Of a stretch of DNA of 64,000 bases, positions 1 to 64,000 are shown in pieces. Numbering within the stretch: position 1 is the stretch's first letter; every line of letters starts with the position of its first letter. The notes beneath the pieces are model-generated. The model worked only from the letters and a program-made list of their open reading frames with translations. It did no database searches and was not told where the DNA came from. The translations under genes and the position numbers were made by a program. This DNA comes from Desulforamulus hydrothermalis Lam5 = DSM 18033 (GTDB lineage: Bacteria; Bacillota; Desulfotomaculia; Desulfotomaculales; Desulfotomaculaceae): positions 248,001-312,000 of the forward strand of contig NZ_CAOS01000003.1 in NCBI RefSeq assembly GCF_000315365.1, read 5' to 3'.

Positions 1-199
1 AAATGACCCCGGGAAAAATGCCGCCAAACACCGGAACCCCGGCCTCATTAAACAAGGGACGCAGCATTTCGTAATCAAAGGGCGTATGCTCAGCCACCAT
101 TAAAAAAATGCCGCAGGTTCCCTCTCCCTGCAAATTATTAAAAAAAGCAAACCAGTCATAAAAATCAGTGGGTTTAAAATAAACCGCTTTTGCCAACAT
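1..199 (-). CDS. N-terminal fragment of an unrecognised protein, possibly FIST-like
   Basis: Only the first 66 codons are inside the window; the gene runs off the left edge. The start is the ATG at 199, behind a G-rich weak ribosome binding site. The peptide begins MLAKAVYFKPTDFYDW and continues with an alternating hydrophobic pattern ending VPVFGGIFPGVI. That ending recalls the Gly-Gly motif of FIST sensory domains, which bind small ligands and often sit beside signalling genes. This resemblance is from memory of the family only and no catalytic residue can be checked. It is transcribed in the same direction as glpT but lies beyond the glpT terminator and a repeat element, so it is probably a separate transcription unit. 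Confidence 0.5.
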   Translation of the reverse strand, partial: MLAKAVYFKPTDFYDWFAFFNNLQGEGTCGIFLMVAEHTPFDYEMLRPLFNEAGVPVFGGIFPGVI

Positions 200-319
200 A
201 AGCTGCCCCCCGCCAAAATAATAACAGGTACTTTCAATAAATTTCTACAACTTTAAACTTTTTCCTACCTCAAATAACATTTTATAACATTTTTTAGCAT
301 TAAGCATTGCAGCCAATGC

Positions 320-347
320 AAAAAGCTCGCCGGAAAAACCGGCGAGC
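320..347 (-). terminator. Intrinsic terminator at the end of the glpT transcript
   Basis: Read on the minus strand, a 9-bp stem (GCTCGCCGG / CCGGCGAGC) with a T5 loop is followed directly by TTTTT. It is the distal one of two near-identical hairpins flanking repeat element copy 1; the proximal one (616-637) has no T tract on this strand. Confidence 0.75.
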
Positions 348-637
348 CCAGACTGTAGACAAAGGTTGTGAAACAAAGTGAGGTGGTTTTATGATCCCCT
401 GTCGGCGACTTGTCGAAGCACCGGTAACAGCACTTGATGAGCGAAAGGAGCACTTGGGGTGGCGCCCACAGGACGTGGGCGCCAGCCGAACCGGGCCAGG
501 AGGGCCCGTTTGAGGCGACCCCAAGGGCCACCGGAGCGAATCATAGTGCTGTCGGTGCGTAGACCGGAGCCAAAGGGGATCATAAACCACCGCTAATGTT
601 TGTTGACACTCTGAGTTCGCCGGAAAAACCGGCGAGC
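325..637 (+). repeat. Terminator-embedded structured element, copy 1 (with its flanking hairpins)
   Basis: The core at 349-613 (265 bp) is bounded by imperfect terminal inverted repeats, CAGACTGTAGACAAA on the left and CAGAGTGTCAACAAA (reverse complement of the right end). Inside is a subterminal inverted repeat, about 18 bp, at 382-400 and 574-592, whose right arm reads AGGGGATCATAAACCACC. Several inner hairpins follow, including one built on GGCGCCCAC / GTGGGCGCC. The core is flanked by two copies of the hairpin CGCCGG-AAAAA-CCGGCG at 325-347 and 616-637. Copies 2 and 3 share the core closely but have different flanking hairpins. No credible coding content is seen. I read it as a MITE-like non-autonomous element. 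Confidence 0.85.
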
Positions 638-678
638 CCAGATTGTTTTTTAACTTGTCAAACTGCTATGGCAGTACC

Positions 679-2051
679 TTAGCCGTTGTTGGTTTTTACT
701 TTGGCGCCGTGATTCCAGGTTAAGGCCATAAAGAAGATGGCCAATACACAGGCGCCCACCAGCATAACAAAACCACCGTCCCAGCCAAACACATCCACCG
801 TTTTGCCAATGGCGGCGTTGGCCATTACCGTACCGCCCATGTAACCAAACAAACCGGTAAAGCCGGCTGCCGTACCGGCAGCCTTTTTGGGCACCAGATC
901 CAGGGCATGCAAACCAATTAGCATAACCGGACCATAAATCAAAAAGCCAATGGCAATTAAGGCCAAGTTATCCACTAACGGGTTGCCGGGCGGGTTAAAC
1001 CAATATACCAGTACGGCAACGGCTACCCCGATCATAAACACAATGCCTGCCGGCGCACGGCGGCCCCGGAAAACTTTATCGCTTAACCAGCCACAGAGAA
1101 TGGTACCGGGAATACCGGCGTACTCATAAAGGAAATAGGCCCAGCGTGAACTGTTGTGGCTGAAGTCTTTAACTTCCGTCAGGTAAGTGGGCGCCCAATC
1201 TAATACGCCGTACCTTACCAGGTAAACAAAAACGTTAGCCAGTGCAATGTACCATAAGAACTTGTTATTTAAGACATACTTAAATAATATCTCTTTGGCT
1301 GACAGCTCCCGTTCCAAATCACTGCCGGCATGCTCAGCGGGATACTCATTTTTATATTCTTCAATAGGCGGCAAACCGCAGGATTGGGGTGTGTCGCGTA
1401 CTGTCAAAATAATAAACACAGCCACTGCTAAAGCAATTATGGCAGGAAAATAAAACACACTGTGCCAGTCAACAAACAGCAAAATGCCCAGGCTGGCCAA
1501 AGGCCCAATAATGCCGCCCCCCACGTTGTGTGCCACATTCCAAACTGCCACCTTGGTGCCACGTTCCGACACCGAATACCAGTGAGTCATGGTACGACCG
1601 CAAGGCGGCCAACCCATCCCCTGTACCCAACCGTTGGCAAACATCAAGGCGTACATTACAGCCACGGTTGAAGTGGCCCAGGGCACTGCACCATACATAA
1701 TGCTGATCAAGGCAGAGAACATCAAACCTGCCGCCATAAAGTAACGGGGGTTTGAGCGGTCTGAAAAAACGCCCATAACAAACTTACTTAAACCGTAAGA
1801 AATGGCCAGAGCAGACATAACCCAACCCAACTCGGCTTTGGTAAACCCTTCTTGAACCAGGTAAGGCACGGCCAGGGAAAAGTTCTTTCTGACCAGGTAA
1901 TAACCGGCGTATCCAACAAAAATACCAATAAATACTTGCCGGCGCAATCTGGCATATTCGTATAACTTCGTATAATGTATGCTACTACGAAGTTATCCGC
2001 CGGCAATCTTTCAATATGGGGAGCCGGTTTTAAAATATCCAGCAGACTCAT
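679..2051 (-). CDS. glpT: GlpT-type glycerol-3-phosphate/organophosphate:phosphate antiporter, broken by an assembly artefact
   Basis: A major facilitator superfamily antiporter that exchanges glycerol-3-phosphate or a related organophosphate for inorganic phosphate across the cytoplasmic membrane. Family hallmarks are very strong: YYLVRKNF near the start, [47 protein letters not shown] and [16 protein letters not shown] near the C terminus. The true start is the ATG at 2051 ([19 protein letters not shown], like the GlpT N terminus), with an AGGAGG site just upstream. A loxP-like linker at 1958-1996 follows LPAD, replaces a few codons and shifts the frame. The protein resumes in another frame as [13 protein letters not shown]. 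Gene callers would start wrongly at 1947. I expect the gene to be intact in the organism. It lies downstream of a PhnD-like/kinase/regulator set that probably controls it. Confidence 0.9.
1958..1996. other. loxP-like sequence matching a 454 paired-end library linker
   Basis: The stretch begins TCGTATAACTTCGTATAATG and ends TACGAAGTTAT. It matches loxP (two 13-bp arms around the spacer ATGTATGC) apart from one extra C in the right arm. The TCG extension left of the arm is what the Titanium paired-end circularisation linker has, from memory of that linker. It sits in the conserved N-terminal coding region of glpT, where a biological site is not credible. This is a sequencing artefact left in the assembly. 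Confidence 0.93.
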
Positions 2052-2073
2052 GCCGCCGATACCTCCTATTTTG

Positions 2074-2102
2074 TTGTTAACAGAGCGCGCTGCTGTTAAC
2101 AA
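2074..2102. promoter_or_regulatory. Inverted-repeat operator candidate in front of glpT
   Basis: Perfect 10-bp arms TTGTTAACAG and CTGTTAACAA are separated by 9 nt. They lie between the regulator gene (ending 2169) and the glpT ribosome binding site at about 2060-2068. Each arm carries the palindrome GTTAAC. The spacing suits a dimeric regulator; the NarL-type regulator encoded just upstream is the obvious candidate, which is inference. As RNA it could also form a hairpin sequestering the leader. Confidence 0.5.
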
Positions 2103-2168
2103 AATTATCACAAAAATCTAACCATAGGGGTATCGGGGAAATCCATGATTCTGCTGTAGGATTTTTTC

Positions 2169-2831
2169 TTACAGGTCAGTTTTATCCAGCAAGCCGTGGT
2201 TAAAGGCATACTCAATCAGCTGGTTTTTCCGGCTAAAACCAAGCTTCTGCATTAACCTGGCTTTATATGTTTCCACCGTCTTAACGCTGAGGGACAGCAG
2301 TTGGCCGATCTCAGTCAGGGAATAGCCTTTGACAATTAATCTCAGTACCTCCCTCTCCCGGTTACTTAATAACTGAAAGGGGTCCTGTTGCTGCTGCTGC
2401 TGACCAGACAGCAAAAAGCGAAGCAAGGGCTGCACTTTATTACGGTTAAGATATAGCTGCCCCTGGAAAGCTGTTTTCACAGCCGCCAGCAGTTCGGTAT
2501 CCACAGCCTCTTTTTCCACATAGGCCAGGGCACCCGCCTGCATAACTTCTTTAATGTAGTGTTCGTCACCGTACATGGAAAAAACCACAATGCGCACCGG
2601 GATACCCCTGGCTTTAATTTCTTTAATGCACTGCAAACCACCCATCCTGGGCATGGCCAAATCAATAATTAAAACATCTACCGGCACTTGTTCCAAAAGA
2701 CGGATGGTTTCTTCACCGTCCCCGGCCTCCGCCACTACCTTAAATTGCGGGTCGGTGTGCAGTAAAAACTTAACCCCGGCTCGCAGAACCGGATGGTCAT
2801 CAGCCAGCATTACCCGTATCTTCTCGCTCAT
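2169..2831 (-). CDS. NarL/FixJ-family response regulator
   Basis: A 220-residue two-component regulator. The receiver domain (about 1-125) has the acidic pair D11/D12, the phosphoacceptor D57 in IIDLAMP and the conserved lysine in YVEKEA. A LuxR-type helix-turn-helix follows (about 155-215, LSNREREVLRLIVKGYS then SVKTVETYKARL). The linker between domains contains six consecutive glutamines encoded by repeated CAG-type codons. The start overlaps the 3' end of the kinase gene by 32 bp, so the pair is translationally coupled. Its position between the kinase and glpT suggests it switches on the transporter, as UhpA does for UhpT or PgtA for PgtP; that role is inferred from gene order. Confidence 0.9.
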   Translation of the reverse strand: MSEKIRVMLADDHPVLRAGVKFLLHTDPQFKVVAEAGDGEETIRLLEQVPVDVLIIDLAMPRMGGLQCIKEIKARGIPVRIVVFSMYGDEHYIKEVMQAGALAYVEKEAVDTELLAAVKTAFQGQLYLNRNKVQPLLRFLLSGQQQQQQDPFQLLSNREREVLRLIVKGYSLTEIGQLLSLSVKTVETYKARLMQKLGFSRKNQLIEYAFNHGLLDKTDL

Positions 2832-4239
2832 CGTATCCCCCCTGGTGCGGCAAATAAACTGCCAGTATGGTTTCTCCGGGTACTGAACAAAAGGAAAATT
2901 TCCCTCCTAACAATTCGGTTCGTTCTTTCATGCCGTACAATCCCAGGTGATGGCGTTGCCGCAGGGTGGCCAGGTTTGTCCCGCCGGCCCCGCCGCCGTT
3001 ATCATAAATAACCAGTACTGTGCCTTGCTGCCTGGCTGATAAAACCACCTGTACCTCACTGGCTGCGGCATGTTTGGCAACATTGGTTAAACCCTCTTGC
3101 AAAATTCTGTAGAGGGCCAAGGCCGATTGACTGTTAAAAACAACATTTGCCACCGTTGTCTCAAAACTTACCGGCAGGCTGTATTGCTGTGAAAAGTTAT
3201 TTATATATCTTTCCATGGCCGGCACAATGCCGTGATCATCAAGTATGGGCGGCCGCAGCTCAACGGCAATTCGCTTAACGTCCGCCAACAGGCCCAGCAC
3301 AATAGACCTGGCTTTGCTAATTATCTCTCCCAATTCTTTTTGGGTAATTTGAATTTGCAGTACCTTCATGTATGCTAACAGCGAGGTGATGGACTGACTT
3401 GCCTCATCATGCAGTTCCCGGGAAATGCGCCGTCTTTCATCCTCCTGAACGGTAATCAGTCGCTTAATTAAATAGTCACGCATGGCCTCCTTTTGCTTCA
3501 GCTCACTTACCAGGTGCGTGTTTTCTCTCTCCTTTTGCTCCAAAACGGACGCCATTTTGTTAAAAGCAGCGGTCAAGCAGCCAATCTCGTCCTTGGTTTC
3601 GCTTTCCACCTTAACCCGGTAGTTGCCCTGTTCAATCTTGCGCACTGCCTGAGCCAGCTTGTAAATTGGGTGGATCAACCGGCTGGTAAGCCTGGTGGCC
3701 AGCAGTCCCGCCAAACAGCAAACAGCTATGATACCCAGCATGATTTTTTGAGTAATGCTTTGCAGCAATTGCTGCATCCCCAGTTCGGACATGCCTATCC
3801 TGACATAACCCACTTGTCCTTCTTCCACAGGCACCAGCACTTCCCGGATAAATCCTTCATTACTTTCATATCTGATTGCCTGTTTATCATGCAAGTTGCG
3901 CAAATTTTTCAGACCTACGGGTAATCCGCCGGCAAAGGAATGAGCAATAACTTGGCCGTTGTAATCGGTAATTAAAATGTATTTTAAATCCCGGGCGTTT
4001 TCCCTGGTTTTATTTATCAGCTCGTAAAGATTATAGTAATTCTCCAGCAAAATATCATTAGCGCTTAAAGCGGCTATATAGTTGCCAACCTCCTGGCCCC
4101 GCTGCTCCAGCTGCTGTCCAAGCAGTCCCACCACAGCCTGTTTAATGATCATCCAGCCCGCCAGGCTTAAGAGCAAAAGAATACCTATAATAATTCCGTT
4201 TACTTTATAATAAAGGCTTATTTGTTTTATAAGTTTCAT
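2800..4239 (-). CDS. Membrane sensor histidine kinase (HAMP, HisKA_3)
   Basis: A 479-residue kinase. One membrane segment lies near residues 12-34 and a second around 165-185, enclosing a periplasmic sensor region. A HAMP linker (SRLIHPIYKLAQAV to the DEIG region) and a short coiled coil follow. The HisKA_3 phosphoacceptor is the His of RRRISRELHDEASQSI, and the ATPase domain has LYRILQEGLTNVAKHA and the glycine-rich GLYGMKERTELLGG. It is the UhpB/NarX class that partners NarL-type regulators. The gene starts 6 nt after the PhnD-like lipoprotein gene ends, which suggests the binding protein delivers the external signal to its periplasmic domain. Confidence 0.9.
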   Translation of the reverse strand: MKLIKQISLYYKVNGIIIGILLLLSLAGWMIIKQAVVGLLGQQLEQRGQEVGNYIAALSANDILLENYYNLYELINKTRENARDLKYILITDYNGQVIAHSFAGGLPVGLKNLRNLHDKQAIRYESNEGFIREVLVPVEEGQVGYVRIGMSELGMQQLLQSITQKIMLGIIAVCCLAGLLATRLTSRLIHPIYKLAQAVRKIEQGNYRVKVESETKDEIGCLTAAFNKMASVLEQKERENTHLVSELKQKEAMRDYLIKRLITVQEDERRRISRELHDEASQSITSLLAYMKVLQIQITQKELGEIISKARSIVLGLLADVKRIAVELRPPILDDHGIVPAMERYINNFSQQYSLPVSFETTVANVVFNSQSALALYRILQEGLTNVAKHAAASEVQVVLSARQQGTVLVIYDNGGGAGGTNLATLRQRHHLGLYGMKERTELLGGKFSFCSVPGETILAVYLPHQGGYDEREDTGNAG

Positions 4240-4244
4240 CGGCG

Positions 4245-5162
4245 CTAACCTGCCCGGTTATAAATTTTAATTAACGGCTCATATAACTCCGGTTGGGGAT
4301 TGACAAAACGGTTTATCAGCAAGCCGTTAAGAGTTGGCTGCAAAGCACGCTCATGGTGCAGCTCAAAAAATACTTGCCTGATCCGGGTCTTAAGCAGCGG
4401 GTCAAGGTTTTTGCGGATAACCACCGGTCCGGTGGGAAACGACCCAAAGCTGGCAATTATTTTGACTCTTTCAACCTCCTGGGGATTTTTCATGCGGGCA
4501 TACTCATAAATCATACTGTCTATTGAAGCCCCGTCCACCAGTTTATTGGCCACTGCCCACAAAGACTTGTCATGGTTATAGGTGTAAACGTAACGTTTAA
4601 AAAAGGCGGCGGGATCTTTACGATTGTCCAATAAGTACTTGAGAATAATCATGCGGCCTGAGTTGCTCAATGGGTCGGTAAAAGCAAATGTTTTTCCTGC
4701 TAAATCTTCAATCCTGGTTGCCTGGCTGTCGGCGGGCACAATAACCAGTGCTTTATACTCACTGTTGCCTTGAAACTCTACCATGGCCAGTATTTCAATT
4801 TCGGTGATGCCCCGGTAAGAGCAGTAAGAGCCGGTAGAAGCAAAGGCAATGTCCACCTCGCCGTTGGACAACAGCATATTAACTTCTTCGTAAGTCCTTC
4901 TTTGAATTAACGCCACCGGCCTGTTTAACTTTGCACTTAAATAATTGGCTAACTGACGGTAATAAACAATGGTATCTTTGGGTGAAATTACCGAAGCCAG
5001 CGCTATACGCAACGGCCTGGACGAGTTTAATGCCGCCTGGTCCGGCTGTTCATGCGCCTCCCTCTGGGTAAAATCAATATACCTTGTCCGGGAGCCGCAA
5101 CCGGCTACAGCAACTGCGATAAACAAGAACAAAATAAACCAGCAGGATTTTTTCAGCATCAT
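4245..5162 (-). CDS. PhnD-like periplasmic binding lipoprotein, probable sensor component
   Basis: A lipoprotein of about 305 residues: a basic N terminus, a hydrophobic core and the lipobox VAGC near residue 20, so it is anchored on the outer face of the membrane. The mature part is a phosphate/phosphite/phosphonate-type binding protein, with PLRIALASVISPKD at the start of domain 1 and the DIAFASTGSY ligand-pocket region. There is no ABC permease or ATPase next to it. Instead a histidine kinase follows directly. Orphan PhnD-like proteins beside kinases are usually sensory subunits. The ATG at 5162 is preferred over the upstream GTG at 5171 because it has a better-spaced AAAGGTGG site. The ligand is unknown; an organophosphate is likely given glpT. 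Confidence 0.8.
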   Translation of the reverse strand: MMLKKSCWFILFLFIAVAVAGCGSRTRYIDFTQREAHEQPDQAALNSSRPLRIALASVISPKDTIVYYRQLANYLSAKLNRPVALIQRRTYEEVNMLLSNGEVDIAFASTGSYCSYRGITEIEILAMVEFQGNSEYKALVIVPADSQATRIEDLAGKTFAFTDPLSNSGRMIILKYLLDNRKDPAAFFKRYVYTYNHDKSLWAVANKLVDGASIDSMIYEYARMKNPQEVERVKIIASFGSFPTGPVVIRKNLDPLLKTRIRQVFFELHHERALQPTLNGLLINRFVNPQPELYEPLIKIYNRAG

Positions 5163-5265
5163 TCTGCCCACCTTTCATCACCTGTCCTGCTAAGCACACT
5201 GCCGCTATACAACATTATTTTAACTCCTGAAGAAGCAGGTGTCCAAACTATTGTGCAGCATGGGC

Positions 5266-5300
5266 AAAAAGAAAACCCCTGACTTTCAGCAGTCAGGGGT
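5266..5300 (-). terminator. Intrinsic terminator after htpX
   Basis: Ten-base-pair stem ACCCCTGACT / AGTCAGGGGT with a 6-nt loop, followed on the minus strand by TTTTCTTTTT. It lies 10 nt beyond the htpX stop codon. Confidence 0.85.
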
Positions 5301-5309
5301 GTACATATT

Positions 5310-6155
5310 TTACACTTTTAACCTGCTAAGTTTTTCCACCCTGTCCTGAATGGGCGGGTGAGTGCTGAACAGCCTGGCCACAGCCGCACCGGATAAAGGA
5401 TTAACGATAAAGAGGTGGGAAGTGGCCGGGCTAACCTGCATGGGAATACGGTGAGCCGCCGATTCTAATTTTAACAGGGCGTTGGCTAAACCCTGTGGCG
5501 AACCGGCAATTTGGGCACCGGTGGCATCTGCCATATATTCCCGCGAACGGGAGATGGCCAGTTGAACAATCATAGCGATAATGGGGGCCACCATAGCCAT
5601 GATCAGGCCGCCCAGCATGCTGCCGCCTTCTTCTTCATCACTGTTGCGACCCATTCCCAAAATGGCTCCCCACTGCAAAAGGTTGGCAATCATGCTGATG
5701 GCTCCGGCCAAGGCAGCGGCAATGGTTCCCACCAGCACGTCGCGGTTTTTAATGTGAGCTAACTCGTGGGCCAACACACCTTCCAGTTCGTCGTGATCTA
5801 ATAACCGCAAAAGCCCCTCGGTAACCGCCACTGCAGCATGTGAAGGATTACGGCCGGTGGCAAAAGCATTGGGTTGCGGCGAAGGCTGGATGTAAATTCT
5901 GGGCATGGGCAACCCGGCCCGCTGGGACAAGCGCCGCACCATGGCATAAAGCTGCGGTGCTTCCGCCTCGGATACCGGGTAAGAACCGGTCATTTTAATG
6001 GCCAGGGTATCGCTGTAGAAATAGCCGAAAAAGTTCATGGCCATGGCCATCAGAAAAAACAGCATAGCGCCGCTTTGGCCGCCAATGGCATTGCCCATTA
6101 ATACCAGCAAAACAGATAGTGTTCCCATTAAAAGCCAAACTTTTAATGTGTTCAT
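5310..6155 (-). CDS. htpX: HtpX-family membrane zinc metalloprotease
   Basis: A 281-residue integral membrane peptidase (M48B) that degrades damaged or misfolded membrane proteins with its active site at the cytoplasmic face. The zinc motif HELAH sits at residues 130-134 and the third ligand glutamate is in SREYMAD. Two N-terminal membrane segments and two more around 145-190 match the family layout. Residues 95-101 (PNAFATG) and 328-style C-terminal motif [13 protein letters not shown] also fit. Length is normal. It is followed by its own terminator and preceded by spo0M about 30 nt upstream of its start, so it may be part of the merR-spo0M transcript. Confidence 0.95.
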
Positions 6156-6187
6156 AAATTTATCCCCCCTAAAATTAATTATATTAA

Positions 6188-7141
6188 TTAAAACTCATCA
6201 TCGCCGAAATCCAGAAAACCGTCTAAATCAAAAGCAAACCCGTCAGCCGCTTCTGCTTCACCCATCGCTTCCGCTTCCTCATCATCCAGCAGGTTACCCA
6301 GCAAAGCACCGCCCAACATACCTGCCAGCAAGCCTCCCATAAAGCCGCTCCGGCCGGCGCCCAGCAGGTGCTGTGGTACATTCTGATAACTGGGAGCAAT
6401 GCGCGGACCTTGAACGGATATCCGGTGCAATTCATGTTCCAGGAATTTTTTCAGATGATCAACCATTTCCTGCTGCAGACTGCCGGCAAGCAGTTCCGCC
6501 GGCAAAGTTAATTCAGCGTAATGCTCCAGACCGCTTCTCATATAACCGCCGCTTAACTTAAACTGCCAATATATTTTTAAACCGTTATTTTCCACGTAAA
6601 AATACAGTTGCAACTCCTGCAGTTGTTCGCTGAACAGGGTTGAGGGGTAAAATGCAAACTGTTGCCCCAATTTATCAATTTTGCCTGAACCGACTTTATC
6701 CTTAAATCCCATGGCTTCCAGGCTGTTTAATACCAAAGACATTTCCCGGCTTGGCAGTACCACCAGTTTATCTGCGTCTTCGGCATCCACCGCTTGGGCA
6801 ATGTCCATCCTGGTAACCAGTGAATATGATACAGAACCTTTGGTTACCGGGTAATTAAACGGTATGGTATGCCCGAAGGGGATTGCCCTGGACTCCCTGG
6901 CTTTAATGCAAAAATCCCGGGCTACCTGAATAGTATCCACCCGCCGGCTGACTTCCTTACCTTTAAAGGTAAACTTCATAATAATGTCAACGTCTAAAGT
7001 ATGAACCGCCTGGTCAACACTTCCTCCTTCAACCATAACCTTACCTGTAAGTTGTTCACCAATCCGGCATTGCTCATAATCCAGCACCAGGTTAACCCTG
7101 GCGGCTCCCACTCCCAGGCTGGCCATCAGTTTTTTAAACAT
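6188..7141 (-). CDS. spo0M: Spo0M-like sporulation control protein
   Basis: About 317 residues starting [35 protein letters not shown] in segments typical of Spo0M, a cytoplasmic arrestin-like protein that modulates early sporulation. The arrestin-type beta domain occupies roughly residues 15-250. The C terminus is unusual: a glycine/methionine-rich stretch ([17 protein letters not shown]) is followed by an acidic tail. The start at 7141 is chosen over the upstream ATG at 7195 because a site of the AAGGGGTG type lies just before it and the upstream extension overlaps the merR gene. It lies 31 nt after merR, so the two are probably cotranscribed. Confidence 0.85.
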
Positions 7142-7172
7142 GGGCTTTCTAACACCCCTTAATTTACATATT

Positions 7173-7624
7173 TTAAACAAAAGGTACAGTTTCATTAAAG
7201 TAAATAATCAACGATTGAATAACTGCCATACTTTGCATTACCACTTGCTTTGTAATAAGAGCAGCTTGGTTAACATCTTTGCTGTTAACCAGCGGCTGCA
7301 GCTGCGCCAGCTGACCTTCCAGCATGCTAAACTGTTCTTTGAGAAAATTTATATTAACAGCCGTTTGATACCTTGACTCCGGCAGCAGTTTTCCGTTATC
7401 CCAATTGTCCAGTGTCTGCTTAATTTCCTCCAGCGTATATCTTTGTTTTTTCATGCCTTCAATTATTTTTAAACGCCAGAGAGTATCCTTGGTATAATAA
7501 CGGTAGTGGCTCTCGGAACGCAACGGCTTTAAGAGGCCCAGATTGGTATAATAATCAATGGTTCTTCTGCTTACCCCGGCCAGTTCTGCTATCTCACCTA
7601 TTTTATATTTTTTTGCCTCCCCAA
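7173..7624 (-). CDS. MerR-family transcriptional regulator, start disrupted by a probable one-base error
   Basis: About 150 residues: an N-terminal winged helix with KYKIGEIAELAGVSRRTIDYYTNLGLLKP, then SHYRYYTKDTLWRLKIIEGMKK, then a coiled-coil dimerisation helix. The open frame containing the helix-turn-helix has no usable start codon; the first ATG-type start in frame (7523) would delete most of the DNA-binding domain. Adding one base to the A7 run at 7608-7614 joins the frame to a TTG at 7624. That start has a GAGGGGG ribosome binding site 8 nt upstream. I therefore infer a homopolymer undercall. It is the first gene of a probable merR-spo0M operon; its target is unknown. Confidence 0.75.
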
Positions 7625-7889
7625 GCTAATCACCCCCTCTATTCTTCCCCATTATTCCCGAAAAACCGTACAGTTTAACGTTATGCTTTTTAAGCAATAT
7701 TATCAGAATTACATAAAAATATCCAGTAGTTTTTTTAATTATTCTTCATGGCCACAATCATGCTGCATACACTGATATAAAATATGCTCGCAGAAAAACT
7801 TTTTTATTAGAAAACCCGGTCAGGGAAAGGAATAACATTAATTAACGAGAAAACAATAATAATATGTCACCAGCGAAAGGGTGTTTTGT

Positions 7890-8315
7890 ATGTATTTAAA
7901 CAACTTATTTGTATTTGGCACTTTGCTGCCGGGTTTGGCTAACTATAAGCGTTTTCTGGAACCCTATAACCCCCAGGTTTTTCCCGCCCGTACCAAAGGG
8001 GTGATGTATTACTTGCCCCAAGACGGTTATCCGGTGGTGCTGGACGGGGAGCAAGAAATCAAGGGAGTTATGTTTGTAAGCCGTGAAATGCCCATCATTC
8101 TGCCCCAGATTGATGAAATACATAAATTTACCGGCATCGACAGCCAAAGTTACCTGATGCGTGAAATCAGGGACGTGGAGTTGCTTGACGGCGGCCAAGT
8201 TGTCAAAGCGCATATGTACCTGTGGCCTCGGAGCAGGGCTCAGTGGCTGCAGGAAAACGGCGTTATTATACCGGACGGTGATTGGGCCGCTTTTCTTGCC
8301 AAAAAACAAAGTTAA
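7890..8315 (+). CDS. GGCT/AIG2-like gamma-glutamylcyclotransferase family protein
   Basis: A 141-residue single-domain cytoplasmic protein. LFVFGTLLPGLANYKRF at the start is the substrate-binding glycine loop of the gamma-glutamylcyclotransferase fold (usually YGTL or YGSL). MYYLPQDGYPVVLDG and IKGVMFVS follow in the expected order, with an acidic IDEIHKFTGID segment where the catalytic glutamate is expected. Members act on gamma-glutamyl amines or dipeptides, but many small bacterial members have no tested substrate. The ATG at 7890 is chosen because GAAAGGGTG ends 6 nt before it. It stands alone, with its own terminator. Confidence 0.8.
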   Translation: MYLNNLFVFGTLLPGLANYKRFLEPYNPQVFPARTKGVMYYLPQDGYPVVLDGEQEIKGVMFVSREMPIILPQIDEIHKFTGIDSQSYLMREIRDVELLDGGQVVKAHMYLWPRSRAQWLQENGVIIPDGDWAAFLAKKQS

Positions 8316-8320
8316 CACAA

Positions 8321-8360
8321 AGACCGGGTGGCGGCAGGCTGATCCACCCGGTCTTTTTTT
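8321..8360 (+). terminator. Intrinsic terminator after the GGCT-like gene
   Basis: Stem AGACCGGGTG / CACCCGGTCT with a run of T at 8353-8360, immediately after the stop codon at 8315. Confidence 0.9.
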
Positions 8361-8440
8361 GTCTGTATCAAGGTCAAAACCTAATATTTCTGTTCTTTTC
8401 AGCAATAATAGATGTAAGAACCTTTTACGAGGTGACAAGA

Positions 8441-9817
8441 ATGAAACAGCCGTTTGGAATGGGTATATTGATAACCTTTGTATTACTGTCTTGTACGTTG
8501 TTAACCGGTTGTCCCGGCCCGGAAGCCCAGCCAAAACCGGAAGCCGGGCAAAATATCAGCATCGGCGTCAGTTTGGTTTCTATGGAATTTGACGGCAACC
8601 GGAGCATAAAAACCTTTATGCAAGAACGAAGTAAAAAAGAGAAAGTGCAACTGGTGTTCACTGATGCTAAAAACGACCCGGCTCAACAGGAAAAGGATGT
8701 GGATAAATTAATTAAACAAAAGGTTAAGGCAATTATCCTGCAAACCGCCGACCCGCTGGCAGGAGCCCAACTGGCTGACAAAATTATGCAAGCCAACATC
8801 AAGGTGGTGGGCTTAGAAACCCTGCCCTTTAATGCTCCGCTGGACGGCTATGTGGCCAGTGATCATGTGAGGGCCGGCGAAATGGCAGGACAGTTTGTTC
8901 TAAACCAGCTCAATACTCAGAACCAAAGCGGCGGGCAGCAGCAAGGCGGCCAGGGCCAAAGCGGTTCGGGCGGGCAACAGAACAGCCAAAGCGAATCCAA
9001 TCAGCAGTCGGCCGCCCCAGCCAAAAACAAGGCCAGAGTTTTAATCCTGCAGGGGGATCCCAGTGATAAGCCGTCTCAATTAATTGCCACGGCTGCCCAA
9101 CAAGTGCTGCAGCAAAGTAAGCAAGTGGCTGAAATTAAAGTGGTCGAACATCCGCAAGGGGACGCAGCCATGGCCCAAATGACGGTGCTCAACGCACTGA
9201 AAAGCGGTACGCCGGACGCCATTTTAGCCACCAACGGACCAATGGCACAGGCTGCCGTGTCGGTACTTAGAAGTGAAGGATTAGACAATAAAGTAATTAC
9301 GGTGGGGGTTGGGGCAGACCGCCAAAATTCCCAAGCACTGGCAGCCGGTCAGCATGATGCGGAAATAGATATCATGCCGGAAATGCTGGCCAATTTCGCC
9401 TTGGCGGCTGCTCTGGACCTGGCTGAAAAAGGCGCCTGGAATAATGACAGCCGGGTGCAAAACGGCAATTTTGATATACCTGCTAAAATTGTTCCGGTAC
9501 GCTTAATTGATAAAAATCAGGTTCACTTATTAGAAGCCCGCTGGGGTAAATTAAAAAAGCAGCAACAGCAGCAAGGACAGCAAGACAGCCAACAAGCAAG
9601 CCCGGGCGGCCAACAGTCATCCTCAGGTCAGTCGTCAGGCAGCTCCGGCCAGGAGGGTCAACAAGAAAAGAAAACCAAATTAAAAATAGTCACCCAGGAT
9701 GGAAAAGTTATGGAAGTAGAGGTTAAAGGAGAAATTCAAAAAATTGAACAATCGGACAGCGGTGGCAAACAGGAAAACCAATCATCTCAACAAGGCGGCA
9801 GTCAGGGCGGTCCATAG
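8441..9817 (+). CDS. Orphan RbsB-like sugar-binding lipoprotein with Gln/Ser/Gly-rich insertions
   Basis: About 458 residues. The lipoprotein signal ends in LLTGC near residue 25. The rest is a type I periplasmic binding fold (Peripla_BP_4): DAKNDPAQQEKDVDKLIKQKVKAIILQ, then VASDHVRAGEMAG, then DAILATNGPMAQAAV and the VGVGAD hinge region. Two low-complexity stretches rich in Q, S and G are unusual: one of about 40 residues in the middle (after FVLNQL) and another near the C terminus (KKQQQQQGQQ and beyond). A charged tail then follows. No ABC permease or ATPase is adjacent, so it may be a sensor, a scavenging subunit shared with a distant transporter, or a spore/cell-surface protein. The start has a GAGGTGAC site. 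Confidence 0.75.
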   Translation: MKQPFGMGILITFVLLSCTLLTGCPGPEAQPKPEAGQNISIGVSLVSMEFDGNRSIKTFMQERSKKEKVQLVFTDAKNDPAQQEKDVDKLIKQKVKAIILQTADPLAGAQLADKIMQANIKVVGLETLPFNAPLDGYVASDHVRAGEMAGQFVLNQLNTQNQSGGQQQGGQGQSGSGGQQNSQSESNQQSAAPAKNKARVLILQGDPSDKPSQLIATAAQQVLQQSKQVAEIKVVEHPQGDAAMAQMTVLNALKSGTPDAILATNGPMAQAAVSVLRSEGLDNKVITVGVGADRQNSQALAAGQHDAEIDIMPEMLANFALAAALDLAEKGAWNNDSRVQNGNFDIPAKIVPVRLIDKNQVHLLEARWGKLKKQQQQQGQQDSQQASPGGQQSSSGQSSGSSGQEGQQEKKTKLKIVTQDGKVMEVEVKGEIQKIEQSDSGGKQENQSSQQGGSQGGP

Positions 9818-9864
9818 TAAATTAACCCCGCCCTGCTGTCATCAGAGGGTATTAAAAAATCATA

Positions 9865-10395
9865 TTAATAAAAATTATCCAGTGCCTGTTTAAGTATCTT
9901 ATATTTTTCATCACTTCTTACCACAAAGGTGATTCTTTTAACAGTATTTAATTGCGGTATCATTTCCTTCAGCGCAGATAAGATTACTTGAACAGCTTCA
10001 CGAAAGGGATAGCCAAAAGCGCCGGTAGAGATCACCGGACAGGCAACAGAAGCCACCTGGTACTGCTCAGCCAATCTCAAGGCGTTGCGGTAACATTCGG
10101 CCAGCAGGCGGTCTGCCGGTTCATCCCTGCCATATACCGGTCCCAGGCAATGGATGACATAGCGGTTGGGAAGGTTGTGAGCGCCGGTTATTACCGCCTG
10201 TCCGGGCTTAATGGGAGCCAGGGGACGGCATTCTTCCACCAGACCCGGACCGGCCGCCATATGAATGCAACCGGCTACCCCGCCGCCCGGCCTTAACCAG
10301 GCATTGGCTGCATTTACCACCGCATCATATCCCTTCTGGGCGGCAATATTGCCTTTCACACAGTCCACGGTAATGCCGGACAATGTCTTTTTCAA
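9865..10395 (-). CDS. Macrodomain protein (ADP-ribose binding/hydrolysing)
   Basis: About 176 residues forming one macrodomain. It shows the adenine/ribose-binding DCVKGNIAAQ, the NAAN segment VVNAANAWLRPGGGVAGCIHMAAG and the phosphate loop ISTGAFGYP. YVIHCLGPVYG also fits the YmdB/TymO-type group that removes ADP-ribose from proteins or hydrolyses O-acetyl-ADP-ribose. I prefer the TTG at 10395 because GGGAGGGG lies 9 nt upstream; an upstream GTG at 10437 would add 14 residues without conserved features. It is a single gene between convergent and same-strand neighbours; no partner ADP-ribosyltransferase is visible nearby. Confidence 0.88.
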   Translation of the reverse strand: MKKTLSGITVDCVKGNIAAQKGYDAVVNAANAWLRPGGGVAGCIHMAAGPGLVEECRPLAPIKPGQAVITGAHNLPNRYVIHCLGPVYGRDEPADRLLAECYRNALRLAEQYQVASVACPVISTGAFGYPFREAVQVILSALKEMIPQLNTVKRITFVVRSDEKYKILKQALDNFY

Positions 10396-10592
10396 CTTAA
10401 TTAACCCCTCCCGAAACTTTTTATATTTAATCGTCACCCGCTCCTTGCACCTGCATTAATCCACCGGACAAAGCCACTCGCCCATTCAACACTTGATTAA
10501 TTAATGGTACTTCTTCATTTTTTTAACTAACCCTTCTCTTTCCTTTGTAAGTTTTATAAAAAATGTTAATATTTTCCCACATTATAACAAAT

Positions 10593-10613
10593 GCCCCTGG
10601 CACAGCCAGGGGC
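10593..10613 (-). terminator. Probable terminator of htpG
   Basis: A strong stem GCCCCTGG / CCAGGGGC with a 5-nt loop lies 33 nt beyond the htpG stop. The following minus-strand sequence is only moderately T-rich (ATTTGTTATA), so efficiency is uncertain. Confidence 0.55.
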
Positions 10614-10645
10614 AGCCGGTTAACAACCTAAGGTGAATGTTTATC

Positions 10646-12493
10646 CTATTGCAATGCTTTTTCTAAAATCTGGTTCATGCGCTGCACCATGGCCCTGGGG
10701 TCAACAATTAAACCGGCGGCAATCAAGGCGTTGTCAAACAATTGTTCTGCCGCCAACCGGGCGAAGGAATCCTTCTGACCTGCCAGCCGGCTTAAGCCCT
10801 TAATCACCGGATGAGCGGTATTAATCTCCAGCACTTTCGGACCAATGGCATTAATATCGCGGTTCATTACCTGCATCATTCTCTGCAGGCTGCCGGTCAG
10901 GTGATCAGGGTTTAAAATAATGGCCGGACTACCGGTAAGACGGGTTGATTCTCTTACCTCCGTCACTTTTTCCCCTAACACTTCTTTAAGCCACTCTATT
11001 AACTCCTTCACCTGCTCAGGATTCAAAACATCTCCCTCAGGTTTTGGGGTAGCCGGTAAGGCCAGGCCGGCCTGGTCAATGGAAACCAGTTTTTTCCCCT
11101 CATACTCACCCAGTTGGCTGAGAATATAATCCTCCACCGGTTCGTGAGTAAACAGCACTTCAATATCCTGATCCCGGAATACTTCCAGATAGGGACTGGC
11201 TTCAATAACTTCCCGGCTGGGCCCGTTAATAAAGTAGATTTCCTTTTGCCCCTCTTTCATTCTTGCTGCATAATCCTGCAGGGAGACCTGTTCTCCGTCC
11301 GCCGCCCGCGAAGAAGCAAACCTCAACAACCCTACCAACTCTTTGCGGTAAGTATAATCGGTGGCTGCTCCTTCTTTGATAAACATACCAAAGTTGTTCC
11401 AAAATTCCTTGTATTTTGCCGGCTCGCTTTTAGCTTGTTCCTGCAAAAATTTAAGGAAGCGAGAAGTAATCACCTTGCGCAGCTTGGCCAGCAGTGAGCT
11501 GTCCTGCATGGTTTCCCGGGAAATGTTCAGCGGCAGTTCTTCACTGTCTACCACACCCTTAACAAACCGCAGCCATTCGGGCAGGATGTCTTTGGCTTGC
11601 TGCTGGATTAGCACCTTGCGGCAATACAGGTTAACCCCGGGCTCCAGCCGGCCGAAACCAAAACGTTCAAAATTATCTTTGGGCACAAACAGCAAAGCGT
11701 TAATGTTTAAGGGCGCATCGGCGCTGAAATGCAGACGCAGCAGCGGCTCGTCATAGGCGTTGGCCAGATATTTATAAAACTCAGTGTATTCTTCGTCTGT
11801 AATTTCATTTTTGTTTTTGGTCCAGATGGCTTGCACCGTATTTACCCTGGTGCCGTTCAATAAAACGGGAAAAGGCACAAAGCCGGAATATTGCTTAATA
11901 ATTCTTTTTACCACCGCTTCCCGGGCAAACTCCCGGGCATCTTCTTTTAAATGCAGGGTTATGCTGGTTCCCCGGCGCAAACCCGTTGCTTCAGCAATGG
12001 TATAACTGCCGGCGCCGTCCGAAGACCACTGCCAGCCGGCAGCCTGGGGCAGGTATGAACGGGTGGCCACCGTCACCTGTTCGGCCACCATGAAGGCAGC
12101 GTAAAACCCTACCCCAAAGCGGCCGATTAAATTCACATCACGCCCCTCGCCTGCCGCCACATATTTAAGAAAGTTTCTGGAACCGGAGTGAGCAATGGTG
12201 CCCAGGTTTGTTATCAGTTCTTCCCTGGTCATGCCGATGCCGGTATCTGAAATTGTTAAGGTATGATTATTTTCATCCAACTGAATGGCTATCTCCAGAG
12301 GCAGGTCTGCATCCGCAATCTCCTGGCTGGTTAACTTTTGATAGCGGATTTTTTCCAGTGCATCGGCAGCATTGGAAATAAGCTCCCGCAGGAAAATTTC
12401 CCGATCAGTATAAAGAGAATTAATGACAATATCCAACAGTTGTTTTACTTCGGCTTGAAATTCATATTTTTCGTGATTGGCTGGCCCTGTCAT
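10646..12493 (-). CDS. htpG: Molecular chaperone HtpG (Hsp90)
   Basis: About 615 residues of a cytoplasmic ATP-dependent chaperone that remodels client proteins. The N-terminal GHKL ATPase domain has ELISNAADALEKIR, DTGIGMTREELI and the lid/phosphate segment IGRFGVGFYAAFMVA. The middle domain has LPLNISRETMQDSSLL, and the C-terminal dimerisation domain ends near MVQRMNQILEKAL. The start at 12493 is preferred: GGAGG lies 7 nt upstream, whereas the ATG 6 nt earlier is too close to it and further upstream starts have no support. Monocistronic, between a germination operon and a macrodomain gene. Confidence 0.97.
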   Translation of the reverse strand: MTGPANHEKYEFQAEVKQLLDIVINSLYTDREIFLRELISNAADALEKIRYQKLTSQEIADADLPLEIAIQLDENNHTLTISDTGIGMTREELITNLGTIAHSGSRNFLKYVAAGEGRDVNLIGRFGVGFYAAFMVAEQVTVATRSYLPQAAGWQWSSDGAGSYTIAEATGLRRGTSITLHLKEDAREFAREAVVKRIIKQYSGFVPFPVLLNGTRVNTVQAIWTKNKNEITDEEYTEFYKYLANAYDEPLLRLHFSADAPLNINALLFVPKDNFERFGFGRLEPGVNLYCRKVLIQQQAKDILPEWLRFVKGVVDSEELPLNISRETMQDSSLLAKLRKVITSRFLKFLQEQAKSEPAKYKEFWNNFGMFIKEGAATDYTYRKELVGLLRFASSRAADGEQVSLQDYAARMKEGQKEIYFINGPSREVIEASPYLEVFRDQDIEVLFTHEPVEDYILSQLGEYEGKKLVSIDQAGLALPATPKPEGDVLNPEQVKELIEWLKEVLGEKVTEVRESTRLTGSPAIILNPDHLTGSLQRMMQVMNRDINAIGPKVLEINTAHPVIKGLSRLAGQKDSFARLAAEQLFDNALIAAGLIVDPRAMVQRMNQILEKALQ

Positions 12494-12542
12494 TTGCATA
12501 CCTCCTGCCTGATGTGAAATATTCCCATTTAATAATATAGAA

Positions 12543-12586
12543 GGGGCTATGCCGCTTGTCAACCAGACCGGCTGCATAGCCCACTT
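12543..12586 (-). terminator. Probable terminator of the gerA-gerB-gerC operon
   Basis: Long imperfect stem-loop with arms GGGCTATGC and GCATAGCCC, 40 nt beyond the gerC stop. The downstream minus-strand sequence CTTCTATATT is only moderately T-rich. Confidence 0.55.
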
Positions 12587-12625
12587 TTATTTAGGAAATT
12601 GTAAAGGAATGGCTGCCCATCCCTG

Positions 12626-13741
12626 TCAGGCCACCTCCCCGCTGCCCCGGATAATCACCTTTACCTTTACCTTAATAATGCTGTTACAGAAGTGTTCGTC
12701 CCAATCCTGCCGAACCAGGTCCGGCCACTTGGCTCGGGCATATTTGCCTAATAATATGGCATCCACCCGGTACTTACACTGTAAATCCTCCAGCATGCTC
12801 CGGCATTTTCCCTCAATATAACGGGCCAGGGCCGCCTCCGCCAGCTTAATGTTTTCTTCTTTGCCGGCAAACTGAAAACCGACCAGACTTTCAATTATTT
12901 CTCCCGCCAGTTTTACTTCGATCTCAAAGTAAGGTACGCCGTCAACCAACTTGGCTTTTACCGAGCGGCTGTTAGTGCCTTCAAAGGTCAATTTTTTCTG
13001 GTTTCCTGCCTGGTCTACCAATTCAAAGGTTATATCCCCGGTGGATTTTTCTCCCCGCAGCCAGGTTACAGCCCGCATCTCATCCTTATTAACCATGGCC
13101 ACCATCCGATACCCCTTAAAAATGGCCGCTCCCGCCACTTCTATTTTATTTTGCCCATGTATCCGCAGCACCGGCAGCACCGGGTTAAAGCCGGGGGTAA
13201 TGACACATATGCGAAAGTCATGCAAAGCCATATCCGGAATAAAATTGCTCCGGTCGGCATTTTTCAGAAGTTCTATAATATTCTGACCGACGGTTTGGTA
13301 ATGCACCGGTTTAATCTGCAAAACATCCCTGGCCAGGCCGTCAACCACCGCCAGTTTCATCAGTTCGCTAAACTGCGGGTTGCGAAACATGTAGTCAAAC
13401 ACTTCCCTGGTACCCCGAACGGCTAAATCCCTGCCGATTAACAGGGTGTTCAGGTCGCCGATGGCCAGCCGGCGGGCCAATTTATTACCCTTGTCAATAC
13501 GGGTTTCACCAACGGTATCCCCTTCCATGACCAGTATATCTGAATGTTCCTTGGCCATGCGGGCAAAGACCGGATAGTTTACGGATGCAACTAATTTCCC
13601 CTCACCCTGCTTTTCTATATAATCATAACCGGCCGTAAAGGGAATATAAAGGTCCTTTACATCAGCGGCATCCCAGCAGCCGCCTATAACCAGGCTGATG
13701 ATTAATAAAAGCAGCACCCTGACAGGTCTAGGTATTGGCAT
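12626..13741 (-). CDS. gerC: Ger(x)C-family germinant receptor lipoprotein (C subunit)
   Basis: About 371 residues. A signal sequence ends in the lipobox IGGC, followed by WDAADVKDLYIPFTAGYDY, the standard Ger(x)C opening (GCWD). The protein is anchored to the outer face of the spore inner membrane and forms a nutrient germinant receptor with the A and B subunits. The three-domain core and the C-terminal region (ALARYIEGKCRSMLEDLQ) are complete, so length is normal. The start at 13741 overlaps the end of gerB by 14 bp, which indicates translational coupling. No forespore sigma promoter was resolved here, but expression in the forespore is expected from the family. Confidence 0.92.
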   Translation of the reverse strand: MPIPRPVRVLLLLIISLVIGGCWDAADVKDLYIPFTAGYDYIEKQGEGKLVASVNYPVFARMAKEHSDILVMEGDTVGETRIDKGNKLARRLAIGDLNTLLIGRDLAVRGTREVFDYMFRNPQFSELMKLAVVDGLARDVLQIKPVHYQTVGQNIIELLKNADRSNFIPDMALHDFRICVITPGFNPVLPVLRIHGQNKIEVAGAAIFKGYRMVAMVNKDEMRAVTWLRGEKSTGDITFELVDQAGNQKKLTFEGTNSRSVKAKLVDGVPYFEIEVKLAGEIIESLVGFQFAGKEENIKLAEAALARYIEGKCRSMLEDLQCKYRVDAILLGKYARAKWPDLVRQDWDEHFCNSIIKVKVKVIIRGSGEVA

Positions 13742-14828
13742 AGTTTTTATCACCGTCCAGGCCGCGCCAACGGGCAATTATCAGCAGCAACAGGGGCACC
13801 CCCAGCATGTAGGCCATGCCCACAAAACTCACATAGGTGCTGTAATCCAGCACTTGCTCAAAGTTCCTGGGCAGCAAGCAAGCAAATAATATGAACGGAT
13901 ACATAATTAGCGTGGTAACAGCCGGCGCCTTTACACCCAGGATTTTTTCCAGGGAATAACGACCGGTAAACAGTAAATTGGCAGCCGGCCGAAAGGAAAC
14001 AAACACCCAGAAAATAATAAAAAAGAATTCTCCCCGTTCCACCACCGGAGTTTGGTAGGTTTTAATCAAAACCATAAAACCAAACCTGATTAAGTTGCTG
14101 ACATCCGGCCCAAAAACTCCCATCACTGTAACTACAATCATTAAATAAATCACAAAAACAATGCCTAAAGCTGTGATACCGGCCTTAATTATTTCATTTT
14201 TGCGCTGTACCAATGGGTAATACACCAGCAGTATTTCCAGTCCTAAAAAGGCGAACATCGTCTTATAAGCACCCTTTAAAATTTGCTCCCAACCCGCCTC
14301 ACCTACAGGCTGGAAAAAAGTGATGTCAATTTGCGGCATAGCCCCCACTGCAAAGGCTATCAAAAGTAAAGATTCGTAGAACATTAACTCATTAACCCGT
14401 ACCACCACCTGGGCGCTCTGGGAGGCCAGATATGCTGCCACAAAAATTATCAGCCCGCCCAACGCCCACACCGGCGTAAGCGGAAAAAAATAAATTTTCA
14501 GGATGTCCACAAATATCCTGATAACAATACCGGCAAAAACAAGGGTATAAAGGACAAATATCAAAGCCAGCAGTTTGCCCGGCCATTTGCCAATGATTTT
14601 TTCTGCATATTCGGCAAAGGTTAACCGGGGAAATCTGCTGCCGATTAAATTAATAGTGAACAACCCCAGCAAGGGTACCAAAGCGCCGATAATAAGCGAA
14701 ATCCAGGCGTCCTGCCTGGCTTCCCGGGCCACAGTGGAAGTAAGGGTGAGAATACCCACCCCGATCAAGGCGCTGATTATGGTAAAAATCAACTGCTTAC
14801 TGGTAATCAGGTTGTTTTCATTGCTCAT
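13728..14828 (-). CDS. gerB: GerB-family germinant receptor permease subunit
   Basis: A 366-residue integral membrane protein of the amino acid/polyamine/organocation transporter superfamily (spore germination GerAB family) with about ten membrane segments. It opens ITSKQLIFTIISALIGVGILTL, the usual first helix with the unwound GVGIL motif where a germinant could bind. It is the receptor's transmembrane ligand-sensing subunit. It overlaps gerA upstream by 11 bp and gerC downstream by 14 bp, so all three are made together. The germinant cannot be predicted from the sequence. Confidence 0.92.
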   Translation of the reverse strand: MSNENNLITSKQLIFTIISALIGVGILTLTSTVAREARQDAWISLIIGALVPLLGLFTINLIGSRFPRLTFAEYAEKIIGKWPGKLLALIFVLYTLVFAGIVIRIFVDILKIYFFPLTPVWALGGLIIFVAAYLASQSAQVVVRVNELMFYESLLLIAFAVGAMPQIDITFFQPVGEAGWEQILKGAYKTMFAFLGLEILLVYYPLVQRKNEIIKAGITALGIVFVIYLMIVVTVMGVFGPDVSNLIRFGFMVLIKTYQTPVVERGEFFFIIFWVFVSFRPAANLLFTGRYSLEKILGVKAPAVTTLIMYPFILFACLLPRNFEQVLDYSTYVSFVGMAYMLGVPLLLLIIARWRGLDGDKNYANT

Positions 14829-16386
14829 GCCTATGCTCCTGCGGGCTGTCGCTTATCCTTTGCTTATCTGCCGTATTAAAGGTTACCGGGCGCTTTTTAT
14901 GCTGCCAAATCCGGGAAACCACCAGAGTATCGCCCAGGTCTGCATACCGGGTGGGAGCCAGCGGGGCCAGGTAAGGCACCCCGAAACTTTCCAGGGAAAC
15001 CAGGTGAATAATTAAGACCAGCCAGCCCACAGCGATACCCAGGGCGCCAAAAACAGCCGCCAAAAATATCAGGGGAAATTTAATCAGGCGGATTGCCAGG
15101 GCCATGCTGTAACTGGGAAAAACAAAGGAACTGATGGTGGCCAGGGATACCATGACAACAATTAAGGGGCTCACCAATTTGGCGGAGATTACCGCCTGAC
15201 CGATTACAATACCGCCCACCACGCCGAGGGACTGGCCTACGGTGGAGGGCAGGCGCAGGGCAGCCTCACGCAGAATTTCTATCACCATTTCCATAAACAT
15301 GGCTTCCACCAGCGGCGTAAAGGGCAACTCTTCCCTTTCTTTGGCCACCGCCAGCAGCAAGTCACTGGGCAGCAGTGAATGGTTATAGGTAATCAAGGCA
15401 ATATAAATTGCCGTCAGAGTGGTGGTAATGACAAAGGCCAGGTACCTGACCAGCCTCGCCACCGAACCTACAATGGTGCGTTCATAATAATCTTCCGCAC
15501 CCTGCATAAACTGGATAAACACCGCCGGCACCACCAGGGTGTAAGGTGTGCCGTCCACCAGGATAGCCACCCGTCCCTCCAGCATATTGGCCACCACTTT
15601 ATCCGGCCGTTCGGTGCCATAGGTTTGCGGAAACAAACTATAAGGACGGTCTTCAAAATGTTTTTCCAGGTACCCCGAACCCAGCACCGCATCTATGTCA
15701 ATTTGCGAGATGCGGCGGCGGACTTCCTGCACCAGCTTCGGATCCGCAACATCTGATAAATAGGTAATTACCACCTTGGTGCGGCTGCGCCGGCCCAGCA
15801 GGGCAGCTTCCATAATTAAATTCGGAGATTTAAGTTTACGCCGGATAATGGCCATATTCACCGCAATGTCTTCAATAAATCCTTCCCGGGAACCCCGCAC
15901 GGTCCGTTCGGTGGGCGGTTCCTGGATGGCCCTTCGGGTGCCGCCTTTGGTGCCAATAAGCAAAGCACACCGGCAATCCGCCAGCAGCAAAACACTTTTA
16001 CCCAGCAGCACTTCCGCCAGGATATCAGATATTGCGCAAGCAACAGCGGCTGTCTGGGCTGATAAAACTTTCTCGGCAATATACTGCAAAGCGGCTGTGC
16101 CCGGCCGGGGTATTTCTGTTGCTTGCTGCAGCTTGGCTAAAACTTCCTTTTGAATGACATCTGTATCAACAATACCCTCAATATAAATCAATACCGCCGG
16201 TGTGCCGGCAACTAAAACTTTACGCCGGACAATATCAACACTGCCGCCCAGTCCCTGAAAAACCGTATCTTCATCTTCGGCCAAGCGGCCGCTTAGGGTA
16301 TCGCCCCGGTCAGCCCGGTTAATAATTTTAGCCTGTTGGGTTTTTTTGGGTTTCTTCCATTTACCAAAAACATTTTTTAATGACAT
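14818..16386 (-). CDS. gerA: GerA-family germinant receptor A subunit
   Basis: A 522-residue member of the GerA family. A soluble N-terminal region has two subdomains (residues about 30-280, including GSREGFIEDIAVNMAIIRRKLKSP split across the well-conserved RGSREGF motif). Five or so membrane segments follow in residues 300-470, with PFTPLVEAMFMEMVIEILREA at the membrane entrance. In known receptors A and B subunits together recognise nutrients and open an ion channel in the spore inner membrane. The first 40 residues are basic (KWKKPKKTQQAKII). It is the first gene of gerA-gerB-gerC. The 300-nt gap upstream separates it from a divergent transporter gene. Confidence 0.93.
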   Translation of the reverse strand: MSLKNVFGKWKKPKKTQQAKIINRADRGDTLSGRLAEDEDTVFQGLGGSVDIVRRKVLVAGTPAVLIYIEGIVDTDVIQKEVLAKLQQATEIPRPGTAALQYIAEKVLSAQTAAVACAISDILAEVLLGKSVLLLADCRCALLIGTKGGTRRAIQEPPTERTVRGSREGFIEDIAVNMAIIRRKLKSPNLIMEAALLGRRSRTKVVITYLSDVADPKLVQEVRRRISQIDIDAVLGSGYLEKHFEDRPYSLFPQTYGTERPDKVVANMLEGRVAILVDGTPYTLVVPAVFIQFMQGAEDYYERTIVGSVARLVRYLAFVITTTLTAIYIALITYNHSLLPSDLLLAVAKEREELPFTPLVEAMFMEMVIEILREAALRLPSTVGQSLGVVGGIVIGQAVISAKLVSPLIVVMVSLATISSFVFPSYSMALAIRLIKFPLIFLAAVFGALGIAVGWLVLIIHLVSLESFGVPYLAPLAPTRYADLGDTLVVSRIWQHKKRPVTFNTADKQRISDSPQEHRHEQ

Positions 16387-16474
16387 TTTCCCACCTGCCT
16401 CAAATTATCTTTCCATAAGTGACAAATGTTTATGCAGCAAGCGCATAATATGCCAATTATGCCATACTTTTTTA

Positions 16475-16503
16475 TAGACAACCGGGGTGCCTTTTGTTAT
16501 AAT
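16475..16503 (+). promoter_or_regulatory. Sigma-A-type promoter for the ArsB/NhaD-family gene
   Basis: TAGACA (16475-16480), a 17-nt spacer and a perfect TATAAT (16498-16503). It would start a leader of about 180 nt before the coding region at 16692. Confidence 0.65.
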
Positions 16504-16534
16504 CAATACGGAATCAGATATAGTCCTCAACGTG

Positions 16535-16624
16535 TTGTACCAAATTTTGGTACAAGGATTTTAAGCTAACGGGGGGGGTAGCTTTTTTTAAGGCTACCCC
16601 TCTTTCTTTTTGCCTGTTAACAGG
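16535..16624 (+). promoter_or_regulatory. Attenuator-like leader with overlapping hairpins
   Basis: In order: a 9-bp inverted repeat TTGTACCAA / TTGGTACAA at 16535-16555; hairpin A with arms AAGCTA (16563-16568) and TAGCTT (16579-16584) followed by T; and hairpin B with arms GGGGTAGC (16575-16582) and GCTACCCC (16593-16600) followed by TCTTTCTTTTT. A and B overlap and cannot form together. Then comes the palindrome CCTGTTAACAGG at 16613-16624. A terminator between a good promoter and a gene points to conditional readthrough. I do not recognise a known riboswitch class. Confidence 0.6.
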
Positions 16625-16691
16625 AGGTGAATAAGTTTGTAAGTTTCAATTGACAATAATTAATTATATTTTTTGAAAGGAGTGTATAAGT

Positions 16692-17969
16692 GTGGATAAG
16701 CAATTTATTTTGGCCTCTGTAATTTTTGTTATCACCTATGCCTTTATTGTTTCCGAAAAACTGCCCCGTACGGTGGTGGCTCTGGCCGGGGCCATGCTGG
16801 TGCTGTTCACCGGCATTGTCACCCAGGATAAAGCCATTCACTATATTGACTGGAACACCATTGGGCTGCTGGTGGGTATGATGATCATTGTATCCATTAC
16901 CCGGCGAACCGGCGTTTTTGAGTACCTGGCTGTAAAGTCGGCCGTGGCCGCCAAGGGTGACCCTTTAAAACTGCTGGTTTTACTGGCAACCATTACAGCA
17001 GTGGCCTCTGCCTTGCTGGATAATGTCACAACTGTTTTGCTCATTGTGCCGGTAACCTTTTCTATTTGCCGCCAGCTGCAAGTAAATGTCGTTCCCTTCC
17101 TGGTTACCGAAATTATGGCCAGTAATATCGGAGGGACCGCCACATTGATCGGCGACCCGCCCAATATTATGATCAGCGGCCCTGCCGGCTTATCCTTTAT
17201 GGATTTTATTTATAATTTGGCACCGGTGGCTGCGGTGGTTTTCCTTGTTACCATCGCTATTTTACGGTTAATTTACCGCAAAGACCTGCAGGCAGACCCC
17301 CAGCGGATGGCTGCCATTACCGCACTTAACCCGTTAGATGAAATAAAAGATGCCAAGTTGCTGAAAAAATCCTTGATTGCCCTGTCTTTAACGATCGGCG
17401 GTTTTGCCCTGCACAGCATTATTCACATGCCTACCGCCACCATAGCCCTGGGCGGTGCTGTCTTGCTGCTGCTCATGACCAGGGAGGAGCCCGAGCATGT
17501 GCTGGAAACTGTGGAGTGGCCCACTATTTTCTTCTTTGTCGGTTTGTTTATTGTGGTCGGCGGTTTGGAAGAATCCGGCGTAATTCACTGGATTGCCGAA
17601 TCGGCGCTGCATATTACAGGTGGTGAAATTCTTTCCACCGGTCTGTTGATTTTATGGTTGTCTGCCCTGGCCTCCGCCTTTGTCGATAATATTCCCTTTG
17701 TGGCTACCATGATTCCGTTGCTGCAGCAAATGGGCCAGATGGGTGGCATTGCCAATCTGGATCCGCTCTGGTGGTCGCTGGCCCTGGGTGCTTGCCTGGG
17801 TGGCAACGGGTCGCTGGTGGGGGCTGCCGCCAACGTGATTGTGGCCGGCATGGCCGAAAAGAGAGGTACCCCCTTAAGCTTCCTGGGCTTTATGAAAATT
17901 GCTTTTCCCTTGATGATTCTTTCCATCGCAATAAGCACCGTTTACCTGCTGCTGTTCTACTTGCGCTAA
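16692..17969 (+). CDS. ArsB/NhaD-family (ion transporter superfamily) permease
   Basis: A 425-residue membrane protein with about 11 segments. It has two inverted repeats, each with the family signature: TATLIGDPPNIMISG in the first half and the GNGSLVGAAANVIVAG counterpart in the second. This places it with ArsB/NhaD/CitM-type carriers that move arsenite, sodium, citrate or other small anions; the substrate cannot be decided from sequence. The start is the GTG at 16692, behind GAAAGGAG. No ArsR or arsenate reductase is adjacent. Its leader carries an attenuator-like structure. Its 3' end is followed by element copy 2 and a terminator. Confidence 0.85.
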   Translation: MDKQFILASVIFVITYAFIVSEKLPRTVVALAGAMLVLFTGIVTQDKAIHYIDWNTIGLLVGMMIIVSITRRTGVFEYLAVKSAVAAKGDPLKLLVLLATITAVASALLDNVTTVLLIVPVTFSICRQLQVNVVPFLVTEIMASNIGGTATLIGDPPNIMISGPAGLSFMDFIYNLAPVAAVVFLVTIAILRLIYRKDLQADPQRMAAITALNPLDEIKDAKLLKKSLIALSLTIGGFALHSIIHMPTATIALGGAVLLLLMTREEPEHVLETVEWPTIFFFVGLFIVVGGLEESGVIHWIAESALHITGGEILSTGLLILWLSALASAFVDNIPFVATMIPLLQQMGQMGGIANLDPLWWSLALGACLGGNGSLVGAAANVIVAGMAEKRGTPLSFLGFMKIAFPLMILSIAISTVYLLLFYLR

Positions 17970-17978
17970 CGTTACCAA

Positions 17979-18281
17979 GAGCCGGGTTTTCCCGGCTCAA
18001 ACTGTTGACAAAGGTTGTAAAACAAAGTGAGGTGGCTTTATGATCCCCTGTCGGCGACTTGTCGAAGCACCGGCAACAGCACTTGATGAGCGAAAGGAGC
18101 CATTGGGGTGGCGCCCACAGGACGTGGGCGCCAGCCGAACCGGGCCAGGATGGCCCGTTTGAGGCGACCCCAAGGGCGACCGGAGCGAATCATAGTGCTG
18201 TCGGTGCGTAGACCGGAGCCAAAGGGGATCATAAACCACCAATAGTGTTTGTCTACACGCTGAGCCGGGTTGTCCCGGCTC
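17979..18281 (+). repeat. Terminator-embedded structured element, copy 2 (with its flanking hairpins)
   Basis: The core at 17999-18261 (263 bp) is very similar to copy 1, including the subterminal inverted repeat ending AGGGGATCATAAACCACC and the GGCGCCCAC / GTGGGCGCC hairpin. Ends are AACTGTTGACAAA and, on the other strand, CAGCGTGTAGACAAA. The flanking hairpins at 17979-17998 and 18262-18281 share the stem GAGCCGGG / CCCGGCTC; their loops are TTTT and TTGT. This hairpin is unrelated to that of copy 1. It lies in the 3' region of the ArsB/NhaD-type gene. Confidence 0.85.
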
Positions 18282-18286
18282 TTTTT
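18262..18286 (+). terminator. Intrinsic terminator of the ArsB/NhaD-family gene
   Basis: Stem GAGCCGGG / CCCGGCTC followed by TTTTT. It is the distal of the two hairpins around element copy 2, so the transcript should carry the whole element in its 3' untranslated region. Confidence 0.8.
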
Positions 18287-18295
18287 GATGCAAGG

Positions 18296-18676
18296 TTAAA
18301 GAATATTTTTCAGCTGCAAAGACTCTTTCTCGGGCAGGTGCAGGATCATTAAGTTTAATTCAGACAGCTGCGCCAGTGAATGTACCCGATCCCCGGCTGC
18401 CAGATACTCCTTTGCCTTCGCCAGCGAAAATTCAATATTATCTATCTCCTGATGATCCAGTACCGCCGGCCACCAGCTGCCGATTTGCCGCCACTTCTGC
18501 TCCAGTTCGGCAATCTGCTTGTTGGCCTGCAGCCAGTCAGACTGTTTTACCTCCCGGCTGATTAACTGTACATGACCGGATAACTCCTGGGCTGCCTCGG
18601 TTATTGAATGATTTATCCACAGCCCCATGACCACCAACAAAACAATCATTATTGATAAAGCGGCCAGCAATCTCAT
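18296..18676 (-). CDS. DUF4363-family membrane-anchored protein
   Basis: A 126-residue protein with one N-terminal membrane segment (residues about 2-22) and an extracytoplasmic helical region containing QSDWLQANKQIAELEQKWRQIG in two parts, the usual DUF4363 pattern. No catalytic motif is visible. DUF4363 genes often sit next to DUF421 genes in spore-formers, as here, where the DUF421 gene ends 25 nt upstream. The function of the pair is unknown. The ATG at 18676 is preferred over the GTG at 18679 because AGGGG lies 7 nt before it. Confidence 0.75.
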   Translation of the reverse strand: MRLLAALSIMIVLLVVMGLWINHSITEAAQELSGHVQLISREVKQSDWLQANKQIAELEQKWRQIGSWWPAVLDHQEIDNIEFSLAKAKEYLAAGDRVHSLAQLSELNLMILHLPEKESLQLKNIL

Positions 18677-18700
18677 CACAATTCCCCTTTCCGGATTTTT

Positions 18701-19381
18701 TCAAGCTGTCCTGGTTTTTACCTGGTAAAAAAGATTGCCCTCGGTATCCAGGCTGGCCAGCAACACCTGTTTCAAGTCCCCGATGCCGAATTTCTGCAGC
18801 TCCGTTTGCAGCCATTCCCGGCTCAGGTTAATTTTTTTCAGATTTTGCTCGAATACATAGCCGTCAATAATCAGGGTCATCGGAATGCCTTCATATTTGG
18901 TAGGGATGTTAAGATCGGCGGGTATCACCGGCCTTTTTTGCGACTTTGGCACCACGCTGATCTCGCCGCTGGTTTCCAGGATGGCATATTCCACGTCCGC
19001 AATATTAGGGAAGTTTTTTGTCCGCAGCTGCTCCAGCAAATCGTTAATATTATAGCGCAGCCTTCTAAGCTCCGCCTCCACTATTTTGCCGTTTGCCACC
19101 AGGATGCTGGGGGTGCCGCAAACGACACCTCTTAACCGCTCACTTTTTAAAGCCCCAAAAGAAATAGCCACCTCCACAAAGAGTAAGGTAAGTATGGGAA
19201 TAATACCACTGAGCAGCGGTATGCCGATGTCTTCCATGGGAACTGCTGCCAAATCGGCAATCATAACAATTATTACCAGTTCATAGGGCTGCAGCTTGCC
19301 GATTTGCCGCTTACCCATTAACCGCAGGGCAACCACCACCAAGGCAAATAATATCAGCGTCCTGATTAAAGTAATAATCAT
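18701..19381 (-). CDS. DUF421 (YetF-like) membrane protein
   Basis: About 226 residues: three N-terminal membrane segments (LIRTLILFALVVVALRLMGKRQIG then two more) followed by a soluble C-terminal domain. MGKRQIGKLQPYELVIIVMIADLAAVPM is the DUF421 signature, given here in running order only. The C-terminal part contains the VADVEYAILETSGEISVVPKS type of motif. The family is common in spore-formers and often linked to spoVA genes; its biochemical role is not established. The ATG at 19381 has a GAGGGTG site; upstream GTG starts are possible. It is divergent from the spoVA cluster, with about 170 nt between them. Confidence 0.85.
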   Translation of the reverse strand: MIITLIRTLILFALVVVALRLMGKRQIGKLQPYELVIIVMIADLAAVPMEDIGIPLLSGIIPILTLLFVEVAISFGALKSERLRGVVCGTPSILVANGKIVEAELRRLRYNINDLLEQLRTKNFPNIADVEYAILETSGEISVVPKSQKRPVIPADLNIPTKYEGIPMTLIIDGYVFEQNLKKINLSREWLQTELQKFGIGDLKQVLLASLDTEGNLFYQVKTRTA

Positions 19382-19552
19382 CAAAATCACCCTCACACTA
19401 ACAAGATATATACATTATTTCCATCACCCACCTGTATATGCACAAATTTCCTAATAGCTCATTTAATTCACATTACTTAATTTTGTGTTAAAAACTAAAG
19501 CTCCGGGCATGCTAACAAAGGAGTTTTATTGATAAGTCAAGGAGGTAATAAA

Positions 19553-19759
19553 ATGACTGTAGCATCCCAAGTTAAACAGGCCCTGGCCGGACTGAAAACC
19601 GCCCAGGCCAGTCTGGAATCCTTTGCTTTGCAAACCCAAAACCAGCAGGCCAAAGATTTGTATACCCAGGCCGCCCAGCAAACCCAAGCCATTATTGACA
19701 GCCTGGAGCCCCGTATGCAGCAAATTGAACAGGAAGAACCCCAATATAAAGGTTTCTAA
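19553..19759 (+). CDS. DUF1657 small protein (spoVA cluster)
   Basis: A 68-residue, helical, cysteine-free protein of the DUF1657 family (MTVASQVKQALAGLKTAQAS, ending EEPQYKGF). A strong AAGGAGG site fixes the ATG at 19553. It is the first gene of the cluster that runs through SpoVAC/AD/AE. A second DUF1657 gene follows at 19824 and a third, related domain is fused to the DUF421 protein at 20055. The family is found with spoVA genes in spore-formers; its role is unknown. A hairpin without a T tract separates it from the next gene. Confidence 0.85.
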   Translation: MTVASQVKQALAGLKTAQASLESFALQTQNQQAKDLYTQAAQQTQAIIDSLEPRMQQIEQEEPQYKGF

Positions 19760-19761
19760 CC

Positions 19762-19795
19762 GCAAGAACCGGGTCTTACAACACCCGGTTCTTGC
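19762..19795 (+). terminator. Strong intergenic stem-loop between the two DUF1657 genes
   Basis: Thirteen-base-pair stem with arms GCAAGAACCGGGT and ACCCGGTTCTTGC and an 8-nt loop, starting 2 nt after the stop codon. No T tract follows on the plus strand. It may be a weak terminator or a stabilising 3' end giving more DUF1657 transcript than downstream message. Confidence 0.5.
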
Positions 19796-19823
19796 ACAAA
19801 ATAAGCCTTAAGAGGTGATTGGC

Positions 19824-20030
19824 TTGACAGTGGCAGCCCAGGTTAAGCAAACTATTGCCGGTTTAAAAGGGACCCAGGCCACCCTGGAGACATTCTGTGC
19901 TTTTGAAACTAATCCGGCCAACAAGCAGTTATTGGATAAAAATTGTCAACGGCTGGGCCAGGTAATTGAGGCGCTGGAAAACAGGGTCAGGGTGCTGGAG
20001 TATGAAGAACCGCAATACAAAGGCCTTTAG
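19824..20030 (+). CDS. Second DUF1657 small protein
   Basis: A 68-residue paralogue of the preceding gene, reading TVAAQVKQTIAGLKGTQATL and ending in the same EEPQYKGL motif. The start is the TTG at 19824: it aligns with the start of the paralogue and has AAGAGGTG 6 nt upstream. It has a cysteine pair (C31, and one near 47) lacking in the first copy. It is 24 nt ahead of the DUF421 gene. Confidence 0.82.
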   Translation: MTVAAQVKQTIAGLKGTQATLETFCAFETNPANKQLLDKNCQRLGQVIEALENRVRVLEYEEPQYKGL

Positions 20031-20054
20031 TTTTTTTAAGAGGAGGCGTTTTAA

Positions 20055-20915
20055 ATGCCCGAATGGCTTGCAGTTATAGGGCGTTCCCTGGGTTTTCTGG
20101 CCTTGGTTTGGCTGCTGCTAAGATTGACGGGAAAAAGACAAATCTCCCAGCTTACCCTGTTTGACCTAGTCACAGTTATTGTGATTGGCGTAACTGCCGC
20201 TGCCCTATCTCTGCATATGATTGCTAATCCCGTTGACGGGCTGGCCGTACTGGCCGTTTGGACTCTGCTGCCTGCCATTCTTTACCTGCTGGCGATAAAA
20301 TATAAGTCTCTCCGGGACCTGATCATGGGCAAAGAAACAATTCTCATTAACCACGGTAAAGTTTTAGAGGATAAGTTAATGGAAGCCCGTTTTACGCCGG
20401 AGGACTTGTTAAGCAAATTGCGTCAAAAAAATGCCTTTAAAGTGGCAGATGTGGAATTTGCTGTGTTGGAGCCCAACGGTGAAGTCAGTGTCATGTTGAA
20501 AAAACAACACCGGCCGGTTACCGCGGCAGCCCTGGGTTGGCAAGTAAACCAAGAAAGCGTCCCCCAAACCGTCATGTTGGACGGTGTTATTATAGACGAG
20601 CATTTGACAGCCTTGGGGCTGAACCGCAACTGGCTGCAGGCTGAATTGGAGAAGGCCGGTGTGGCACCCGAAAACGTTTTTATTGCCCAGGTGGATGCGG
20701 CAGGACAGCTTTATTTGGATTTATTTGACGATGCCATACATGTGCCACAGCCTAAAACAAAGGATTTGGCTTATGCCACCCTAAAAAAATGCCAGGCTGA
20801 TTGTGAGATGTATGCCCTGGGCACCCGGCTGCCTAAGGCTAAAGCAATATACAGCCGGTGCGCTGAACAACTGGATGCGGTAATTTCAGAATTAAAACCT
20901 TTGCTTAAAAGGTAA
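20055..20915 (+). CDS. DUF421 membrane protein with a C-terminal DUF1657-like domain
   Basis: A 286-residue protein. Residues 1-80 hold three membrane segments with the DUF421 signature LRLTGKRQISQLTLFDLV. Residues 95-230 form the soluble YetF-type domain, including ADVEFAVLEPNGEVSV. The last 45 residues (ATLKKCQADCEMYALGTR and ISELKPLLKR) resemble DUF1657 and align loosely with the two small proteins encoded just upstream. A fused form of the same two domains supports a physical link between them. It is 14 nt from spoVAC and clearly cotranscribed. An AAGAGGAGG site fixes the start. Biochemical role unknown. Confidence 0.85.
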   Translation: MPEWLAVIGRSLGFLALVWLLLRLTGKRQISQLTLFDLVTVIVIGVTAAALSLHMIANPVDGLAVLAVWTLLPAILYLLAIKYKSLRDLIMGKETILINHGKVLEDKLMEARFTPEDLLSKLRQKNAFKVADVEFAVLEPNGEVSVMLKKQHRPVTAAALGWQVNQESVPQTVMLDGVIIDEHLTALGLNRNWLQAELEKAGVAPENVFIAQVDAAGQLYLDLFDDAIHVPQPKTKDLAYATLKKCQADCEMYALGTRLPKAKAIYSRCAEQLDAVISELKPLLKR

Positions 20916-20928
20916 GGGGTGACAACAG

Positions 20929-21408
20929 ATGTCAAACAAGCAAAAGAAAAAGCTTACCATTACCCAACAAGAGTACCAGGCCTTTGCAAAAACCCGGGAA
21001 CCTCAACGCCCGGTACTGGCCAATACAGTAAAGGCTTTTGTGGCGGGCGGCTTTATTTGTGCACTGGGGCAGGGGGTCGCCGATTTTTTCATCTGGAACT
21101 TTGACTTTACAGAAAAAACTGCAGGCAATCCTACTGTGGCAGTTCTTATTTTTATTTCGGTAGTCTTAACCGCCCTGGGGGTGTACGATCATCTGGCCCA
21201 GTGGGCCGGTGCCGGTACAGCCGTGCCGGTGACCGGTTTTGCCAACAGTATTGCTTCTGCTGCCATTGAACACCGCAGCGAAGGCTATGTCCTGGGGGTA
21301 GGCGGCAATATGTTCAAGCTGGCCGGTTCCGTCATTGCCTTTGGCGTCTTTGCGGCCTTTGTGGTATCCTTGGTCAGAACATTATTTACTATGTCAGGGG
21401 GATCCTAG
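20929..21408 (+). CDS. spoVAC: Stage V sporulation protein AC
   Basis: A 159-residue inner-membrane protein of the SpoVAC family, with the basic start (KQKKKLTITQQEYQ) followed by several membrane helices, including AFVAGGFICALGQGVADFF. VPVTGFANSIASAAIEH is the conserved motif shared with SpoVAE. In B. subtilis SpoVAC forms a channel used for dipicolinic acid uptake during sporulation and release during germination. It is followed by spoVAD after 1 nt. Full length. Confidence 0.93.
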   Translation: MSNKQKKKLTITQQEYQAFAKTREPQRPVLANTVKAFVAGGFICALGQGVADFFIWNFDFTEKTAGNPTVAVLIFISVVLTALGVYDHLAQWAGAGTAVPVTGFANSIASAAIEHRSEGYVLGVGGNMFKLAGSVIAFGVFAAFVVSLVRTLFTMSGGS

Positions 21409-21409
21409 C

Positions 21410-22414
21410 ATGCTGCAGGGACACCAAACATGGATTTTCCCCAATCAACCTACCCTGTTGTCCACCGGTACCGTAGTAGGCCCCTTTGAAGGCAAGGGGC
21501 CCCTGGCAAATGATTATGATATCATCCACGGTGATTTATGGCTGGGCCAGGACAGCTACGAAAAAGCCGAGCAAAAAATGTTGGAAGAAGCTATAGAAAT
21601 TGCCATTCGTAAAGCAGGCTTGCAAAAGCAGGACATTCATTTTTTCCTGGGCGGTGACTTATTAAACCAAATTATTTCCAGCAGTTTTGCCGCCCGCAGC
21701 CTGGCTGTACCTTACCTGGGGCTGTTCGGCGCCTGTTCCACCTCCATGCAAAGCCTGGCACTGGGAGCCCTGCTGGTGGACAGTAAAGCTGCCCGGTATG
21801 TGTTATGCGGTACGGCCAGCCATAATCCGGCCGTAGAGAAACAATTCAGGTACCCCACTGAATACGGCGCCCAGAAACCCCCTACCGCCCAGTGGACGGC
21901 CACCGCAGCCGGGGTTGCCCTGGTGGGCCCCGGCGGTGACGGCCCCAGGATTACTTCGGCCACAATCGGCAGGGTGGTGGACATGGGGTTGCAGGATCCC
22001 TTCAATATGGGGGCTGCCATGGCTCCGGCAGCAGTGGACACACTGACAACTCATTTCAGGGATCTTGGCATCTCGCCTTCCCATTATGACTTGATCGCCA
22101 CCGGCGACCTGGCCCGCGTGGGACATCAAATTGCCAGAGATCTGTTAATAAAACACGGCCTGGAAATTCCTGAAGAAATTTTTACCGATTGCGGGATTTT
22201 AATTTACGGGCCGGAACAACCGGTTATGGCCGGGGGCAGTGGTTGCGGCTGTGCAGCCGCCGTAACTTTTGGCCATATCATAAACAAAATGAAACAAGGC
22301 GAACTTAACCGGGTCCTGATAGTGGCCACCGGTGCTCTGCTGTCTCCTTTATCTTATCAGCAAAAAGAAAGTATACCCTGCATCGCACACGCTGTGGCCA
22401 TGGAGTATTACTAG
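21410..22414 (+). CDS. spoVAD: Stage V sporulation protein AD
   Basis: A 334-residue peripheral protein with a thiolase-like fold that binds dipicolinic acid on the outer face of the spore inner membrane. Typical segments are GPLANDYDIIHGDLW, the FGACSTSMQSLALGA region with the thiolase-type cysteine, and AGGSGCGCAAAVTFG. The start is the ATG at 21410 with an AGGGGG site; longer upstream frames overlap spoVAC. It is 12 nt ahead of spoVAE. Confidence 0.95.
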   Translation: MLQGHQTWIFPNQPTLLSTGTVVGPFEGKGPLANDYDIIHGDLWLGQDSYEKAEQKMLEEAIEIAIRKAGLQKQDIHFFLGGDLLNQIISSSFAARSLAVPYLGLFGACSTSMQSLALGALLVDSKAARYVLCGTASHNPAVEKQFRYPTEYGAQKPPTAQWTATAAGVALVGPGGDGPRITSATIGRVVDMGLQDPFNMGAAMAPAAVDTLTTHFRDLGISPSHYDLIATGDLARVGHQIARDLLIKHGLEIPEEIFTDCGILIYGPEQPVMAGGSGCGCAAAVTFGHIINKMKQGELNRVLIVATGALLSPLSYQQKESIPCIAHAVAMEYY

Positions 22415-22426
22415 GGGGGATCGCTC

Positions 22427-22780
22427 TTGGAAACTTATTTCTGGGCCTTTGTGGTGGGCGGACTCATTTGTGTGCTGGGCCAGCTGTTAATGGATGTGGG
22501 CAAGCTCACCCCGGCCCACACCATGAGTTTGCTGGTGGTAACAGGAGCTGTATTAGGGGGCCTGGGGCTGTACGAACCCCTGATTGATTTTGCCGGTGCC
22601 GGTGCCACTGTTCCTATTACCAGTTTTGGCAATTCCCTGGTGCACGGCGCACTGGCAGAAGCAGAAAGAACCGGCCTGGTGGGCATCCTGACCGGCATTT
22701 TTGAAGTAACCAGCGCCGGCATTTCGGCCGCTATTATTTTTGGATTCCTGGCTGCTCTGCTGGTTCGCCCCAGAGGTTAA
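22427..22780 (+). CDS. spoVAE: Stage V sporulation protein AE (SpoVAEb type)
   Basis: A 117-residue membrane protein related to SpoVAC, with VVGGLICVLGQLLMD and VPITSFGNSLVHGALAEAE. It is the short SpoVAEb form. The start is the TTG at 22427 with AGGGGGGA upstream. With SpoVAC and SpoVAD it completes the minimal dipicolinate transport set; SpoVAA, SpoVAB and SpoVAF are not in this window. Confidence 0.93.
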   Translation: METYFWAFVVGGLICVLGQLLMDVGKLTPAHTMSLLVVTGAVLGGLGLYEPLIDFAGAGATVPITSFGNSLVHGALAEAERTGLVGILTGIFEVTSAGISAAIIFGFLAALLVRPRG

Positions 22781-22807
22781 CAAATCCCGGTAAATAAAGG
22801 TGAGATC

Positions 22808-23248
22808 ATGAAAACCGTATTAAAAATATTCTTATTATTTTTATTGTGCCTGTCCCTGACCGGCTGCCAAACCACACCCGGTAAAAAACCCGAGGTTAAT
22901 ACAGGCTGCCAGGCGGCAGAATGTAACCCGGAGCTGGCTGAGCAGGCTAAGCAAGCCGCCCTGTCAGTTAAGGGAGTAGAAGATGCCGTGGTAGTGGCGG
23001 TGAATAAAAACATTTCTGCTGCCATAAAGGTTACCGGCTTTAACCGTTTAAAGCTGCAATCTATCGAACAAGAAGTGCACCGTAAGATTGCCGGCCTTGA
23101 TCAACAATATGAAGTCCATGTAACATCAGACAAAAAATTATTTTCGCAACTGCAGGCCATTGAAAAGCAAATTAAAGCTTCTCCGGACAGGCCGGCTGCC
23201 GATCTGCTGCCCCGGTTGGAAAAAATTAATCAAGCCATGCAGGGTTAA
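22808..23248 (+). CDS. YhcN/YlaJ-family spore lipoprotein
   Basis: A 146-residue lipoprotein with lipobox LTGC near residue 19. The mature part has the YhcN/YlaJ pattern: SVKGVEDAVVVAVNKNISAA, then a basic strand-helix and VHVTSDKKLFSQLQAIEKQI. YhcN is a spore inner-membrane protein in Bacillus. In the transferable spoVA2mob operons of heat-resistant Bacillus spores a YhcN/YlaJ gene accompanies spoVAC, spoVAD, spoVAEb and DUF1657/DUF421 genes. The set here is similar, although gene order differs. It ends the cluster; no clear terminator follows. Confidence 0.85.
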   Translation: MKTVLKIFLLFLLCLSLTGCQTTPGKKPEVNTGCQAAECNPELAEQAKQAALSVKGVEDAVVVAVNKNISAAIKVTGFNRLKLQSIEQEVHRKIAGLDQQYEVHVTSDKKLFSQLQAIEKQIKASPDRPAADLLPRLEKINQAMQG

Positions 23249-23365
23249 GGGAGGCTGTCGCCTCCCCGAAAATTTTTATTAAACTATTTATTTTTTTCGC
23301 TATAATAGAAGGATAATTCATAATTATATGGAAATTAGTTAATAAAAATAAATAGGAAAGGTCGG

Positions 23366-23881
23366 GTGAGGATTATGCAATTACAACTGCAAACAAATTC
23401 CTACCGGTCGGCTGGTCAAATTTTATCAAATAATCCCCTTTTAAGGGAAGTTGAAGAGATTTTATTAGGACAGCATTTTGATTTTTCTGCCCTGTCCCGT
23501 TCTCAATTCAACCAAACACTGGGGGAACTCTTTAAAAATCACGGCTGGCAGCATATTCCCTCACCCTTTCACGAGCCGGTCAACCCCATGGCAGCCATCG
23601 AATTAACCAAACAGCACATTGGCCTGGAAATTGGTTTTCGTCATATTTCCCTGCTGGGGCATAACCTGCTTAAGTTTCAATTGTCTTCTTCCCATCATTG
23701 GGATAAAATTGATGTGGGCATTTTTATTGTTACAACAAAAAAGTTTCAAAAACAAATCTATCATCATTACAGGCACAATTGGACAGGTGCCATGAATTTT
23801 GAAAAGGCAGACCGCTACCTGCGGCACTTCAAAACCCATTTGCAGTTGCCCATATATTTGGTGGGGATTGATGTGGCTTAG
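23366..23881 (+). CDS. BglII/BstYI-like PD-(D/E)XK-fold protein
   Basis: About 171 residues. I recognise a pattern like the BglII/BstYI restriction endonuclease family: HIGLEIGFRHISLLGHNLLKF followed by KIDVGIFIVTTKKFQKQI. In that family the first motif carries the catalytic glutamate and the second follows the core strand. However the catalytic PD and E-X-K/Q residues are not cleanly visible (LEIGF in place of VEVQF), so it may be inactive. No methyltransferase gene is nearby, which argues against a classical restriction pair. The start is either the GTG at 23366 or the ATG at 23375. It sits alone between the spoVA cluster and nadE with its own terminator. Confidence 0.55.
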   Translation: MRIMQLQLQTNSYRSAGQILSNNPLLREVEEILLGQHFDFSALSRSQFNQTLGELFKNHGWQHIPSPFHEPVNPMAAIELTKQHIGLEIGFRHISLLGHNLLKFQLSSSHHWDKIDVGIFIVTTKKFQKQIYHHYRHNWTGAMNFEKADRYLRHFKTHLQLPIYLVGIDVA

Positions 23882-23899
23882 CCCGCCGCCCGAGCAAAA

Positions 23900-23929
23900 T
23901 GCCCGTACCGTAAGGAACGGGCGTTTTTG
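23900..23929 (+). terminator. Intrinsic terminator after the BglII-like gene
   Basis: Stem GCCCGT / ACGGGC with a 10-nt loop, followed by GTTTTTG. Confidence 0.8.
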
Positions 23930-23984
23930 TTAAATAACGGCCGTTCCTGGGCAAGCTACAACTACAATTTTTTTAAAAGAGGCG

Positions 23985-25898
23985 ATGGTTTTGCAGTTTA
24001 AAATTGCATTAGGTCAAATGGAAGTCCGGCCAGGCCGTCCGGACATTAACACCCAAACTATGCTGGAAATGATTAATCAAGCCCGGCGTGACGGAGCCGA
24101 AGTGATTATTTTCCCGGAAATGTGTATTCCCGGTTACCTGCTGGGCGACACCTGGGAACAGCCATCCTTTCTCAGGGACTGTGAAGAATACGGTTTGGAA
24201 ATCAGCAAGGCATCAGACCGGATTACCGTGTTGTTTGGCAATGTAGGGGTGGACTGGCAAAAAACCGGCGAAGACGGCCGGGTGCGCAAATATAATGCTT
24301 TTTTCGTGGCCCGGGACGGCAAATTTTGGGGCGGCGACAACTTCCCCTACCCTTTCCGTATCAAAACCTTACAGCCCAATTACCGGCAATTTGACGACGA
24401 CCGTCATTTTTACAGCCTGCGCAAACTGGCCCTGGAGTTGGGCAAAACACCGGAAGAACTTTTAACCCCGGTTTACCTGCCACTGCCCAACGGCCGGCTG
24501 GGCCTTGGTTGCCTGCTGTGCGAAGACGGCTGGGCAGCAGATTACAGCACCAAACCTATTCCTGCCATAATGAATAAAGGCAGCGTTAACCTGCTTATCA
24601 ACATTTCCAGTTCTCCTTTTACGCTGGGCAAAAACAACAAGCGGAACCGGGTTTTTGCTGAGCAGGCACGAGCTGCCGGCGTGCCGTTAATTTATGTTAA
24701 TAACGTGGGCATCCAAAATAACGGCAAGACAATTTATACCTTTGACGGCTCCAGTACGGTATATAATAAAAACGGTGAGGTAATTTACTGCAGCCGGCCG
24801 TCCTTTAAGCCAAACCTTGATTTAGTGGAGCTAGACCTGGCAAACGGCGGCACAAATTTACCGGCCCTGGACGTTCCGGCGGACGATAACGTCAGCTTCA
24901 TCTACCAGGCCTTGCATTACGGCATTCAAAAGTTCACTGCCGCCATTGGCATGCGCAAAGTGGTCATCGGCATTTCCGGCGGCATTGACTCGGCCGTCTC
25001 TGCCGCCCTATATGCCAAAGCCATCGGACCGTCGAATCTTTTGCTGGTCAACATGCCCAGCCGCTATAACTCACCAACCACCCGCCAATTAGCCCGGCAG
25101 CTGGCTGAAAATTTAGGTTGTTGTTATACAGTTTTACCTATTCAGGAATCGGTGGACTACACCGTTAAACAAATTGAAAGCACACCGGTTATTAACCCGG
25201 CTACCGGTGAAAAATTTGCCCTTCAAATAACCTCTTTTATGTCCGAAAACATACAGGCCAGGGATCGCTCAGCCAGGGTGCTGGCCGCAGTGGCAGCCGC
25301 CTTTGGCGGAGGATTCACCTGCAACGCCAACAAAGCGGAAACGACGGTGGGTTATTCCACCCTGTACGGCGACCAGGCAGGATTTTTAGCTGCCATTGGG
25401 GATCTCTGGAAACACCAGGTTTATGATTTGGCCCGCTATCTCAACCGGCATGTATACGGGCGAGAAGTTATACCCAAGGGTATTATGGATATTGTTCCCA
25501 GCGCTGAACTCAGTTCTGACCAGGACGTTGAGGCGGGCAAGGGTGATCCTATTGCCTACCCGTACCATGATTACCTGTTTCGTTCCTTTGTCCAGCGGTG
25601 GGATAAAGCCACCCCGGAAGACATCCTGCAATGGTATGAGCAGGGTATTTTGGAAGCAAAACTGGGCTGCCGGCCGGGGCTGGTACAACAACTGTTCCCG
25701 ACACCCCGGCAATTTATTGACGACCTGGAACGCTGGTGGAACCTGTTTAACGGCCTGGGTGTCGCCAAACGAATCCAGGCGCCGCCTATTCTGGCAGTCA
25801 GCCGGCGCGCCTTCGGCTTTGATCACCGGGAAGCCCAGAACGGCGTTTATTATACCCGGCGGTACCGGCAGTTAAAACATAAATTGCTGAGCGTGTAG
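23985..25898 (+). CDS. nadE: Glutamine-dependent NAD+ synthetase
   Basis: A 637-residue two-domain enzyme that amidates nicotinic acid adenine dinucleotide to NAD+ using glutamine and ATP. The N-terminal nitrilase-like amidase (about 1-290) has VIIFPEMCIPGY with the catalytic Glu and GLGCLLCEDGW with the Cys nucleophile. The C-terminal synthetase domain has the PP-loop GISGGIDSAVSAAL near residue 332 and later GNKAETTVGYST-type sequence (NANKAETTVGYSTLYGD). PSAELSSDQ is also conserved. Length and order match bacterial enzymes of this class. It is convergent with malQ, 40 nt away. Confidence 0.95.
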   Translation: MVLQFKIALGQMEVRPGRPDINTQTMLEMINQARRDGAEVIIFPEMCIPGYLLGDTWEQPSFLRDCEEYGLEISKASDRITVLFGNVGVDWQKTGEDGRVRKYNAFFVARDGKFWGGDNFPYPFRIKTLQPNYRQFDDDRHFYSLRKLALELGKTPEELLTPVYLPLPNGRLGLGCLLCEDGWAADYSTKPIPAIMNKGSVNLLINISSSPFTLGKNNKRNRVFAEQARAAGVPLIYVNNVGIQNNGKTIYTFDGSSTVYNKNGEVIYCSRPSFKPNLDLVELDLANGGTNLPALDVPADDNVSFIYQALHYGIQKFTAAIGMRKVVIGISGGIDSAVSAALYAKAIGPSNLLLVNMPSRYNSPTTRQLARQLAENLGCCYTVLPIQESVDYTVKQIESTPVINPATGEKFALQITSFMSENIQARDRSARVLAAVAAAFGGGFTCNANKAETTVGYSTLYGDQAGFLAAIGDLWKHQVYDLARYLNRHVYGREVIPKGIMDIVPSAELSSDQDVEAGKGDPIAYPYHDYLFRSFVQRWDKATPEDILQWYEQGILEAKLGCRPGLVQQLFPTPRQFIDDLERWWNLFNGLGVAKRIQAPPILAVSRRAFGFDHREAQNGVYYTRRYRQLKHKLLSV

Positions 25899-25938
25899 AC
25901 AACGGTTAGCCAACTGCCGGGTTGATGCTGCCTTGCTT

Positions 25939-27429
25939 CTACCGGCCGGTAGCTGTTGTCAGGGCGGCCAGTTTTTCTGTTATGTCCGGGGTTAGCTGGC
26001 CATGTTGAAAGCGCCACTGCCAATTGCTGCCGCCCACTGTCCCGGGATAATTCATGCGAGCTTCGCTGTTTAAACAAAGGATGTCCTGCAGGGGAATGAC
26101 AGCCAGGTTAGACCGGCAGCCAAGGGCGGTGGCAATCAGCTGCCAGCATATTTCTTCGGCTGTCTCATTGCCCCGCAGGCCCAGGTAACGCCGGAGAAAA
26201 GCCAAGTCGCCCGGCAGCAGCTTGCTATACCAGCCGACAGTAGTATCGTTATCGTGGGTACCTGTGTAAACCACCGAGTTGGCTTCATAATGATGGGGCA
26301 GAAATTCTTCTTTTTCATGGCTATGCAGGTTAAATTGCAGAATCTTCATACCCGGAAAGTTAAAACATTCTTTTAACCTTACCACCTCAGGTGTAATAAC
26401 CCCCAGGTCTTCCGCAATTACCGGAATATTGCCCAGATGCCGGATAACGGTGGCAAAAAATTTTTTTCCCGGCCCCTTAACCCATCTGCCGTTGACAGCA
26501 GTGGTTTCGCCGGCAGGTATTTCCCAGTACGCTTCAAACCCTCGAAAATGATCAATCCGTATTATATCCACTGTATCTAACAGCAGCTTAAACCTTTGCC
26601 GCCACCACAGGTAATCATCCCGGGCCATGGCGGCCCACCGGTAATGTGGATTACCCCATAATTGTCCGGTAGCACTGAAATAATCCGGCGGTACACCGGC
26701 TACCCTGGTGGGATTGCCATCTTTATCCAATTCAAACAATTGCGGGTTAGCCCAGGCATCGCTGCTGTCGCAAGATATAAAGATGGGCAAATCTCCGATA
26801 ATTTTAATGCCCCGATCATTGGCATATTTTTTTAACTGACGCCACTGGGTAAAAAAAATATACTGTAAAAAACACTGGTAATTTATCTCCTCCCGCAACA
26901 TTTGGCGGTAATGCTGCAATGCTTTTCTTTGGCGCCGGGCCACCGGCTGTTCCCAACGGTTCCAGGGCAGACCGCCGTAGTAATGTTTAAGAGCCATAAA
27001 TAAGGCATAATCCGGCAACCAATGGGCCTCTGCCATAAATTGGTGATATTGGCATGGTTTACGACCGTGTTGAAAAACGGCAAAGGCTTGTCGCAGCAAG
27101 GGTTCCTTATATTGCCTTACCCGGTTAAATTCTACCCGGCCATCAGCCAAGTCAGGAGGCGGTAACCCATCCTGTGCCGCCAGCAGACCTTCGTCTCTCA
27201 GCATATCTAAACTGATTAATAAGGGGTTTCCGGCAAAGGCAGAAAAGCACTGAAAAGGCGATTCACCGTATCCCGGCGGATGCAGGGGAAGTACCTGCCA
27301 CAAGCGCTGCCTGCTGCGGCTGAGAAAGTCCACAAACCGGCGGGCCGGCCGGCCTAAATCACCTATCCCGTAGGGAGACGGTAAAGAAGTTAGGTGGAGC
27401 AAAATGCCGCTTTGCCTGGGGAACTTCAT
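25939..27429 (-). CDS. malQ: 4-alpha-glucanotransferase (amylomaltase)
   Basis: About 496 residues of a GH77 enzyme that transfers maltodextrin segments, recycling short glucans released from glycogen. Family signatures are GILLHLTSLPSPYGIGDLG at the N terminus, DLPIFISCDSSDAWANP, the nucleophile region DIIRIDHFRGFEAYW and IAEDLGVITPEVV. The ATG at 27429 overlaps the stop of the GH13 gene in an ATGA junction and has GAGGG 6 nt upstream. It is the last gene of the glycogen operon. Confidence 0.95.
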   Translation of the reverse strand: MKFPRQSGILLHLTSLPSPYGIGDLGRPARRFVDFLSRSRQRLWQVLPLHPPGYGESPFQCFSAFAGNPLLISLDMLRDEGLLAAQDGLPPPDLADGRVEFNRVRQYKEPLLRQAFAVFQHGRKPCQYHQFMAEAHWLPDYALFMALKHYYGGLPWNRWEQPVARRQRKALQHYRQMLREEINYQCFLQYIFFTQWRQLKKYANDRGIKIIGDLPIFISCDSSDAWANPQLFELDKDGNPTRVAGVPPDYFSATGQLWGNPHYRWAAMARDDYLWWRQRFKLLLDTVDIIRIDHFRGFEAYWEIPAGETTAVNGRWVKGPGKKFFATVIRHLGNIPVIAEDLGVITPEVVRLKECFNFPGMKILQFNLHSHEKEEFLPHHYEANSVVYTGTHDNDTTVGWYSKLLPGDLAFLRRYLGLRGNETAEEICWQLIATALGCRSNLAVIPLQDILCLNSEARMNYPGTVGGSNWQWRFQHGQLTPDITEKLAALTTATGR

Positions 27430-29399
27430 TGCCATCCCTCATCCATTAACAGTTTTCCGGTCAGCGGCGCCAGGGTAAGCTGCAGCACTCCGTCTTGCAC
27501 ACGGTAATGCCCTGCTCCCGGCAGCAAATCAGACAGGCTGCCGTTGTAGCTACAGCCTAAATGAATCGTCAGGCGGGCTTCCCTGTCTGTGCCGGCGTTG
27601 ACCAGCACCAGGGCAAGGTTATCTTGCTTGGGGCGGCCAAATACGTCCTTACCCTGGCTGATCTTTCTCAGGTAACCATAAACCTGGCCCTCATGATAAA
27701 CCGGCTGCCAGTGGCCTGTTTTCAGCACATCATAGCGGTTTCTTAATCCGATCACTTTTTTATACCAAGCCAGCAGTTCCCTGTTTTCTTTGCCCCAGGG
27801 ATAAGTGGCCCGGTTTAGAGGATCTTTGTAACCGTGCAGGCCTGCTTCATCCCCGTAATAAATACAGGGCACGCCGGGAAATGTCATCTGTACCAGCACA
27901 AGCAATTTCAGGCGGGCCAAGCCCAACCGCTCTTGTTCCCGGCTTGGCTTGAACCTGGCCTGTTCCTCCCGGCTCAGCAGGTCGGCAGGCGGTGCCCCGC
28001 ACAACAGGGTAAGAACCCGCTCCACATCATGGCTGCCAAGCAAATTCATGGCAGCGTAAAACTGCTCCAGAGGATAATTTTCGTACAAACTCATTAAACG
28101 CCGGTGCAGCTCCCGGGCATCACTTTGTCCGGTCATAAAGTCCAGCCAGGCCCGGCGGAAGGGGTAATTCATAACCGAATCCAATTCTTCACCCAACAGA
28201 TACTGACGCATTGCCCCGTAACTTACCTTGTTGGAAGCGTCTTCCCACACTTCACCGATCAACACCGACTGGGGGTCCAATTGTTTCATGGTGGTGCGAA
28301 TCTTTTTGATAAATTCATCCGGCAACTCATCCACCACATCCAAGCGCCAGCCTTTAGCGCCCAGTTTCATCCAATATTTAATCACACTGTCTTCCCCGGT
28401 GACGATAAAATCCTGATAAGACGGGTCCGTTTCATTGACATTGGGCAGGGTTTCAACCCCCCACCAGCATTCATAGCGGTGCGGGTATTCAATGAAGCGG
28501 TACCATGAATAATAAGGAGAATCTTTGGACTGATAAGCTCCCAATGAAGGATACCGGCCTTCCCGGTTAAAATATATACTGTCACTGCCGGTATGGCTGA
28601 AAACACCGTCTAAAATAACGGAAATCCCCAGTTCCGCAGCCTTGGCACAAAGTTCTTGAAACAACCGGTTGTCGCCGTACATGGGATCAACTTTTTTATA
28701 GTCGCCGGTATCATATTTATGGTTGCTGGCCGCCTCAAAAATTGGATTTAAGTAAATAACATTGATGCCCAAGTCTTTTAAATAGGGCAGTTTTTTCAAC
28801 ACACCCAATAAGTTGCCCCCAAAGATGTCAAAACATACTGTTTTGCCGGTTTGCGGGTCCCTGCCGTATTGCGGTACGGCATCCCAGTCAGGGTAAATGA
28901 CACAGTGCTGTTTGGGGTTTAATATTTTACCTTCGGCATGGCCGTTGCAAAAGCGGTCAACAAAAATCTGGTACATCACGGCTTCTTTAAACCAGTGGGG
29001 CGTGGCATTATCTTGTTTGTATACTGTAATTTGATATGAAGGCGGCTCATGGTCATAAAGGCAGCCCTCGCCGCCCAGGTTTTGCGGATTATTGCCATAA
29101 TAAAAAACCCTGTCACCCTGGACAATAATGAAAAAATACCACAACCAACCCTGTATGGCAGGGGCGGTAATTGCCGCCCGGTAAAATTTTCTTCCCTCTT
29201 TCTCTGCCGCCGGTTGCATGGTGATTTTCTCTTCTTCACGGCCGTATTTCCATAAGCGCAAAATAACACTGTCCACCGGTTGACGGCTGTCGACGGCCAC
29301 CGCCAGACTGATCGGGGTTGCGCAGGGCACAGCGCCAAAGGGGCTGCGAAACTCTGCCCGGTGAGAATCGTGTAATATCCACGTAGTCATATCCATCAT
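27426..29399 (-). CDS. GH13 alpha-amylase-family glycosidase (neopullulanase-like)
   Basis: A 657-residue cytoplasmic enzyme (no signal peptide). The N-terminal 120 residues form a beta-sandwich of CBM34/starch-binding type. The catalytic barrel begins near MYQIFVDRFCNG. The GH13 catalytic residues are visible: the nucleophile Asp in GWRLDVVDELP, the acid Glu in LIGEVWED and the transition-state Asp in LLGSHDVERVL. The last 80 residues form the C-terminal beta domain. It likely debranches or hydrolyses glycogen-derived maltodextrins. Its start abuts the glgA stop codon and its stop overlaps the malQ start, so it is embedded in the glycogen operon. Confidence 0.92.
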   Translation of the reverse strand: MMDMTTWILHDSHRAEFRSPFGAVPCATPISLAVAVDSRQPVDSVILRLWKYGREEEKITMQPAAEKEGRKFYRAAITAPAIQGWLWYFFIIVQGDRVFYYGNNPQNLGGEGCLYDHEPPSYQITVYKQDNATPHWFKEAVMYQIFVDRFCNGHAEGKILNPKQHCVIYPDWDAVPQYGRDPQTGKTVCFDIFGGNLLGVLKKLPYLKDLGINVIYLNPIFEAASNHKYDTGDYKKVDPMYGDNRLFQELCAKAAELGISVILDGVFSHTGSDSIYFNREGRYPSLGAYQSKDSPYYSWYRFIEYPHRYECWWGVETLPNVNETDPSYQDFIVTGEDSVIKYWMKLGAKGWRLDVVDELPDEFIKKIRTTMKQLDPQSVLIGEVWEDASNKVSYGAMRQYLLGEELDSVMNYPFRRAWLDFMTGQSDARELHRRLMSLYENYPLEQFYAAMNLLGSHDVERVLTLLCGAPPADLLSREEQARFKPSREQERLGLARLKLLVLVQMTFPGVPCIYYGDEAGLHGYKDPLNRATYPWGKENRELLAWYKKVIGLRNRYDVLKTGHWQPVYHEGQVYGYLRKISQGKDVFGRPKQDNLALVLVNAGTDREARLTIHLGCSYNGSLSDLLPGAGHYRVQDGVLQLTLAPLTGKLLMDEGWQ

Positions 29400-30854
29400 C
29401 TACCTGTTTAAAGAGTTGCCTGTCCTACTTAACAGGGCTTGATACAAATCATGATATTTTTGAGCGGATTTATGCCAGCTGAAATCGGCCTGCATGGCAT
29501 TGGTTATGATTTTTGTCCACAACTGGGGCCGGTTATAAAAGCTAATTGCTCGTTGCAGCGTGTACAGGAAATCATGGGCATTGTAAGGGGTAAAACTAAA
29601 GCCGTTGCCCTCGCCGGTAAATTCATTGTAAGGTTGTACCGTATCTTTTAAGCCGCCGGTTTCTCTTACTACCGGTATGCAACCATATCGTAAGGCTATT
29701 AACTGCCCGATGCCGCACGGTTCAAACAGCGAAGGCATTAATAAAATGTCTGCACCGGCATATATGCGGTGGGCCAGGGCATGACCAAACATGATATTGG
29801 CAGATACTTTGTGCGGGTATTTTACAGCGGCTTGTTCAAACATGGTCTCGTATTTTTTTTCACCGGTTCCCAGCACCACCAGTTGTACATCCATTGCGAG
29901 GATTTCCTCCAGCACACCGGCAATCAGGTCCAGTCCCTTCTGGTTAACCAGCCGGGAAACGATAGCTAACAACGGTACGTTTGGCTGTACCGGCAGTCCC
30001 AGTAATTCCTGCAGCTGTTCCTTATTATTTCGCTTTGGCCGGGGTTTTTGCCATGAATAATGTTCAAAAATATAAGGATCGGTGGCTGGATTATAGTAAT
30101 CTGTATCAATGCCGTTAATTATACCGTGCAAGCGGTTCTGCCGCTGCCTGAGCAAACCGTCCAACCGCTCACCAAAGTATGGCGTCCGGATTTCCCGGGC
30201 GTATGTTTCACTGACGGTGGTAAGCAGGTGGGAGTAGTTTAACCCACCCTTAATAAAACTGACCCCGCCGTAAAATTCCACTCCGTCAAGGGTGAAATAT
30301 TCTCTCCCCAAACCCAAAAGATCATCTAAAATTGTGCCGGGAAATACTCCCTGGTAGTGCAAGTTGTGAACAGTGAAAACCAGACCTAAATCTTTGTATA
30401 AAGGACGGTTGCTGTAAAAGGCATGCCAGAAAACACTGACCATACCGGTATGCCAATCGTGGCAGTGCAATATCCTGGGAACAAAGTCCAGGTGAGGCAA
30501 AGCCTCCAGCACCGCCCGGCAGAAAAAAGCATAGCGTTCGGCATCATCACTAAAACCGTAAAGGCCCGGTCGATTAAAATAATATTCGTTATCGATAAAG
30601 TAACAGTTAACTCCTTCATGCTGCAGTTGCTCTAAACCACAATAATTATTTCGCCAACCCAGGGGCACATTAAAGTTTTTTTGTCTTACCATACAGTCCC
30701 GAAAAGTTGCCGGAATCTCACTATATTTGGGTAAAATAAGCCTTACATCTATCCCCTGCTTAATTAAAGCCCGCGGCAGGGAGCCAACCACATCTGCCAA
30801 TCCCCCGGTCTTTACGAAAGGCACCCCTTCGGAGGCCACAAATAACACTTGCAT
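29400..30854 (-). CDS. glgA: Glycogen synthase (ADP-glucose)
   Basis: A 484-residue GT5 enzyme that extends alpha-1,4-glucan from ADP-glucose. The N-terminal KTGGLADVVGSLPRAL is the ADP-glucose-binding motif. Other signatures are HCHDWHTGMV, VFTVHNLHYQG, HGIINGIDTDYYNP and the C-terminal SLFEPCGIGQLIALRYG with the catalytic Glu. Length is typical. It lies 18 nt after glgD. Confidence 0.97.
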   Translation of the reverse strand: MQVLFVASEGVPFVKTGGLADVVGSLPRALIKQGIDVRLILPKYSEIPATFRDCMVRQKNFNVPLGWRNNYCGLEQLQHEGVNCYFIDNEYYFNRPGLYGFSDDAERYAFFCRAVLEALPHLDFVPRILHCHDWHTGMVSVFWHAFYSNRPLYKDLGLVFTVHNLHYQGVFPGTILDDLLGLGREYFTLDGVEFYGGVSFIKGGLNYSHLLTTVSETYAREIRTPYFGERLDGLLRQRQNRLHGIINGIDTDYYNPATDPYIFEHYSWQKPRPKRNNKEQLQELLGLPVQPNVPLLAIVSRLVNQKGLDLIAGVLEEILAMDVQLVVLGTGEKKYETMFEQAAVKYPHKVSANIMFGHALAHRIYAGADILLMPSLFEPCGIGQLIALRYGCIPVVRETGGLKDTVQPYNEFTGEGNGFSFTPYNAHDFLYTLQRAISFYNRPQLWTKIITNAMQADFSWHKSAQKYHDLYQALLSRTGNSLNR

Positions 30855-30872
30855 TTCATCACCTTCTCTGCA

Positions 30873-31988
30873 TTAAATAACTGATTTTTTCATGACAACC
30901 AGGGGATAATTGCTCTCGCCCTTTAAATGTTTACCCTTGGTAATAACAACTTCTTTATCTGCAATAACTTTATCCACCACAGCCCCTTCTTCTATCTTGC
31001 ATTTTTGCATAATAATACTGTCTTTAATTAAGGCGCCCGGCCCCACATATACACCACGGAACAGAATACTGTTTTCAACCGTCCCTTCAATGATGCCGCC
31101 GTTGGCAATCAAAGAATTCTGCACCCGGGCATACCTGCTGTATTTGGTTGGGGCACCGTCTTTTACTTTTGTAATGATGCGCCCTTCATTAAAAAACAAC
31201 AACTGCCAAAGGTTTGGCTGCAACAGCTCCATACTGTGGTTGTAATAACTTTGCACTGAATCAATACGGGCCAGATAGCCCCGGTAGGGATAGCCGTATA
31301 TCCTTAAACGACTTAAATTGCGAATTAAACCGTCCCTCACCAAATCACATTCGCCCCGGGCGTGACAGCGGAGTATTAAATCAATTAATAAAGATTTCTC
31401 TAAAATAAACATTTCCATAGACATTTGGTTACCCGTCTTATGGTTGGGGTTGATTTCCAAATCAATCAGACGTCCGTCTTCAGCTGTTTGAATAAAATGG
31501 CAGCCGGCTAAATTAACGGCAGTGTCTTCCATGTCTTTATATAAAACAGTTATATCCGCACTCATGGCCTGATGAAATTGAAAGGCGGCCCGGTAGTCAA
31601 TATTGCAAATCATATTACTGCCGGCCACCAGGACATATTTTTGCCGGCTGTATTGCAGGTAATCCAGGTGATTGTAAAAATGCCGCAGATCCCACTTATA
31701 GTTACCCTGTTGACACCCCTGTACCGGCGGCAGGTAAAACAGGCCGTCTCTCTTGCGGCCCAGATCCCACTCTCTGCCGTTGCCCAGATGATCCATCAAG
31801 GCACGATATTTATGCTGCACCAGAATACCCACGTTACGAATACCTGAATTAACCATACTGGATAAGACAAAATCAATCATCCGGTAACGGCCGCCGAAGG
31901 GTATAGCGGCCGCCGGCCGGTGATGGCAGATTTCTTTTAAAAAATCAACGTCCTCCTGCAGATTGATAATACCCATCACATTTTTCAT
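30873..31988 (-). CDS. glgD: Glucose-1-phosphate adenylyltransferase subunit GlgD
   Basis: A 371-residue protein similar to GlgC but lacking the N-terminal nucleotide-binding GGxGxRL loop: the corresponding region reads RPAAAIPFGGRYRMIDFVLSS. It keeps the GIRNVGILVQHKYRALMDHLG segment and has the C-terminal left-handed beta-helix repeats. In Bacillus, GlgD associates with GlgC as a regulatory subunit of ADP-glucose pyrophosphorylase. It lies between glgC and glgA with short spacers. Confidence 0.93.
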   Translation of the reverse strand: MKNVMGIINLQEDVDFLKEICHHRPAAAIPFGGRYRMIDFVLSSMVNSGIRNVGILVQHKYRALMDHLGNGREWDLGRKRDGLFYLPPVQGCQQGNYKWDLRHFYNHLDYLQYSRQKYVLVAGSNMICNIDYRAAFQFHQAMSADITVLYKDMEDTAVNLAGCHFIQTAEDGRLIDLEINPNHKTGNQMSMEMFILEKSLLIDLILRCHARGECDLVRDGLIRNLSRLRIYGYPYRGYLARIDSVQSYYNHSMELLQPNLWQLLFFNEGRIITKVKDGAPTKYSRYARVQNSLIANGGIIEGTVENSILFRGVYVGPGALIKDSIIMQKCKIEEGAVVDKVIADKEVVITKGKHLKGESNYPLVVMKKSVI

Positions 31989-32005
31989 GGCCTCACCTCT
32001 TTATT

Positions 32006-33223
32006 TTAGACACTGCAGGCAATAAAATTACTGGGCAGTTTGCATTTTTTAAACACCGTACCGCAGGTTAGCACTATATTGCCCTCCACTACGGTTATGC
32101 CGGAGCAGGGATCGCTGCACTGTCTTCTCTCCTCCGCCGGACAACCAACCTGACACCGGTCTTCAATAACCGCCTCCACACCAACAATAGCCCGCTCAAT
32201 GACAGTGTGGGCCCCTATTTTGGCATTTGGCATAATCACTGCATCTTTAATTTTGGCACCTGCCCCGATATAAACACCGGGAAAGAGGATTGAATGATTC
32301 ACCTCACCGTAAACCAGACACCCTTCATTTACCAGGGAACCGGTTACCCGGGCGGTTGGGGCAATATACTGCGGCGGGTGATTGGGATTTACCGAGTAAA
32401 CGGTCCAGTTAGGATCGTTTAGATTTAAGCCGGGCTTATCAGCCAGTAAATCCATATTAGCTTGCCAAAGGCTTTTAATTGTTCCCACATCCCGCCAGTA
32501 TCCCTTAAAAGGGTAAGCGTACAATTTAAGGCCGGCCCGCAGCATCAAGGGGATAATATTCTTGCCAAAGTCATGACTGGAACGGGGATTTTGTTCATCT
32601 TCCTCCAAATATTTTTTTAATAATAACCAGTTGAAAATATACACCCCCATGGAAGCCAGGTTGCTTTTGGGAACCGCAGGTTTTTCCTCAAAATCAATAA
32701 TGCGGGCATCCCGGGCGGTGTTCATGATGCCGAAACTGCTCGCTTCTTCCCAGGGAACTTCAATGACTGCTATGGTGACATCCGCCTGTTTTTCTTTATG
32801 AAAATCCAACATTAAAGAATAATCCATTTTATATACATGGTCGCCCGACAGTACCAACAGGTATTTGGGACGATACTGATCGACAAACTCTATATTTTGA
32901 TAAATGGCATTGGCCGTACCCTTGTACCATTCTCCCCCCATTTCTTTGACAAAGGGCGGCAGCACAGTAACACCGCCGCTTTGACGGTCTAAATCCCAAT
33001 GGCTGCCAATGCCGATGTAAGTATTTAAAGCCAGTGGTTGATACTGGGTCAATACACCCACCGTATCAATGCCCGAGTTAGTACAGTTGCTGAGAGTAAA
33101 GTCAATAATCCGGTATTTCCCGCCAAAGGGAACCGCCGGTTTAGCCAGTTTTTTGGTTAATACTCCTAACCGGCTGCCCTGCCCGCCGGCCAACAACATG
33201 GCAATACATTCCTTGGCTTGCAT
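32006..33223 (-). CDS. glgC: Glucose-1-phosphate adenylyltransferase catalytic subunit
   Basis: About 405 residues making ADP-glucose from ATP and glucose-1-phosphate, the committed step of glycogen synthesis. The catalytic loop [27 protein letters not shown] is intact and GDHVYKMDY carries the metal-binding Asp. A beta-helix domain follows. The C terminus has four cysteines in a short segment ([17 protein letters not shown]), more than is usual and possibly redox-active; that is speculative. The ATG at 33223 is chosen because GAGGGGGG lies just upstream. Confidence 0.95.
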
Positions 33224-33258
33224 ATAACCCCCCCTCATACAGCAATTATTAAGCAGCT

Positions 33259-35145
33259 TTACTTTACTGGCTTAAAGAAAACCACTGCCAGGGGCGGTAC
33301 CTTAATTACCGCCGAATATGGTTGATTATGCCAGGGCAGGTGTTCAGCCGCCACCCGTCTGTTAAGCTGACCGGAGCCGCCGTAGCACAGCCCGTCGCTG
33401 TTAAAAACCTCCAGGTAGTCTCCCGCCCGGGGTACTCCTATGCGGTACCCTTCCCTTACCACCGGTGTAAAGTTGCAGACAATTATTAAATACTCCAGGG
33501 GATCTCTGGCACGCCGCAAAAAAGTAATAATGCTCTGGTTGTAATCATGAGGGTCAATCCACTGAAAGCCGGCCGGTTGATGATCCAACTGCCATAAACT
33601 TTTTTCCGACTTATAAAAATGGTTTAGTTCTTTGACATACCGGTGCAGCCGGCGGTGCATCTCGTAATCCAGCAGATGCCAGTCCAGGCTTTGGTTTTCA
33701 TTCCATTCGATAAACTGGCCAAACTCACCGCCCATAAACAGGAGCTTTTTGCCCGGATGGGCAATCATAAAACCATATAAAACACGCAAATTAGCAAACT
33801 TTTGCCAATAGTCGCCGGGCATTTTATCAAGCAGCGATTTTTTGCCATGCACCACTTCATCATGGGAAAGAGGTAAAATATAATTTTCTGAAAACGTGTA
33901 AAGAAACGAAAAAGTCAGGAGGTTATGATGCCATTTCCTGTGTACCGGATCCAGCTGCATATAGCGAAGCAAATCATTCATCCAACCCATGTTCCATTTA
34001 TAGTTATAGCCTAATCCCCCTAAATAGGTTGGTTTGGTAACAGCAGGCCAAGCCGTGGATTCTTCGGCAATCATCAACGCGTCAGGAAAAAAGCGAAAAA
34101 CCGCTTCATTTAGTTTTTGCATAAAAGCTACCGCTTCCAGGTTTTCTTTGCCGCCGTATTGGTTAGGCAGCCACTGCCCCTCTGCCCGGCCGTAATCCAA
34201 ATAAAGCATGCTGGCTACGGCATCCACCCGCAGGCCGTCCACATGGTAGACATCAAACCAAAAAAGAGCGTTGGATATGAGAAAGCTAATTACCTCTTGC
34301 CTGGCAAAATTAAAATGCAGGGTGCCCCACTGCCTGTTTACCGCCCTTAAAGGATTGGCCGGTTCGTAAAGAGGAGTGCCGTCAAACCGGCTCAGGCCGT
34401 GGCCGTCTTGACAAAAATGAGCCGGCACCCAATCGAGAATTACCCCTATGCCCCGCCGGTGGCAGTAATCCACAAAATACATAAAATCCTGAGGCGAGCC
34501 GTAACGGCTGTTAACGGCATAATAACCTGTAACCTGGTAACCCCAGGATGGGTCATAAGGATACTCCATGATCGGCAGCAATTCTATGTGGGTGAAACCC
34601 ATATCGGCGGCATAATCAGCCAGCTGTTCAGCCAGCTCGCAATAGTTAAGAAATTCGCCGTTGCACCCCCTTTTCCAGGAGCCCAGGTGCACTTCATAAA
34701 TTAACACCGGCCTTTCATACACAGGGAGGGTTGATTTTTGCTCCAGATAGGCTTGATCCTGCCAATTATAACCTTCTAATGAACAAACTTTAGAGGCCGT
34801 ACCGGGCCGCATTTCTGAGTAAAAGGCATAGGGATCTGCTTTTAACAGCACATCTCCCTGTGCGGTATGAATTTCATATTTGTATAAATCCAGTGGTTTT
34901 ACTCCAGGAATAAACAAGCACCACAGGCCACAACTATTTACCCGCTGCATCACATGCCGGTGGCCTTGCCAGTTGTTAAAATCACCCACCACCCGGACCT
35001 CCCGGGCATGGGGCGCCCATAGGGCAAACCTGACCCCGGGAACTCCGTTGCGGGTCATAAGATGAGCCCCCATCATTTGATAACTTCGATGATGGGTTCC
35101 TTGATGAAACAAGTACATGTCATAATCAGTTAGCTCGCCGTTCAT
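33259..35145 (-). CDS. glgB: 1,4-alpha-glucan branching enzyme
   Basis: A 628-residue GH13 enzyme that forms alpha-1,6 branches. An N-terminal CBM48 domain ([19 protein letters not shown]) precedes the barrel. Typical signatures are [22 protein letters not shown], the nucleophile region [26 protein letters not shown] with the acid Glu and [12 protein letters not shown]. It is the first gene of the operon glgB-glgC-glgD-glgA-GH13-malQ, all on the minus strand with gaps under 40 nt. A sigma-A-like promoter lies about 75 nt upstream. Confidence 0.96.
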
Positions 35146-35217
35146 TACATCACCACTGTCCTGTTTTTTCCAATTTTTGTATATATGTTATATACGCTTC
35201 ATTAAATTAATTTCCTT

Positions 35218-35246
35218 TATTTACCACACAAAACATTTACAAACAA
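35218..35246 (-). promoter_or_regulatory. Candidate sigma-A promoter of the glycogen operon
   Basis: On the minus strand TTGTTT (35246-35241), a 17-nt spacer and TAAATA (35223-35218), about 75 nt before the glgB start. The region is AT-rich, so chance matches are easy. Confidence 0.35.
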
Positions 35247-35330
35247 ATTGACAAAAATTTAAAATTTTACCTTTTAAGTAACATTATTACGCAATAAATG
35301 CAACATTTCACCTTAAATTAGGCAGAAAAA

Positions 35331-35358
35331 AACCGCTGTCCTTTAATGAACAGCGGTT
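35331..35358 (-). terminator. Intrinsic terminator after the YeiH-type/small membrane protein operon
   Basis: Nine-base-pair stem AACCGCTGT / ACAGCGGTT with a 10-nt loop, followed on the minus strand by TTTTTTT. Confidence 0.88.
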
Positions 35359-35377
35359 ACAAATATTTAAACAGATA

Positions 35378-35554
35378 TTAAAATGGCTTAAAGATTAAAA
35401 TAAACACGATTAATAAACCAATTCCTAATGCCAGCGAATAAGTTATCAACTTTTTTTCAATAGGCTGTAACTCAAACCATTCATCCTGATAACTTGCTTC
35501 CTGCCTGGCCCTGGCCAGGGTTTGCTCAGCATCCCGAATTTTCACTTCTGCCAT
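35378..35554 (-). CDS. Small single-pass membrane protein (58 aa)
   Basis: A 58-residue frame starting MAEVKIRDAEQTLARARQ. The N-terminal half is a charged helix, followed by one hydrophobic segment (SLALGIGLLIVFILIF) near the C terminus. A GGGGG site precedes the ATG, and the gene lies 27 nt after the YeiH-type transporter and 20 nt before a strong terminator, so it is the second gene of that operon. I do not recognise a family. It could be a regulatory or assembly subunit of the transporter. Confidence 0.7.
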   Translation of the reverse strand: MAEVKIRDAEQTLARARQEASYQDEWFELQPIEKKLITYSLALGIGLLIVFILIFKPF

Positions 35555-35581
35555 GGCTTAAAACCCCCTTATTACTATTTT

Positions 35582-37072
35582 TTAACTGCTGACAATGGGC
35601 GGCAGGATACCGTGATAGAAGATCCAAGAAATTAACAAACCTACCCAGAGGATAAATCCAAACAGGCACACCGCATAAACCGCCACAATGCGTCCCATAC
35701 CGGCATCCCAGAGCTTGCGCACATTGGTAATCAAGCCAATGGAGAAGAAACAAAGGGCAAACAGGATGGTTCTAAAACCGTTAGCCTCATCTATGCCTAC
35801 CTTGGCGGTTTTAATAACACTGGCATCACTCAAGCCCCACAGCAGCAGAACCAGGAAGGTTAAAGCAAAGCCAATAACAAATTTCGGGAACCTATCCCAT
35901 ATCTCGCCGGCGGAAACCGCCCGGTCTTCAACCGGCCCGCCGCCTTTCTTATTCAGGTTGAACATGCACCATATGATTGCCAGGATAAAGGCCCACACAC
36001 CAATGAAAATATCAATGAATACTTTCGTGGTGGTGGCTGTCATCAGCATCCAGCCTTCTTCGTATTGTACTCCGGTTTCTTTAAGAACCTTGGCCCTGAT
36101 CATGGAATCGGTAATGGCACCGCTGGCCACCGCACCGCCGTCACTTTTAACTGCCAGGCCCATCCAGGCCCCTGCCACCATCGGTTCTTCATGCAGCACA
36201 GAGGTAGCAAACCAAGGAAGGATCAACATTTCCACCGCTACAAAAACAATAATAACAGCTGAAAGAATTACCGGTACAATGGGACGTGAACGGATGGCGC
36301 CGCCGGTGGCAATAGCTGCTGAAACACCGCAGATGGAAATACCGGAAGCCAGGGGAGCGGCCCACTCAGGGGTAAACTTAAAATATTTGCGGGCAACAAA
36401 GTATACAACCGGCCAGTAAATTAAATAGGCTTCCACCACAGCGCACAGCCCCCGCACAATAACGGTGGTGGCTAATCCCACCGCCCCCAGGGTTTTTATA
36501 CCAACAGCAGCACCTAATATAACAATACCGGTCTTGATAAACCACTCAGGCTTAGCTGCTTCTTCAAGGTATTGAGCTATACCCGGGAAAAAGTTACCAA
36601 TAATTAGTCCCACAATCATGGCAATAATGAAACCCATTTCGCCCAAGCCCAGAGACCAGCTGATACCCAGCTTGGCCTGTTTGTCCGGGCTGGCAGCAAT
36701 ATAAGCATTGTCTCCGACTATCAAGCAAAGTATTGTAATGGCAAAAATTACTGTAAATCCAATGACAAATCTTTTAAGATTGGCGCCCATTGCTTTGGCG
36801 CCGACGGCGGTGAGCACCAGCAGGAACAGGTAAGTTAAAAACAAGGAAGTAAAAGCAGACATATCTTTAAATGTTTTGGAAAGCGGCCCGAAAGATTTGG
36901 ATATGTCTGTCCAGGTGTTCACTTTAACCACCCAGCCCAGCAGATCGGAGCCAAAGACAGGCCCCAGGCCCAGCAAAAAGATAAACAAGCCAAGCCACAC
37001 AGCCCACCAGTCTTCGTTTTTCAACATTGGCACTTTACCGCTGACAGATGCGTTTGTGTCTTGATGAATCAT
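35582..37072 (-). CDS. YeiH-family putative sulfate exporter (UPF0324), long form
   Basis: A 496-residue membrane protein with about 12 hydrophobic segments. The central region, with FIKTGIVILGAAVGIKTLG and SGISICGVSAAIATGGAI, is the YeiH/UPF0324 core. Usual members have about 340 residues; this one has a longer N terminus (about 100 residues with extra membrane segments) and a hydrophilic loop near 380. The family is annotated as putative sulfate exporters, though experimental support is thin. In a sulfate reducer it could move sulfate, sulfite or a sulfonate. AAGGAGG upstream supports the start at 37072. Confidence 0.82.
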   Translation of the reverse strand: MIHQDTNASVSGKVPMLKNEDWWAVWLGLFIFLLGLGPVFGSDLLGWVVKVNTWTDISKSFGPLSKTFKDMSAFTSLFLTYLFLLVLTAVGAKAMGANLKRFVIGFTVIFAITILCLIVGDNAYIAASPDKQAKLGISWSLGLGEMGFIIAMIVGLIIGNFFPGIAQYLEEAAKPEWFIKTGIVILGAAVGIKTLGAVGLATTVIVRGLCAVVEAYLIYWPVVYFVARKYFKFTPEWAAPLASGISICGVSAAIATGGAIRSRPIVPVILSAVIIVFVAVEMLILPWFATSVLHEEPMVAGAWMGLAVKSDGGAVASGAITDSMIRAKVLKETGVQYEEGWMLMTATTTKVFIDIFIGVWAFILAIIWCMFNLNKKGGGPVEDRAVSAGEIWDRFPKFVIGFALTFLVLLLWGLSDASVIKTAKVGIDEANGFRTILFALCFFSIGLITNVRKLWDAGMGRIVAVYAVCLFGFILWVGLLISWIFYHGILPPIVSS

Positions 37073-37498
37073 ACGCTACCTCCTTAACTCTAGTTTACGA
37101 CAACCCGGTTAAGGTTTTTGCTGACGGCACCCCTCCTTTTTTGACAAAATTTTTAAAACATTCTGTCTTTAACTAATTAATATACCTTTTTTAAGACGAA
37201 GTCAAGCCTCAAAGCAAAGCAGGAACGGTTTGACTTTACTTTTTAACAGGTTCCAAATATTTTTTATGATGCTTTGCCATACTTTATGACAAATAATTTC
37301 AGGCAATAGGTCACAAAAAGTACAACCCCGGCTTTGACGTGTCCGTGCAAAACTAAGGATTATAAACTACCGGCAGGGGGTTGCCAACTCTCCGCGGCAA
37401 CCCCTGCCCTGCCCTTTTAAGGCGATAATTTTTCCCTGCAACGCATATAAATTATAATTTATGCAAATATTACCTACTGAAAATACTTTTGAGGTGTT
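37073..37498. other. Divergent intergenic region
   Basis: This 426-nt AT-rich gap separates the YeiH-type gene (minus) from the cis-prenyltransferase gene (plus) and must hold promoters for both. The only clear structure is a hairpin at about 37375-37404 with arms GGGGTTGC and GCAACCCC and no good T tract. I see no coding sequence in it. Confidence 0.5.
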
Positions 37499-38161
37499 AT
37501 GATGAGCGCAAAGTTTAAGCGTCTTCCTAAACATATCGGCATTATCCCGGATGGCAACAGGCGTTGGGCGCAGCAGCACGGTTTAGCAAAAGAAGACGGT
37601 TACCGGCATGGCATTGCGCCGGGCTTTGCCCTTTACGAGTTATGCTTGGAGTTGGGGATTCCTGAGGTAACGTTTTACGGCTTTACCCAGGACAATACGA
37701 AACGCCCGGCTGCCCAGAAACAAGCCTTTCAACAAGCCTGTGTAGATGCTGTGCAAACGCTGGCCAAGCGAGACGCTGCCCTGCTGGTTATAGGCAATCA
37801 TGAATCCCCGCTTTTTCCCAAAGAACTGCTGCCTTACACCAAAAGACAAACCTTTGGCCGGGGTCTGATTAAAATAAATTTTTTGGTTAACTACGGCTGG
37901 AAGTGGGATTTAAGTTTTGCCCTGAACAGCCATGATTTGCCCGACAGCCAGCTGCATGAAAGAATTGCCTCCCGGGATATTTCTCGCTTGGACTTAATTA
38001 TCCGCTGGGGCGGCCGGCGCAGGCTAAGCGGCTTTTTACCGGTGCAGTCAATTTATGCGGACTTTTATGTGGTAGATGATTACTGGCCTGATTTTATGCC
38101 GGATCACTTCTTCTCAGCTCTTAAATGGTACGAAAATCAAGATATTACTCTGGGCGGCTAA
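37499..38161 (+). CDS. Variant cis-prenyltransferase (undecaprenyl diphosphate synthase family)
   Basis: A 220-residue protein of the UppS/isoprenyl transferase family. HIGIIPDGNRRWA contains the catalytic Asp of the DGN motif, and YRHGIAPGF and FYGFTQDNTKRP follow in order. The C-terminal signature is divergent: it reads IIRWGGRRRLSGFLPVQSIYADF where true UppS has a GGE-R-S-NF-WQ pattern, so the magnesium-binding Glu is replaced by Arg. It is also shorter than most UppS enzymes (about 250). It is not beside cdsA or rseP-type genes, so it is unlikely to be the housekeeping UppS. It may make a different polyprenol or be a non-catalytic partner. Confidence 0.8.
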   Translation: MMSAKFKRLPKHIGIIPDGNRRWAQQHGLAKEDGYRHGIAPGFALYELCLELGIPEVTFYGFTQDNTKRPAAQKQAFQQACVDAVQTLAKRDAALLVIGNHESPLFPKELLPYTKRQTFGRGLIKINFLVNYGWKWDLSFALNSHDLPDSQLHERIASRDISRLDLIIRWGGRRRLSGFLPVQSIYADFYVVDDYWPDFMPDHFFSALKWYENQDITLGG

Positions 38162-38431
38162 AATTATGCCACCTAAATTTATGGCTTAATTATTTTCATA
38201 ATGTTATTGAAATTTTATTTGGGACATGCTACCATATCATTAATTATAGCGAAAAGGTTACATAGATTTTACAAATACCTGTCATCTGCATTTTTTTCTT
38301 GTATTATTATCAAATCGACTAATTAGAATTAAAATTAAATTCCAAAAATTTATACTGTTTTGCGTTCTCTGATTTTAACCTTTAAGGCGGTAGCTGCTTT
38401 TCGGCAGGTGTATGATAAGGAGGTTATTTGC

Positions 38432-39643
38432 ATGATCGATTCTATTGACTCGTTAGATTGCAAACCGAATCAAAAATTTCATTGCTCCTCCCATACTGTC
38501 AAGCCGGCTGCTCTTAAAGGACACCAAGTTTTTCTTGACGTGTTGCCTGAAACTTGGTCTGTGTTGCCCACCAACCACCCTGTTATCCACTATGAGGTGG
38601 CAATTCCTGATCACAGTACCCCCAGGCCGGTTAAATTCGGAGTACATATCGTTTGTCCGGCTTCCCTGGTTAAAGGTCAAGATGTTATTGTGCTAACTAT
38701 GGAATGTGAAAAATTAAAATATATTACAGATCAATTTAACAAACCGGTAATAGTGGTTGCCGTAGATAATGTCCAAGAATCGGCTTGTTGGCTTTTAGTT
38801 CAGGATTATATTTCTTGCCTGCCGACTAATCAATCAGCCAACTGGCGCAGCCAAAAAAATGTTACCTTGCATATACCGGTCCGGCAGCTCCTTGCTTCGC
38901 CGCGACAGTTGCAGCAGTCTGTATACGGGGCCTTAGAGTTTATATACATGAGCCATTTTCATCGTTACTATGAATTATTTAACAGCCGTACCAAACGTTT
39001 CTTTGCCTCAAAAAACGAGTTAGAGCTGGCTTTGCAGGTAGAATCCAACCGTCGTTCCGCCACCGGTCAAAACAGTTGTGCGTCCGGCTCCGCTCATTCC
39101 TGCAGTTGTCAAAATACAGATGACTTTCAGGCATTTACCCTGCATTCCGATAGCCAAATACAAGCCGGTTTAGAAAAAGCGCAAAACATGAAACTGCTGG
39201 ATGCAAAAGAAAACCGCCAGGCCTATTACTGTATCAGCCAGGCCCTGGAGGTATTTGGTGACCGGGCTTCCGCCGGCGTACGCTACACCGCCCAGGGCGA
39301 AATGCTTTTCTATGATTTCCTGCTTCACTTTAAAAAGGCCTTCGACAGTATGGGCAATCGTTCTATACTGCATTTAACTCATCCCGAAGATTACAGCAGG
39401 TATTTTTCTGCTGTTAAAGAACTGGCAGACATTATTACCCTAGCCATTGATGAGGGGGAAATAATTGCCGCCAGCTTACTGGCCATTCGGTTGGCCGACA
39501 CCTATTTATTTGCTGCGCCGCACATCATGCGAACCTTTAGTCAGGAAACAGCCGCTCCTTTGATGGAATACGCTCAATCCATGCTTATCACAGCCCATGA
39601 AATGGCTTCTCTGGTTGAAATGCCGGAACGGGCCGTTCAATAA
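38432..39643 (+). CDS. Unrecognised protein with a DUF4365-like N-terminal region
   Basis: About 403 residues, no membrane segment. Residues about 40-170 resemble DUF4365: the paired pieces VIVLTMECEKLKYI and NKPVIVVAVDNVQESACWLLVQDYI match that domain's strand pattern of an interrupted nuclease-like fold, and VTLHIPVRQLL follows. In the middle is a cysteine/serine-rich linker (CASGSAHSCSCQ). The C-terminal half is helical and TPR-like (ENRQAYYCISQALEVFGDRA). DUF4365 sits in several defence-associated proteins, but no partner gene is visible here. AAGGAGG fixes the ATG at 38432. Alternative: a stand-alone regulator. Confidence 0.5.
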   Translation: MIDSIDSLDCKPNQKFHCSSHTVKPAALKGHQVFLDVLPETWSVLPTNHPVIHYEVAIPDHSTPRPVKFGVHIVCPASLVKGQDVIVLTMECEKLKYITDQFNKPVIVVAVDNVQESACWLLVQDYISCLPTNQSANWRSQKNVTLHIPVRQLLASPRQLQQSVYGALEFIYMSHFHRYYELFNSRTKRFFASKNELELALQVESNRRSATGQNSCASGSAHSCSCQNTDDFQAFTLHSDSQIQAGLEKAQNMKLLDAKENRQAYYCISQALEVFGDRASAGVRYTAQGEMLFYDFLLHFKKAFDSMGNRSILHLTHPEDYSRYFSAVKELADIITLAIDEGEIIAASLLAIRLADTYLFAAPHIMRTFSQETAAPLMEYAQSMLITAHEMASLVEMPERAVQ

Positions 39644-39664
39644 AAAGCCCGGCCGCAAGGCCGG
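39641..39664. terminator. Bidirectional stem-loop between convergent genes
   Basis: Stem GCCCGGCC / GGCCGGG with a GCAA-type loop. On the minus strand, for dsrK, TTTTTATT follows; the plus-strand side lacks a T tract. Confidence 0.75.
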
Positions 39665-39683
39665 GAGTAAACAACGGGTATTT

Positions 39684-41312
39684 TTATTTCTTAACATGCT
39701 TGGCCGCAAATTCTTCTTCATCCAGGAATTCCAGGAAGGGTCGGTCAAACTGCACCATGGCGTTAACCACCAACTCAACCAAACCGCCGTAATGCACATT
39801 AAACTTGGCAGTTGCCTGGTAATATTCAAGGATGTCCCTGATGGCTCCTTTACAGTTAGAGCAGGGCGCCGCCACATATTTAGGAATATCATCTTCCATT
39901 ACGCCCTGGAAAGCCTCCAGGATTTGTTTGAACTTCATGCGGCTGGATATTTTATTCCTGAATTCCGGGAAGTTAAATGATTTCATAATGGCAAAGCCGC
40001 TGCCGCCGCCGCAGCAGAAGTTTTTCGCGCCATGCGGGTACATTTCCCTGAACTGGGGAGCCACTGCTTTGATAATCTCACGCTGGGGCTGAATAACACC
40101 CATCATTCTGGCCACGTTGCAAGGGTCGTGCATGGTAACCGGAAAATCGTTCCTGCTGGGATCCAGTTTGTAAACACCTTTTTTAATTAAATCGGCCAGC
40201 AGGGGCAGGAAGCTCTCACGGGGGATATTGTCATCCCCAACCATAGCCCTGTCGATTGATACCATGGCAGCTTTATGGGCGTGACCGCACTCACCGACAA
40301 CAATTCTTCTGACACCTAGGTCCTTGGCTGCCTTTAATTGAGCCAACCCGATCTTCCTGGCCTGTGCATCATCGTAAAAAAGCCCGTAGTTAACGTTATC
40401 ATAACCAATCATGTCACTGCTCAGGGTCCAGTCCAGACCGGCTTCTTCAAACAAAATAACAAAGGCTGCCGGGTTTTCAGGCCAGGCCATATATTCACCG
40501 GCGTTATGGGTTAACAAAATGTCTGCACCTTTTTTATCCACCGGAATTTTGTACTTTTTACCGGTGCGTTCATAAATGTCTTCTTCCAGAAATTCAATCA
40601 TATCCAGGAAGGCATCCTTGGTAATGCCTGTACTGGAACCGGTTTTTAACTGCAACATGGTGCCTTTTTCGTGTAACGGCTTGGGTGCTATACCCAGTTC
40701 CATACTAAACAGTTTTCTGATTTCCCTGGCCAACAGGCCGTTATCCAAGCCCAGGGGACAGGTTTGGGCACAACGGCGGCACAAATTGCAGCGATATGCT
40801 AATTCGCCCAGGCGCAGAATGGTTTCTGCGTTAATATCAATGTCGCCGCCGGTAAATCTGCTCCAAAAACCATCGCCCTTAAAATGTTTCTTGGCAATTT
40901 TCCGCAGCACTTCCGAACGGAAGATGGGTCTGTAGATTTCCTGTTCACCGCTGGCTTTGAAAACATGGCAGGCATCAGAACAGGTATTGCACTTGGCGCA
41001 ATACTCAAAACTCAACAAGAAAGGTTGCAGGTAGTTTCTGTTGGTCTCATCAGAAAAAAGTTTTTCCAGACCACGCAGGAATCCTTTAACCAAAGCTTCT
41101 TCTTCTTCTTTGGTTTTCGGCCTGACCAGAGTTTCATTGCCTACAAAACCGTCCAAAGAGGTGCAGTATTCCTCTTTCCAGGAATCTTTAATCTCTTTAA
41201 AGTCAGGCTCCATGCCGGGTTTATCGTAAGGTGCCGGTAACGGCATCAAGTTTTCTACCTTTACTAGCTGTTCAGCCGGCTTGCTTATATCTTGCGGTCT
41301 GATATCGCCCAT
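39684..41312 (-). CDS. dsrK: DsrK-like (HdrD-type) iron-sulfur oxidoreductase subunit
   Basis: A 542-residue cytoplasmic protein. Two [4Fe-4S] ferredoxin motifs lie at CAKCNTCSDACHVF and CNLCRRCAQTCPLG. Two cysteine-rich CCG domains follow: CGHAHKAA region and MHDPCNVARM, NFCCGGGSGFA, APCSNCKGAI, which bind the catalytic cluster as in HdrD. With DsrM downstream it forms a minimal DsrMK complex that passes electrons from menaquinol to the DsrC trisulfide in sulfite reduction. The assignment to DsrK rather than another Hdr-like paralogue rests on the pairing and overall character. Strong AAAAGGAGG site. Gene order on the minus strand is dsrM-dsrK with a 33-nt gap. Confidence 0.85.
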   Translation of the reverse strand: MGDIRPQDISKPAEQLVKVENLMPLPAPYDKPGMEPDFKEIKDSWKEEYCTSLDGFVGNETLVRPKTKEEEEALVKGFLRGLEKLFSDETNRNYLQPFLLSFEYCAKCNTCSDACHVFKASGEQEIYRPIFRSEVLRKIAKKHFKGDGFWSRFTGGDIDINAETILRLGELAYRCNLCRRCAQTCPLGLDNGLLAREIRKLFSMELGIAPKPLHEKGTMLQLKTGSSTGITKDAFLDMIEFLEEDIYERTGKKYKIPVDKKGADILLTHNAGEYMAWPENPAAFVILFEEAGLDWTLSSDMIGYDNVNYGLFYDDAQARKIGLAQLKAAKDLGVRRIVVGECGHAHKAAMVSIDRAMVGDDNIPRESFLPLLADLIKKGVYKLDPSRNDFPVTMHDPCNVARMMGVIQPQREIIKAVAPQFREMYPHGAKNFCCGGGSGFAIMKSFNFPEFRNKISSRMKFKQILEAFQGVMEDDIPKYVAAPCSNCKGAIRDILEYYQATAKFNVHYGGLVELVVNAMVQFDRPFLEFLDEEEFAAKHVKK

Positions 41313-41345
41313 AAAAAGTACCTCCTTTTCTTATTTATCGTTGGC

Positions 41346-42254
41346 TTACTTATTTTCCTGTGTTGCCGCAGGATTGATGTGCGGGGCGGACCAGGAGGCT
41401 TTGGGTTTATAGCTGATGGCCTCTTTAATAATGCTTTCCATTTTGGAATTTCTCAAGTTAGGTTCGTTGTCCCATAATACCTTGTGGAAGGCAAAATACT
41501 TGCCTACATAGTGGCTCATCTTGGTTTGGGGAATATAAATCATAACCGCACCCAGTAACAAAATGTGAATAGTTAATGCCATATCCGCTTGGATAGGAGA
41601 GAAAGTAAACAGCGCTTTCATAATTTCCCGGCCATAATTAAAACCGGGGTCACCGCTCCAAACAACCAAACCGGAAGCCACCACCGCAAACAGGAAAAAC
41701 AAGTTAAAATATTCCTGAGGCGTGGTGTATTTAGCAAAGGTATTATTTAAGCATCTCTTTAAAAACAGGCTGAGGGATCCGAAGCCGAGCAGCAGGGCCC
41801 CTGCGCCGCCGGCAAGAACCGTAGCGTAATACAACAGCGAAGCCCAGGCCTGATTGTTAACGCCTTCAGGAGTGGTTAAAGGCAGACCGGATAACTCGGT
41901 AACAGCACCGACAGCCAGTAAAACTGTCCATAATCCCAATAAATAAATTCCTAAATGCAGCGCATAAGAAAGCCACCACTGGCGTTTTTGGTTGATAAAC
42001 AGGTTTTTGATGAACAGCATCTCTTTTAACATATCTATGATTTCGCCGGCATGAGAAACTTCTCTGGGTTTATTCCACCATTCCAAATCTTCATAATATG
42101 AACCACCGTAATGTCCTTTGCCGCCTGGCTCTTTAGGCACCGGATACAGCTCCCAGCGACCGTGCATGGGCATTTTGGCGTATTGGTAAGCCTTGTAAAG
42201 AGAAAGACCGATAAAAGCAAGGATAGAAATATAAACAAACAGTGTCAGCAGCAA
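41346..42254 (-). CDS. dsrM: DsrM-like cytochrome b subunit (nitrate reductase gamma family)
   Basis: A 302-residue membrane protein with about six hydrophobic segments related to NarI. Histidines in LHLGIYLLGLW, TIHILLLGAVM and YFAFHK are candidate ligands of haem b, through which menaquinol electrons reach DsrK. The start is the TTG at 42254 with AAGGAGGTAG 9 nt upstream. It is the first gene of the dsrMK unit. The upstream 420-nt gap probably holds its promoter and shares the motif TTGTGCAAAT with the TauE/SafE promoter region. Confidence 0.85.
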   Translation of the reverse strand: MLLTLFVYISILAFIGLSLYKAYQYAKMPMHGRWELYPVPKEPGGKGHYGGSYYEDLEWWNKPREVSHAGEIIDMLKEMLFIKNLFINQKRQWWLSYALHLGIYLLGLWTVLLAVGAVTELSGLPLTTPEGVNNQAWASLLYYATVLAGGAGALLLGFGSLSLFLKRCLNNTFAKYTTPQEYFNLFFLFAVVASGLVVWSGDPGFNYGREIMKALFTFSPIQADMALTIHILLLGAVMIYIPQTKMSHYVGKYFAFHKVLWDNEPNLRNSKMESIIKEAISYKPKASWSAPHINPAATQENK

Positions 42255-42677
42255 GTAAACCTACCTCCTTGATTAAAGTATTTTAGGGGTATCTCTCCGT
42301 GGCGGACAAAAAGTCCTGATCGGTAACTCCCAAAGGAAAAGATACATAAACCCTAACCGCAAGTTTTTTGTTGGTTTGCCGGGCTTGTCCACCTGACGGC
42401 AACACCCGACAATATTTACTCACTCCTTTCTGTATGTATTAATTAAAAAAAATAGTTGTGCAAATCTATAAAATTCGACAATTAGTCAAGGTAATTATAC
42501 GGCAATAACAACAAACTAATCAATAATTAAATAGACTGATTGATTGGCATATAATGACTCCTGGCATCAACCGACCAAACAACTTACAGCCCATAACTGT
42601 TATTATAGCATGGTTGTTGTTAAATTTTCCATACGAACATTCTTTGAGGTATTAAAAAATATATATTACGAACAGTC
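42255..42677. other. Intergenic region upstream of dsrM
   Basis: A 423-nt gap. It contains TTGTGCAAAT at 42456-42465 and a 46-codon frame on the minus strand (42423-42283, GTG start) whose ribosome-binding spacing is poor. The part nearest the O-methyltransferase gene is AT-rich with no structure I can name. Confidence 0.45.
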
Positions 42678-43340
42678 CTAAGTTATTTTATTGTCTTTCT
42701 TTGTGCTGACGGCAACCCCGTCACCTACGGGCAAAATAATTGTTTCCAACTCAGGTAGTTTAGTCACTGTAGCAAGGTAAGACTGCAACCTGGCTACCGC
42801 TGTTTTGTTGCGTCTTTTGTCTGCCTCCCCTGAAACAACCATACCCCGCATCAGTACATCCTCAGCCACCAGAATACCCCCGGGCTGCAACAATTCCAGA
42901 CACTTATTTAAAAACTCCAGATATTTACCTTTGGCTGCATCAAGAAAAATAAAGTCGTAGGAACCGCTGAGTTGAAATAATATTTCCCTGGCATCTCCCT
43001 GTATCAGCTTGATTTTATGGGCTACCCCGGCTTTTTTAAAATAGCCGGCGGCGGCTGCCGCCCGGGGCGGGTTGATTTCCAGCGTGGTAATCTCTCCCCC
43101 CTGGGGTAATACCGCTTTGGCAATCCATAAGGTAGAATACCCGATGGCTGTACCGATCTCCAGGACCCTGGTGCTTTTTTGGGTCAGCGCCAACCAATAC
43201 AACAGGTGCCCCACTTCGGGCTCTACTATGGGAATAACCTTGGCCCTGGCTTCCTGTTCCATTTCTAAAAAAATGTTATCCCGCGGCGGTAAAAGACCCC
43301 TGATATACCGTTGAACTTCCGGTTGAATGATATTGCTCAC
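42678..43340 (-). CDS. SAM-dependent O-methyltransferase (TrmR/CCoAOMT-like)
   Basis: About 220 residues of a class I methyltransferase. The SAM-binding motif is VLEIGTAIGYSTLWIA, followed by ITTLEINP and the metal/substrate region YDFIFLDAAKGKYLEFLN. In Bacillus the nearest well-studied relative, TrmR, methylates hydroxyuridine in tRNA, but related enzymes methylate catechols; I cannot choose between them. The GTG at 43340 is preferred because GGGAGG lies 6 nt upstream; the earlier ATG starts lack one. It is divergent from the LysR-type gene. Confidence 0.85.
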   Translation of the reverse strand: MSNIIQPEVQRYIRGLLPPRDNIFLEMEQEARAKVIPIVEPEVGHLLYWLALTQKSTRVLEIGTAIGYSTLWIAKAVLPQGGEITTLEINPPRAAAAAGYFKKAGVAHKIKLIQGDAREILFQLSGSYDFIFLDAAKGKYLEFLNKCLELLQPGGILVAEDVLMRGMVVSGEADKRRNKTAVARLQSYLATVTKLPELETIILPVGDGVAVSTKKDNKIT

Positions 43341-43521
43341 CGCTGCCTCCCAAATTGTATACATGAAAATAAACACATTTATTATATACTAAAAACAGAT
43401 AAATTAGGGCATTTTGTTTTATTATGATTTAAATATTTCTCACTTGTCAGCTCCAAGGCAGAAAGACAACATTAATAATTGTAAAATACAATGATCATAA
43501 AAATTTTTAAGGGTGATGCCT

Positions 43522-44433
43522 GTGAATTTTTCTCATCTTAAAGTTTTTCTTACCCTGGCTGAAACAGGCAGTGTGACAAAAACCAGCAAGTTGTTAGAAT
43601 TATCTCAACCTACCATTAATCATAATATTTACCTGTTAGAACAACATTACGGAGCTAAATTGTTCGATCGGTCAAATAAAAAAATAAAATTGACCAGGTT
43701 TGGCCAGGTCTTACAAAAGTATGTTGCAGAAATTCTTAATTTATTGGAACAATCCGAAAAACATATCGAAAGTCTTATGGGCGAATTAAGCGGTGATTTA
43801 TACCTGGGGGCCAGTCATACCATTGCTGAAAATGTTTTGCCTAAAATTATGGGCATGTTTAACCATGATTACCCCGAGGTAAATATTCACCTGGAAGTTA
43901 CCAACACGCAACATATAGTTGATCATATATTAGAAAACAAACTTGATTTGGGTCTTATTGAAGGACCGGTGACACATGAAAAAATTGTTGCCAAGCCGTT
44001 TATGGAAGACGAACTGCTGGTGGTACTGCCTTATAATCACCCGCTGGCCATTAAGAAAAATTTGACTCTCAAGGAGCTGGCCAGTCTACCCTTTGTATTG
44101 AGAGAACATGGCTCCGGCACCCGGGTGGTTATGGAAACCGCTCTGCGCAAAGCTGGTTTAGACCCCGCTGAGTTAAATACCGTTATGGAGTTGGGCAATA
44201 CCCAAGCGGTCATCGGTGCAGTGGAGGCCGGCCTGGGAGCAACCATATTATCCGCCCTGGCCGTAACCAAGGAAATTCAGTTAAAGACAGTAAAAACCTG
44301 CAAGATAGCAAATGTAAATATTGTGCGGTTTTTCTCTCTTATTATGAATAAAGATAAACCGCTGACACCGGTTTGTGAAACTTTTCTGTCATTTATAACG
44401 TCCGAGGAAGTAATGAAATTATTTAAAAATTAA
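43522..44433 (+). CDS. LysR-family transcriptional regulator
   Basis: About 303 residues: the N-terminal winged helix FSHLKVFLTLAETGSVTKTSKLLELSQPTINHNI and the type 2 periplasmic-fold effector domain, with LYLGASHTIAENVLP and VGLGATILS-like sequence. It resembles the CysL/CbbR branch of regulators. Two earlier starts (GTG 43513, ATG 43516) are too close to the AAGGG site; the GTG at 43522 fits best. LysR regulators usually control the divergent gene, here the O-methyltransferase, or the downstream hydrogenase operon. Its effector is unknown. Confidence 0.9.
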   Translation: MNFSHLKVFLTLAETGSVTKTSKLLELSQPTINHNIYLLEQHYGAKLFDRSNKKIKLTRFGQVLQKYVAEILNLLEQSEKHIESLMGELSGDLYLGASHTIAENVLPKIMGMFNHDYPEVNIHLEVTNTQHIVDHILENKLDLGLIEGPVTHEKIVAKPFMEDELLVVLPYNHPLAIKKNLTLKELASLPFVLREHGSGTRVVMETALRKAGLDPAELNTVMELGNTQAVIGAVEAGLGATILSALAVTKEIQLKTVKTCKIANVNIVRFFSLIMNKDKPLTPVCETFLSFITSEEVMKLFKN

Positions 44434-44755
44434 TTTATGAACAGGCCGACAACAAAAAGGCCTGTTTTTTGTTTTGAAAAATTTTTCTAAATGTTCTTTT
44501 AATTGCAGGAATTATTAATATTTAGAAGAATAATTAGTGGTAAAGTCATTGTTAACAGTTTTGCTGATTGTCCATGTACGCTTTTTCTCAAGTACATCAA
44601 CAGACCGCTGTTTTGCGGCATCATCGTCTTAGGCCAGGCATCGTTTTACCGCAATTGCTTGGCCTATTTTATTGGTTTTGTTAATAAAAATAGATAAAAA
44701 AGTTTTTAAGTTTTTTATTTAACCTTTCCCATATAAACCTAAGGGAGGAGAGTAT
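44434..44755. other. Intergenic region before the periplasmic hydrogenase operon
   Basis: A 322-nt AT-rich gap with the terminator of the LysR gene at its left end. A second weak stem at about 44632-44672 (arms AGGCCA and TGGCCT, then ATTTTATT) could be another terminator or attenuator for the hydrogenase genes. A 64-codon frame at 44503-44697 looks spurious. Confidence 0.45.
44439..44470 (+). terminator. Intrinsic terminator after the LysR-family gene
   Basis: Stem AACAGGCC / GGCCTGTT with an 11-nt loop, followed by TTTTG. Confidence 0.85.
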
Positions 44756-46327
44756 ATGGAAAACCGCACTGCAAAACCAAAAACAGTATCAAGGCGGGGC
44801 TTCCTTAAAATGCTGGGCGGCGTAAGCCTCACCGGCGTAGCTGCTTCCATTGCCGGCTGCAGCCAGGATCCCGCCGGCGGCAAGGGCTGGCTGCCCCAGC
44901 AATACCAGGTTGCCAGCGCCTGGCCGGTACAAGTGAAGGGGCGTATTCCCATTGACCCCACCAATCCCTCCATCGTGCGAGATGACAAAAAGTGCATCTT
45001 GTGCGGCCAGTGCATTGAAGCCTGCCAAAGGGTGCAAACAGTCTATGGGTACTACGAAACCCCCATTAAAAACGACATTACCTGCGTCAACTGCGGCCAG
45101 TGTACCCTGTGGTGCCCCACCGCAGCCATCACGGAAAGGGATGAGATTGACAAAGTAGTCAAGGCCCTGGAAGACAAGAACATCCATGTGGTTGTTCAAA
45201 CCGCCCCGGCCACCCGGGTTGCCCTGGGTGAGGAATTTGGTATGCCGCCGGGCAGCATTGTTGAAGGCAAGCAGGTAGCCGCCCTGAAAAAACTGGGGTT
45301 TGACGCTGTCTTTGACACCAACTTTACTGCAGACCTTACCATTATGGAAGAAGGTACCGAACTGGTTCGCCGGGTGGCCGGTGACTTGAAAGGCGTTAAA
45401 CCGCTGCCCCAGTTTACCTCCTGCAGCCCCGGCTGGGTAAAATTCTGTGAATACTTCTATCCCGACCTGCTGGAGCATATGTCTTCCTGCAAATCTCCCC
45501 AACAAATGCTGGGGGCGCTGGTAAAAACCTATTATGCCAAAGAAAAGGGTATTGATCCTGCAAAAATATTCTCGGTTTCCATCATGCCCTGCACTGCTAA
45601 AAAATACGAGTGCAACCGTCCGGAAATGAATGACGCCGGCAAACATGTGGGCAATGAAAAACTGCGGGATGTTGACGTAGTGCTTACCACCCGTGAACTG
45701 GCCCGCTTAATAAAAATGAAAGGTATTGACATAAATAATTTGGAAGATGCCCAGTACGACCCGCTGATGGGCGAAGGCACCGGGGCAGCGGTAATTTTCG
45801 GTGCCACCGGCGGCGTTATGGAGGCGGCTGTCCGTTCCGCTTACTTCTTAATTACAAAGGAGAACCCGCCGGAGGCGCTGTTGAACTTAACACCGGTGCG
45901 CGGTTTGCAGGGTGTTAAAGAAGCCTCTCTGGAAATCCCCGGCGTGGGCCAGGTTAATGTGGCCATTTGTCACGGCTTAAGCAATGCCCGTAAGGTTTTG
46001 GATCAATTGCGGGAAGATAAAAAGCAAGGCAAACCGCCTCGTTACCACTTTATCGAATTTATGAGCTGCCCGGGCGGATGCATCAGCGGCGGCGGCCAGC
46101 CCAGGACCTCCCTGCCCCCCTCTGATCAGGTGCGCCAGGCACGTCTTAACAGCATTTACCAAATTGACGCCAAAATTTATAAAAAGCGCCTGAGTCACGA
46201 AAACCAGGAAGTAGCCATGCTGTACCAAAAATTCCTGGAAAAGCCCAACAGCCATTTGGCCGAAGAACTGCTGCATACCGAATATGTTGATCGCAGCAAA
46301 ACCTTTACGCCCAAGCAAAAGGCTTAA
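44756..46327 (+). CDS. Tat-exported [FeFe] hydrogenase catalytic subunit
   Basis: A 523-residue periplasmic hydrogenase that oxidises H2 or makes it at the H-cluster. The N terminus has a twin-arginine signal, VSRRGFLKMLGG, then a hydrophobic stretch. Two [4Fe-4S] motifs follow: CILCGQCIEACQ and CVNCGQCTLWCP. The H-cluster signatures are FTSCSPGWVKFCE, IMPCTAKKYECNRPE and FMSCPGGCISGGGQP. The small-subunit region is fused at the C terminus. It heads an operon with a four-cluster Fe-S protein and an NrfD-type membrane protein, so electrons probably go to the menaquinone pool. AAGGGAGGAG precedes the start. Confidence 0.95.
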   Translation: MENRTAKPKTVSRRGFLKMLGGVSLTGVAASIAGCSQDPAGGKGWLPQQYQVASAWPVQVKGRIPIDPTNPSIVRDDKKCILCGQCIEACQRVQTVYGYYETPIKNDITCVNCGQCTLWCPTAAITERDEIDKVVKALEDKNIHVVVQTAPATRVALGEEFGMPPGSIVEGKQVAALKKLGFDAVFDTNFTADLTIMEEGTELVRRVAGDLKGVKPLPQFTSCSPGWVKFCEYFYPDLLEHMSSCKSPQQMLGALVKTYYAKEKGIDPAKIFSVSIMPCTAKKYECNRPEMNDAGKHVGNEKLRDVDVVLTTRELARLIKMKGIDINNLEDAQYDPLMGEGTGAAVIFGATGGVMEAAVRSAYFLITKENPPEALLNLTPVRGLQGVKEASLEIPGVGQVNVAICHGLSNARKVLDQLREDKKQGKPPRYHFIEFMSCPGGCISGGGQPRTSLPPSDQVRQARLNSIYQIDAKIYKKRLSHENQEVAMLYQKFLEKPNSHLAEELLHTEYVDRSKTFTPKQKA

Positions 46328-46349
46328 GTCAAGGTAGGAGGTGAAAAAA

Positions 46350-47132
46350 ATGGCAAAAGGTGTATTAGTGGATATTACCAAATGTGTGGGCTGCGGCAGC
46401 TGCACGGTGGCCTGCAAACTTTGGAATGATATGAAGTTTACCGAGCAAGAGCCCACCATGGGGCCGCAAGCTAAACTTTCGGCTAATAACTGGACAGTTG
46501 TTCGCTTTAATGAGGTTAAGAAAGACAACGAAACCGTCTGGCGGTTCGTTAAAAGCCAGTGCCTGCACTGCCAGGATGCTGCCTGTGCTTCTGCCTGCTT
46601 TGCCAAGGCATTGCAAAAAACCAAAGACGGCCCGGTTATTTATTACCCTCATTTATGCGTCGGTTGCCGCTACTGTATGATTGCCTGCCCCTTTGATGTG
46701 CCGAAATATGAATGGGATAAGACATTCCCGCTGGTATCCAAGTGCCAGATGTGTTCTACCAAAGTGGCTAAAGGCGAGGCTCCGGCTTGTGTTTCCGTTT
46801 GCCCTGCCGGTGTGTTTAAATTCGGTGAGCGGGATGAGCTGTTGAGAGAAGCCAAGTCTGTCATTGCGCAGGACAGTAAGTATATAAAAGAAGTTTACGG
46901 CGAAAAACAAGCCGGCGGCACCTCGTGGCTGTACATTTCTGACGTACCCTTTGAACAACTGGGCTTTAATACCAAGATCAGCAGTGTTCCTGTATCTACC
47001 TACTCACACAACTTCCTGAAATACACTCCGGCAGTAGCCATCAGCTGGGGCATCATTTTAACCGGTCTTTATCATTACACCAAGCGGCGCAACGAAATTT
47101 CCAAAGGCTCCGGTAAGAACGTTAAAATGTAA
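46350..47132 (+). CDS. Four-cluster ferredoxin subunit (HybA/HmcB-like) of the hydrogenase
   Basis: About 260 residues. Four cysteine motifs suit [4Fe-4S] clusters: CVGCGSCTVACKLWN, CLHCQDAACASACF, CVGCRYCMIACPFDVPKYE and CQMCSTKV with CVSVCP. A C-terminal membrane anchor lies at YTPAVAISWGIILTGLYHY. There is no signal peptide, so it probably crosses the membrane together with the Tat-exported hydrogenase subunit, as DmsB-type partners do. It carries electrons from the hydrogenase to the NrfD-like subunit. The ATG at 46350 has a strong TAGGAGG site. Confidence 0.92.
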   Translation: MAKGVLVDITKCVGCGSCTVACKLWNDMKFTEQEPTMGPQAKLSANNWTVVRFNEVKKDNETVWRFVKSQCLHCQDAACASACFAKALQKTKDGPVIYYPHLCVGCRYCMIACPFDVPKYEWDKTFPLVSKCQMCSTKVAKGEAPACVSVCPAGVFKFGERDELLREAKSVIAQDSKYIKEVYGEKQAGGTSWLYISDVPFEQLGFNTKISSVPVSTYSHNFLKYTPAVAISWGIILTGLYHYTKRRNEISKGSGKNVKM

Positions 47133-47188
47133 TGTGTTTATTGGCATCATAAATTATTAATTTAAAATCTTGATTAGGGGGGAAACAC

Positions 47189-48314
47189 ATGACGGCTCAA
47201 GGTTGGAGTTTTCGCATGACTCCCATTCGCAAATTGTTAATTCTCCTGGCCGCCCTTTGCCTTGGTGTTAGCATATTCCGTTTAGCAACCGGGCTGGGCA
47301 CGGTCACAAATTTAAATGACGATTGGCCCTGGGGCCTGTGGATTGGTTTTGATGTGCTGACCGGTGTGGCGTTAGCGGGGCGGCGGTTATTTTACCGCCA
47401 TTATTGTCCATGTGCTGCACCGAGAAAAATACCTGCCCATTGCTCGGGCGGCTATGTTAACCTCTCTGCTGGGTTACCTGCTGGTAATGGCCGGCCTGTT
47501 CCTGGATATCGGTCAATGGTTTAATTTTTGGCGCCCCTTTGTTTCCTGGGGTCATACCTCAGTGCTGTTTGAAGTCTTCTGGTGCGTATCCTGTTACACC
47601 ACTGTGCAAGTGCTGGAGTTTGGCGAAATCTTAACGGAAAAAGTGGGCAAAAAATGGCACAACGCTTTTAAAACAGCCATGCCCTTCCTGTTGATTATCG
47701 GGATTATCTTCCCGACCCTGCACCAGTCATCCCTGGGCGGGCTGTACCTGGTGGCGGTAGATAAACTGTATCCCCTTTGGTGGTCTACCTTAATACCTTA
47801 TTTCTTCCTGATTTCTTCCTTCTTTGTCGGTCCTGCCATGATTTGCGTGGAATCTACCTTAGCCGGCAACGCTTACAACCACAAAGTGCCGGTGGAAGTT
47901 CTGCGGGGTCTGGCCAGAATTGGCGGCTGGTTTATGATCCTTTACCTGGCTCTGAAAATTTTTGACCTGTCCAACCGCAACGTCTGGAACCTGGTGTTTG
48001 CCGGCAATTTGGAAGGCAACCTGTTCCTGGTAGAAATAATCCTCTGCGTCATTGTACCGATTATTATTGTGTTCAGCGGATTAAGCGCTTCCCGCTCCGG
48101 TCTGTTCATTTACGGACTGCTGGTAAGCGGCGGTGTAATTCTTAACCGCATGAACGTTGTCTTTACCGGCATGTCCGGGCATGCCAACGCTTCTTACTTC
48201 CCTTCCGTCTGGGAATGGTCAGTCAGTATCGGCCTGGTTTCCATTGGTGTACTGGCCTACTGCTTTATCGTAGAAAACTTTAGCATTCTTGGCCATGACG
48301 AACACCATGCCTAA
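47189..48314 (+). CDS. NrfD/HybB-type membrane subunit, reading frame broken by a probable homopolymer error
   Basis: The encoded protein is an integral membrane quinone-interacting subunit of the HybB/NrfD family, about 375 residues. The first part reads through WPWGLWIGFDVLTGVALAG; the rest, from VLHREKYLPIARAAML, continues in another reading frame. Removing one G from the run at 47377-47380 restores a continuous ALAGGGYFTAIIVHVLHREK join that matches the family. Sequence after the shift has several helices and the family histidine in TLHQSSLGGLYLV. I infer a sequencing error, not a dead gene. The start ATG at 47189 has a TAGGGGGG site. Confidence 0.88.
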
Positions 48315-48341
48315 ACCTTAAACTAAATAACCGTAAAATTA

Positions 48342-48633
48342 AGCAGTCCACCCGGACTGCTCAGGCTGTAGACAAAAAAGTCAAGGTGGTTTAATGATCC
48401 CCTGCCGGCGACTTGTCGAAGCACCGGTCACAGCACTTGATGAGCGAAAGGAGCCATTGGGCTGGCGCCCACAGGACGTGGGCGCCAGCCGAACCGGGTC
48501 AGGATGGCCCGTTTGAGGCGACCCCAAGGGCGACTGTAGCGAATCATAGTGCTGTCGGTGCGTAGACCGGAGCTAAAGGGGATCATAAACCACTATTACG
48601 TTTGTCGACACTCTGGCAGTTCCCACGGACTGC
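48342..48633 (+). repeat. Terminator-embedded structured element, copy 3 (with its flanking hairpins)
   Basis: The core at about 48362-48615 (254 bp) is similar to copies 1 and 2 but is the most diverged (for example GTTTAATGATCCCC in the left subterminal arm). Ends are CAGGCTGTAGACAAA and, on the other strand, CAGAGTGTCGACAAA. The flanking hairpins at 48342-48361 and 48616-48633 share arms GCAGT(C)C / GGACTGC and differ only in loop and one bulge. It lies between the hydrogenase operon and the convergent YkgJ-type gene. Confidence 0.85.
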
Positions 48634-48707
48634 TTAATTAGTTACCTGCGATTTTGTTAAAACACCAACCACAGCACACATGAGCAAAGGAAAAATGAGA
48701 TAATCTT

Positions 48708-49532
48708 CTAATCTTGCCCTGTAAGGAGAATCTTCTTCACTCGTTCCATCATACTTGCCTGGCCGTTACTGTTAACAAAAGTTTGAGCCAGGGGGCCATG
48801 GCCAAAACCGGCCGCCAATTCTGTTAAAACCGCCTTTAAAGCCCGCATGCGGCGGCAGTAAAACTCCTCATGATTAACCGCCTGTTCCGAAATCTCCAAT
48901 TTACTTCTCAACGAATCCGGGCCATACAGCAAGGGCATTAAAATTTGCGAAATATGGGGGTTCATCCAGGTCCGGCTGTTTAAGACAGTGGTAGCGTAAT
49001 TTATCAATTCCAGATACAAATCAGACAACCGGTAAAACTTTTCGCTTTCTGCATCGTGCAGCCATTCCGCCACCGTCCAGGACTTTTCGCTTTTATGTCC
49101 CAGGCAAAAATCCATTTTATCCACCATAAAAATTCGTTCTTGCTTGGTACCGTCCGGTGCAAAACGCACCGCCCGGCCAATGGGGTAGGTGCGGCAGTTG
49201 CGGGAACGTACGGGGTAAATTTTGCACCGTCCGTCCTGCAGCATAAAAATACAGGGGCCATCTTCAGCATGTCTTAATCTTACATAGGGCCACTTTAATT
49301 CATGGCTGAAGTCAACCTTGCAGTATTGTGAGATAAACTGCCGGCCGGAAATTGCCAGATAGCGAGCCATTATTTCGATATCCCAAGGATCTAACAGGAT
49401 GGTAATATTTTGACAGCAGCGGCCCATACAGTCTGCCTTACACGCAAAGGAAAACCTGTGATCAAGGGACAAGGCCGGCAAACTGCCGTCATCCAACCTT
49501 TTCAAGAGATCCTGCTTATAATGATAGGACAT
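48708..49532 (-). CDS. YkgJ-family cysteine cluster protein
   Basis: About 274 residues. The YkgJ (zinc or iron-sulfur) motif is RFSFACKADCMGRCCQNITI, with four clustered cysteines, then CKIYPVRSRNCRTYPIG with two more. These eight-cysteine-type proteins are of unknown function; several coordinate a metal cluster. Residues 160-274 are helical. The ATG at 49532 is preferred because GGGAG lies just upstream. Confidence 0.8.
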   Translation of the reverse strand: MSYHYKQDLLKRLDDGSLPALSLDHRFSFACKADCMGRCCQNITILLDPWDIEIMARYLAISGRQFISQYCKVDFSHELKWPYVRLRHAEDGPCIFMLQDGRCKIYPVRSRNCRTYPIGRAVRFAPDGTKQERIFMVDKMDFCLGHKSEKSWTVAEWLHDAESEKFYRLSDLYLELINYATTVLNSRTWMNPHISQILMPLLYGPDSLRSKLEISEQAVNHEEFYCRRMRALKAVLTELAAGFGHGPLAQTFVNSNGQASMMERVKKILLTGQD

Positions 49533-49965
49533 AGAAAAACTCCCTTCTCGCAAAATAGTTTATAAACTACGCTCGAATTTTTACCTGATCAATATAATTC
49601 AACGCCACAGCAGCAATACCTTGTGAAAGATTTATTAAATCTGTCAAAAAACCGGCAACCCTTTAGTGATAAAGTAAAATTAAGTTACTTTAATAAATCA
49701 CCCTAAGTCAGTTCTTGCCACCAAGTTGGCAAATATAATTAAAAAATTAAATTAAGCTGCTTTAACAAAGTAACTGCAACACCACAGCACCCGGCAGACG
49801 GCTTAATAATACCTGCATCTCGATTAAATTAAGGCAATATTAAAAATAATTTTGCTGTTTTTTCTTATTTGTATTAATTGCCAAGGCTGTTCAAAAAATA
49901 AATTTATGGTATAGTAAGTAAAGGATAGTGAACATTGTCACAAATAGCAAGGGGGTGGTGACACC
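49533..49965. other. Divergent intergenic region with a repeated AT-rich motif
   Basis: A 433-nt gap. Two related 21-mers with core TTAAG(T/C)T(A/G)CTTTAA lie at 49678-49698 and 49749-49769. A CRP/FNR-like site, GTGA-N6-TCAC, lies at 49928-49941 in front of the next small gene. I see no coding sequence here. Confidence 0.4.
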
Positions 49966-50163
49966 GTGAAAAAATGGAAAATACAATTGTGCAAAGCTGC
50001 TGCCGGCCCGGCTTGGCTTCCTATTGCTGTTTCATGTTTGTTAATGGTGCTCTTAAGTTGTTGTTCCTGGCTGTTTATGGCCGCCCCGAAAAGGCTGTTT
50101 AAAACCATTACAGCAACCGGCTGTCCCGTTATGGCGCAGAGAAAAATGATTGCCAAATCTTAA
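49966..50163 (+). CDS. Small membrane protein candidate (65 aa)
   Basis: A 65-residue frame from a GTG with a strong AAGGGGG site. A basic N terminus is followed by a hydrophobic segment (AVSCLLMVLLSCCSWLFMAA) and a basic tail. No family recognised. A CRP/FNR-like palindrome lies 25 nt upstream. The opposite strand has an overlapping frame without a ribosome binding site. Confidence 0.5.
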   Translation: MKKWKIQLCKAAAGPAWLPIAVSCLLMVLLSCCSWLFMAAPKRLFKTITATGCPVMAQRKMIAKS

Positions 50164-50288
50164 ACAGTAAAATATAATTTGGGCTAAATCAATGGTTTCC
50201 GCGGGATATTTTTATGTTTGTGAAGGGAGATTACAAGTAACATAGAATTATATAAAGTAATAACTTGTCATCAGAAAGGGTGTACTAA

Positions 50289-50531
50289 ATGGAAGAAAAT
50301 AAAGAATTTGAGTTAAACTTATCCGAGGAAACCTTGCAACAACTGGAGGAATACGCTGCTGAAAAGGGCACCACACCGGAAGATGTGGCTGAATACATTA
50401 TTTATGAATTCTTGCGCAATCAAATTCATGTTATTGAAAAGCGTTCCCAAGAGACAGGAGTCCCGGTTAATGAATTAATCAGTATGCAGTTCGGCAGAAT
50501 TTTAACTTACCTGAGAGATCAAAAGCATTAA
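50289..50531 (+). CDS. Small helical protein, unknown (80 aa)
   Basis: An 80-residue acidic, helical protein beginning MEENKEFELNLSEETLQQLE. The pattern ELNLSEETLQQLEEYAAEKG resembles ribbon-helix-helix DNA-binding proteins of antitoxin type, but no toxin gene is adjacent. The site AGAAAGGGTG supports the start. It ends 53 nt before a strong terminator shared with the convergent hydrogenase gene. Confidence 0.7.
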   Translation: MEENKEFELNLSEETLQQLEEYAAEKGTTPEDVAEYIIYEFLRNQIHVIEKRSQETGVPVNELISMQFGRILTYLRDQKH

Positions 50532-50583
50532 TAGGTGAACCGGTTGCAAATTGACGTGCAAACCTTCCTTTACTGAAAAAGCA

Positions 50584-50629
50584 ACCCCCCGGGAGGATAA
50601 ATCTGTCTTCACCTCCCGGGGGTGTTTTT
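50584..50629. terminator. Bidirectional terminator between convergent genes
   Basis: Long GC stem with arms CCCCCGGGAGG and CCTCCCGGGGG, followed on the plus strand by TGTTTTTT. It overlaps the stop codon of the convergent hydrogenase gene. Confidence 0.85.
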
Positions 50630-51900
50630 TATAAAAAGCTGCGGCTGAACATCCTGGCTTTTTCCTCGTCGAATAAATCATCAATTTCTTCAAAGCCTAA
50701 CTTTTTTAATAATGCCAATACATACTTGTTGTCTGCCGGTGTTAGGCTGTTAGCCTGTTCACCATAACGGTTTACCAATTCGGTACCCCGGGCAGGGTCA
50801 ATTAATACATGGGGACCACCCACACATCCTCCGACACAGCCCATACCTTCATAAAAATTAGCTATAATTTTACCGTCCAGGGCATCCTGCAGCAGTTGTT
50901 TGCATTCTTTCACTCCGTGTGCTTGGACAGCTTTAATTTGAATCTGTTTGTCCGGCCTGATGCGTTTCAAAGTATCCGCCACCGCTTTACTAACACCGCC
51001 GGTTCGGGCATAAATGCGACCACCGGTGGAGGAATGTTCTTTTTCATCTGCCACCATTGCTGCCGGGTCGATGCCAACCGCTTCAAATATTTGCTGCAAT
51101 TCTTTAAAAGTGATTACCACATCCACAGCATCCCGCACATCCGGTTCCTTGGCCTCAGCTTTTTTGGCAATGCAAGGCCCGATAAAAACCACCTTGGCAT
51201 CCGGGTGCAGCTTCTTAACCGACCGGCCGCAGGCCACCATCGGGGAAACCGACGGTGTAATGTGGGATGACAAACGGGTATATACTTTTTTTACCATCGA
51301 TACCCACATGGGACAACACATGCTGGTTAGCACAAAATCTCCGGATTTTTGTACATGGGCATCAAATTCCAGGGCTTCCCGGAAAGTCAGAATGTCAGCA
51401 AACAAAGCCACTTCGACCATACCGTAAAAGCCCAGTCTTTTAAGAGCAGCTCGCAGCTGACCGGGAGAAACTTCCTCCCCAAACTGCCCGATAAAAGCCG
51501 GTGCTATGATGGCATACACAGGCACTTTGCGGTTTTTAAGGATTTCGACCAGTGGTATGAATTCTTTTCTGTCCACCAGGCAATCGTGTTGGCAAACCTC
51601 CACACACTGACCGCAATCTGTACAATGGCTGCCCCGGATCACCACATGCCCCTGCTCATCCCGTTCAATGGCCCCCATCAGGCAAGATACCTGGCAGCCT
51701 TCGTCTTCGCAGCCGCAGCTGCAATCTCTTACCTTATAAACAACCCTGTCCGGGTCACCGCCACCGACTGCATATTGGATGTACTTTTCTACATCCCCAT
51801 CCCCCTGCTTTTTCAGTTTGGCAATGCCCTCATCTAACTTACCGTCATAAGCAGATTTTACCAGGTCTTTGAAAATTTGATCATATGTTAACTTTGTCAC
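50629..51900 (-). CDS. Monomeric cytoplasmic [FeFe] hydrogenase, group B-like
   Basis: A 423-residue protein without signal peptide. A cysteine-rich N-terminal region (VRDCSCGCEDEGCQVSC, then CTDCGQCVEVCQHDC) provides [4Fe-4S] clusters. The H-cluster motifs have variant forms: TSMCCPMWVS, GPCIAKKAE and EGMGCVGGCVGGP. This variant pattern, with no fused diaphorase or sensor domain, suits the group B enzymes of anaerobic Firmicutes, whose physiological role is little known. AGGAGGCTGC precedes the start. It stands alone in its transcription unit. Confidence 0.85.
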   Translation of the reverse strand: MTKLTYDQIFKDLVKSAYDGKLDEGIAKLKKQGDGDVEKYIQYAVGGGDPDRVVYKVRDCSCGCEDEGCQVSCLMGAIERDEQGHVVIRGSHCTDCGQCVEVCQHDCLVDRKEFIPLVEILKNRKVPVYAIIAPAFIGQFGEEVSPGQLRAALKRLGFYGMVEVALFADILTFREALEFDAHVQKSGDFVLTSMCCPMWVSMVKKVYTRLSSHITPSVSPMVACGRSVKKLHPDAKVVFIGPCIAKKAEAKEPDVRDAVDVVITFKELQQIFEAVGIDPAAMVADEKEHSSTGGRIYARTGGVSKAVADTLKRIRPDKQIQIKAVQAHGVKECKQLLQDALDGKIIANFYEGMGCVGGCVGGPHVLIDPARGTELVNRYGEQANSLTPADNKYVLALLKKLGFEEIDDLFDEEKARMFSRSFL

Positions 51901-51952
51901 TGCAGCCTCCTGAATTTATATTTTTTTCTATTTTCCCCGCAAACCAAAAAGA

Positions 51953-52014
51953 CTATGACTGGTATGTCATAGCCAGACTGTAGACAAAGGAAAGTCAAGG
52001 TGGTTTAATGATCC
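51953..52014 (+). repeat. Terminator-embedded structured element, copy 4 (left-end remnant)
   Basis: A hairpin with arms CTATGAC / GTCATAG (51953-51972) is followed by CCAGACTGTAGACAAAGG and then GTCAAGGTGGTTTAATGATC, as in copy 3. The similarity stops at 52014; the right half and second hairpin are absent. On the minus strand the hairpin is followed by TCTTTTT and so forms the terminator of the membrane protein gene at 52047. Confidence 0.75.
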
Positions 52015-52046
52015 TTATTTAAGTTTGCTGCCGTCCCCCACTTGAA

Positions 52047-52460
52047 TTATTTTTTAGCCTTACGGCTGCTTGGTTTTGCTCTGCTGCCTGCTGCTTTTTC
52101 CGGTACAGGTTTGGCTTGCTTGGGTGGTTGCTCAAGCAAACCTTTTTTGGCATTTATCAGCATAACACCGCTTCTGTATAGAAAATACAGCAAAGCCATC
52201 CAGGAAGTTACCTGATGCAGCACCGCCAACATGGTCATAAACCAGGTGGTTTGACTGGGCAAACCTATGGCATAGCCAAACCACAGGCATAAAACGCCGA
52301 TAGCCAACCGCCAGGCCAGGAGCATCCATTTCAGTTGATCTTCTGCCAAGTTGCCTTGTTCCCACTGCCACTGCACCAGGCCAAACAACAATGTAAGCAC
52401 AATAAATATTATGGTAAAAGTTAAACGTTTGTTTCTGATGTCCCTGGCCAGCTCATTCAT
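52047..52460 (-). CDS. Unrecognised small membrane protein
   Basis: A 137-residue protein with about four hydrophobic segments (residues about 14-110) and a basic, proline/lysine-rich tail (KQAKPVPEKAAGSRAKPSSR). No family recognised. It lies 69 nt after the aromatic-acid-exporter-like gene on the same strand and could be cotranscribed. Its terminator is formed by the hairpin of element copy 4. Confidence 0.65.
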   Translation of the reverse strand: MNELARDIRNKRLTFTIIFIVLTLLFGLVQWQWEQGNLAEDQLKWMLLAWRLAIGVLCLWFGYAIGLPSQTTWFMTMLAVLHQVTSWMALLYFLYRSGVMLINAKKGLLEQPPKQAKPVPEKAAGSRAKPSSRKAKK

Positions 52461-52529
52461 CTTAAAAGCTCACTCCAACTTCGAGTTTTTTACCATTATA
52501 GCACACAATCGGCCTACTGGATATATCTT

Positions 52530-53675
52530 CTAAGGATTACCCAAACCTGTATCCAATTTCCCCCTCACTTCACAGCCGGATAAATCCTGGTTTTCGTGAA
52601 TCAGGTTAAGGAACTCCTTGGCTGTCCGGTTGGCAAATTTGAGGTTGTTGGCCACCACGGCAAGGAACAATAATGCATGCATGTAGTAAGCCCCGGTAAG
52701 TTTTTCGTGCCATTTATCTACAAAGTCGCTTAATTCCTGCCAAAAGGCATCGTCCACCGGATAATGGCGAGCCGGCTTGCCTTCAAACAAGGCCTGGCGC
52801 AGCTCTCTGTTTAACCTGGCAAAATCTTTGTTGCCATGTTGCAGCATGGCTAAAATTGCTGCAAACTCCGGGCTGATGTCCGGGTTACCCATTTGCTGCC
52901 GCCAGTTAATACGATCGATGGTGGTGTTATAAATATCCTTGCTTTTATGGTAAAGGTTAGCATTAAAATCAATATATTTTTCAATCAGTTGATCTTGCCA
53001 GGGATAGGGGGTTTTATCCTGACCTAATTGCTCTTTCCATAATTCCAGGTATAAACGGCTTTCACTGAGCAGGCTTTTTACTTCCTGCCGTCTCTGCATG
53101 TACTCTGCCTCGGGCATTAACTTTATTTGGATAAACCCTTCTGCCAGTGTGCAGAAAAAGTCTGCCGTAACTTCATTAAGTCTTTGCAAGCTGCAAAGCA
53201 ACCGATCCCGGTAGTGGGGCGGTGCCACTAAACCGTTAACCACCATACCTACGCCCAGGCCGATAAAAATTACCAGACTGCGGTAGAGGGCTTCGCTGAT
53301 AAAAGCTTCCTCCGGCGAACTTAAGATAATAACCATCGGGATCAAGGCCATTACTACATCACTAAAGCCCAGTTTTAAGGTCAGCCAAATTACCAGCGGC
53401 GTAGCCATTCCCATGGCCAAGGGCCCCGGTGCCCACAAATAACCCAACACCAGTCCCACGGCCAGCCCGAGAATGTGCACTGCTATTTGTTCTATGGCAT
53501 TTCTAAACGACCTGCGGAGAGAGGGCTGTACATTAACAATGGCAGTTACCGCAGCCACTACCGCATTCAGGTTCCATTGATGAGCCAAAAAGAAAGACAG
53601 CGATACAGCTATGGCTGTCTTAATCATTCTGGCTCCGAAGGGCATCTTCAATCTCAACTTTTTTAACCTACCCAT
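52530..53675 (-). CDS. Aromatic acid exporter (FUSC/ArAE)-like membrane protein
   Basis: About 381 residues. Residues 10-150 hold four to six membrane segments with the ArAE/DUF939 signature (GARMIKTAIAVSLSFFLA, then VTAIVNVQPSLRRSFRNA). The C-terminal 200 residues are soluble and helical. Related proteins are annotated as aromatic acid exporters, mostly by similarity. ATG at 53675 is chosen because AAAGGGG is 8 nt upstream. It lies just downstream of the flavoprotein gene. Confidence 0.82.
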   Translation of the reverse strand: MGRLKKLRLKMPFGARMIKTAIAVSLSFFLAHQWNLNAVVAAVTAIVNVQPSLRRSFRNAIEQIAVHILGLAVGLVLGYLWAPGPLAMGMATPLVIWLTLKLGFSDVVMALIPMVIILSSPEEAFISEALYRSLVIFIGLGVGMVVNGLVAPPHYRDRLLCSLQRLNEVTADFFCTLAEGFIQIKLMPEAEYMQRRQEVKSLLSESRLYLELWKEQLGQDKTPYPWQDQLIEKYIDFNANLYHKSKDIYNTTIDRINWRQQMGNPDISPEFAAILAMLQHGNKDFARLNRELRQALFEGKPARHYPVDDAFWQELSDFVDKWHEKLTGAYYMHALLFLAVVANNLKFANRTAKEFLNLIHENQDLSGCEVRGKLDTGLGNP

Positions 53676-53700
53676 CAGCATCCCCTTTGATCAAAATTGT

Positions 53701-54957
53701 TTACCAGGACATGGCTATGGTGGCTGCACTTACACCTGCTACATAACCCGATGACCAGGCCCACTGCAGATTATAACCGCCGCAATCACCGTCAATATCC
53801 ATAATTTCACCTGCAAAAAACAGTCCCGGCATGATATGCGACTCCATGGTACGCGGGTTAATATCCCTCACGTCAATACCGCCGGCTGTAACCTGAGCGG
53901 CCGTCCAGGTGTTAGTACCTGTCACTGCAAAGCGCCAATCCTGTAAAATATTTAAGATTTTTTCCCGTTCAGCGGCAGTTACTTCTGACACTTTTTTTTG
54001 GACATCTTGAATACCGGCCTGTTTTAACATAACCGGAGCCAGTTGTTTGTTGATAAAGCCTACAAAACTAAAAGCCAGGGGTTTACCGGGGTTTGCCTGA
54101 AACCGCCGGCTAAGAAACTCTGCCAGCTGCTCCCTTGACAAATGATTAAGCATACATACTTTAAGGTGTACCCGGTGCCCTTTTTGCAGCCACCGGGCTG
54201 CCGTACGGCTGAGATCAAAGATAGGCGGGCCGGATATGCCATATTCGGTAAACAGAATCTCTCCTTCAGCCCTGGCCATAGTTTTGTCTTGAACAATTAC
54301 CTCGGCTTCACCGTTAATTTTAATTCCTTTAATTTGCTTAAGCCAGGGCTCAGCCAGCTTTAACTGGACCAAAGAGGGCAGCGGTTCCACCAGGCGATGC
54401 CCCAGTCTTACAGCCAGTTGGTAAGCACTGCCCGTGGAACCCAGCTGGGGGGCAGCTTTTCCTCCGGTGGCTAGAATAACCCTGTGTCCAAAATAACGTT
54501 GTCCCCCTTTTACCACCACTTCAAAACCCTTGTCTGATTTATTGATTGCCTGAACTTCTGACTCAACCGCCGTGTTTACCCCCAGCTCTGCCAGTTCGTA
54601 CCGCAACACATCTAAAATACTGGAAGCTTGGTTGGAAAAGGGAAACACCTTACCTTTTTCTTCAACCTTATGATATATGCCTAACTGTTCAAAAAATGCA
54701 ATGGTTTGTAAATTATTAAACTGCCGCAAAGCAGCCAAAGCAAATTTAGGGTAACTGCCATGAAAATGGGATATATGCATATCCATATTGGTGAAATTGC
54801 ATCTGCCGTTACCGGTAGCCAAAATCTTTTTGCCCACCCGGTTGTTCTTTTCTAAAACGGTTACCTTGCCGCCATGCCGGGCGGCTGCAACAGCCGCCAG
54901 CAGACCGGCTGCTCCACCGCCCACAATAATAATTTGCAGGGTAGTTTTATTGTTCAT
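53701..54957 (-). CDS. NAD(P)/FAD-dependent oxidoreductase, HI0933/BaiN family
   Basis: About 418 residues. The Rossmann motif is IIIVGGGAAGLLAAVAAARHG near the start, then GKKILATGNGRCNFTN, VILATGGKAAPQLGSTGSAY and the C-terminal GLFFAGEIMDIDGDCGGYNLQWAWSSGYVAG. The family is named for BaiN, a reductase of bile-acid intermediates, but most members have no tested substrate. The start at 54957 overlaps the end of the next flavoprotein gene by 11 bp; the longer upstream frame is part of that gene. Confidence 0.88.
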   Translation of the reverse strand: MNNKTTLQIIIVGGGAAGLLAAVAAARHGGKVTVLEKNNRVGKKILATGNGRCNFTNMDMHISHFHGSYPKFALAALRQFNNLQTIAFFEQLGIYHKVEEKGKVFPFSNQASSILDVLRYELAELGVNTAVESEVQAINKSDKGFEVVVKGGQRYFGHRVILATGGKAAPQLGSTGSAYQLAVRLGHRLVEPLPSLVQLKLAEPWLKQIKGIKINGEAEVIVQDKTMARAEGEILFTEYGISGPPIFDLSRTAARWLQKGHRVHLKVCMLNHLSREQLAEFLSRRFQANPGKPLAFSFVGFINKQLAPVMLKQAGIQDVQKKVSEVTAAEREKILNILQDWRFAVTGTNTWTAAQVTAGGIDVRDINPRTMESHIMPGLFFAGEIMDIDGDCGGYNLQWAWSSGYVAGVSAATIAMSW

Positions 54958-56563
54958 GATTGCCGTCTCCCAGAGGTTTATATTTAGCTGCCACAGCCTC
55001 AGCCACCCGAATGCCATCCACTGCCGCTGAAACAATTCCGCCGGCATAGCCGGCCCCTTCGCCCGCCGGATACAAGCCGGCAATATTGGCTTGCCGGTGT
55101 TCATTTCTCTCAATGCGAACCGGTGAAGAACTCCTGGTTTCAACCCCGGTGAGTATCGCGTCCGGTAAAGCAAAACCCTTTAACTTTTTATCAAACTCCA
55201 CAATGGCTTCTTTTAGGGTTTCCACCACATAATGGGGCAGGCAATGCTTTAACTCGGCCAGGGTAACAGCTTGACGATAAGAGGGCACCACTTGACCGAT
55301 AGTGCGGGATGGCCTGTCATGCAGAAAGTCACCTACCAGCTGGGCCGGTGCGTTATAGTTGCTGCCTGCCAGTACAAATGCTTGTCTTTCCCAACGCCGT
55401 TGAAACTCCACACCGGCCAGCGGGTGATCACTGCCAAAATCCTCCGGTGTCACCCCCACCAGCAGGGCACTGTTGGCATTGGGAGCATTTCTGGCATGTT
55501 CACTCATGCCATTGGTAACCACGCCGCCTTCTTCCGAAGCAGCTGCTACCACCAGGCCGCCCGGACACATGCAAAAGGTGTAAGCCGAACGCCCGTTGGA
55601 CGAATGATAGGCTAATTTATATTCCGCCGGCCCCAGCCTGGGATGGCGGGCAAACTGCTTATACTGGGCCCGGTCAATCAACTCCTGGGGATGCTCAATT
55701 CTTACGCCAATAGAAAAGGCTTTGGGAGATATCTTAACTCCCTTATTATAAAGCATGGCAAAGGTATCCCGGGCGCTGTGTCCGATGGCTAAAATTACTG
55801 CTTGCGAGTCAATTACTTCCCGCTCATTAACCACCACCCCGGTAACCGTCCCCTGTTGCACCAATAAATCAGTTACCTTGGCTTGAAAACGCACCTCACC
55901 ACCCAGACTGATGATGCGCTGCCGGATGTTTTTAACTACCACTCGCAAAATATCTGTTCCCACATGGGGCTTGTGGGAATACATGATTTCAGGCGGTGCA
56001 CCGGCCGCCACCATTTCCTCCAGCACTTTGCGGCAGCGCAAATCCCTGATCAGGGTGGTTAGTTTACCATCCGAAAAAGTACCGGCACCACCTTCCCCAA
56101 ACTGCACATTGCACTCGGTGTCCAGTTTGCCGCCGGACCAAAAGTTTTTTACCGCCTCGGTGCGCCGATCCACGTCAGCTCCCCGTTCCAGCAGCAGAGG
56201 GCGGTAACCCATAGCAGCCAAAATCAGACCGGCAAACAAACCCGCCGGGCCGGTGCCAATAATGACAGGCCGGTTTTGCAGGGGCAATGTACCTGGTTTG
56301 ACATATTCATATTTTAAATTAGGCGTGCGCAACACATCTTTATCACCGGCCAACCTGCTTAAAACTTTATCCTCACCGACCACTTCAGCATCTACCGTAT
56401 ATACAAAAAAAATCCTGTCCTTTTTTCTGGCATCCACCGATCTTTTGAAAATAGTGTATTTAATTAATTCCTTTTCCTTTATTTTTAATTTATTAAGTAA
56501 ACTTTTCCGGATTTCTGTTTCGTCCTGATCCAAGGTTAATTTAATGCCGGAAACTCTTATCAT
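54947..56563 (-). CDS. FAD-dependent dehydrogenase, COG2509-like
   Basis: A 538-residue flavoprotein. An N-terminal extension of about 95 residues, including DKDVLRTPNLKYEYV, precedes the FAD motif VIIGTGPAGLFAGLILAAMG. Other conserved pieces are FGEGGAGTFSDGKLTT and the C-terminal GLYPAGEGAGYAGGIVSAAVDGIRVAEAVA. The family is uncharacterised. It overlaps the following gene and is probably coexpressed with it; two stacked flavoproteins suggest a shared redox task. Confidence 0.85.
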   Translation of the reverse strand: MIRVSGIKLTLDQDETEIRKSLLNKLKIKEKELIKYTIFKRSVDARKKDRIFFVYTVDAEVVGEDKVLSRLAGDKDVLRTPNLKYEYVKPGTLPLQNRPVIIGTGPAGLFAGLILAAMGYRPLLLERGADVDRRTEAVKNFWSGGKLDTECNVQFGEGGAGTFSDGKLTTLIRDLRCRKVLEEMVAAGAPPEIMYSHKPHVGTDILRVVVKNIRQRIISLGGEVRFQAKVTDLLVQQGTVTGVVVNEREVIDSQAVILAIGHSARDTFAMLYNKGVKISPKAFSIGVRIEHPQELIDRAQYKQFARHPRLGPAEYKLAYHSSNGRSAYTFCMCPGGLVVAAASEEGGVVTNGMSEHARNAPNANSALLVGVTPEDFGSDHPLAGVEFQRRWERQAFVLAGSNYNAPAQLVGDFLHDRPSRTIGQVVPSYRQAVTLAELKHCLPHYVVETLKEAIVEFDKKLKGFALPDAILTGVETRSSSPVRIERNEHRQANIAGLYPAGEGAGYAGGIVSAAVDGIRVAEAVAAKYKPLGDGNHEQ

Positions 56564-56840
56564 GCGCCATTTCCTTTCCTGTTGTATCTATCTGTAATTT
56601 TACACGAATATTAAAGCAATAATTCCTATACCAACAGACATAGCATACTTTTTCTGATGGCGGCCGGTTTATCTGCACCAAATACATATTTAATATTGGT
56701 TGCAATTAATTATTTAGGTTAGTTATTTCAAAAATAATGTTTAATATAAATATTTTTAATTGTTAATTGGCTGTGTTGAATTGTAGGTATTTTTGGAATA
56801 TAATTCATATATAGTTAGTTAATAAAAGGAGGTGCCGTCT

Positions 56841-57011
56841 ATGCAAAAATTCTGCGAGAAAATCAATGAGGAAATTACTATCGAACCTAAGATGGACTAT
56901 GAAACAGGTCAAAAACAAGTTGGGTGGTTGTTCTTTACCTGTTACAACTTTTACCGGAAATGTAAAGGCGCTTGCCCTCAGCAAGAATACTTAATAAAAG
57001 ATAAAAAATAA
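56841..57011 (+). CDS. Small cysteine-containing protein (56 aa)
   Basis: A 56-residue frame starting MQKFCEKINEEITIEPKMDY, with four cysteines (C5, C35, C41, C45). AAAGGAGG lies just before the ATG, and a strong terminator follows 24 nt after the stop. This makes it a convincing small gene. The spacing C-x5-C-x3-C could bind a metal. No family recognised. Confidence 0.72.
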   Translation: MQKFCEKINEEITIEPKMDYETGQKQVGWLFFTCYNFYRKCKGACPQQEYLIKDKK

Positions 57012-57034
57012 CCGCCTGCATCTTTCCTTCTAAT

Positions 57035-57078
57035 AAAACCAGGGCCATGGCACTTATCGGACCGGCCCTGGTTTTGGT
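57035..57078. terminator. Bidirectional terminator between convergent genes
   Basis: Stem AAAACCAGGGCC / GGCCCTGGTTTT followed by GGTTT on the plus strand. Its right end touches the stop codon of the convergent methyltransferase gene. Confidence 0.8.
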
Positions 57079-57660
57079 TTATTTCGGCTGCCAAACTGCC
57101 ATATATAAACAGGCTGCCGGGCTTAGTTCCACCCTTTGCCGGCAACTGAATCCCTGCTGCTGCATGGCGGACAACAAATCATCCGCCTTTAACCTTTCTT
57201 CCAGGGGCGGCCCCATTTCTGTAAAGGTGTTGTTCCATTCCACTATGCCGATCCGGGCCCCCGGCCGCATAACCCGCCGGCATTCCTTGAGCATTGCCGC
57301 CAGATCGGGTACTTCGTGGGCCACCATCACCATAGTTACACAATCCACACTGGCATCCGGCAAACTGATATAATCCGGGGCAGTTAAAACCCAGGCAATA
57401 TTCTTCAGAGCAAGTTGTTTACTGCGCGCTAATGCCTCTACCAGCATGGTCTCCTGAATATCCAACCCGTAAACAAAGCCTCCGGGACCTACTCGCCGGG
57501 CTGCCGGCAAAGTCAGGTAACCAATGCCACAGCCCACATCCAGCATCACTTCCCCTTCCCTCACCTGTAACAGCTGCAATACTTGATCGGGAGGTATCAG
57601 CTCTTTACGGCGTGGATTATCTAATTTTGCCATTTTCCTGGTATCAAAAACATGACCCAT
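57079..57660 (-). CDS. Class I SAM-dependent methyltransferase
   Basis: A 193-residue methyltransferase with motif I VMLDVGCGIGYLTLPAARRVG, motif II VYGLDIQE and a post-I/III region DASVDCVTMVMVAHEV. It is a UbiE/COQ5-like small-molecule type; the substrate is unknown. The start is the ATG at 57660 (or GTG 57669); spacing to AAAAGGG is not ideal for either. Element copy 5 lies between it and the globin sensor gene. Confidence 0.8.
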   Translation of the reverse strand: MGHVFDTRKMAKLDNPRRKELIPPDQVLQLLQVREGEVMLDVGCGIGYLTLPAARRVGPGGFVYGLDIQETMLVEALARSKQLALKNIAWVLTAPDYISLPDASVDCVTMVMVAHEVPDLAAMLKECRRVMRPGARIGIVEWNNTFTEMGPPLEERLKADDLLSAMQQQGFSCRQRVELSPAACLYMAVWQPK

Positions 57661-57719
57661 CAATTTCACATCCCTTTTCTGTTGGTCTGCCTGGCAGCCA
57701 AGGTATATCGGCAGTCTGA

Positions 57720-57816
57720 AGGGACAGGAAAACCTGTCCCTAGAGTGTCGCCAAACATTATCGGTGGTTTATGATCCCCTTTGTCTACAGTCTGAGGGAC
57801 AGGAAAACCTGTCCCT
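57720..57816 (-). repeat. Terminator-embedded structured element, copy 5 (53-bp deletion derivative)
   Basis: Two identical 22-nt hairpins (arms AGGGACAGG / CCTGTCCCT) at 57720-57741 and 57795-57816 enclose 53 bp holding both element ends and the right subterminal arm (on the minus strand GGGGATCATAAACCACC). On the minus strand the sequence passes from CTGTAGACAAAGG straight into GGATCATAAACC, so the core between two CAAAGG repeats is missing. The right hairpin overlaps the stop codon of the globin sensor gene by one base. Confidence 0.8.
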
Positions 57817-58571
57817 TATTCTTCGGCCGATTTTTTCATTTTTTCTATGGCCTGCTGGTTAGAAATAACCATCTTGGCAATGTCTTTGGCCGATTGGGAG
57901 GACCGTTCAGCCAGTTTTCTTACTTCCTGGGCTACCACCGCAAAGGTGCGGCCGTGATCTCCCGCCCTGGCCGCTTCAATAGAGGCATTAAGGGACAGCA
58001 TGTTGGTTTGCTCAGCAATATCATCTATAATCTCAGCCACCGAACCAATGTCTTGCTGGAAAGCAATTAACTGCTGCAGTTGGTCTAAAATGTAGTTTTC
58101 AATGGCCAGCTGCATATCCAAGTTAAGCCTTTTTAAAAAGGCCGTCAACGCCTCGGCATAAGCTTCTGTGCAACTGCCGTGATGATCAGTCAGGATGCGC
58201 TGGATTTCAGCGTTATAAATTTGATATGACCCTAAATACCATTTGGGGTATAAACCTATTTGCTGATGCTTCTTGCCGATGGCCAGTCTTCTGTTAATGT
58301 AATTTTCATCAACCGGATCACACAAAGAAATAAAATATTGCTTCTGGGTCTCCTTTAACCGCTCTACCGTACTGTATTTGGCAATCAGTTCCTTTAAATA
58401 AGGAAACTTTAGCACATGCCGGTAAAAATTATCTACTGTCCGGTCTGCTTCTCTGGTGAACAAATCCTTATGAGCAGCCATAATTTGTTCTTCCCGTTCG
58501 GTGATATCCAGATAGGCCAGTTGAGCCTGCCGTTTTGCCAGCTTGACAGCTTGGTTGGTCAATTGGTTCAA
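57816..58571 (-). CDS. Globin-coupled sensor with a shortened chemoreceptor domain
   Basis: A 251-residue cytoplasmic protein. Residues 1-165 form a protoglobin-type sensor: [17 protein letters not shown], then [19 protein letters not shown] with the probable proximal haem His. Residues 175-251 are a chemoreceptor signalling tip ([33 protein letters not shown] type sequence). It is shorter than HemAT (about 430) and lacks adaptation helices; short versions of this kind exist in anaerobes. It may signal oxygen or nitric oxide to CheA. The start is the TTG at 58571, with a GGGGG site 8 nt before. The stop lies in the flanking hairpin of element copy 5. Confidence 0.85.
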
Positions 58572-58629
58572 CCCGCATCCCCCTTCAGGTTGTAATTAAT
58601 ATTATGGCAATAATTCTCCGTTTTACCTG

Positions 58630-59944
58630 TTATTCCTTTAAAAATTTATCCGGACTGTTTTTTATCAGCCTCTCTTTTCCCTGGTCACCGGGCCGGTAGT
58701 ATACGGTTCCCTGCAGCTCATCGGGCATATACTGCTGTGCCACATAATGGCCCGGAAAGTCATGGGGATATCGGTACCCTGTATGCCCTAATGATTTAGC
58801 ACCCTGATAGTGGGTATCTCTCAGATGAGGCGGTACCCTGCCGATTTTCTTGTTTTTTACATCCGCCAGGGCACTGTCAACGGCACAGAGAACACTGTTG
58901 CTTTTGGGCGCCGTGGCCAGGTAGATAATGCACTGGGCAATGGGGATACGGGCTTCCGGCATGCCCACGGTTTCCAGGGCGTGCCAGGCCGCCTGGGCTA
59001 TAAGCATAGCTTGTGGGTCAGCCATACCGATATCTTCCGCCGCATGCACCATTAAGCGGCGCACGATAAAACGCTGATCCTCACCCGCCACAGTCATGCG
59101 GGCATAATAATGCAGTGCCGCATCCGGGTCTGAGCCACGGATACTTTTGATAAAAGCGGATATAACATCGTAGTGGTTATCGCCTGTTTTATCATAACGG
59201 ATGTATCTTTGCTGGGCAGAGTCCTCTGCCACCTCCAGGGTAATATGGCGGAAGCCGTCTTCAGCCGGCGCCGTTGATAAAACTGCCAGCTCCAGGGCAT
59301 TCAAAAGGTTGCGGGCATCGCCCCCGGACATATTAATAAAGTGCCGGGCAGCTTCCTCAGCCAGTTTTACTTTGTACATCCCCAGCCCCTTTATTTCATC
59401 AGTCAGCGCGCGCTGCAACAACCGGCGCAAATCATCCTCCGTCAGCTCTTGCAGCTGAAAAATGCGGGAACGACTCAACAGAGCGCCGTTTAGCGCAAAA
59501 TAAGGGTTTTCTGTGGTGGCACCGACCAGGATAACTTCACCTTTCTCCACCGCTTCCAGCAAGCAATCCTGCTGGGCCCCTCGTTTTAAGGCATGTATCT
59601 CATCTATAAAAAACATAGTTTTTTTGCCATAGTAGTTCAGATTATCCCTGGCCCTCTGAATTTCTGTTCTGATCTCTGCCACCCCGGCTGCCACAGCATT
59701 TACTTTAACAAAATTGGCTGCCGTCATTTCTGAAATAACGGTTGCCAGAGTTGTTTTGCCCGGTTCCCGGCGGGCCATAAAGTATAACCGATCCCAACTT
59801 GTCTGCTTCAATGGCCCGCCGCAACAGCTTGCCTCTGCCCACGATATGTTCCTGGCCGATAAATTCATCCAGGGTCCGTGGCCGCATCCTCTCTGCCAGG
59901 GGCGCCACCTGCCGGTTAATGCCGGATGAACTGAATAAGTCCAC
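58630..59944 (-). CDS. rarA: Replication-associated recombination protein A, frame broken by a probable homopolymer error
   Basis: About 440 residues of a AAA+ ATPase (RarA/MgsA) that acts at stalled replication forks. The N-terminal part reads [22 protein letters not shown] and [10 protein letters not shown]; the remainder, from [10 protein letters not shown], lies in another frame. Removing one G from the GGG just before the Walker A lysine (near 59760) restores GPPGTGKTTLA. Later motifs are [10 protein letters not shown] (Walker B) and [13 protein letters not shown] (sensor 1). The GTG at 59944 has a GAGGTGAGG site. I infer a sequencing error, since the whole protein is otherwise intact. 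Confidence 0.9.
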
Positions 59945-60131
59945 GTCCCTCACCTCAAAAACTAATATAATTCTTAACAAAATTAAGATATATCTTATCA
60001 AATAATGCTAAAGCTGTAAATTTTATTGCTGCTTCCTTTGTTACACAGACGCAGCCAGGATATACCCTATACAAGTACCATTGGGTAACGTAAAATATAA
60101 TTTAGGATACTAAATAAAGCCGGTGTTAAAA

Positions 60132-61127
60132 ATGTTGAATGTTTTTTTTACTTGTACAGGTTTTATTAACCGCCATGTGATTAAACTGCTGGTTGGGGTA
60201 ATCTGTTTTTCTGCCTGGTTTGGGTATTATTATCCAGGGGTCGGGCAAAGGCTGCAGCCCTTCTCGCCGGCCTGTTTGTTTGTCATGCTTTATCCTATGA
60301 TGATTGGCTTAGAATTTGGGGAGCTGAGACAGGCTTTAGCAAAATTAAAGGTAATTACCCTGGCCATCGGTGTTAATTTTACCATCTCACCCCTGCTGGC
60401 ATATTTTCTGGCCAAGACCTTTTTAAATGCTTACCCCGATTTTGCCGTAGGGCTTATTTTAATTGGCACGGTTCCCTGTGCCGGCATGGTTATCACCTGG
60501 ACCGGCATGTCCCGGGGCAGTATTCCGGTGGCCTTATTAGTTACCACATTTAGATAGTTGATAGGAATTTTTTTAATTCCTTTGTGGATGACACTGCTGG
60601 CAGGAAAATATGTGCCCATTGACCCGCTGCAAATGATGCAAACAGTGATTACCATCATTGTTCTTCCCATGGTGTTGGGAACAATAACCAGGTTTTTTCT
60701 TCTTAAAAAATACGGTTGGGATTTATTTAGGCAAATTAAACCAAATTTCCCGGCCCTGGCTTCCCTTGGCATGTACGTTTTATTTTTCATCTCGTTATCC
60801 GCTCAGGCACAGCAACTAATTAAGCACCCGGATTATCTTTTGAAGTTAGTTATACCGGCACTATTTTTTTACCCGTTGCTTTTTACCCTCTCAGCAGGAC
60901 TGTCTCGTCTGCTCAGCCTGGATTATCAGGATATGGCAGCTGTTTCTTTTAGCATTGCCGGCAAAAACCTGGCCATTTCGCTGGCCATTGCGGTGCTGTT
61001 CTTTTCACCTCTTACGGTGGTAGTGGTAGCCATTATGCCCCTGGTGCAGGTGATATTTATGGCCTCTTATTACAAGCTGTCCCATCGCATCCAGACGTTA
61101 TGGTCTCAATTGCCTCGCAAACAGTAA
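60132..61127 (+). pseudogene. ACR3/BASS-family transporter interrupted by an in-frame TAG
   Basis: The frame encodes a ten-helix carrier of the bile acid:sodium symporter superfamily, about 331 codons. GLILIGTVPCAGMVITWTGM resembles the ACR3 arsenite permease region. A TAG at 60555-60557 follows VALLVTTFR, and the same frame continues directly with LIGIFLIPLWM and the second half (AVSFSIAGKNLAISLA). It could be a true pseudogene, a single-base error (for example CAG to TAG), or amber readthrough. Upstream the ribosome binding site is weak. The 3' end is followed by a terminator. Confidence 0.75.
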
Positions 61128-61151
61128 ACCAGAGCTGCCATATCAGTTCAC

Positions 61152-61178
61152 AAAAAAACACCCCGGCAGAGGGGTGTT
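61152..61178 (-). terminator. Intrinsic terminator of the TauE/SafE operon
   Basis: Stem AACACCCC / GGGGTGTT followed by TTTTT on the minus strand, 10 nt after the stop codon at 61188. A nearly identical terminator follows the partial paralogue at 63846-63870. Confidence 0.85.
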
Positions 61179-61187
61179 GAGTAGTTT

Positions 61188-61904
61188 TTATGCCTCTGAT
61201 TTTTTTGCTGCTTTGGTCATGGTAATACCCAAACCTATACAGATGTAGTAAATGGCGAAACCGTACCAAAGTGTATAGAACAAGTAGAATACCAGCATGA
61301 AGGTCATAATGCCTTTGTTGTCTTTAACAAACTTGGTTTCCACGCCGTAGTAATTATAAGCCGGTTCAATAACCTTCTTTTGATAGGTTTGCAGGTAGAT
61401 GGATTCCTTAAATTGCTGCTTCTTTTCTAAATCTTTGGCAATGGCTTTGGTTATGCTGTACCAGCGGTTGGTAGCATCCCTGGGGTCTGTATTGTACTTG
61501 GCCTGCACAATATCCCCCTTGTTCTCGTACATAGCTTTGCAATCCTCCGAAATGTTGGCCAGTAACTTACCCAGGTCGCTTTTAAGAGCAATTTTAGCTT
61601 TATCAACCTTAACTTCCGCTCCCTCTGCTTTTTGCAGGGCAGCCGCCCATCGGCCGGCCTGGGCTTCATCCTTGCATGTCAGGTTAACTTCAACAGTTGT
61701 GCCGCGCCATTTCTCTGCCTTGTTTATTTCACTAAATACAACCGCCTGGGCTGAACCTTTGGAGATGGAGTTAAACATATCATCGGCAAACTCCAGGCCG
61801 TTTCTGCCGTTACCAAAGGAAGGACTCATCATATAAATGTAGATACCGCAGAAGGACAACAACATCAAGATGCCAATCCAAAAGGCTTTGCTATCTCTGA
61901 TCAT
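61188..61904 (-). CDS. Unrecognised membrane protein partnering TauE/SafE
   Basis: A 238-residue protein with an N-terminal membrane segment (WIGILMLLSFCGIYIYMM), a soluble helical region (about 40-190) rich in lysine and a C-terminal segment (TFMLVFYLFYTLWYGFAIYYICIGLGITM). The two ends place the soluble domain outside the cytoplasm. No family recognised. The start ATG at 61904 shares a base with the stop codon of the TauE/SafE gene (TAATG), so they are coupled. A paralogue is cut by the right edge of the window, so the pair occurs twice. Role probably tied to the exporter. Confidence 0.75.
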   Translation of the reverse strand: MIRDSKAFWIGILMLLSFCGIYIYMMSPSFGNGRNGLEFADDMFNSISKGSAQAVVFSEINKAEKWRGTTVEVNLTCKDEAQAGRWAAALQKAEGAEVKVDKAKIALKSDLGKLLANISEDCKAMYENKGDIVQAKYNTDPRDATNRWYSITKAIAKDLEKKQQFKESIYLQTYQKKVIEPAYNYYGVETKFVKDNKGIMTFMLVFYLFYTLWYGFAIYYICIGLGITMTKAAKKSEA

Positions 61905-63199
61905 TAATGGCTCACTCCTTTCCCTTCTGTTACAGCCTTGCCGGCGGTTTCCGCCCGCAGGGTAGGAATACCGCGGATAAAGCTGATAATGATCCAACCG
62001 GCGAAGATAATTACCAGACCAAAGAAGATCCAGGCGCCGATGTCGGCCAGTAATTTACCGGTGTTGGGAGTCATCTTAATATATCCCATTTGACCCATTT
62101 TTTCCGGCAAAGCAAACGCCCGGTTGACAAAACCAGCCAGGATGGCGATGGCATAAAAGGCTCGGATATAAATGCCCGGTACCACTTTAGTGGTAGCTGC
62201 ACCTATCTGGATGCCCAACAGCGAGCCTACCAGCATACCCATGGCCAGGGTGTAGAAAATATAGCCATAGATGGCGTACTGGGCTATGGAACTATAACCG
62301 GCAGTAAAGATAATCTGCAGGATATCGGTACCCACAGTGGTAAAGGAAGAAACACCCAAGCCGTAAACAAACATCGGGAAGGTTACAAAACCGCCGCCCA
62401 CACCCATGATGGCCGCCAGGAAACCGGTAACACAACCGCAGACAGCCACAAACCAGGCAGAAATCTTACGCCCGCCGGGTGTAATATCTTCGTCAAACTT
62501 AATCATAGGAGCCAGGTTAATGCTCTGCAGCTTAACCGCCAACTTGGTCATGCCTACCGGACCGCCGTGGGCATCTCCTTTAGCTGCCTTGGCCGCCTTG
62601 CCCCGGGTAGTGATAAAGTCGTACAGAGAGTAGAAGCCCAGGAAGCCTAAAATCACCACATAAACGGTACTGATCACAAAGTCGCTTAAGACCGGGTTAG
62701 CGTTGAACAACGCACGGTTTAATGAACCGCCGCCGGTTACACCGATACCGGAGCCAATTAAGAAAGCAATGGCCAGAGATACGTTAACGTTACCCAGCTT
62801 TTTATGAATAACGGTTCCCATAATAGCCTTGGCAAAAATATGAAACTGGTCGGTACCCACAGCCAAAATACCCTTAACGCCCAGGCTCATCAGGGCAGGG
62901 GTAATCACAAAGCCGCCGCCGGCCCCGATACAACCGGTTATTAAGCCGGCACAAACACCGACTGCCATTGATCCGTAAAACATAAACGGTGTATAGTGGG
63001 AGGGACCAAAACTGCTTTTACCGCCCAGGAAAGACGGCAGGTCAGCAGCATGGCCGATGGCCGGAATAAGCAAAGGCAGCAGCATGATAAACAAAATCAG
63101 CAGGTGTTTTCTGCTTCTGACAATATTGTTGCACATTTCTATTTCCCACCTGGCGTGAGCACGGGAGGCACTCATCAGTGCTTCATACAATCCTCTCAT
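61904..63199 (-). CDS. TauE/SafE-family sulfite/anion exporter, long form
   Basis: About 431 residues, longer than typical TauE/SafE proteins (about 250-270). It has two TSUP halves: VGVCAGLITGCIGAGGGFVITPAL and ITSFLAAIMGVGGGFVTFPMFVYGLG-like sequence (GCVTGFLAAIMGVGGGF). The N terminus carries an extra hydrophobic segment (HLLILFIMLLPLLIPAIGHA) that could be a signal. In a sulfate reducer it may export sulfite, sulfide or a sulfonate; the family also moves other anions. The ATG at 63199 has GGGGG 8 nt upstream. Confidence 0.88.
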   Translation of the reverse strand: MRGLYEALMSASRAHARWEIEMCNNIVRSRKHLLILFIMLLPLLIPAIGHAADLPSFLGGKSSFGPSHYTPFMFYGSMAVGVCAGLITGCIGAGGGFVITPALMSLGVKGILAVGTDQFHIFAKAIMGTVIHKKLGNVNVSLAIAFLIGSGIGVTGGGSLNRALFNANPVLSDFVISTVYVVILGFLGFYSLYDFITTRGKAAKAAKGDAHGGPVGMTKLAVKLQSINLAPMIKFDEDITPGGRKISAWFVAVCGCVTGFLAAIMGVGGGFVTFPMFVYGLGVSSFTTVGTDILQIIFTAGYSSIAQYAIYGYIFYTLAMGMLVGSLLGIQIGAATTKVVPGIYIRAFYAIAILAGFVNRAFALPEKMGQMGYIKMTPNTGKLLADIGAWIFFGLVIIFAGWIIISFIRGIPTLRAETAGKAVTEGKGVSH

Positions 63200-63875
63200 G
63201 CGGGCAACCCCCTTCAATCTGTTTTAGTTAAAAAAGGTGCTTTTAAATAACTCTCAGTAATGACAAAACAATGTTTTTTCTGTTCTAAAACTATTGATTA
63301 GTTCTTAATACGATGATAAAATAAGTTTGTGCAAATAAATTTGTGTTGACAAAATTACTTTATTTTTGGGTATCACCCCCTTGCTGTGGTATATGGGCTG
63401 CCACGGCTATTTGTTTTTATAACCCCTGGCATAACTGCCCGAAGATTAATTCCCCATGAACATTATTGCCCCTGTATAATGAAAGTACACAGGTATATTA
63501 ATGGGTATAAACTCTTTCTTTTTTAAATGCTGACTACTTGACTGACTTTTTAAAACAAAAACCTGGTCATTTATTTAGCTAACTTAAACATTTGCATTAA
63601 TGTTTTCCGGTAATCAAACTTTAAGTTGCCTTTATTTTGCCTTCTATATTTTGTGCAAATATTAGCAAAGTGGTTTTATTTATGCAAGTGCTTTTTTGCA
63701 CAAAAGCAAAAATTTTTGATCGTGCAAGTTTCTCACTAAAGAATGTTTATTAATCAGCAAAATTTCACTTTTGACATTTACTCTTTGTCATTTTGATTTA
63801 TGAACCAAAGGGCCGGTCCGGCACTTATATCGCAGCAGTTCAAAACAAAAACACCCCCGCAGGGGTGTTTTTCGA
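63200..63875. other. Long AT-rich intergenic region with recurring GTGCAA motifs
   Basis: A 676-nt gap upstream of the TauE/SafE gene and downstream of the partial gene at the edge. TTGTGCAAAT occurs at 63327-63336 and 63651-63660, with related GTGCAA/TTGCAC pieces at about 63680-63730. The terminator of the partial gene closes it at 63846-63870. I see no coding sequence here. Confidence 0.5.
63846..63870 (-). terminator. Intrinsic terminator of the partial gene at the right edge
   Basis: Stem AACACCCC / GGGGTGTT with a 4-nt loop, flanked by T on the minus strand. It resembles the terminator at 61152-61178, consistent with a duplicated unit. Confidence 0.8.
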
Positions 63876-64000
63876 TTATGCTTCTTGCTTTTTAGCTGCT
63901 TTGCTCATGGTAATACCCAGTCCTTGACACAGGTAGTAAATGGCAAAACCGTACCACAAGGTGTAGATGAGATAGAATACCATCATAAAAGTCATGACGC
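63876..64000 (-). CDS. C-terminal fragment of a paralogue of the TauE/SafE partner protein
   Basis: About 41 codons at the window edge, ending in the stop at 63876. The peptide reads VMTFMMVFYLIYTLWYGF and ends GITMSKAAKKQEA, nearly matching the C terminus of the protein at 61188. The operon is therefore duplicated in tandem with a gap of about 680 nt; whether a second TauE/SafE gene follows is not visible. Confidence 0.85.
   Translation of the reverse strand, partial: VMTFMMVFYLIYTLWYGFAIYYLCQGLGITMSKAAKKQEA

Follow-up and report, generated by a model that had tools for sequence, protein, structure and literature searches.

The repeat that begins near the left edge of this stretch of Desulforamulus hydrothermalis DNA is a MITE (a short non-autonomous transposon) that lies between two copies of an intrinsic-terminator hairpin, and its interior is the Rfam RNA TwoAYGGAY. 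Our results support its description as a MITE of the IS1182 group with a structure-defined target duplication and an orphan RNA as cargo. We hold it very probable that an IS1182-family DDE transposase mobilizes this TwoAYGGAY-carrying MITE in trans, and that the target of insertion is an intrinsic terminator hairpin, which is duplicated whole. The evidence comes from the window (the whole 64-kb stretch of DNA that was analysed), from further copies in the 2.69-Mb host genome (16 contigs, whose sequence was analysed in stretches around elements), and from related genomes in which the same sites are empty or an IS with the same ends is present.

The element and its copies

The core of 265 bp is bounded by terminal inverted repeats (TIRs) of 15 bp, CAGACTGTNGACAAA. 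An initial annotation had described a MITE-like element from three copies in the window, and the element is indeed short, non-coding, multi-copy and TIR-bounded; all three full copies are present, with bounds correct to within 1-2 bp. That annotation had also noted that left and right hairpins agree within each locus and differ across loci, which holds for the window copies, and had mentioned a deleted fifth copy, which corresponds to a 54-bp element flanked by two identical hairpins. The features of the window are as follows (strand in brackets; a point marks features given without one).

324..348 (.) duplicated terminator hairpin, left, copy 1, AGCTCGCCGGAAAAACCGGCGAGCC; called as a minus-strand terminator whose T-tract lies away from the element
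349..613 (+) MITE copy 1, 265 bp; TIRs at 349-363 and 599-613
411..565 (+) TwoAYGGAY RNA (RF01731) within copy 1; 58.5 bits, cut-off 43
614..638 (.) duplicated hairpin, right, copy 1, AGTTCGCCGGAAAAACCGGCGAGCC
17980..17997 (.) hairpin, left, copy 2, AGCCGGGTTTTCCCGGCT; single hairpin in G001 and G006
17998..18262 (+) MITE copy 2, 265 bp; TwoAYGGAY at 18060-18214
18263..18280 (.) hairpin, right, copy 2; T-tract directly after
48343..48361 (.) hairpin, left, copy 3, GCAGTCCACCCGGACTGCT; single hairpin in G001 and G008
48362..48615 (+) MITE copy 3, 254 bp; TwoAYGGAY at 48414-48568
48616..48634 (.) hairpin, right, copy 3, GCAGTTCCCACGGACTGCT
51953..51972 (.) hairpin preceding a solo element end
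51974..52015 (+) truncated element, left end alone
57720..57740 (.) hairpin, left, mini-element, AGGGACAGGAAAACCTGTCCC; single hairpin in G001
57741..57794 (-) mini-element, 54 bp, both TIRs, without the RNA core
57795..57815 (.) hairpin, right, mini-element; second identical 21-bp AGGGACAGGAAAACCTGTCCC

Two further sequences of the window resemble decayed mini-elements. Beyond the right hairpin of copy 1, positions 639-665 read CAGATTGTTTTTTAACTTGTCAAACTG, with TIR-like ends in inverted order, and GGCAGTCTGA, just before the left hairpin of the mini-element (57720), is likewise TIR-like; each is possibly such a remnant. At another locus (L101:683-857), the right hairpin copy is followed by CAGACTGCAGGCAAA, a stretch of 15 bp in which the right end of the element recurs exactly, as its reverse complement. 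A second element seems to have inserted here into the duplicated hairpin, in inverted orientation, and to have left this remnant.

Across the host genome, a pattern derived from the core has 78 matches at up to three mismatches, and a TIR pattern has 240 matches as against 30 for a reversed-pattern control, so that about 100 elements are a fair estimate for the genome. The 70 distinct elements with clear ends range from 42 to 272 bp. One class of 114 bp is without the RNA, and its deletion joint lies at a CTGTCGG repeat, which points to an origin by slippage. Since this class does without it, the RNA is probably dispensable for mobility; alternatively, these copies may have been shortened after insertion. 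In being short, non-coding, TIR-bounded and present in many copies, presumptively moved in trans, the element resembles other bacterial MITEs (reviewed in PMC10969869). It differs from the IS1182-linked MITEs of Methanosarcina acetivorans (PMC3852290), which have 4-bp or no duplications, in that its duplication is variable and corresponds to a terminator hairpin.

Duplication of the target hairpin

The initial annotation had proposed that insertion into terminators duplicates a hairpin-sized target, a proposal that both the empty sites and the flanks of copies throughout the genome bear out. At the site of copy 2, Desulforamulus putei (G001, contig NZ_FQUY01000014.1) and G006 have one hairpin; at that of copy 3, D. 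putei and G008 have one; and at that of the mini-element D. putei has one, beside a rearranged stretch. These three window sites thus hold a single hairpin, not two, when empty. A syntenic empty site for copy 1 was looked for in related genomes and was not found. The same comparison extends to a full-length IS with the same ends (described below), one copy of which in G008 has its empty site in G003, with a single TGGTATACTTTTAGTACACCA.

When left and right flanks were compared by local alignment, 59 of the 70 elements scored at least 24, whereas none of 417 mismatched between-locus pairs reached this threshold (maximum 21); the within-locus agreement seen in the window holds for most elements genome-wide. 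Among the 11 elements that fail this test, two (L072 and L092) have direct repeats of only 7-8 bp and no hairpin, so that insertion outside hairpins may occur.

The duplication, 12-29 bp long for the MITE, is one whole intrinsic-terminator hairpin, and its length follows that of the hairpin: stems of any length have the ends of the duplication at their foot. This can be read from a complementarity profile of the 41 elements whose repeat abuts both ends without a gap, in which bases were paired symmetrically about the repeat centre. Inside the duplication, pairs 2-8 are complementary in 78-88% of cases and the outermost pair in 63%, while complementarity falls to at most 49% immediately outside and to 15-29% by 9-12 bases out. 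Insertion sites lie near the ends of the adjacent open frames, with a median distance of 43 bp to the stop codon, and have A-rich and T-rich runs beside them.

The two resulting hairpins are not equivalent as terminators. The initial annotation had supposed that a terminator is kept at both ends; a hairpin is indeed kept at both, but the T-tract stays on the far side only (4.8 T among the 8 nt that follow the right hairpin copy, against 2.1 for the left), the near hairpin having lost it. In copy 1 the terminator call falls, as expected, on the far hairpin. Transcription from the neighbouring gene should therefore cross the whole element before the far hairpin ends it, and insertion would then be nearly harmless.

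A probable IS1182-family partner and the reading of the target

Although the host genome lacks a close copy of the partner transposase (best match E 3e-4), an IS of 1604-1607 bp bounded by the TIRs of the MITE is present in sister species (G001 and G008). MITE and IS have the ends CAGACTGTNGACAAA / CAGAGTGTCGACAAA in common, and their likeness is confined to these 15-16 bp. The IS product of 490-539 aa matches the IS1182 family transposase model NF033551 of NCBIfam (456 and 447 bits, cut-off 270) as well as PF13751 and PF05598, and is an IS1182-type DDE transposase. The suggestion in the initial annotation that IS1182-type elements might be relatives was thus well founded, since this IS has the same ends and makes the same hairpin duplications. 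Two distant IS1182-like (PF13751) genes of the host genome were considered as partners and rejected, as they are without the ends of the MITE. The putative partner accordingly comes from the sister species, and an autonomous copy may lie in a gap between the 16 contigs of the host; mobilization of the MITE in trans by an IS1182-family transposase is what the common ends would imply.

Hairpin duplication is not restricted to this group. Eighty relatives of the IS transposase were collected from public genomes, 56 of them with both flanks, and at 37 of these 56 loci, across Bacillota, we found a hairpin-forming duplication, 20-36 bp long, among others in Peribacillus, Romboutsia, Bacillus, Saccharibacillus and Christensenellaceae. 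In a genome of another family (G016, probably Pelotomaculum thermopropionicum), five of the copies examined, whose ends are related, likewise have duplicated hairpins.

The closest known relatives in this respect are IS1272 and TnSha1 of staphylococci, which also have a transposase of the IS1182 family and a hairpin target. That target is often the terminator of a transcript, and its primary sequence follows no consensus. IS1272, however, removes its target hairpin (PMC4923244, PMC5678879), deleting part or all of it with no duplication; its hairpin-replacing mechanism does not describe the present loci, where the entire hairpin is duplicated. Duplication of a whole stem-loop has been drawn as a hypothetical alternative (PMC5678879, Fig. 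13, pathway b), and our literature search found no account of hairpin duplication by IS1182 elements, although an earlier notice is possible in ISfinder or in subscription papers.

The target duplication made by most DDE transposases has a constant length. In the present elements its length follows the palindrome and its ends fall at the stem foot, so that the target seems to be recognized by its structure, which suggests that the transposase responds to the shape of the DNA and does not count off a set number of bases. In our interpretation, the most likely mechanism is that the palindrome extrudes as a cruciform whose two feet the transposase attacks, as in the hypothetical pathway b of PMC5678879. 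The 3' ends of the element would be joined to the 5' foot of each cruciform arm, and gap repair would then copy the whole hairpin. Each insertion leaves two hairpins, which could be targets again.

Several other explanations must be weighed against this one. The double hairpins could be something other than target duplications, if the element were a cassette bringing its own hairpins or happened to lie between two pre-existing terminators. A few loci with unlike hairpins at their two ends would fit such a view, such as L039 in G007 and most of the 19 unmatched loci among the 56 IS1182 loci above, which come mainly from MAGs; a better explanation for these mixed hairpins, and the likely one at the 19 loci, is that copies have recombined or that the assembly is at fault. 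Against such a view, hairpin sequence varies from locus to locus while matching within each, and the single hairpin of the empty sites refutes this explanation for four loci. Moreover, the five IS copies of G008, identical at 99.75-100%, sit in five different hairpins, each of them duplicated. We regard this explanation as having next to no chance of being correct.

Two remaining alternatives accept the duplication and differ as to what is recognized, and both seem to us improbable, to the same degree. In one, the transposase reads sequence features of terminators (the A-tract, the T-tract or a stop-proximal position) or the transcription machinery, the palindrome being incidental; the nearness of stop codons and the A-rich and T-rich runs beside the sites speak for it, but the boundaries of the duplication stay at the stem foot across lengths of 17-36 bp, the boundary bases are not constant and no fixed stagger is seen. 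In the other, the target is a single-stranded hairpin, formed for example during transcription termination or lagging-strand replication, in place of the double cruciform. Terminator sites could be preferentially exposed during transcription, and group IIC introns use terminator hairpins as targets; a full duplication, on the other hand, needs joining on both strands, at the two opposite feet of one hairpin, and the elements lie as often in the direction of the neighbouring gene as against it (9 sense, 9 antisense).

The TwoAYGGAY cargo

The interior of the MITE matches the Rfam family TwoAYGGAY (RF01731) over its full length, with 58.5, 58.1 and 50.3 bits against a gathering score of 43, an identity that the initial annotation, made from the letters of the sequence, could not reveal. 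TwoAYGGAY was described in 2010 as a candidate RNA (Weinberg 2010, PMC2864571), and binding of CsrA has been proposed for it (PMC4333381). The MITE interior agrees with it in having AGGA in both hairpin loops; the two loops read ACAGGAY and CCAGGAY, with the AGGA conserved at 96-100% in 52 copies. RNAalifold found few double changes (11 cells) in these 52 copies, whose close similarity leaves too little variation to test for covariation. As far as the available text of PMC2864571 and PMC4333381 goes, the RNA is not called mobile, whereas in the present elements a multi-copy MITE carries it as payload. Four other TwoAYGGAY RNAs (L036, L040, L043 and L035, in G005, G003, G008 and G009) cap long inverted repeats whose ends are different, which suggests that MITEs of more than one kind carry the RNA about.

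Among genomes of the class, csrA is present in 22 of the 27 with TwoAYGGAY and in 40 of the 86 without it (p=0.0017, kinship ignored). This co-occurrence is significant without being exclusive, and is in line with the published proposal of CsrA binding. The balanced orientation of the elements relative to the neighbouring gene gives no sign of a 3'-UTR function. It is conceivable, if rather doubtful, that a terminator-homing transposon spreads predicted CsrA-binding hairpins into the 3' UTRs of dozens of genes, the copies acting as a distributed CsrA sponge; since the far hairpin would still end transcription, the payload would be transcribed from host promoters and the genes left undisrupted.

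For these genomes, the element explains how an orphan Rfam RNA has come to be spread in many copies, and it describes a choice of target that would be nearly harmless while two hairpins remain at each insertion. For the IS1182 family, deletion of the hairpin by IS1272 and its duplication here are two opposite outcomes within a single family of transposases, and the published cruciform model becomes directly testable.

Follow-up and report, generated by a model that had tools for sequence, protein, structure and literature searches.

A TwoAYGGAY RNA as the probable cargo of an IS1182-type MITE inserted at terminator-like hairpins in Desulforamulus hydrothermalis

The window analyzed here is a stretch of 64,000 nucleotides from Desulforamulus hydrothermalis Lam5 (= DSM 18033; contig NZ_CAOS01000003.1, forward-strand positions 248,001 to 312,000), and close to its left end lies a 265-bp repeat on the plus strand (positions 349-613). 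The repeat begins with the terminal inverted repeat CAGACTGTAGACAAA (349-363), an end of the type also found on an IS1182-family element, and closes with its counterpart, CAGAGTGTCAACAAA on the minus strand (599-613). Immediately outside these ends the same hairpin occurs twice, at 324-350, where its last bases overlap the element end, and at 614-640. Its interior (374-600) had been judged, in an earlier sequence-only reading, to look more like a conserved structured RNA than like a gene. According to the fold and its covariation, this interior has an outer stem, P1 (5′ arm 382-399, 3′ arm 575-591), and includes two hairpins with GGA in their loops, GGCGCCCAC-AGGAC-GTGGGCGCC at 461-483 and CGGGCC-AGGAG-GGCCCG at 492-508. 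Promoter-like sequences, matching the consensus only weakly, point inwards from both ends (366-395 and 579-606), and their -10 element (TATGAT) falls inside the outer stem arm.

As had been noticed from the sequence, the window holds three full copies. Copy 2 (17998-18262, plus strand) is bracketed by hairpins at 17979-17998 and 18262-18281, the latter followed by a T run, and copy 3 (48362-48615, plus strand) by hairpins at 48343-48360 and 48616-48633. Two reduced forms are also present: a 54-bp deletion derivative on the minus strand (57741-57794), which retains both ends and one P1 arm without the RNA core and lies between duplicated hairpins at 57720-57741 and 57795-57816, and a truncated left element end behind a hairpin (51974-52014, plus strand).

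What is the RNA? The core of copy 1 (411-565, plus strand) matches the covariance model of TwoAYGGAY RNA (RF01731) with 58.5 bits against a cut-off of 43, the model being covered from 1 to 168, that is, over its full length, at the gathering score. The cores of copy 2 (18060-18214, 58.1 bits) and copy 3 (48414-48568, 50.3 bits) also exceed the cut-off, on the same strand, and the 2.69-Mb genome holds 55 such places, these three included. It is thus almost certain that the repeat core is TwoAYGGAY RNA. Two hairpins of the AYGGAY type, by which the family is recognized, are found here; the loops in this genome read A-GGAC and A-GGAG/T, without the Y position, and full AYGGAY loops occur in many relatives. 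TwoAYGGAY appeared in 2010 as a table entry with Clostridiales among its hosts (Weinberg et al., 2010, PMC2864571). As far as the accessible part of that report describes it, the present RNA resembles it in having two GGA hairpin loops within a nested stem, and differs in riding a mobile element and in adding a covarying outer stem beyond the Rfam model. A literature search, including one with MITE and mobile-element terms, retrieved neither a vehicle nor a tested function for TwoAYGGAY.

The predicted structure is unusually stable. The minimum-energy fold of 382-594 reaches -128.7 kcal/mol (z = -10.7), a value equaled by none of 200 shuffled sequences, and it contains all the helices proposed from the sequence: the outer arms, the stem made of CACCG/CGGTG and CAGCAC/GTGCTG, and the two hairpins. 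The GTA/GCA/GTC difference between the window copies proved to be a true variable internal loop at element positions 77-78, position 78 being the most variable site of the core. Compensatory changes, for which the three window copies had been searched in vain, came to light once relatives were included. In an alignment of 33 diverse sequences (the window and 32 relatives), RNAalifold finds 22 pairs, 20 of which show changes on both sides; of the 717 cells in the covariation count 93.4% are paired, and 214 are changed on both sides, as against 55.3 ± 6.2 in 500 shuffles and 26-51 in slid controls. P1, which the Rfam model does not include, varies in sequence among most lineages and nevertheless keeps its pairing: cognate arms pair at -40.7 kcal/mol and swapped arms at -17.4, and the cognate arm is the best partner in 34 of 43 genomes, with 1-10 foreign arms equal or better in the other nine. 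G-U pairs outnumber A-C by 17 to 4, and the plus strand folds better than the opposite strand in 42 of 43 genomes, which points to RNA. Taken together, the covariation, the pairing of P1, the G-U excess and the strand preference argue that the fold has been selected as RNA, on the plus strand. The structured-RNA reading is therefore borne out and can be given a name, with strong covariation among relatives, although it was incomplete: the RNA belongs to an IS1182-type MITE that has its own ends and choice of target and, in a congener, an autonomous partner.

Evidence for this vehicle comes from the flanks of the genomic copies. Inverted ends of the CAGACTGTAGACAAA type stand at both sides of 53 of the 55 copies, and outside these ends 50 of the 53 carry a direct repeat, scored as such when it exceeded the 99th percentile obtained with swapped flanks. 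The repeated stretch is 16-31 nt long (median 22 nt across the 53 copies) and is usually a hairpin: 45 of 50 repeats of at least 12 nt fold at -4 kcal/mol or better, compared with 30% of shuffles. A T-rich stretch follows on the right in 35 of the 53 copies and an A-rich stretch precedes on the left in 30. The natural reading of the duplicated hairpins, judged from these sequence features, is that they would be intrinsic terminators.

A search for an autonomous partner, in which 12 genomes were scanned for the end motif, led to pairs of ends 1.6 kb apart in a congener (G008) and in a further genome (G001). The congener has five complete elements of 1,607 bp with the same type of ends as the MITE, and in all five a hairpin stands on both sides, as two copies of one hairpin in each case; G001 has two further elements of this type, both cut by contig ends. 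Their transposase belongs to the IS1182 family (NF033551; E = 1e-136 and 1e-133 for the two proteins tested). No match to RF01731 was found inside these element loci. Shared ends and targets make it very probable that each copy described here is a non-autonomous IS1182-type MITE of about 265 bp with TwoAYGGAY as its cargo. In the 16-contig draft assembly of D. hydrothermalis itself, a search for a transposase with matching ends gave none, and the best transposase relatives in this genome have 25% and 21% identity and different ends; mobility here is thus historical or unproven. Two genes of this genome that resemble IS1182 (L057 and L058) were rejected as partners because their ends differ. 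An IS30-type partner was likewise rejected, the HTH_38 search having led to genes that we take to be IS21-like and that lack these ends. Places where the end motif occurs without a full element turned out, when the regions were read, to be only mini-elements, truncations and unrelated genes.

The IS30-type element IS1630 of Mycoplasma fermentans reportedly duplicates inverted repeats upon insertion, although its transposase is of another family and no IS30-type match with these ends was found in the present genome. Another parallel is the IS1182 family, including IS1272, to which the congener's transposase belongs: in the available portion of the description of IS1272 (PMC5678879), inverted ends and palindromic targets are features common to both systems. 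IS1272 is described there as replacing a stem-loop without duplicating it, whereas the present element has its hairpin duplicated, is non-autonomous and carries an RNA; the model given in the same source includes a branch in which an entire stem-loop is duplicated.

Several other loci were noted along the way. Three MITEs in G001 (L128, L129, L130) have the same IS1182-type ends around unrelated interiors, without TwoAYGGAY. Copies at four loci in G007 (L066 and L178-L180) have similar ends flanked by two different hairpins rather than by one duplicated hairpin. What appears to be the same terminator is occupied in G001 (L064) by a full element and in D. hydrothermalis (L094, C13:63900-64400) by a core-less element of 57 bp in the opposite orientation. 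A group II intron domain match (L118, 30-202) adjoins one of the congener's IS1182-family elements, and L058, on contig C6 of the D. hydrothermalis genome, is an insertion sequence with its transposase inside a long CRISPR array with the repeat GTTTCAATTCCTTATAGGTAGGCTAATAAC.

How far has this RNA spread, and on what? TwoAYGGAY is present in 18 of 60 relatives and in 51 of 398 genomes of a phylum sample, where copy numbers are lower bounds because six candidates were scored per genome. IS1182-type ends flank 14 of 114 loci on both sides, in 9 of 45 other genomes, and none in two controls; the RNA is thus also found without such ends, which occur in only those 9 of 45. The twice-repeated hairpin recurs in G090, G304, G016, G167 and G001 and at one copy in G309 (L216). 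Three copies in two other genomes (L061, L065 and L079; G038 and G046) are enclosed instead by the inverted repeat ACTCAACTTTCGCAC...GTGCGAAAGTTGAGT, which differs from these ends and suggests that the RNA also rides a second small mobile element of an unrelated kind. In some other lineages homology stops shortly beyond the outer stem. A search for the element on plasmids or phages gave no match.

The position of the copies relative to genes was then informative about the type label of the RNA in Rfam, which is that of a cis-regulatory element. Of 53 copies, 50 could be scored (three were undetermined): both flanking genes are sense to the RNA in 14 and antisense in 16, 18 lie between convergent genes and only two between divergent ones. 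Copy 1 has both neighbors on the minus strand, and copies 2 and 3 lie between convergent genes. The proposal that every copy would be transcribed within a neighboring 3′ untranslated region finds no support as a general rule, since in 16 of the 50, copy 1 among them, both neighbors run opposite to the RNA. Divergent pairs are avoided, as expected for targeting of terminators, and no strand preference is seen. Among the 50 scorable copies there is no constant position or strand relative to a gene of the kind that a cis-regulatory element would have.

If the copies have been scattered by transposition, what keeps them alike? A BLAST search over 852 kb finds 58 places, of which 26 are full, 18 are truncated and 14 lack the core. 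The 55 full copies differ from their consensus by 0.033 in the core, 0.028 in the arms and 0.094 in the ends, whereas 32 truncated or core-less copies differ by 0.122 in the core and 0.105 in the ends; this contrast is a hint only, because coverage of the core decides which copies count as full, and the two sets are thus partly chosen by core similarity. Variants shared by at least two copies are scarcer at paired sites (0.13 per site, compared with 0.32 at unpaired ones, p = 0.013; 0.18 against 0.375, p = 0.036, in the BLAST-defined set). Changes private to a single copy are equally common at paired (0.41 per site) and unpaired sites (0.38 per site), and among them G-U over A-C stands at 20 to 11 (p = 0.15, not significant). 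Variation peaks at single sites in mid-core (positions 54, 78 and 186), with no smooth gradient. No variation is seen in the GGA loops of the 55 copies found by the covariance model, a set selected by a model that rewards GGA; in the 26 copies defined by BLAST the variation of these loops (11 of 153 cells) resembles that of other unpaired sites, and loop invariance within the genome was dropped as a proof of selection.

These patterns fit a picture in which the source elements are constrained while individual copies drift. Maintenance of the core by gene conversion instead of selection seems a tentative alternative: dispersed repeats do convert, and ends lying beside unique DNA would convert less, which matches the low divergence of core and arms. 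It does not predict shared variants at unpaired sites or single mid-core hot spots without a gradient, and it leaves the covariation between genomes unexplained, although gene conversion may contribute to the similarity of the copies. A little less probable, and on balance unlikely, is a host regulatory RNA, acting in cis or in trans and kept by selection at many loci, for which the transposon ends would be only a means of spreading. The lower divergence of core and arms and the avoidance of paired sites by shared variants would favor it; the even distribution of private changes, their G-U count, the lack of strand preference relative to genes and the partial choice of the compared sets by core similarity speak against it. 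Least probable by far is a purely selfish DNA repeat whose inverted repeats act as DNA, in a cruciform or in transposition, with the RNA fold as a by-product, for although insertion at hairpins and the 14 core-less and 18 truncated places, where the core was dispensable for the flanking structure, would suit it, a DNA palindrome predicts symmetry between strands rather than the plus-strand and G-U biases found, and the covariation also includes copies that lack these ends.

For the function of the RNA, binding of CsrA has been proposed from motif matches, at least in the accessible text of that study (PMC4333381). The loop letters CA, GGA and G belong to the small number of columns that reach at least 90% conservation in the 33 diverse sequences, and the hairpin stems around them change freely between relatives; GGA apical loops are present, with the exceptions of G007, G024 and G051, in each of which a GGA has been lost. 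D. hydrothermalis has one CsrA (PF02599, E = 1e-23). In the phylum sample 49 of 51 genomes with TwoAYGGAY have CsrA, compared with 236 of 347 others (p = 4e-6); among genomes at least 90% complete the numbers are 44 of 45 and 222 of 311, respectively. The corresponding figures among relatives are 17 of 18 with the RNA and 21 of 42 without it. Under permutation within families the association becomes weak: the 17 of 18 compare with an expectation of 15.4 (p = 0.11), and, once incomplete genomes are removed, 16 of 16 compare with 14.05 (p = 0.04). CsrA-sequestering RNAs of the CsrB/RsmZ type have many hairpins. They likewise present GGA in hairpin loops, whereas the present RNA, a candidate CsrA binder, has two sites on one long rod and is multicopy and mobile. 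CsrA binding is plausible and the likeliest function of TwoAYGGAY, and the chance that the RNA is in fact a CsrA ligand seems about even.

The reading that we prefer, an IS1182-type MITE with TwoAYGGAY as cargo, predicted titration of CsrA and drift after insertion, has as a whole a probability of roughly 0.8. An outline is as follows. An IS1182-family transposase would have moved the MITE in trans and has probably since been lost here. The MITE and the IS1182-family elements, as seen in their sequences, both insert at hairpins that resemble terminators and duplicate the hairpin. Once transcribed, the RNA would present two CA-GGA-G loops to a CsrA dimer and, by binding it, titrate CsrA. After insertion individual copies would drift, constraint acting mainly on the source elements.

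Placing TwoAYGGAY on IS1182-type MITEs explains both its copy number and its location at terminators, and gives reason to doubt its cis-regulatory label. It also lets the CsrA idea be put as a direct, testable question, namely whether a decoy for a global regulator is carried by a mobile element. It is conceivable, if speculative, that TwoAYGGAY is a selfish CsrA decoy, the same RNA traveling on several unrelated small mobile elements across Clostridia, so that the copy number of a transposon would set the host's global post-transcriptional regulator. In D. hydrothermalis such a decoy would amount to 55 matches with about two GGA loops each.
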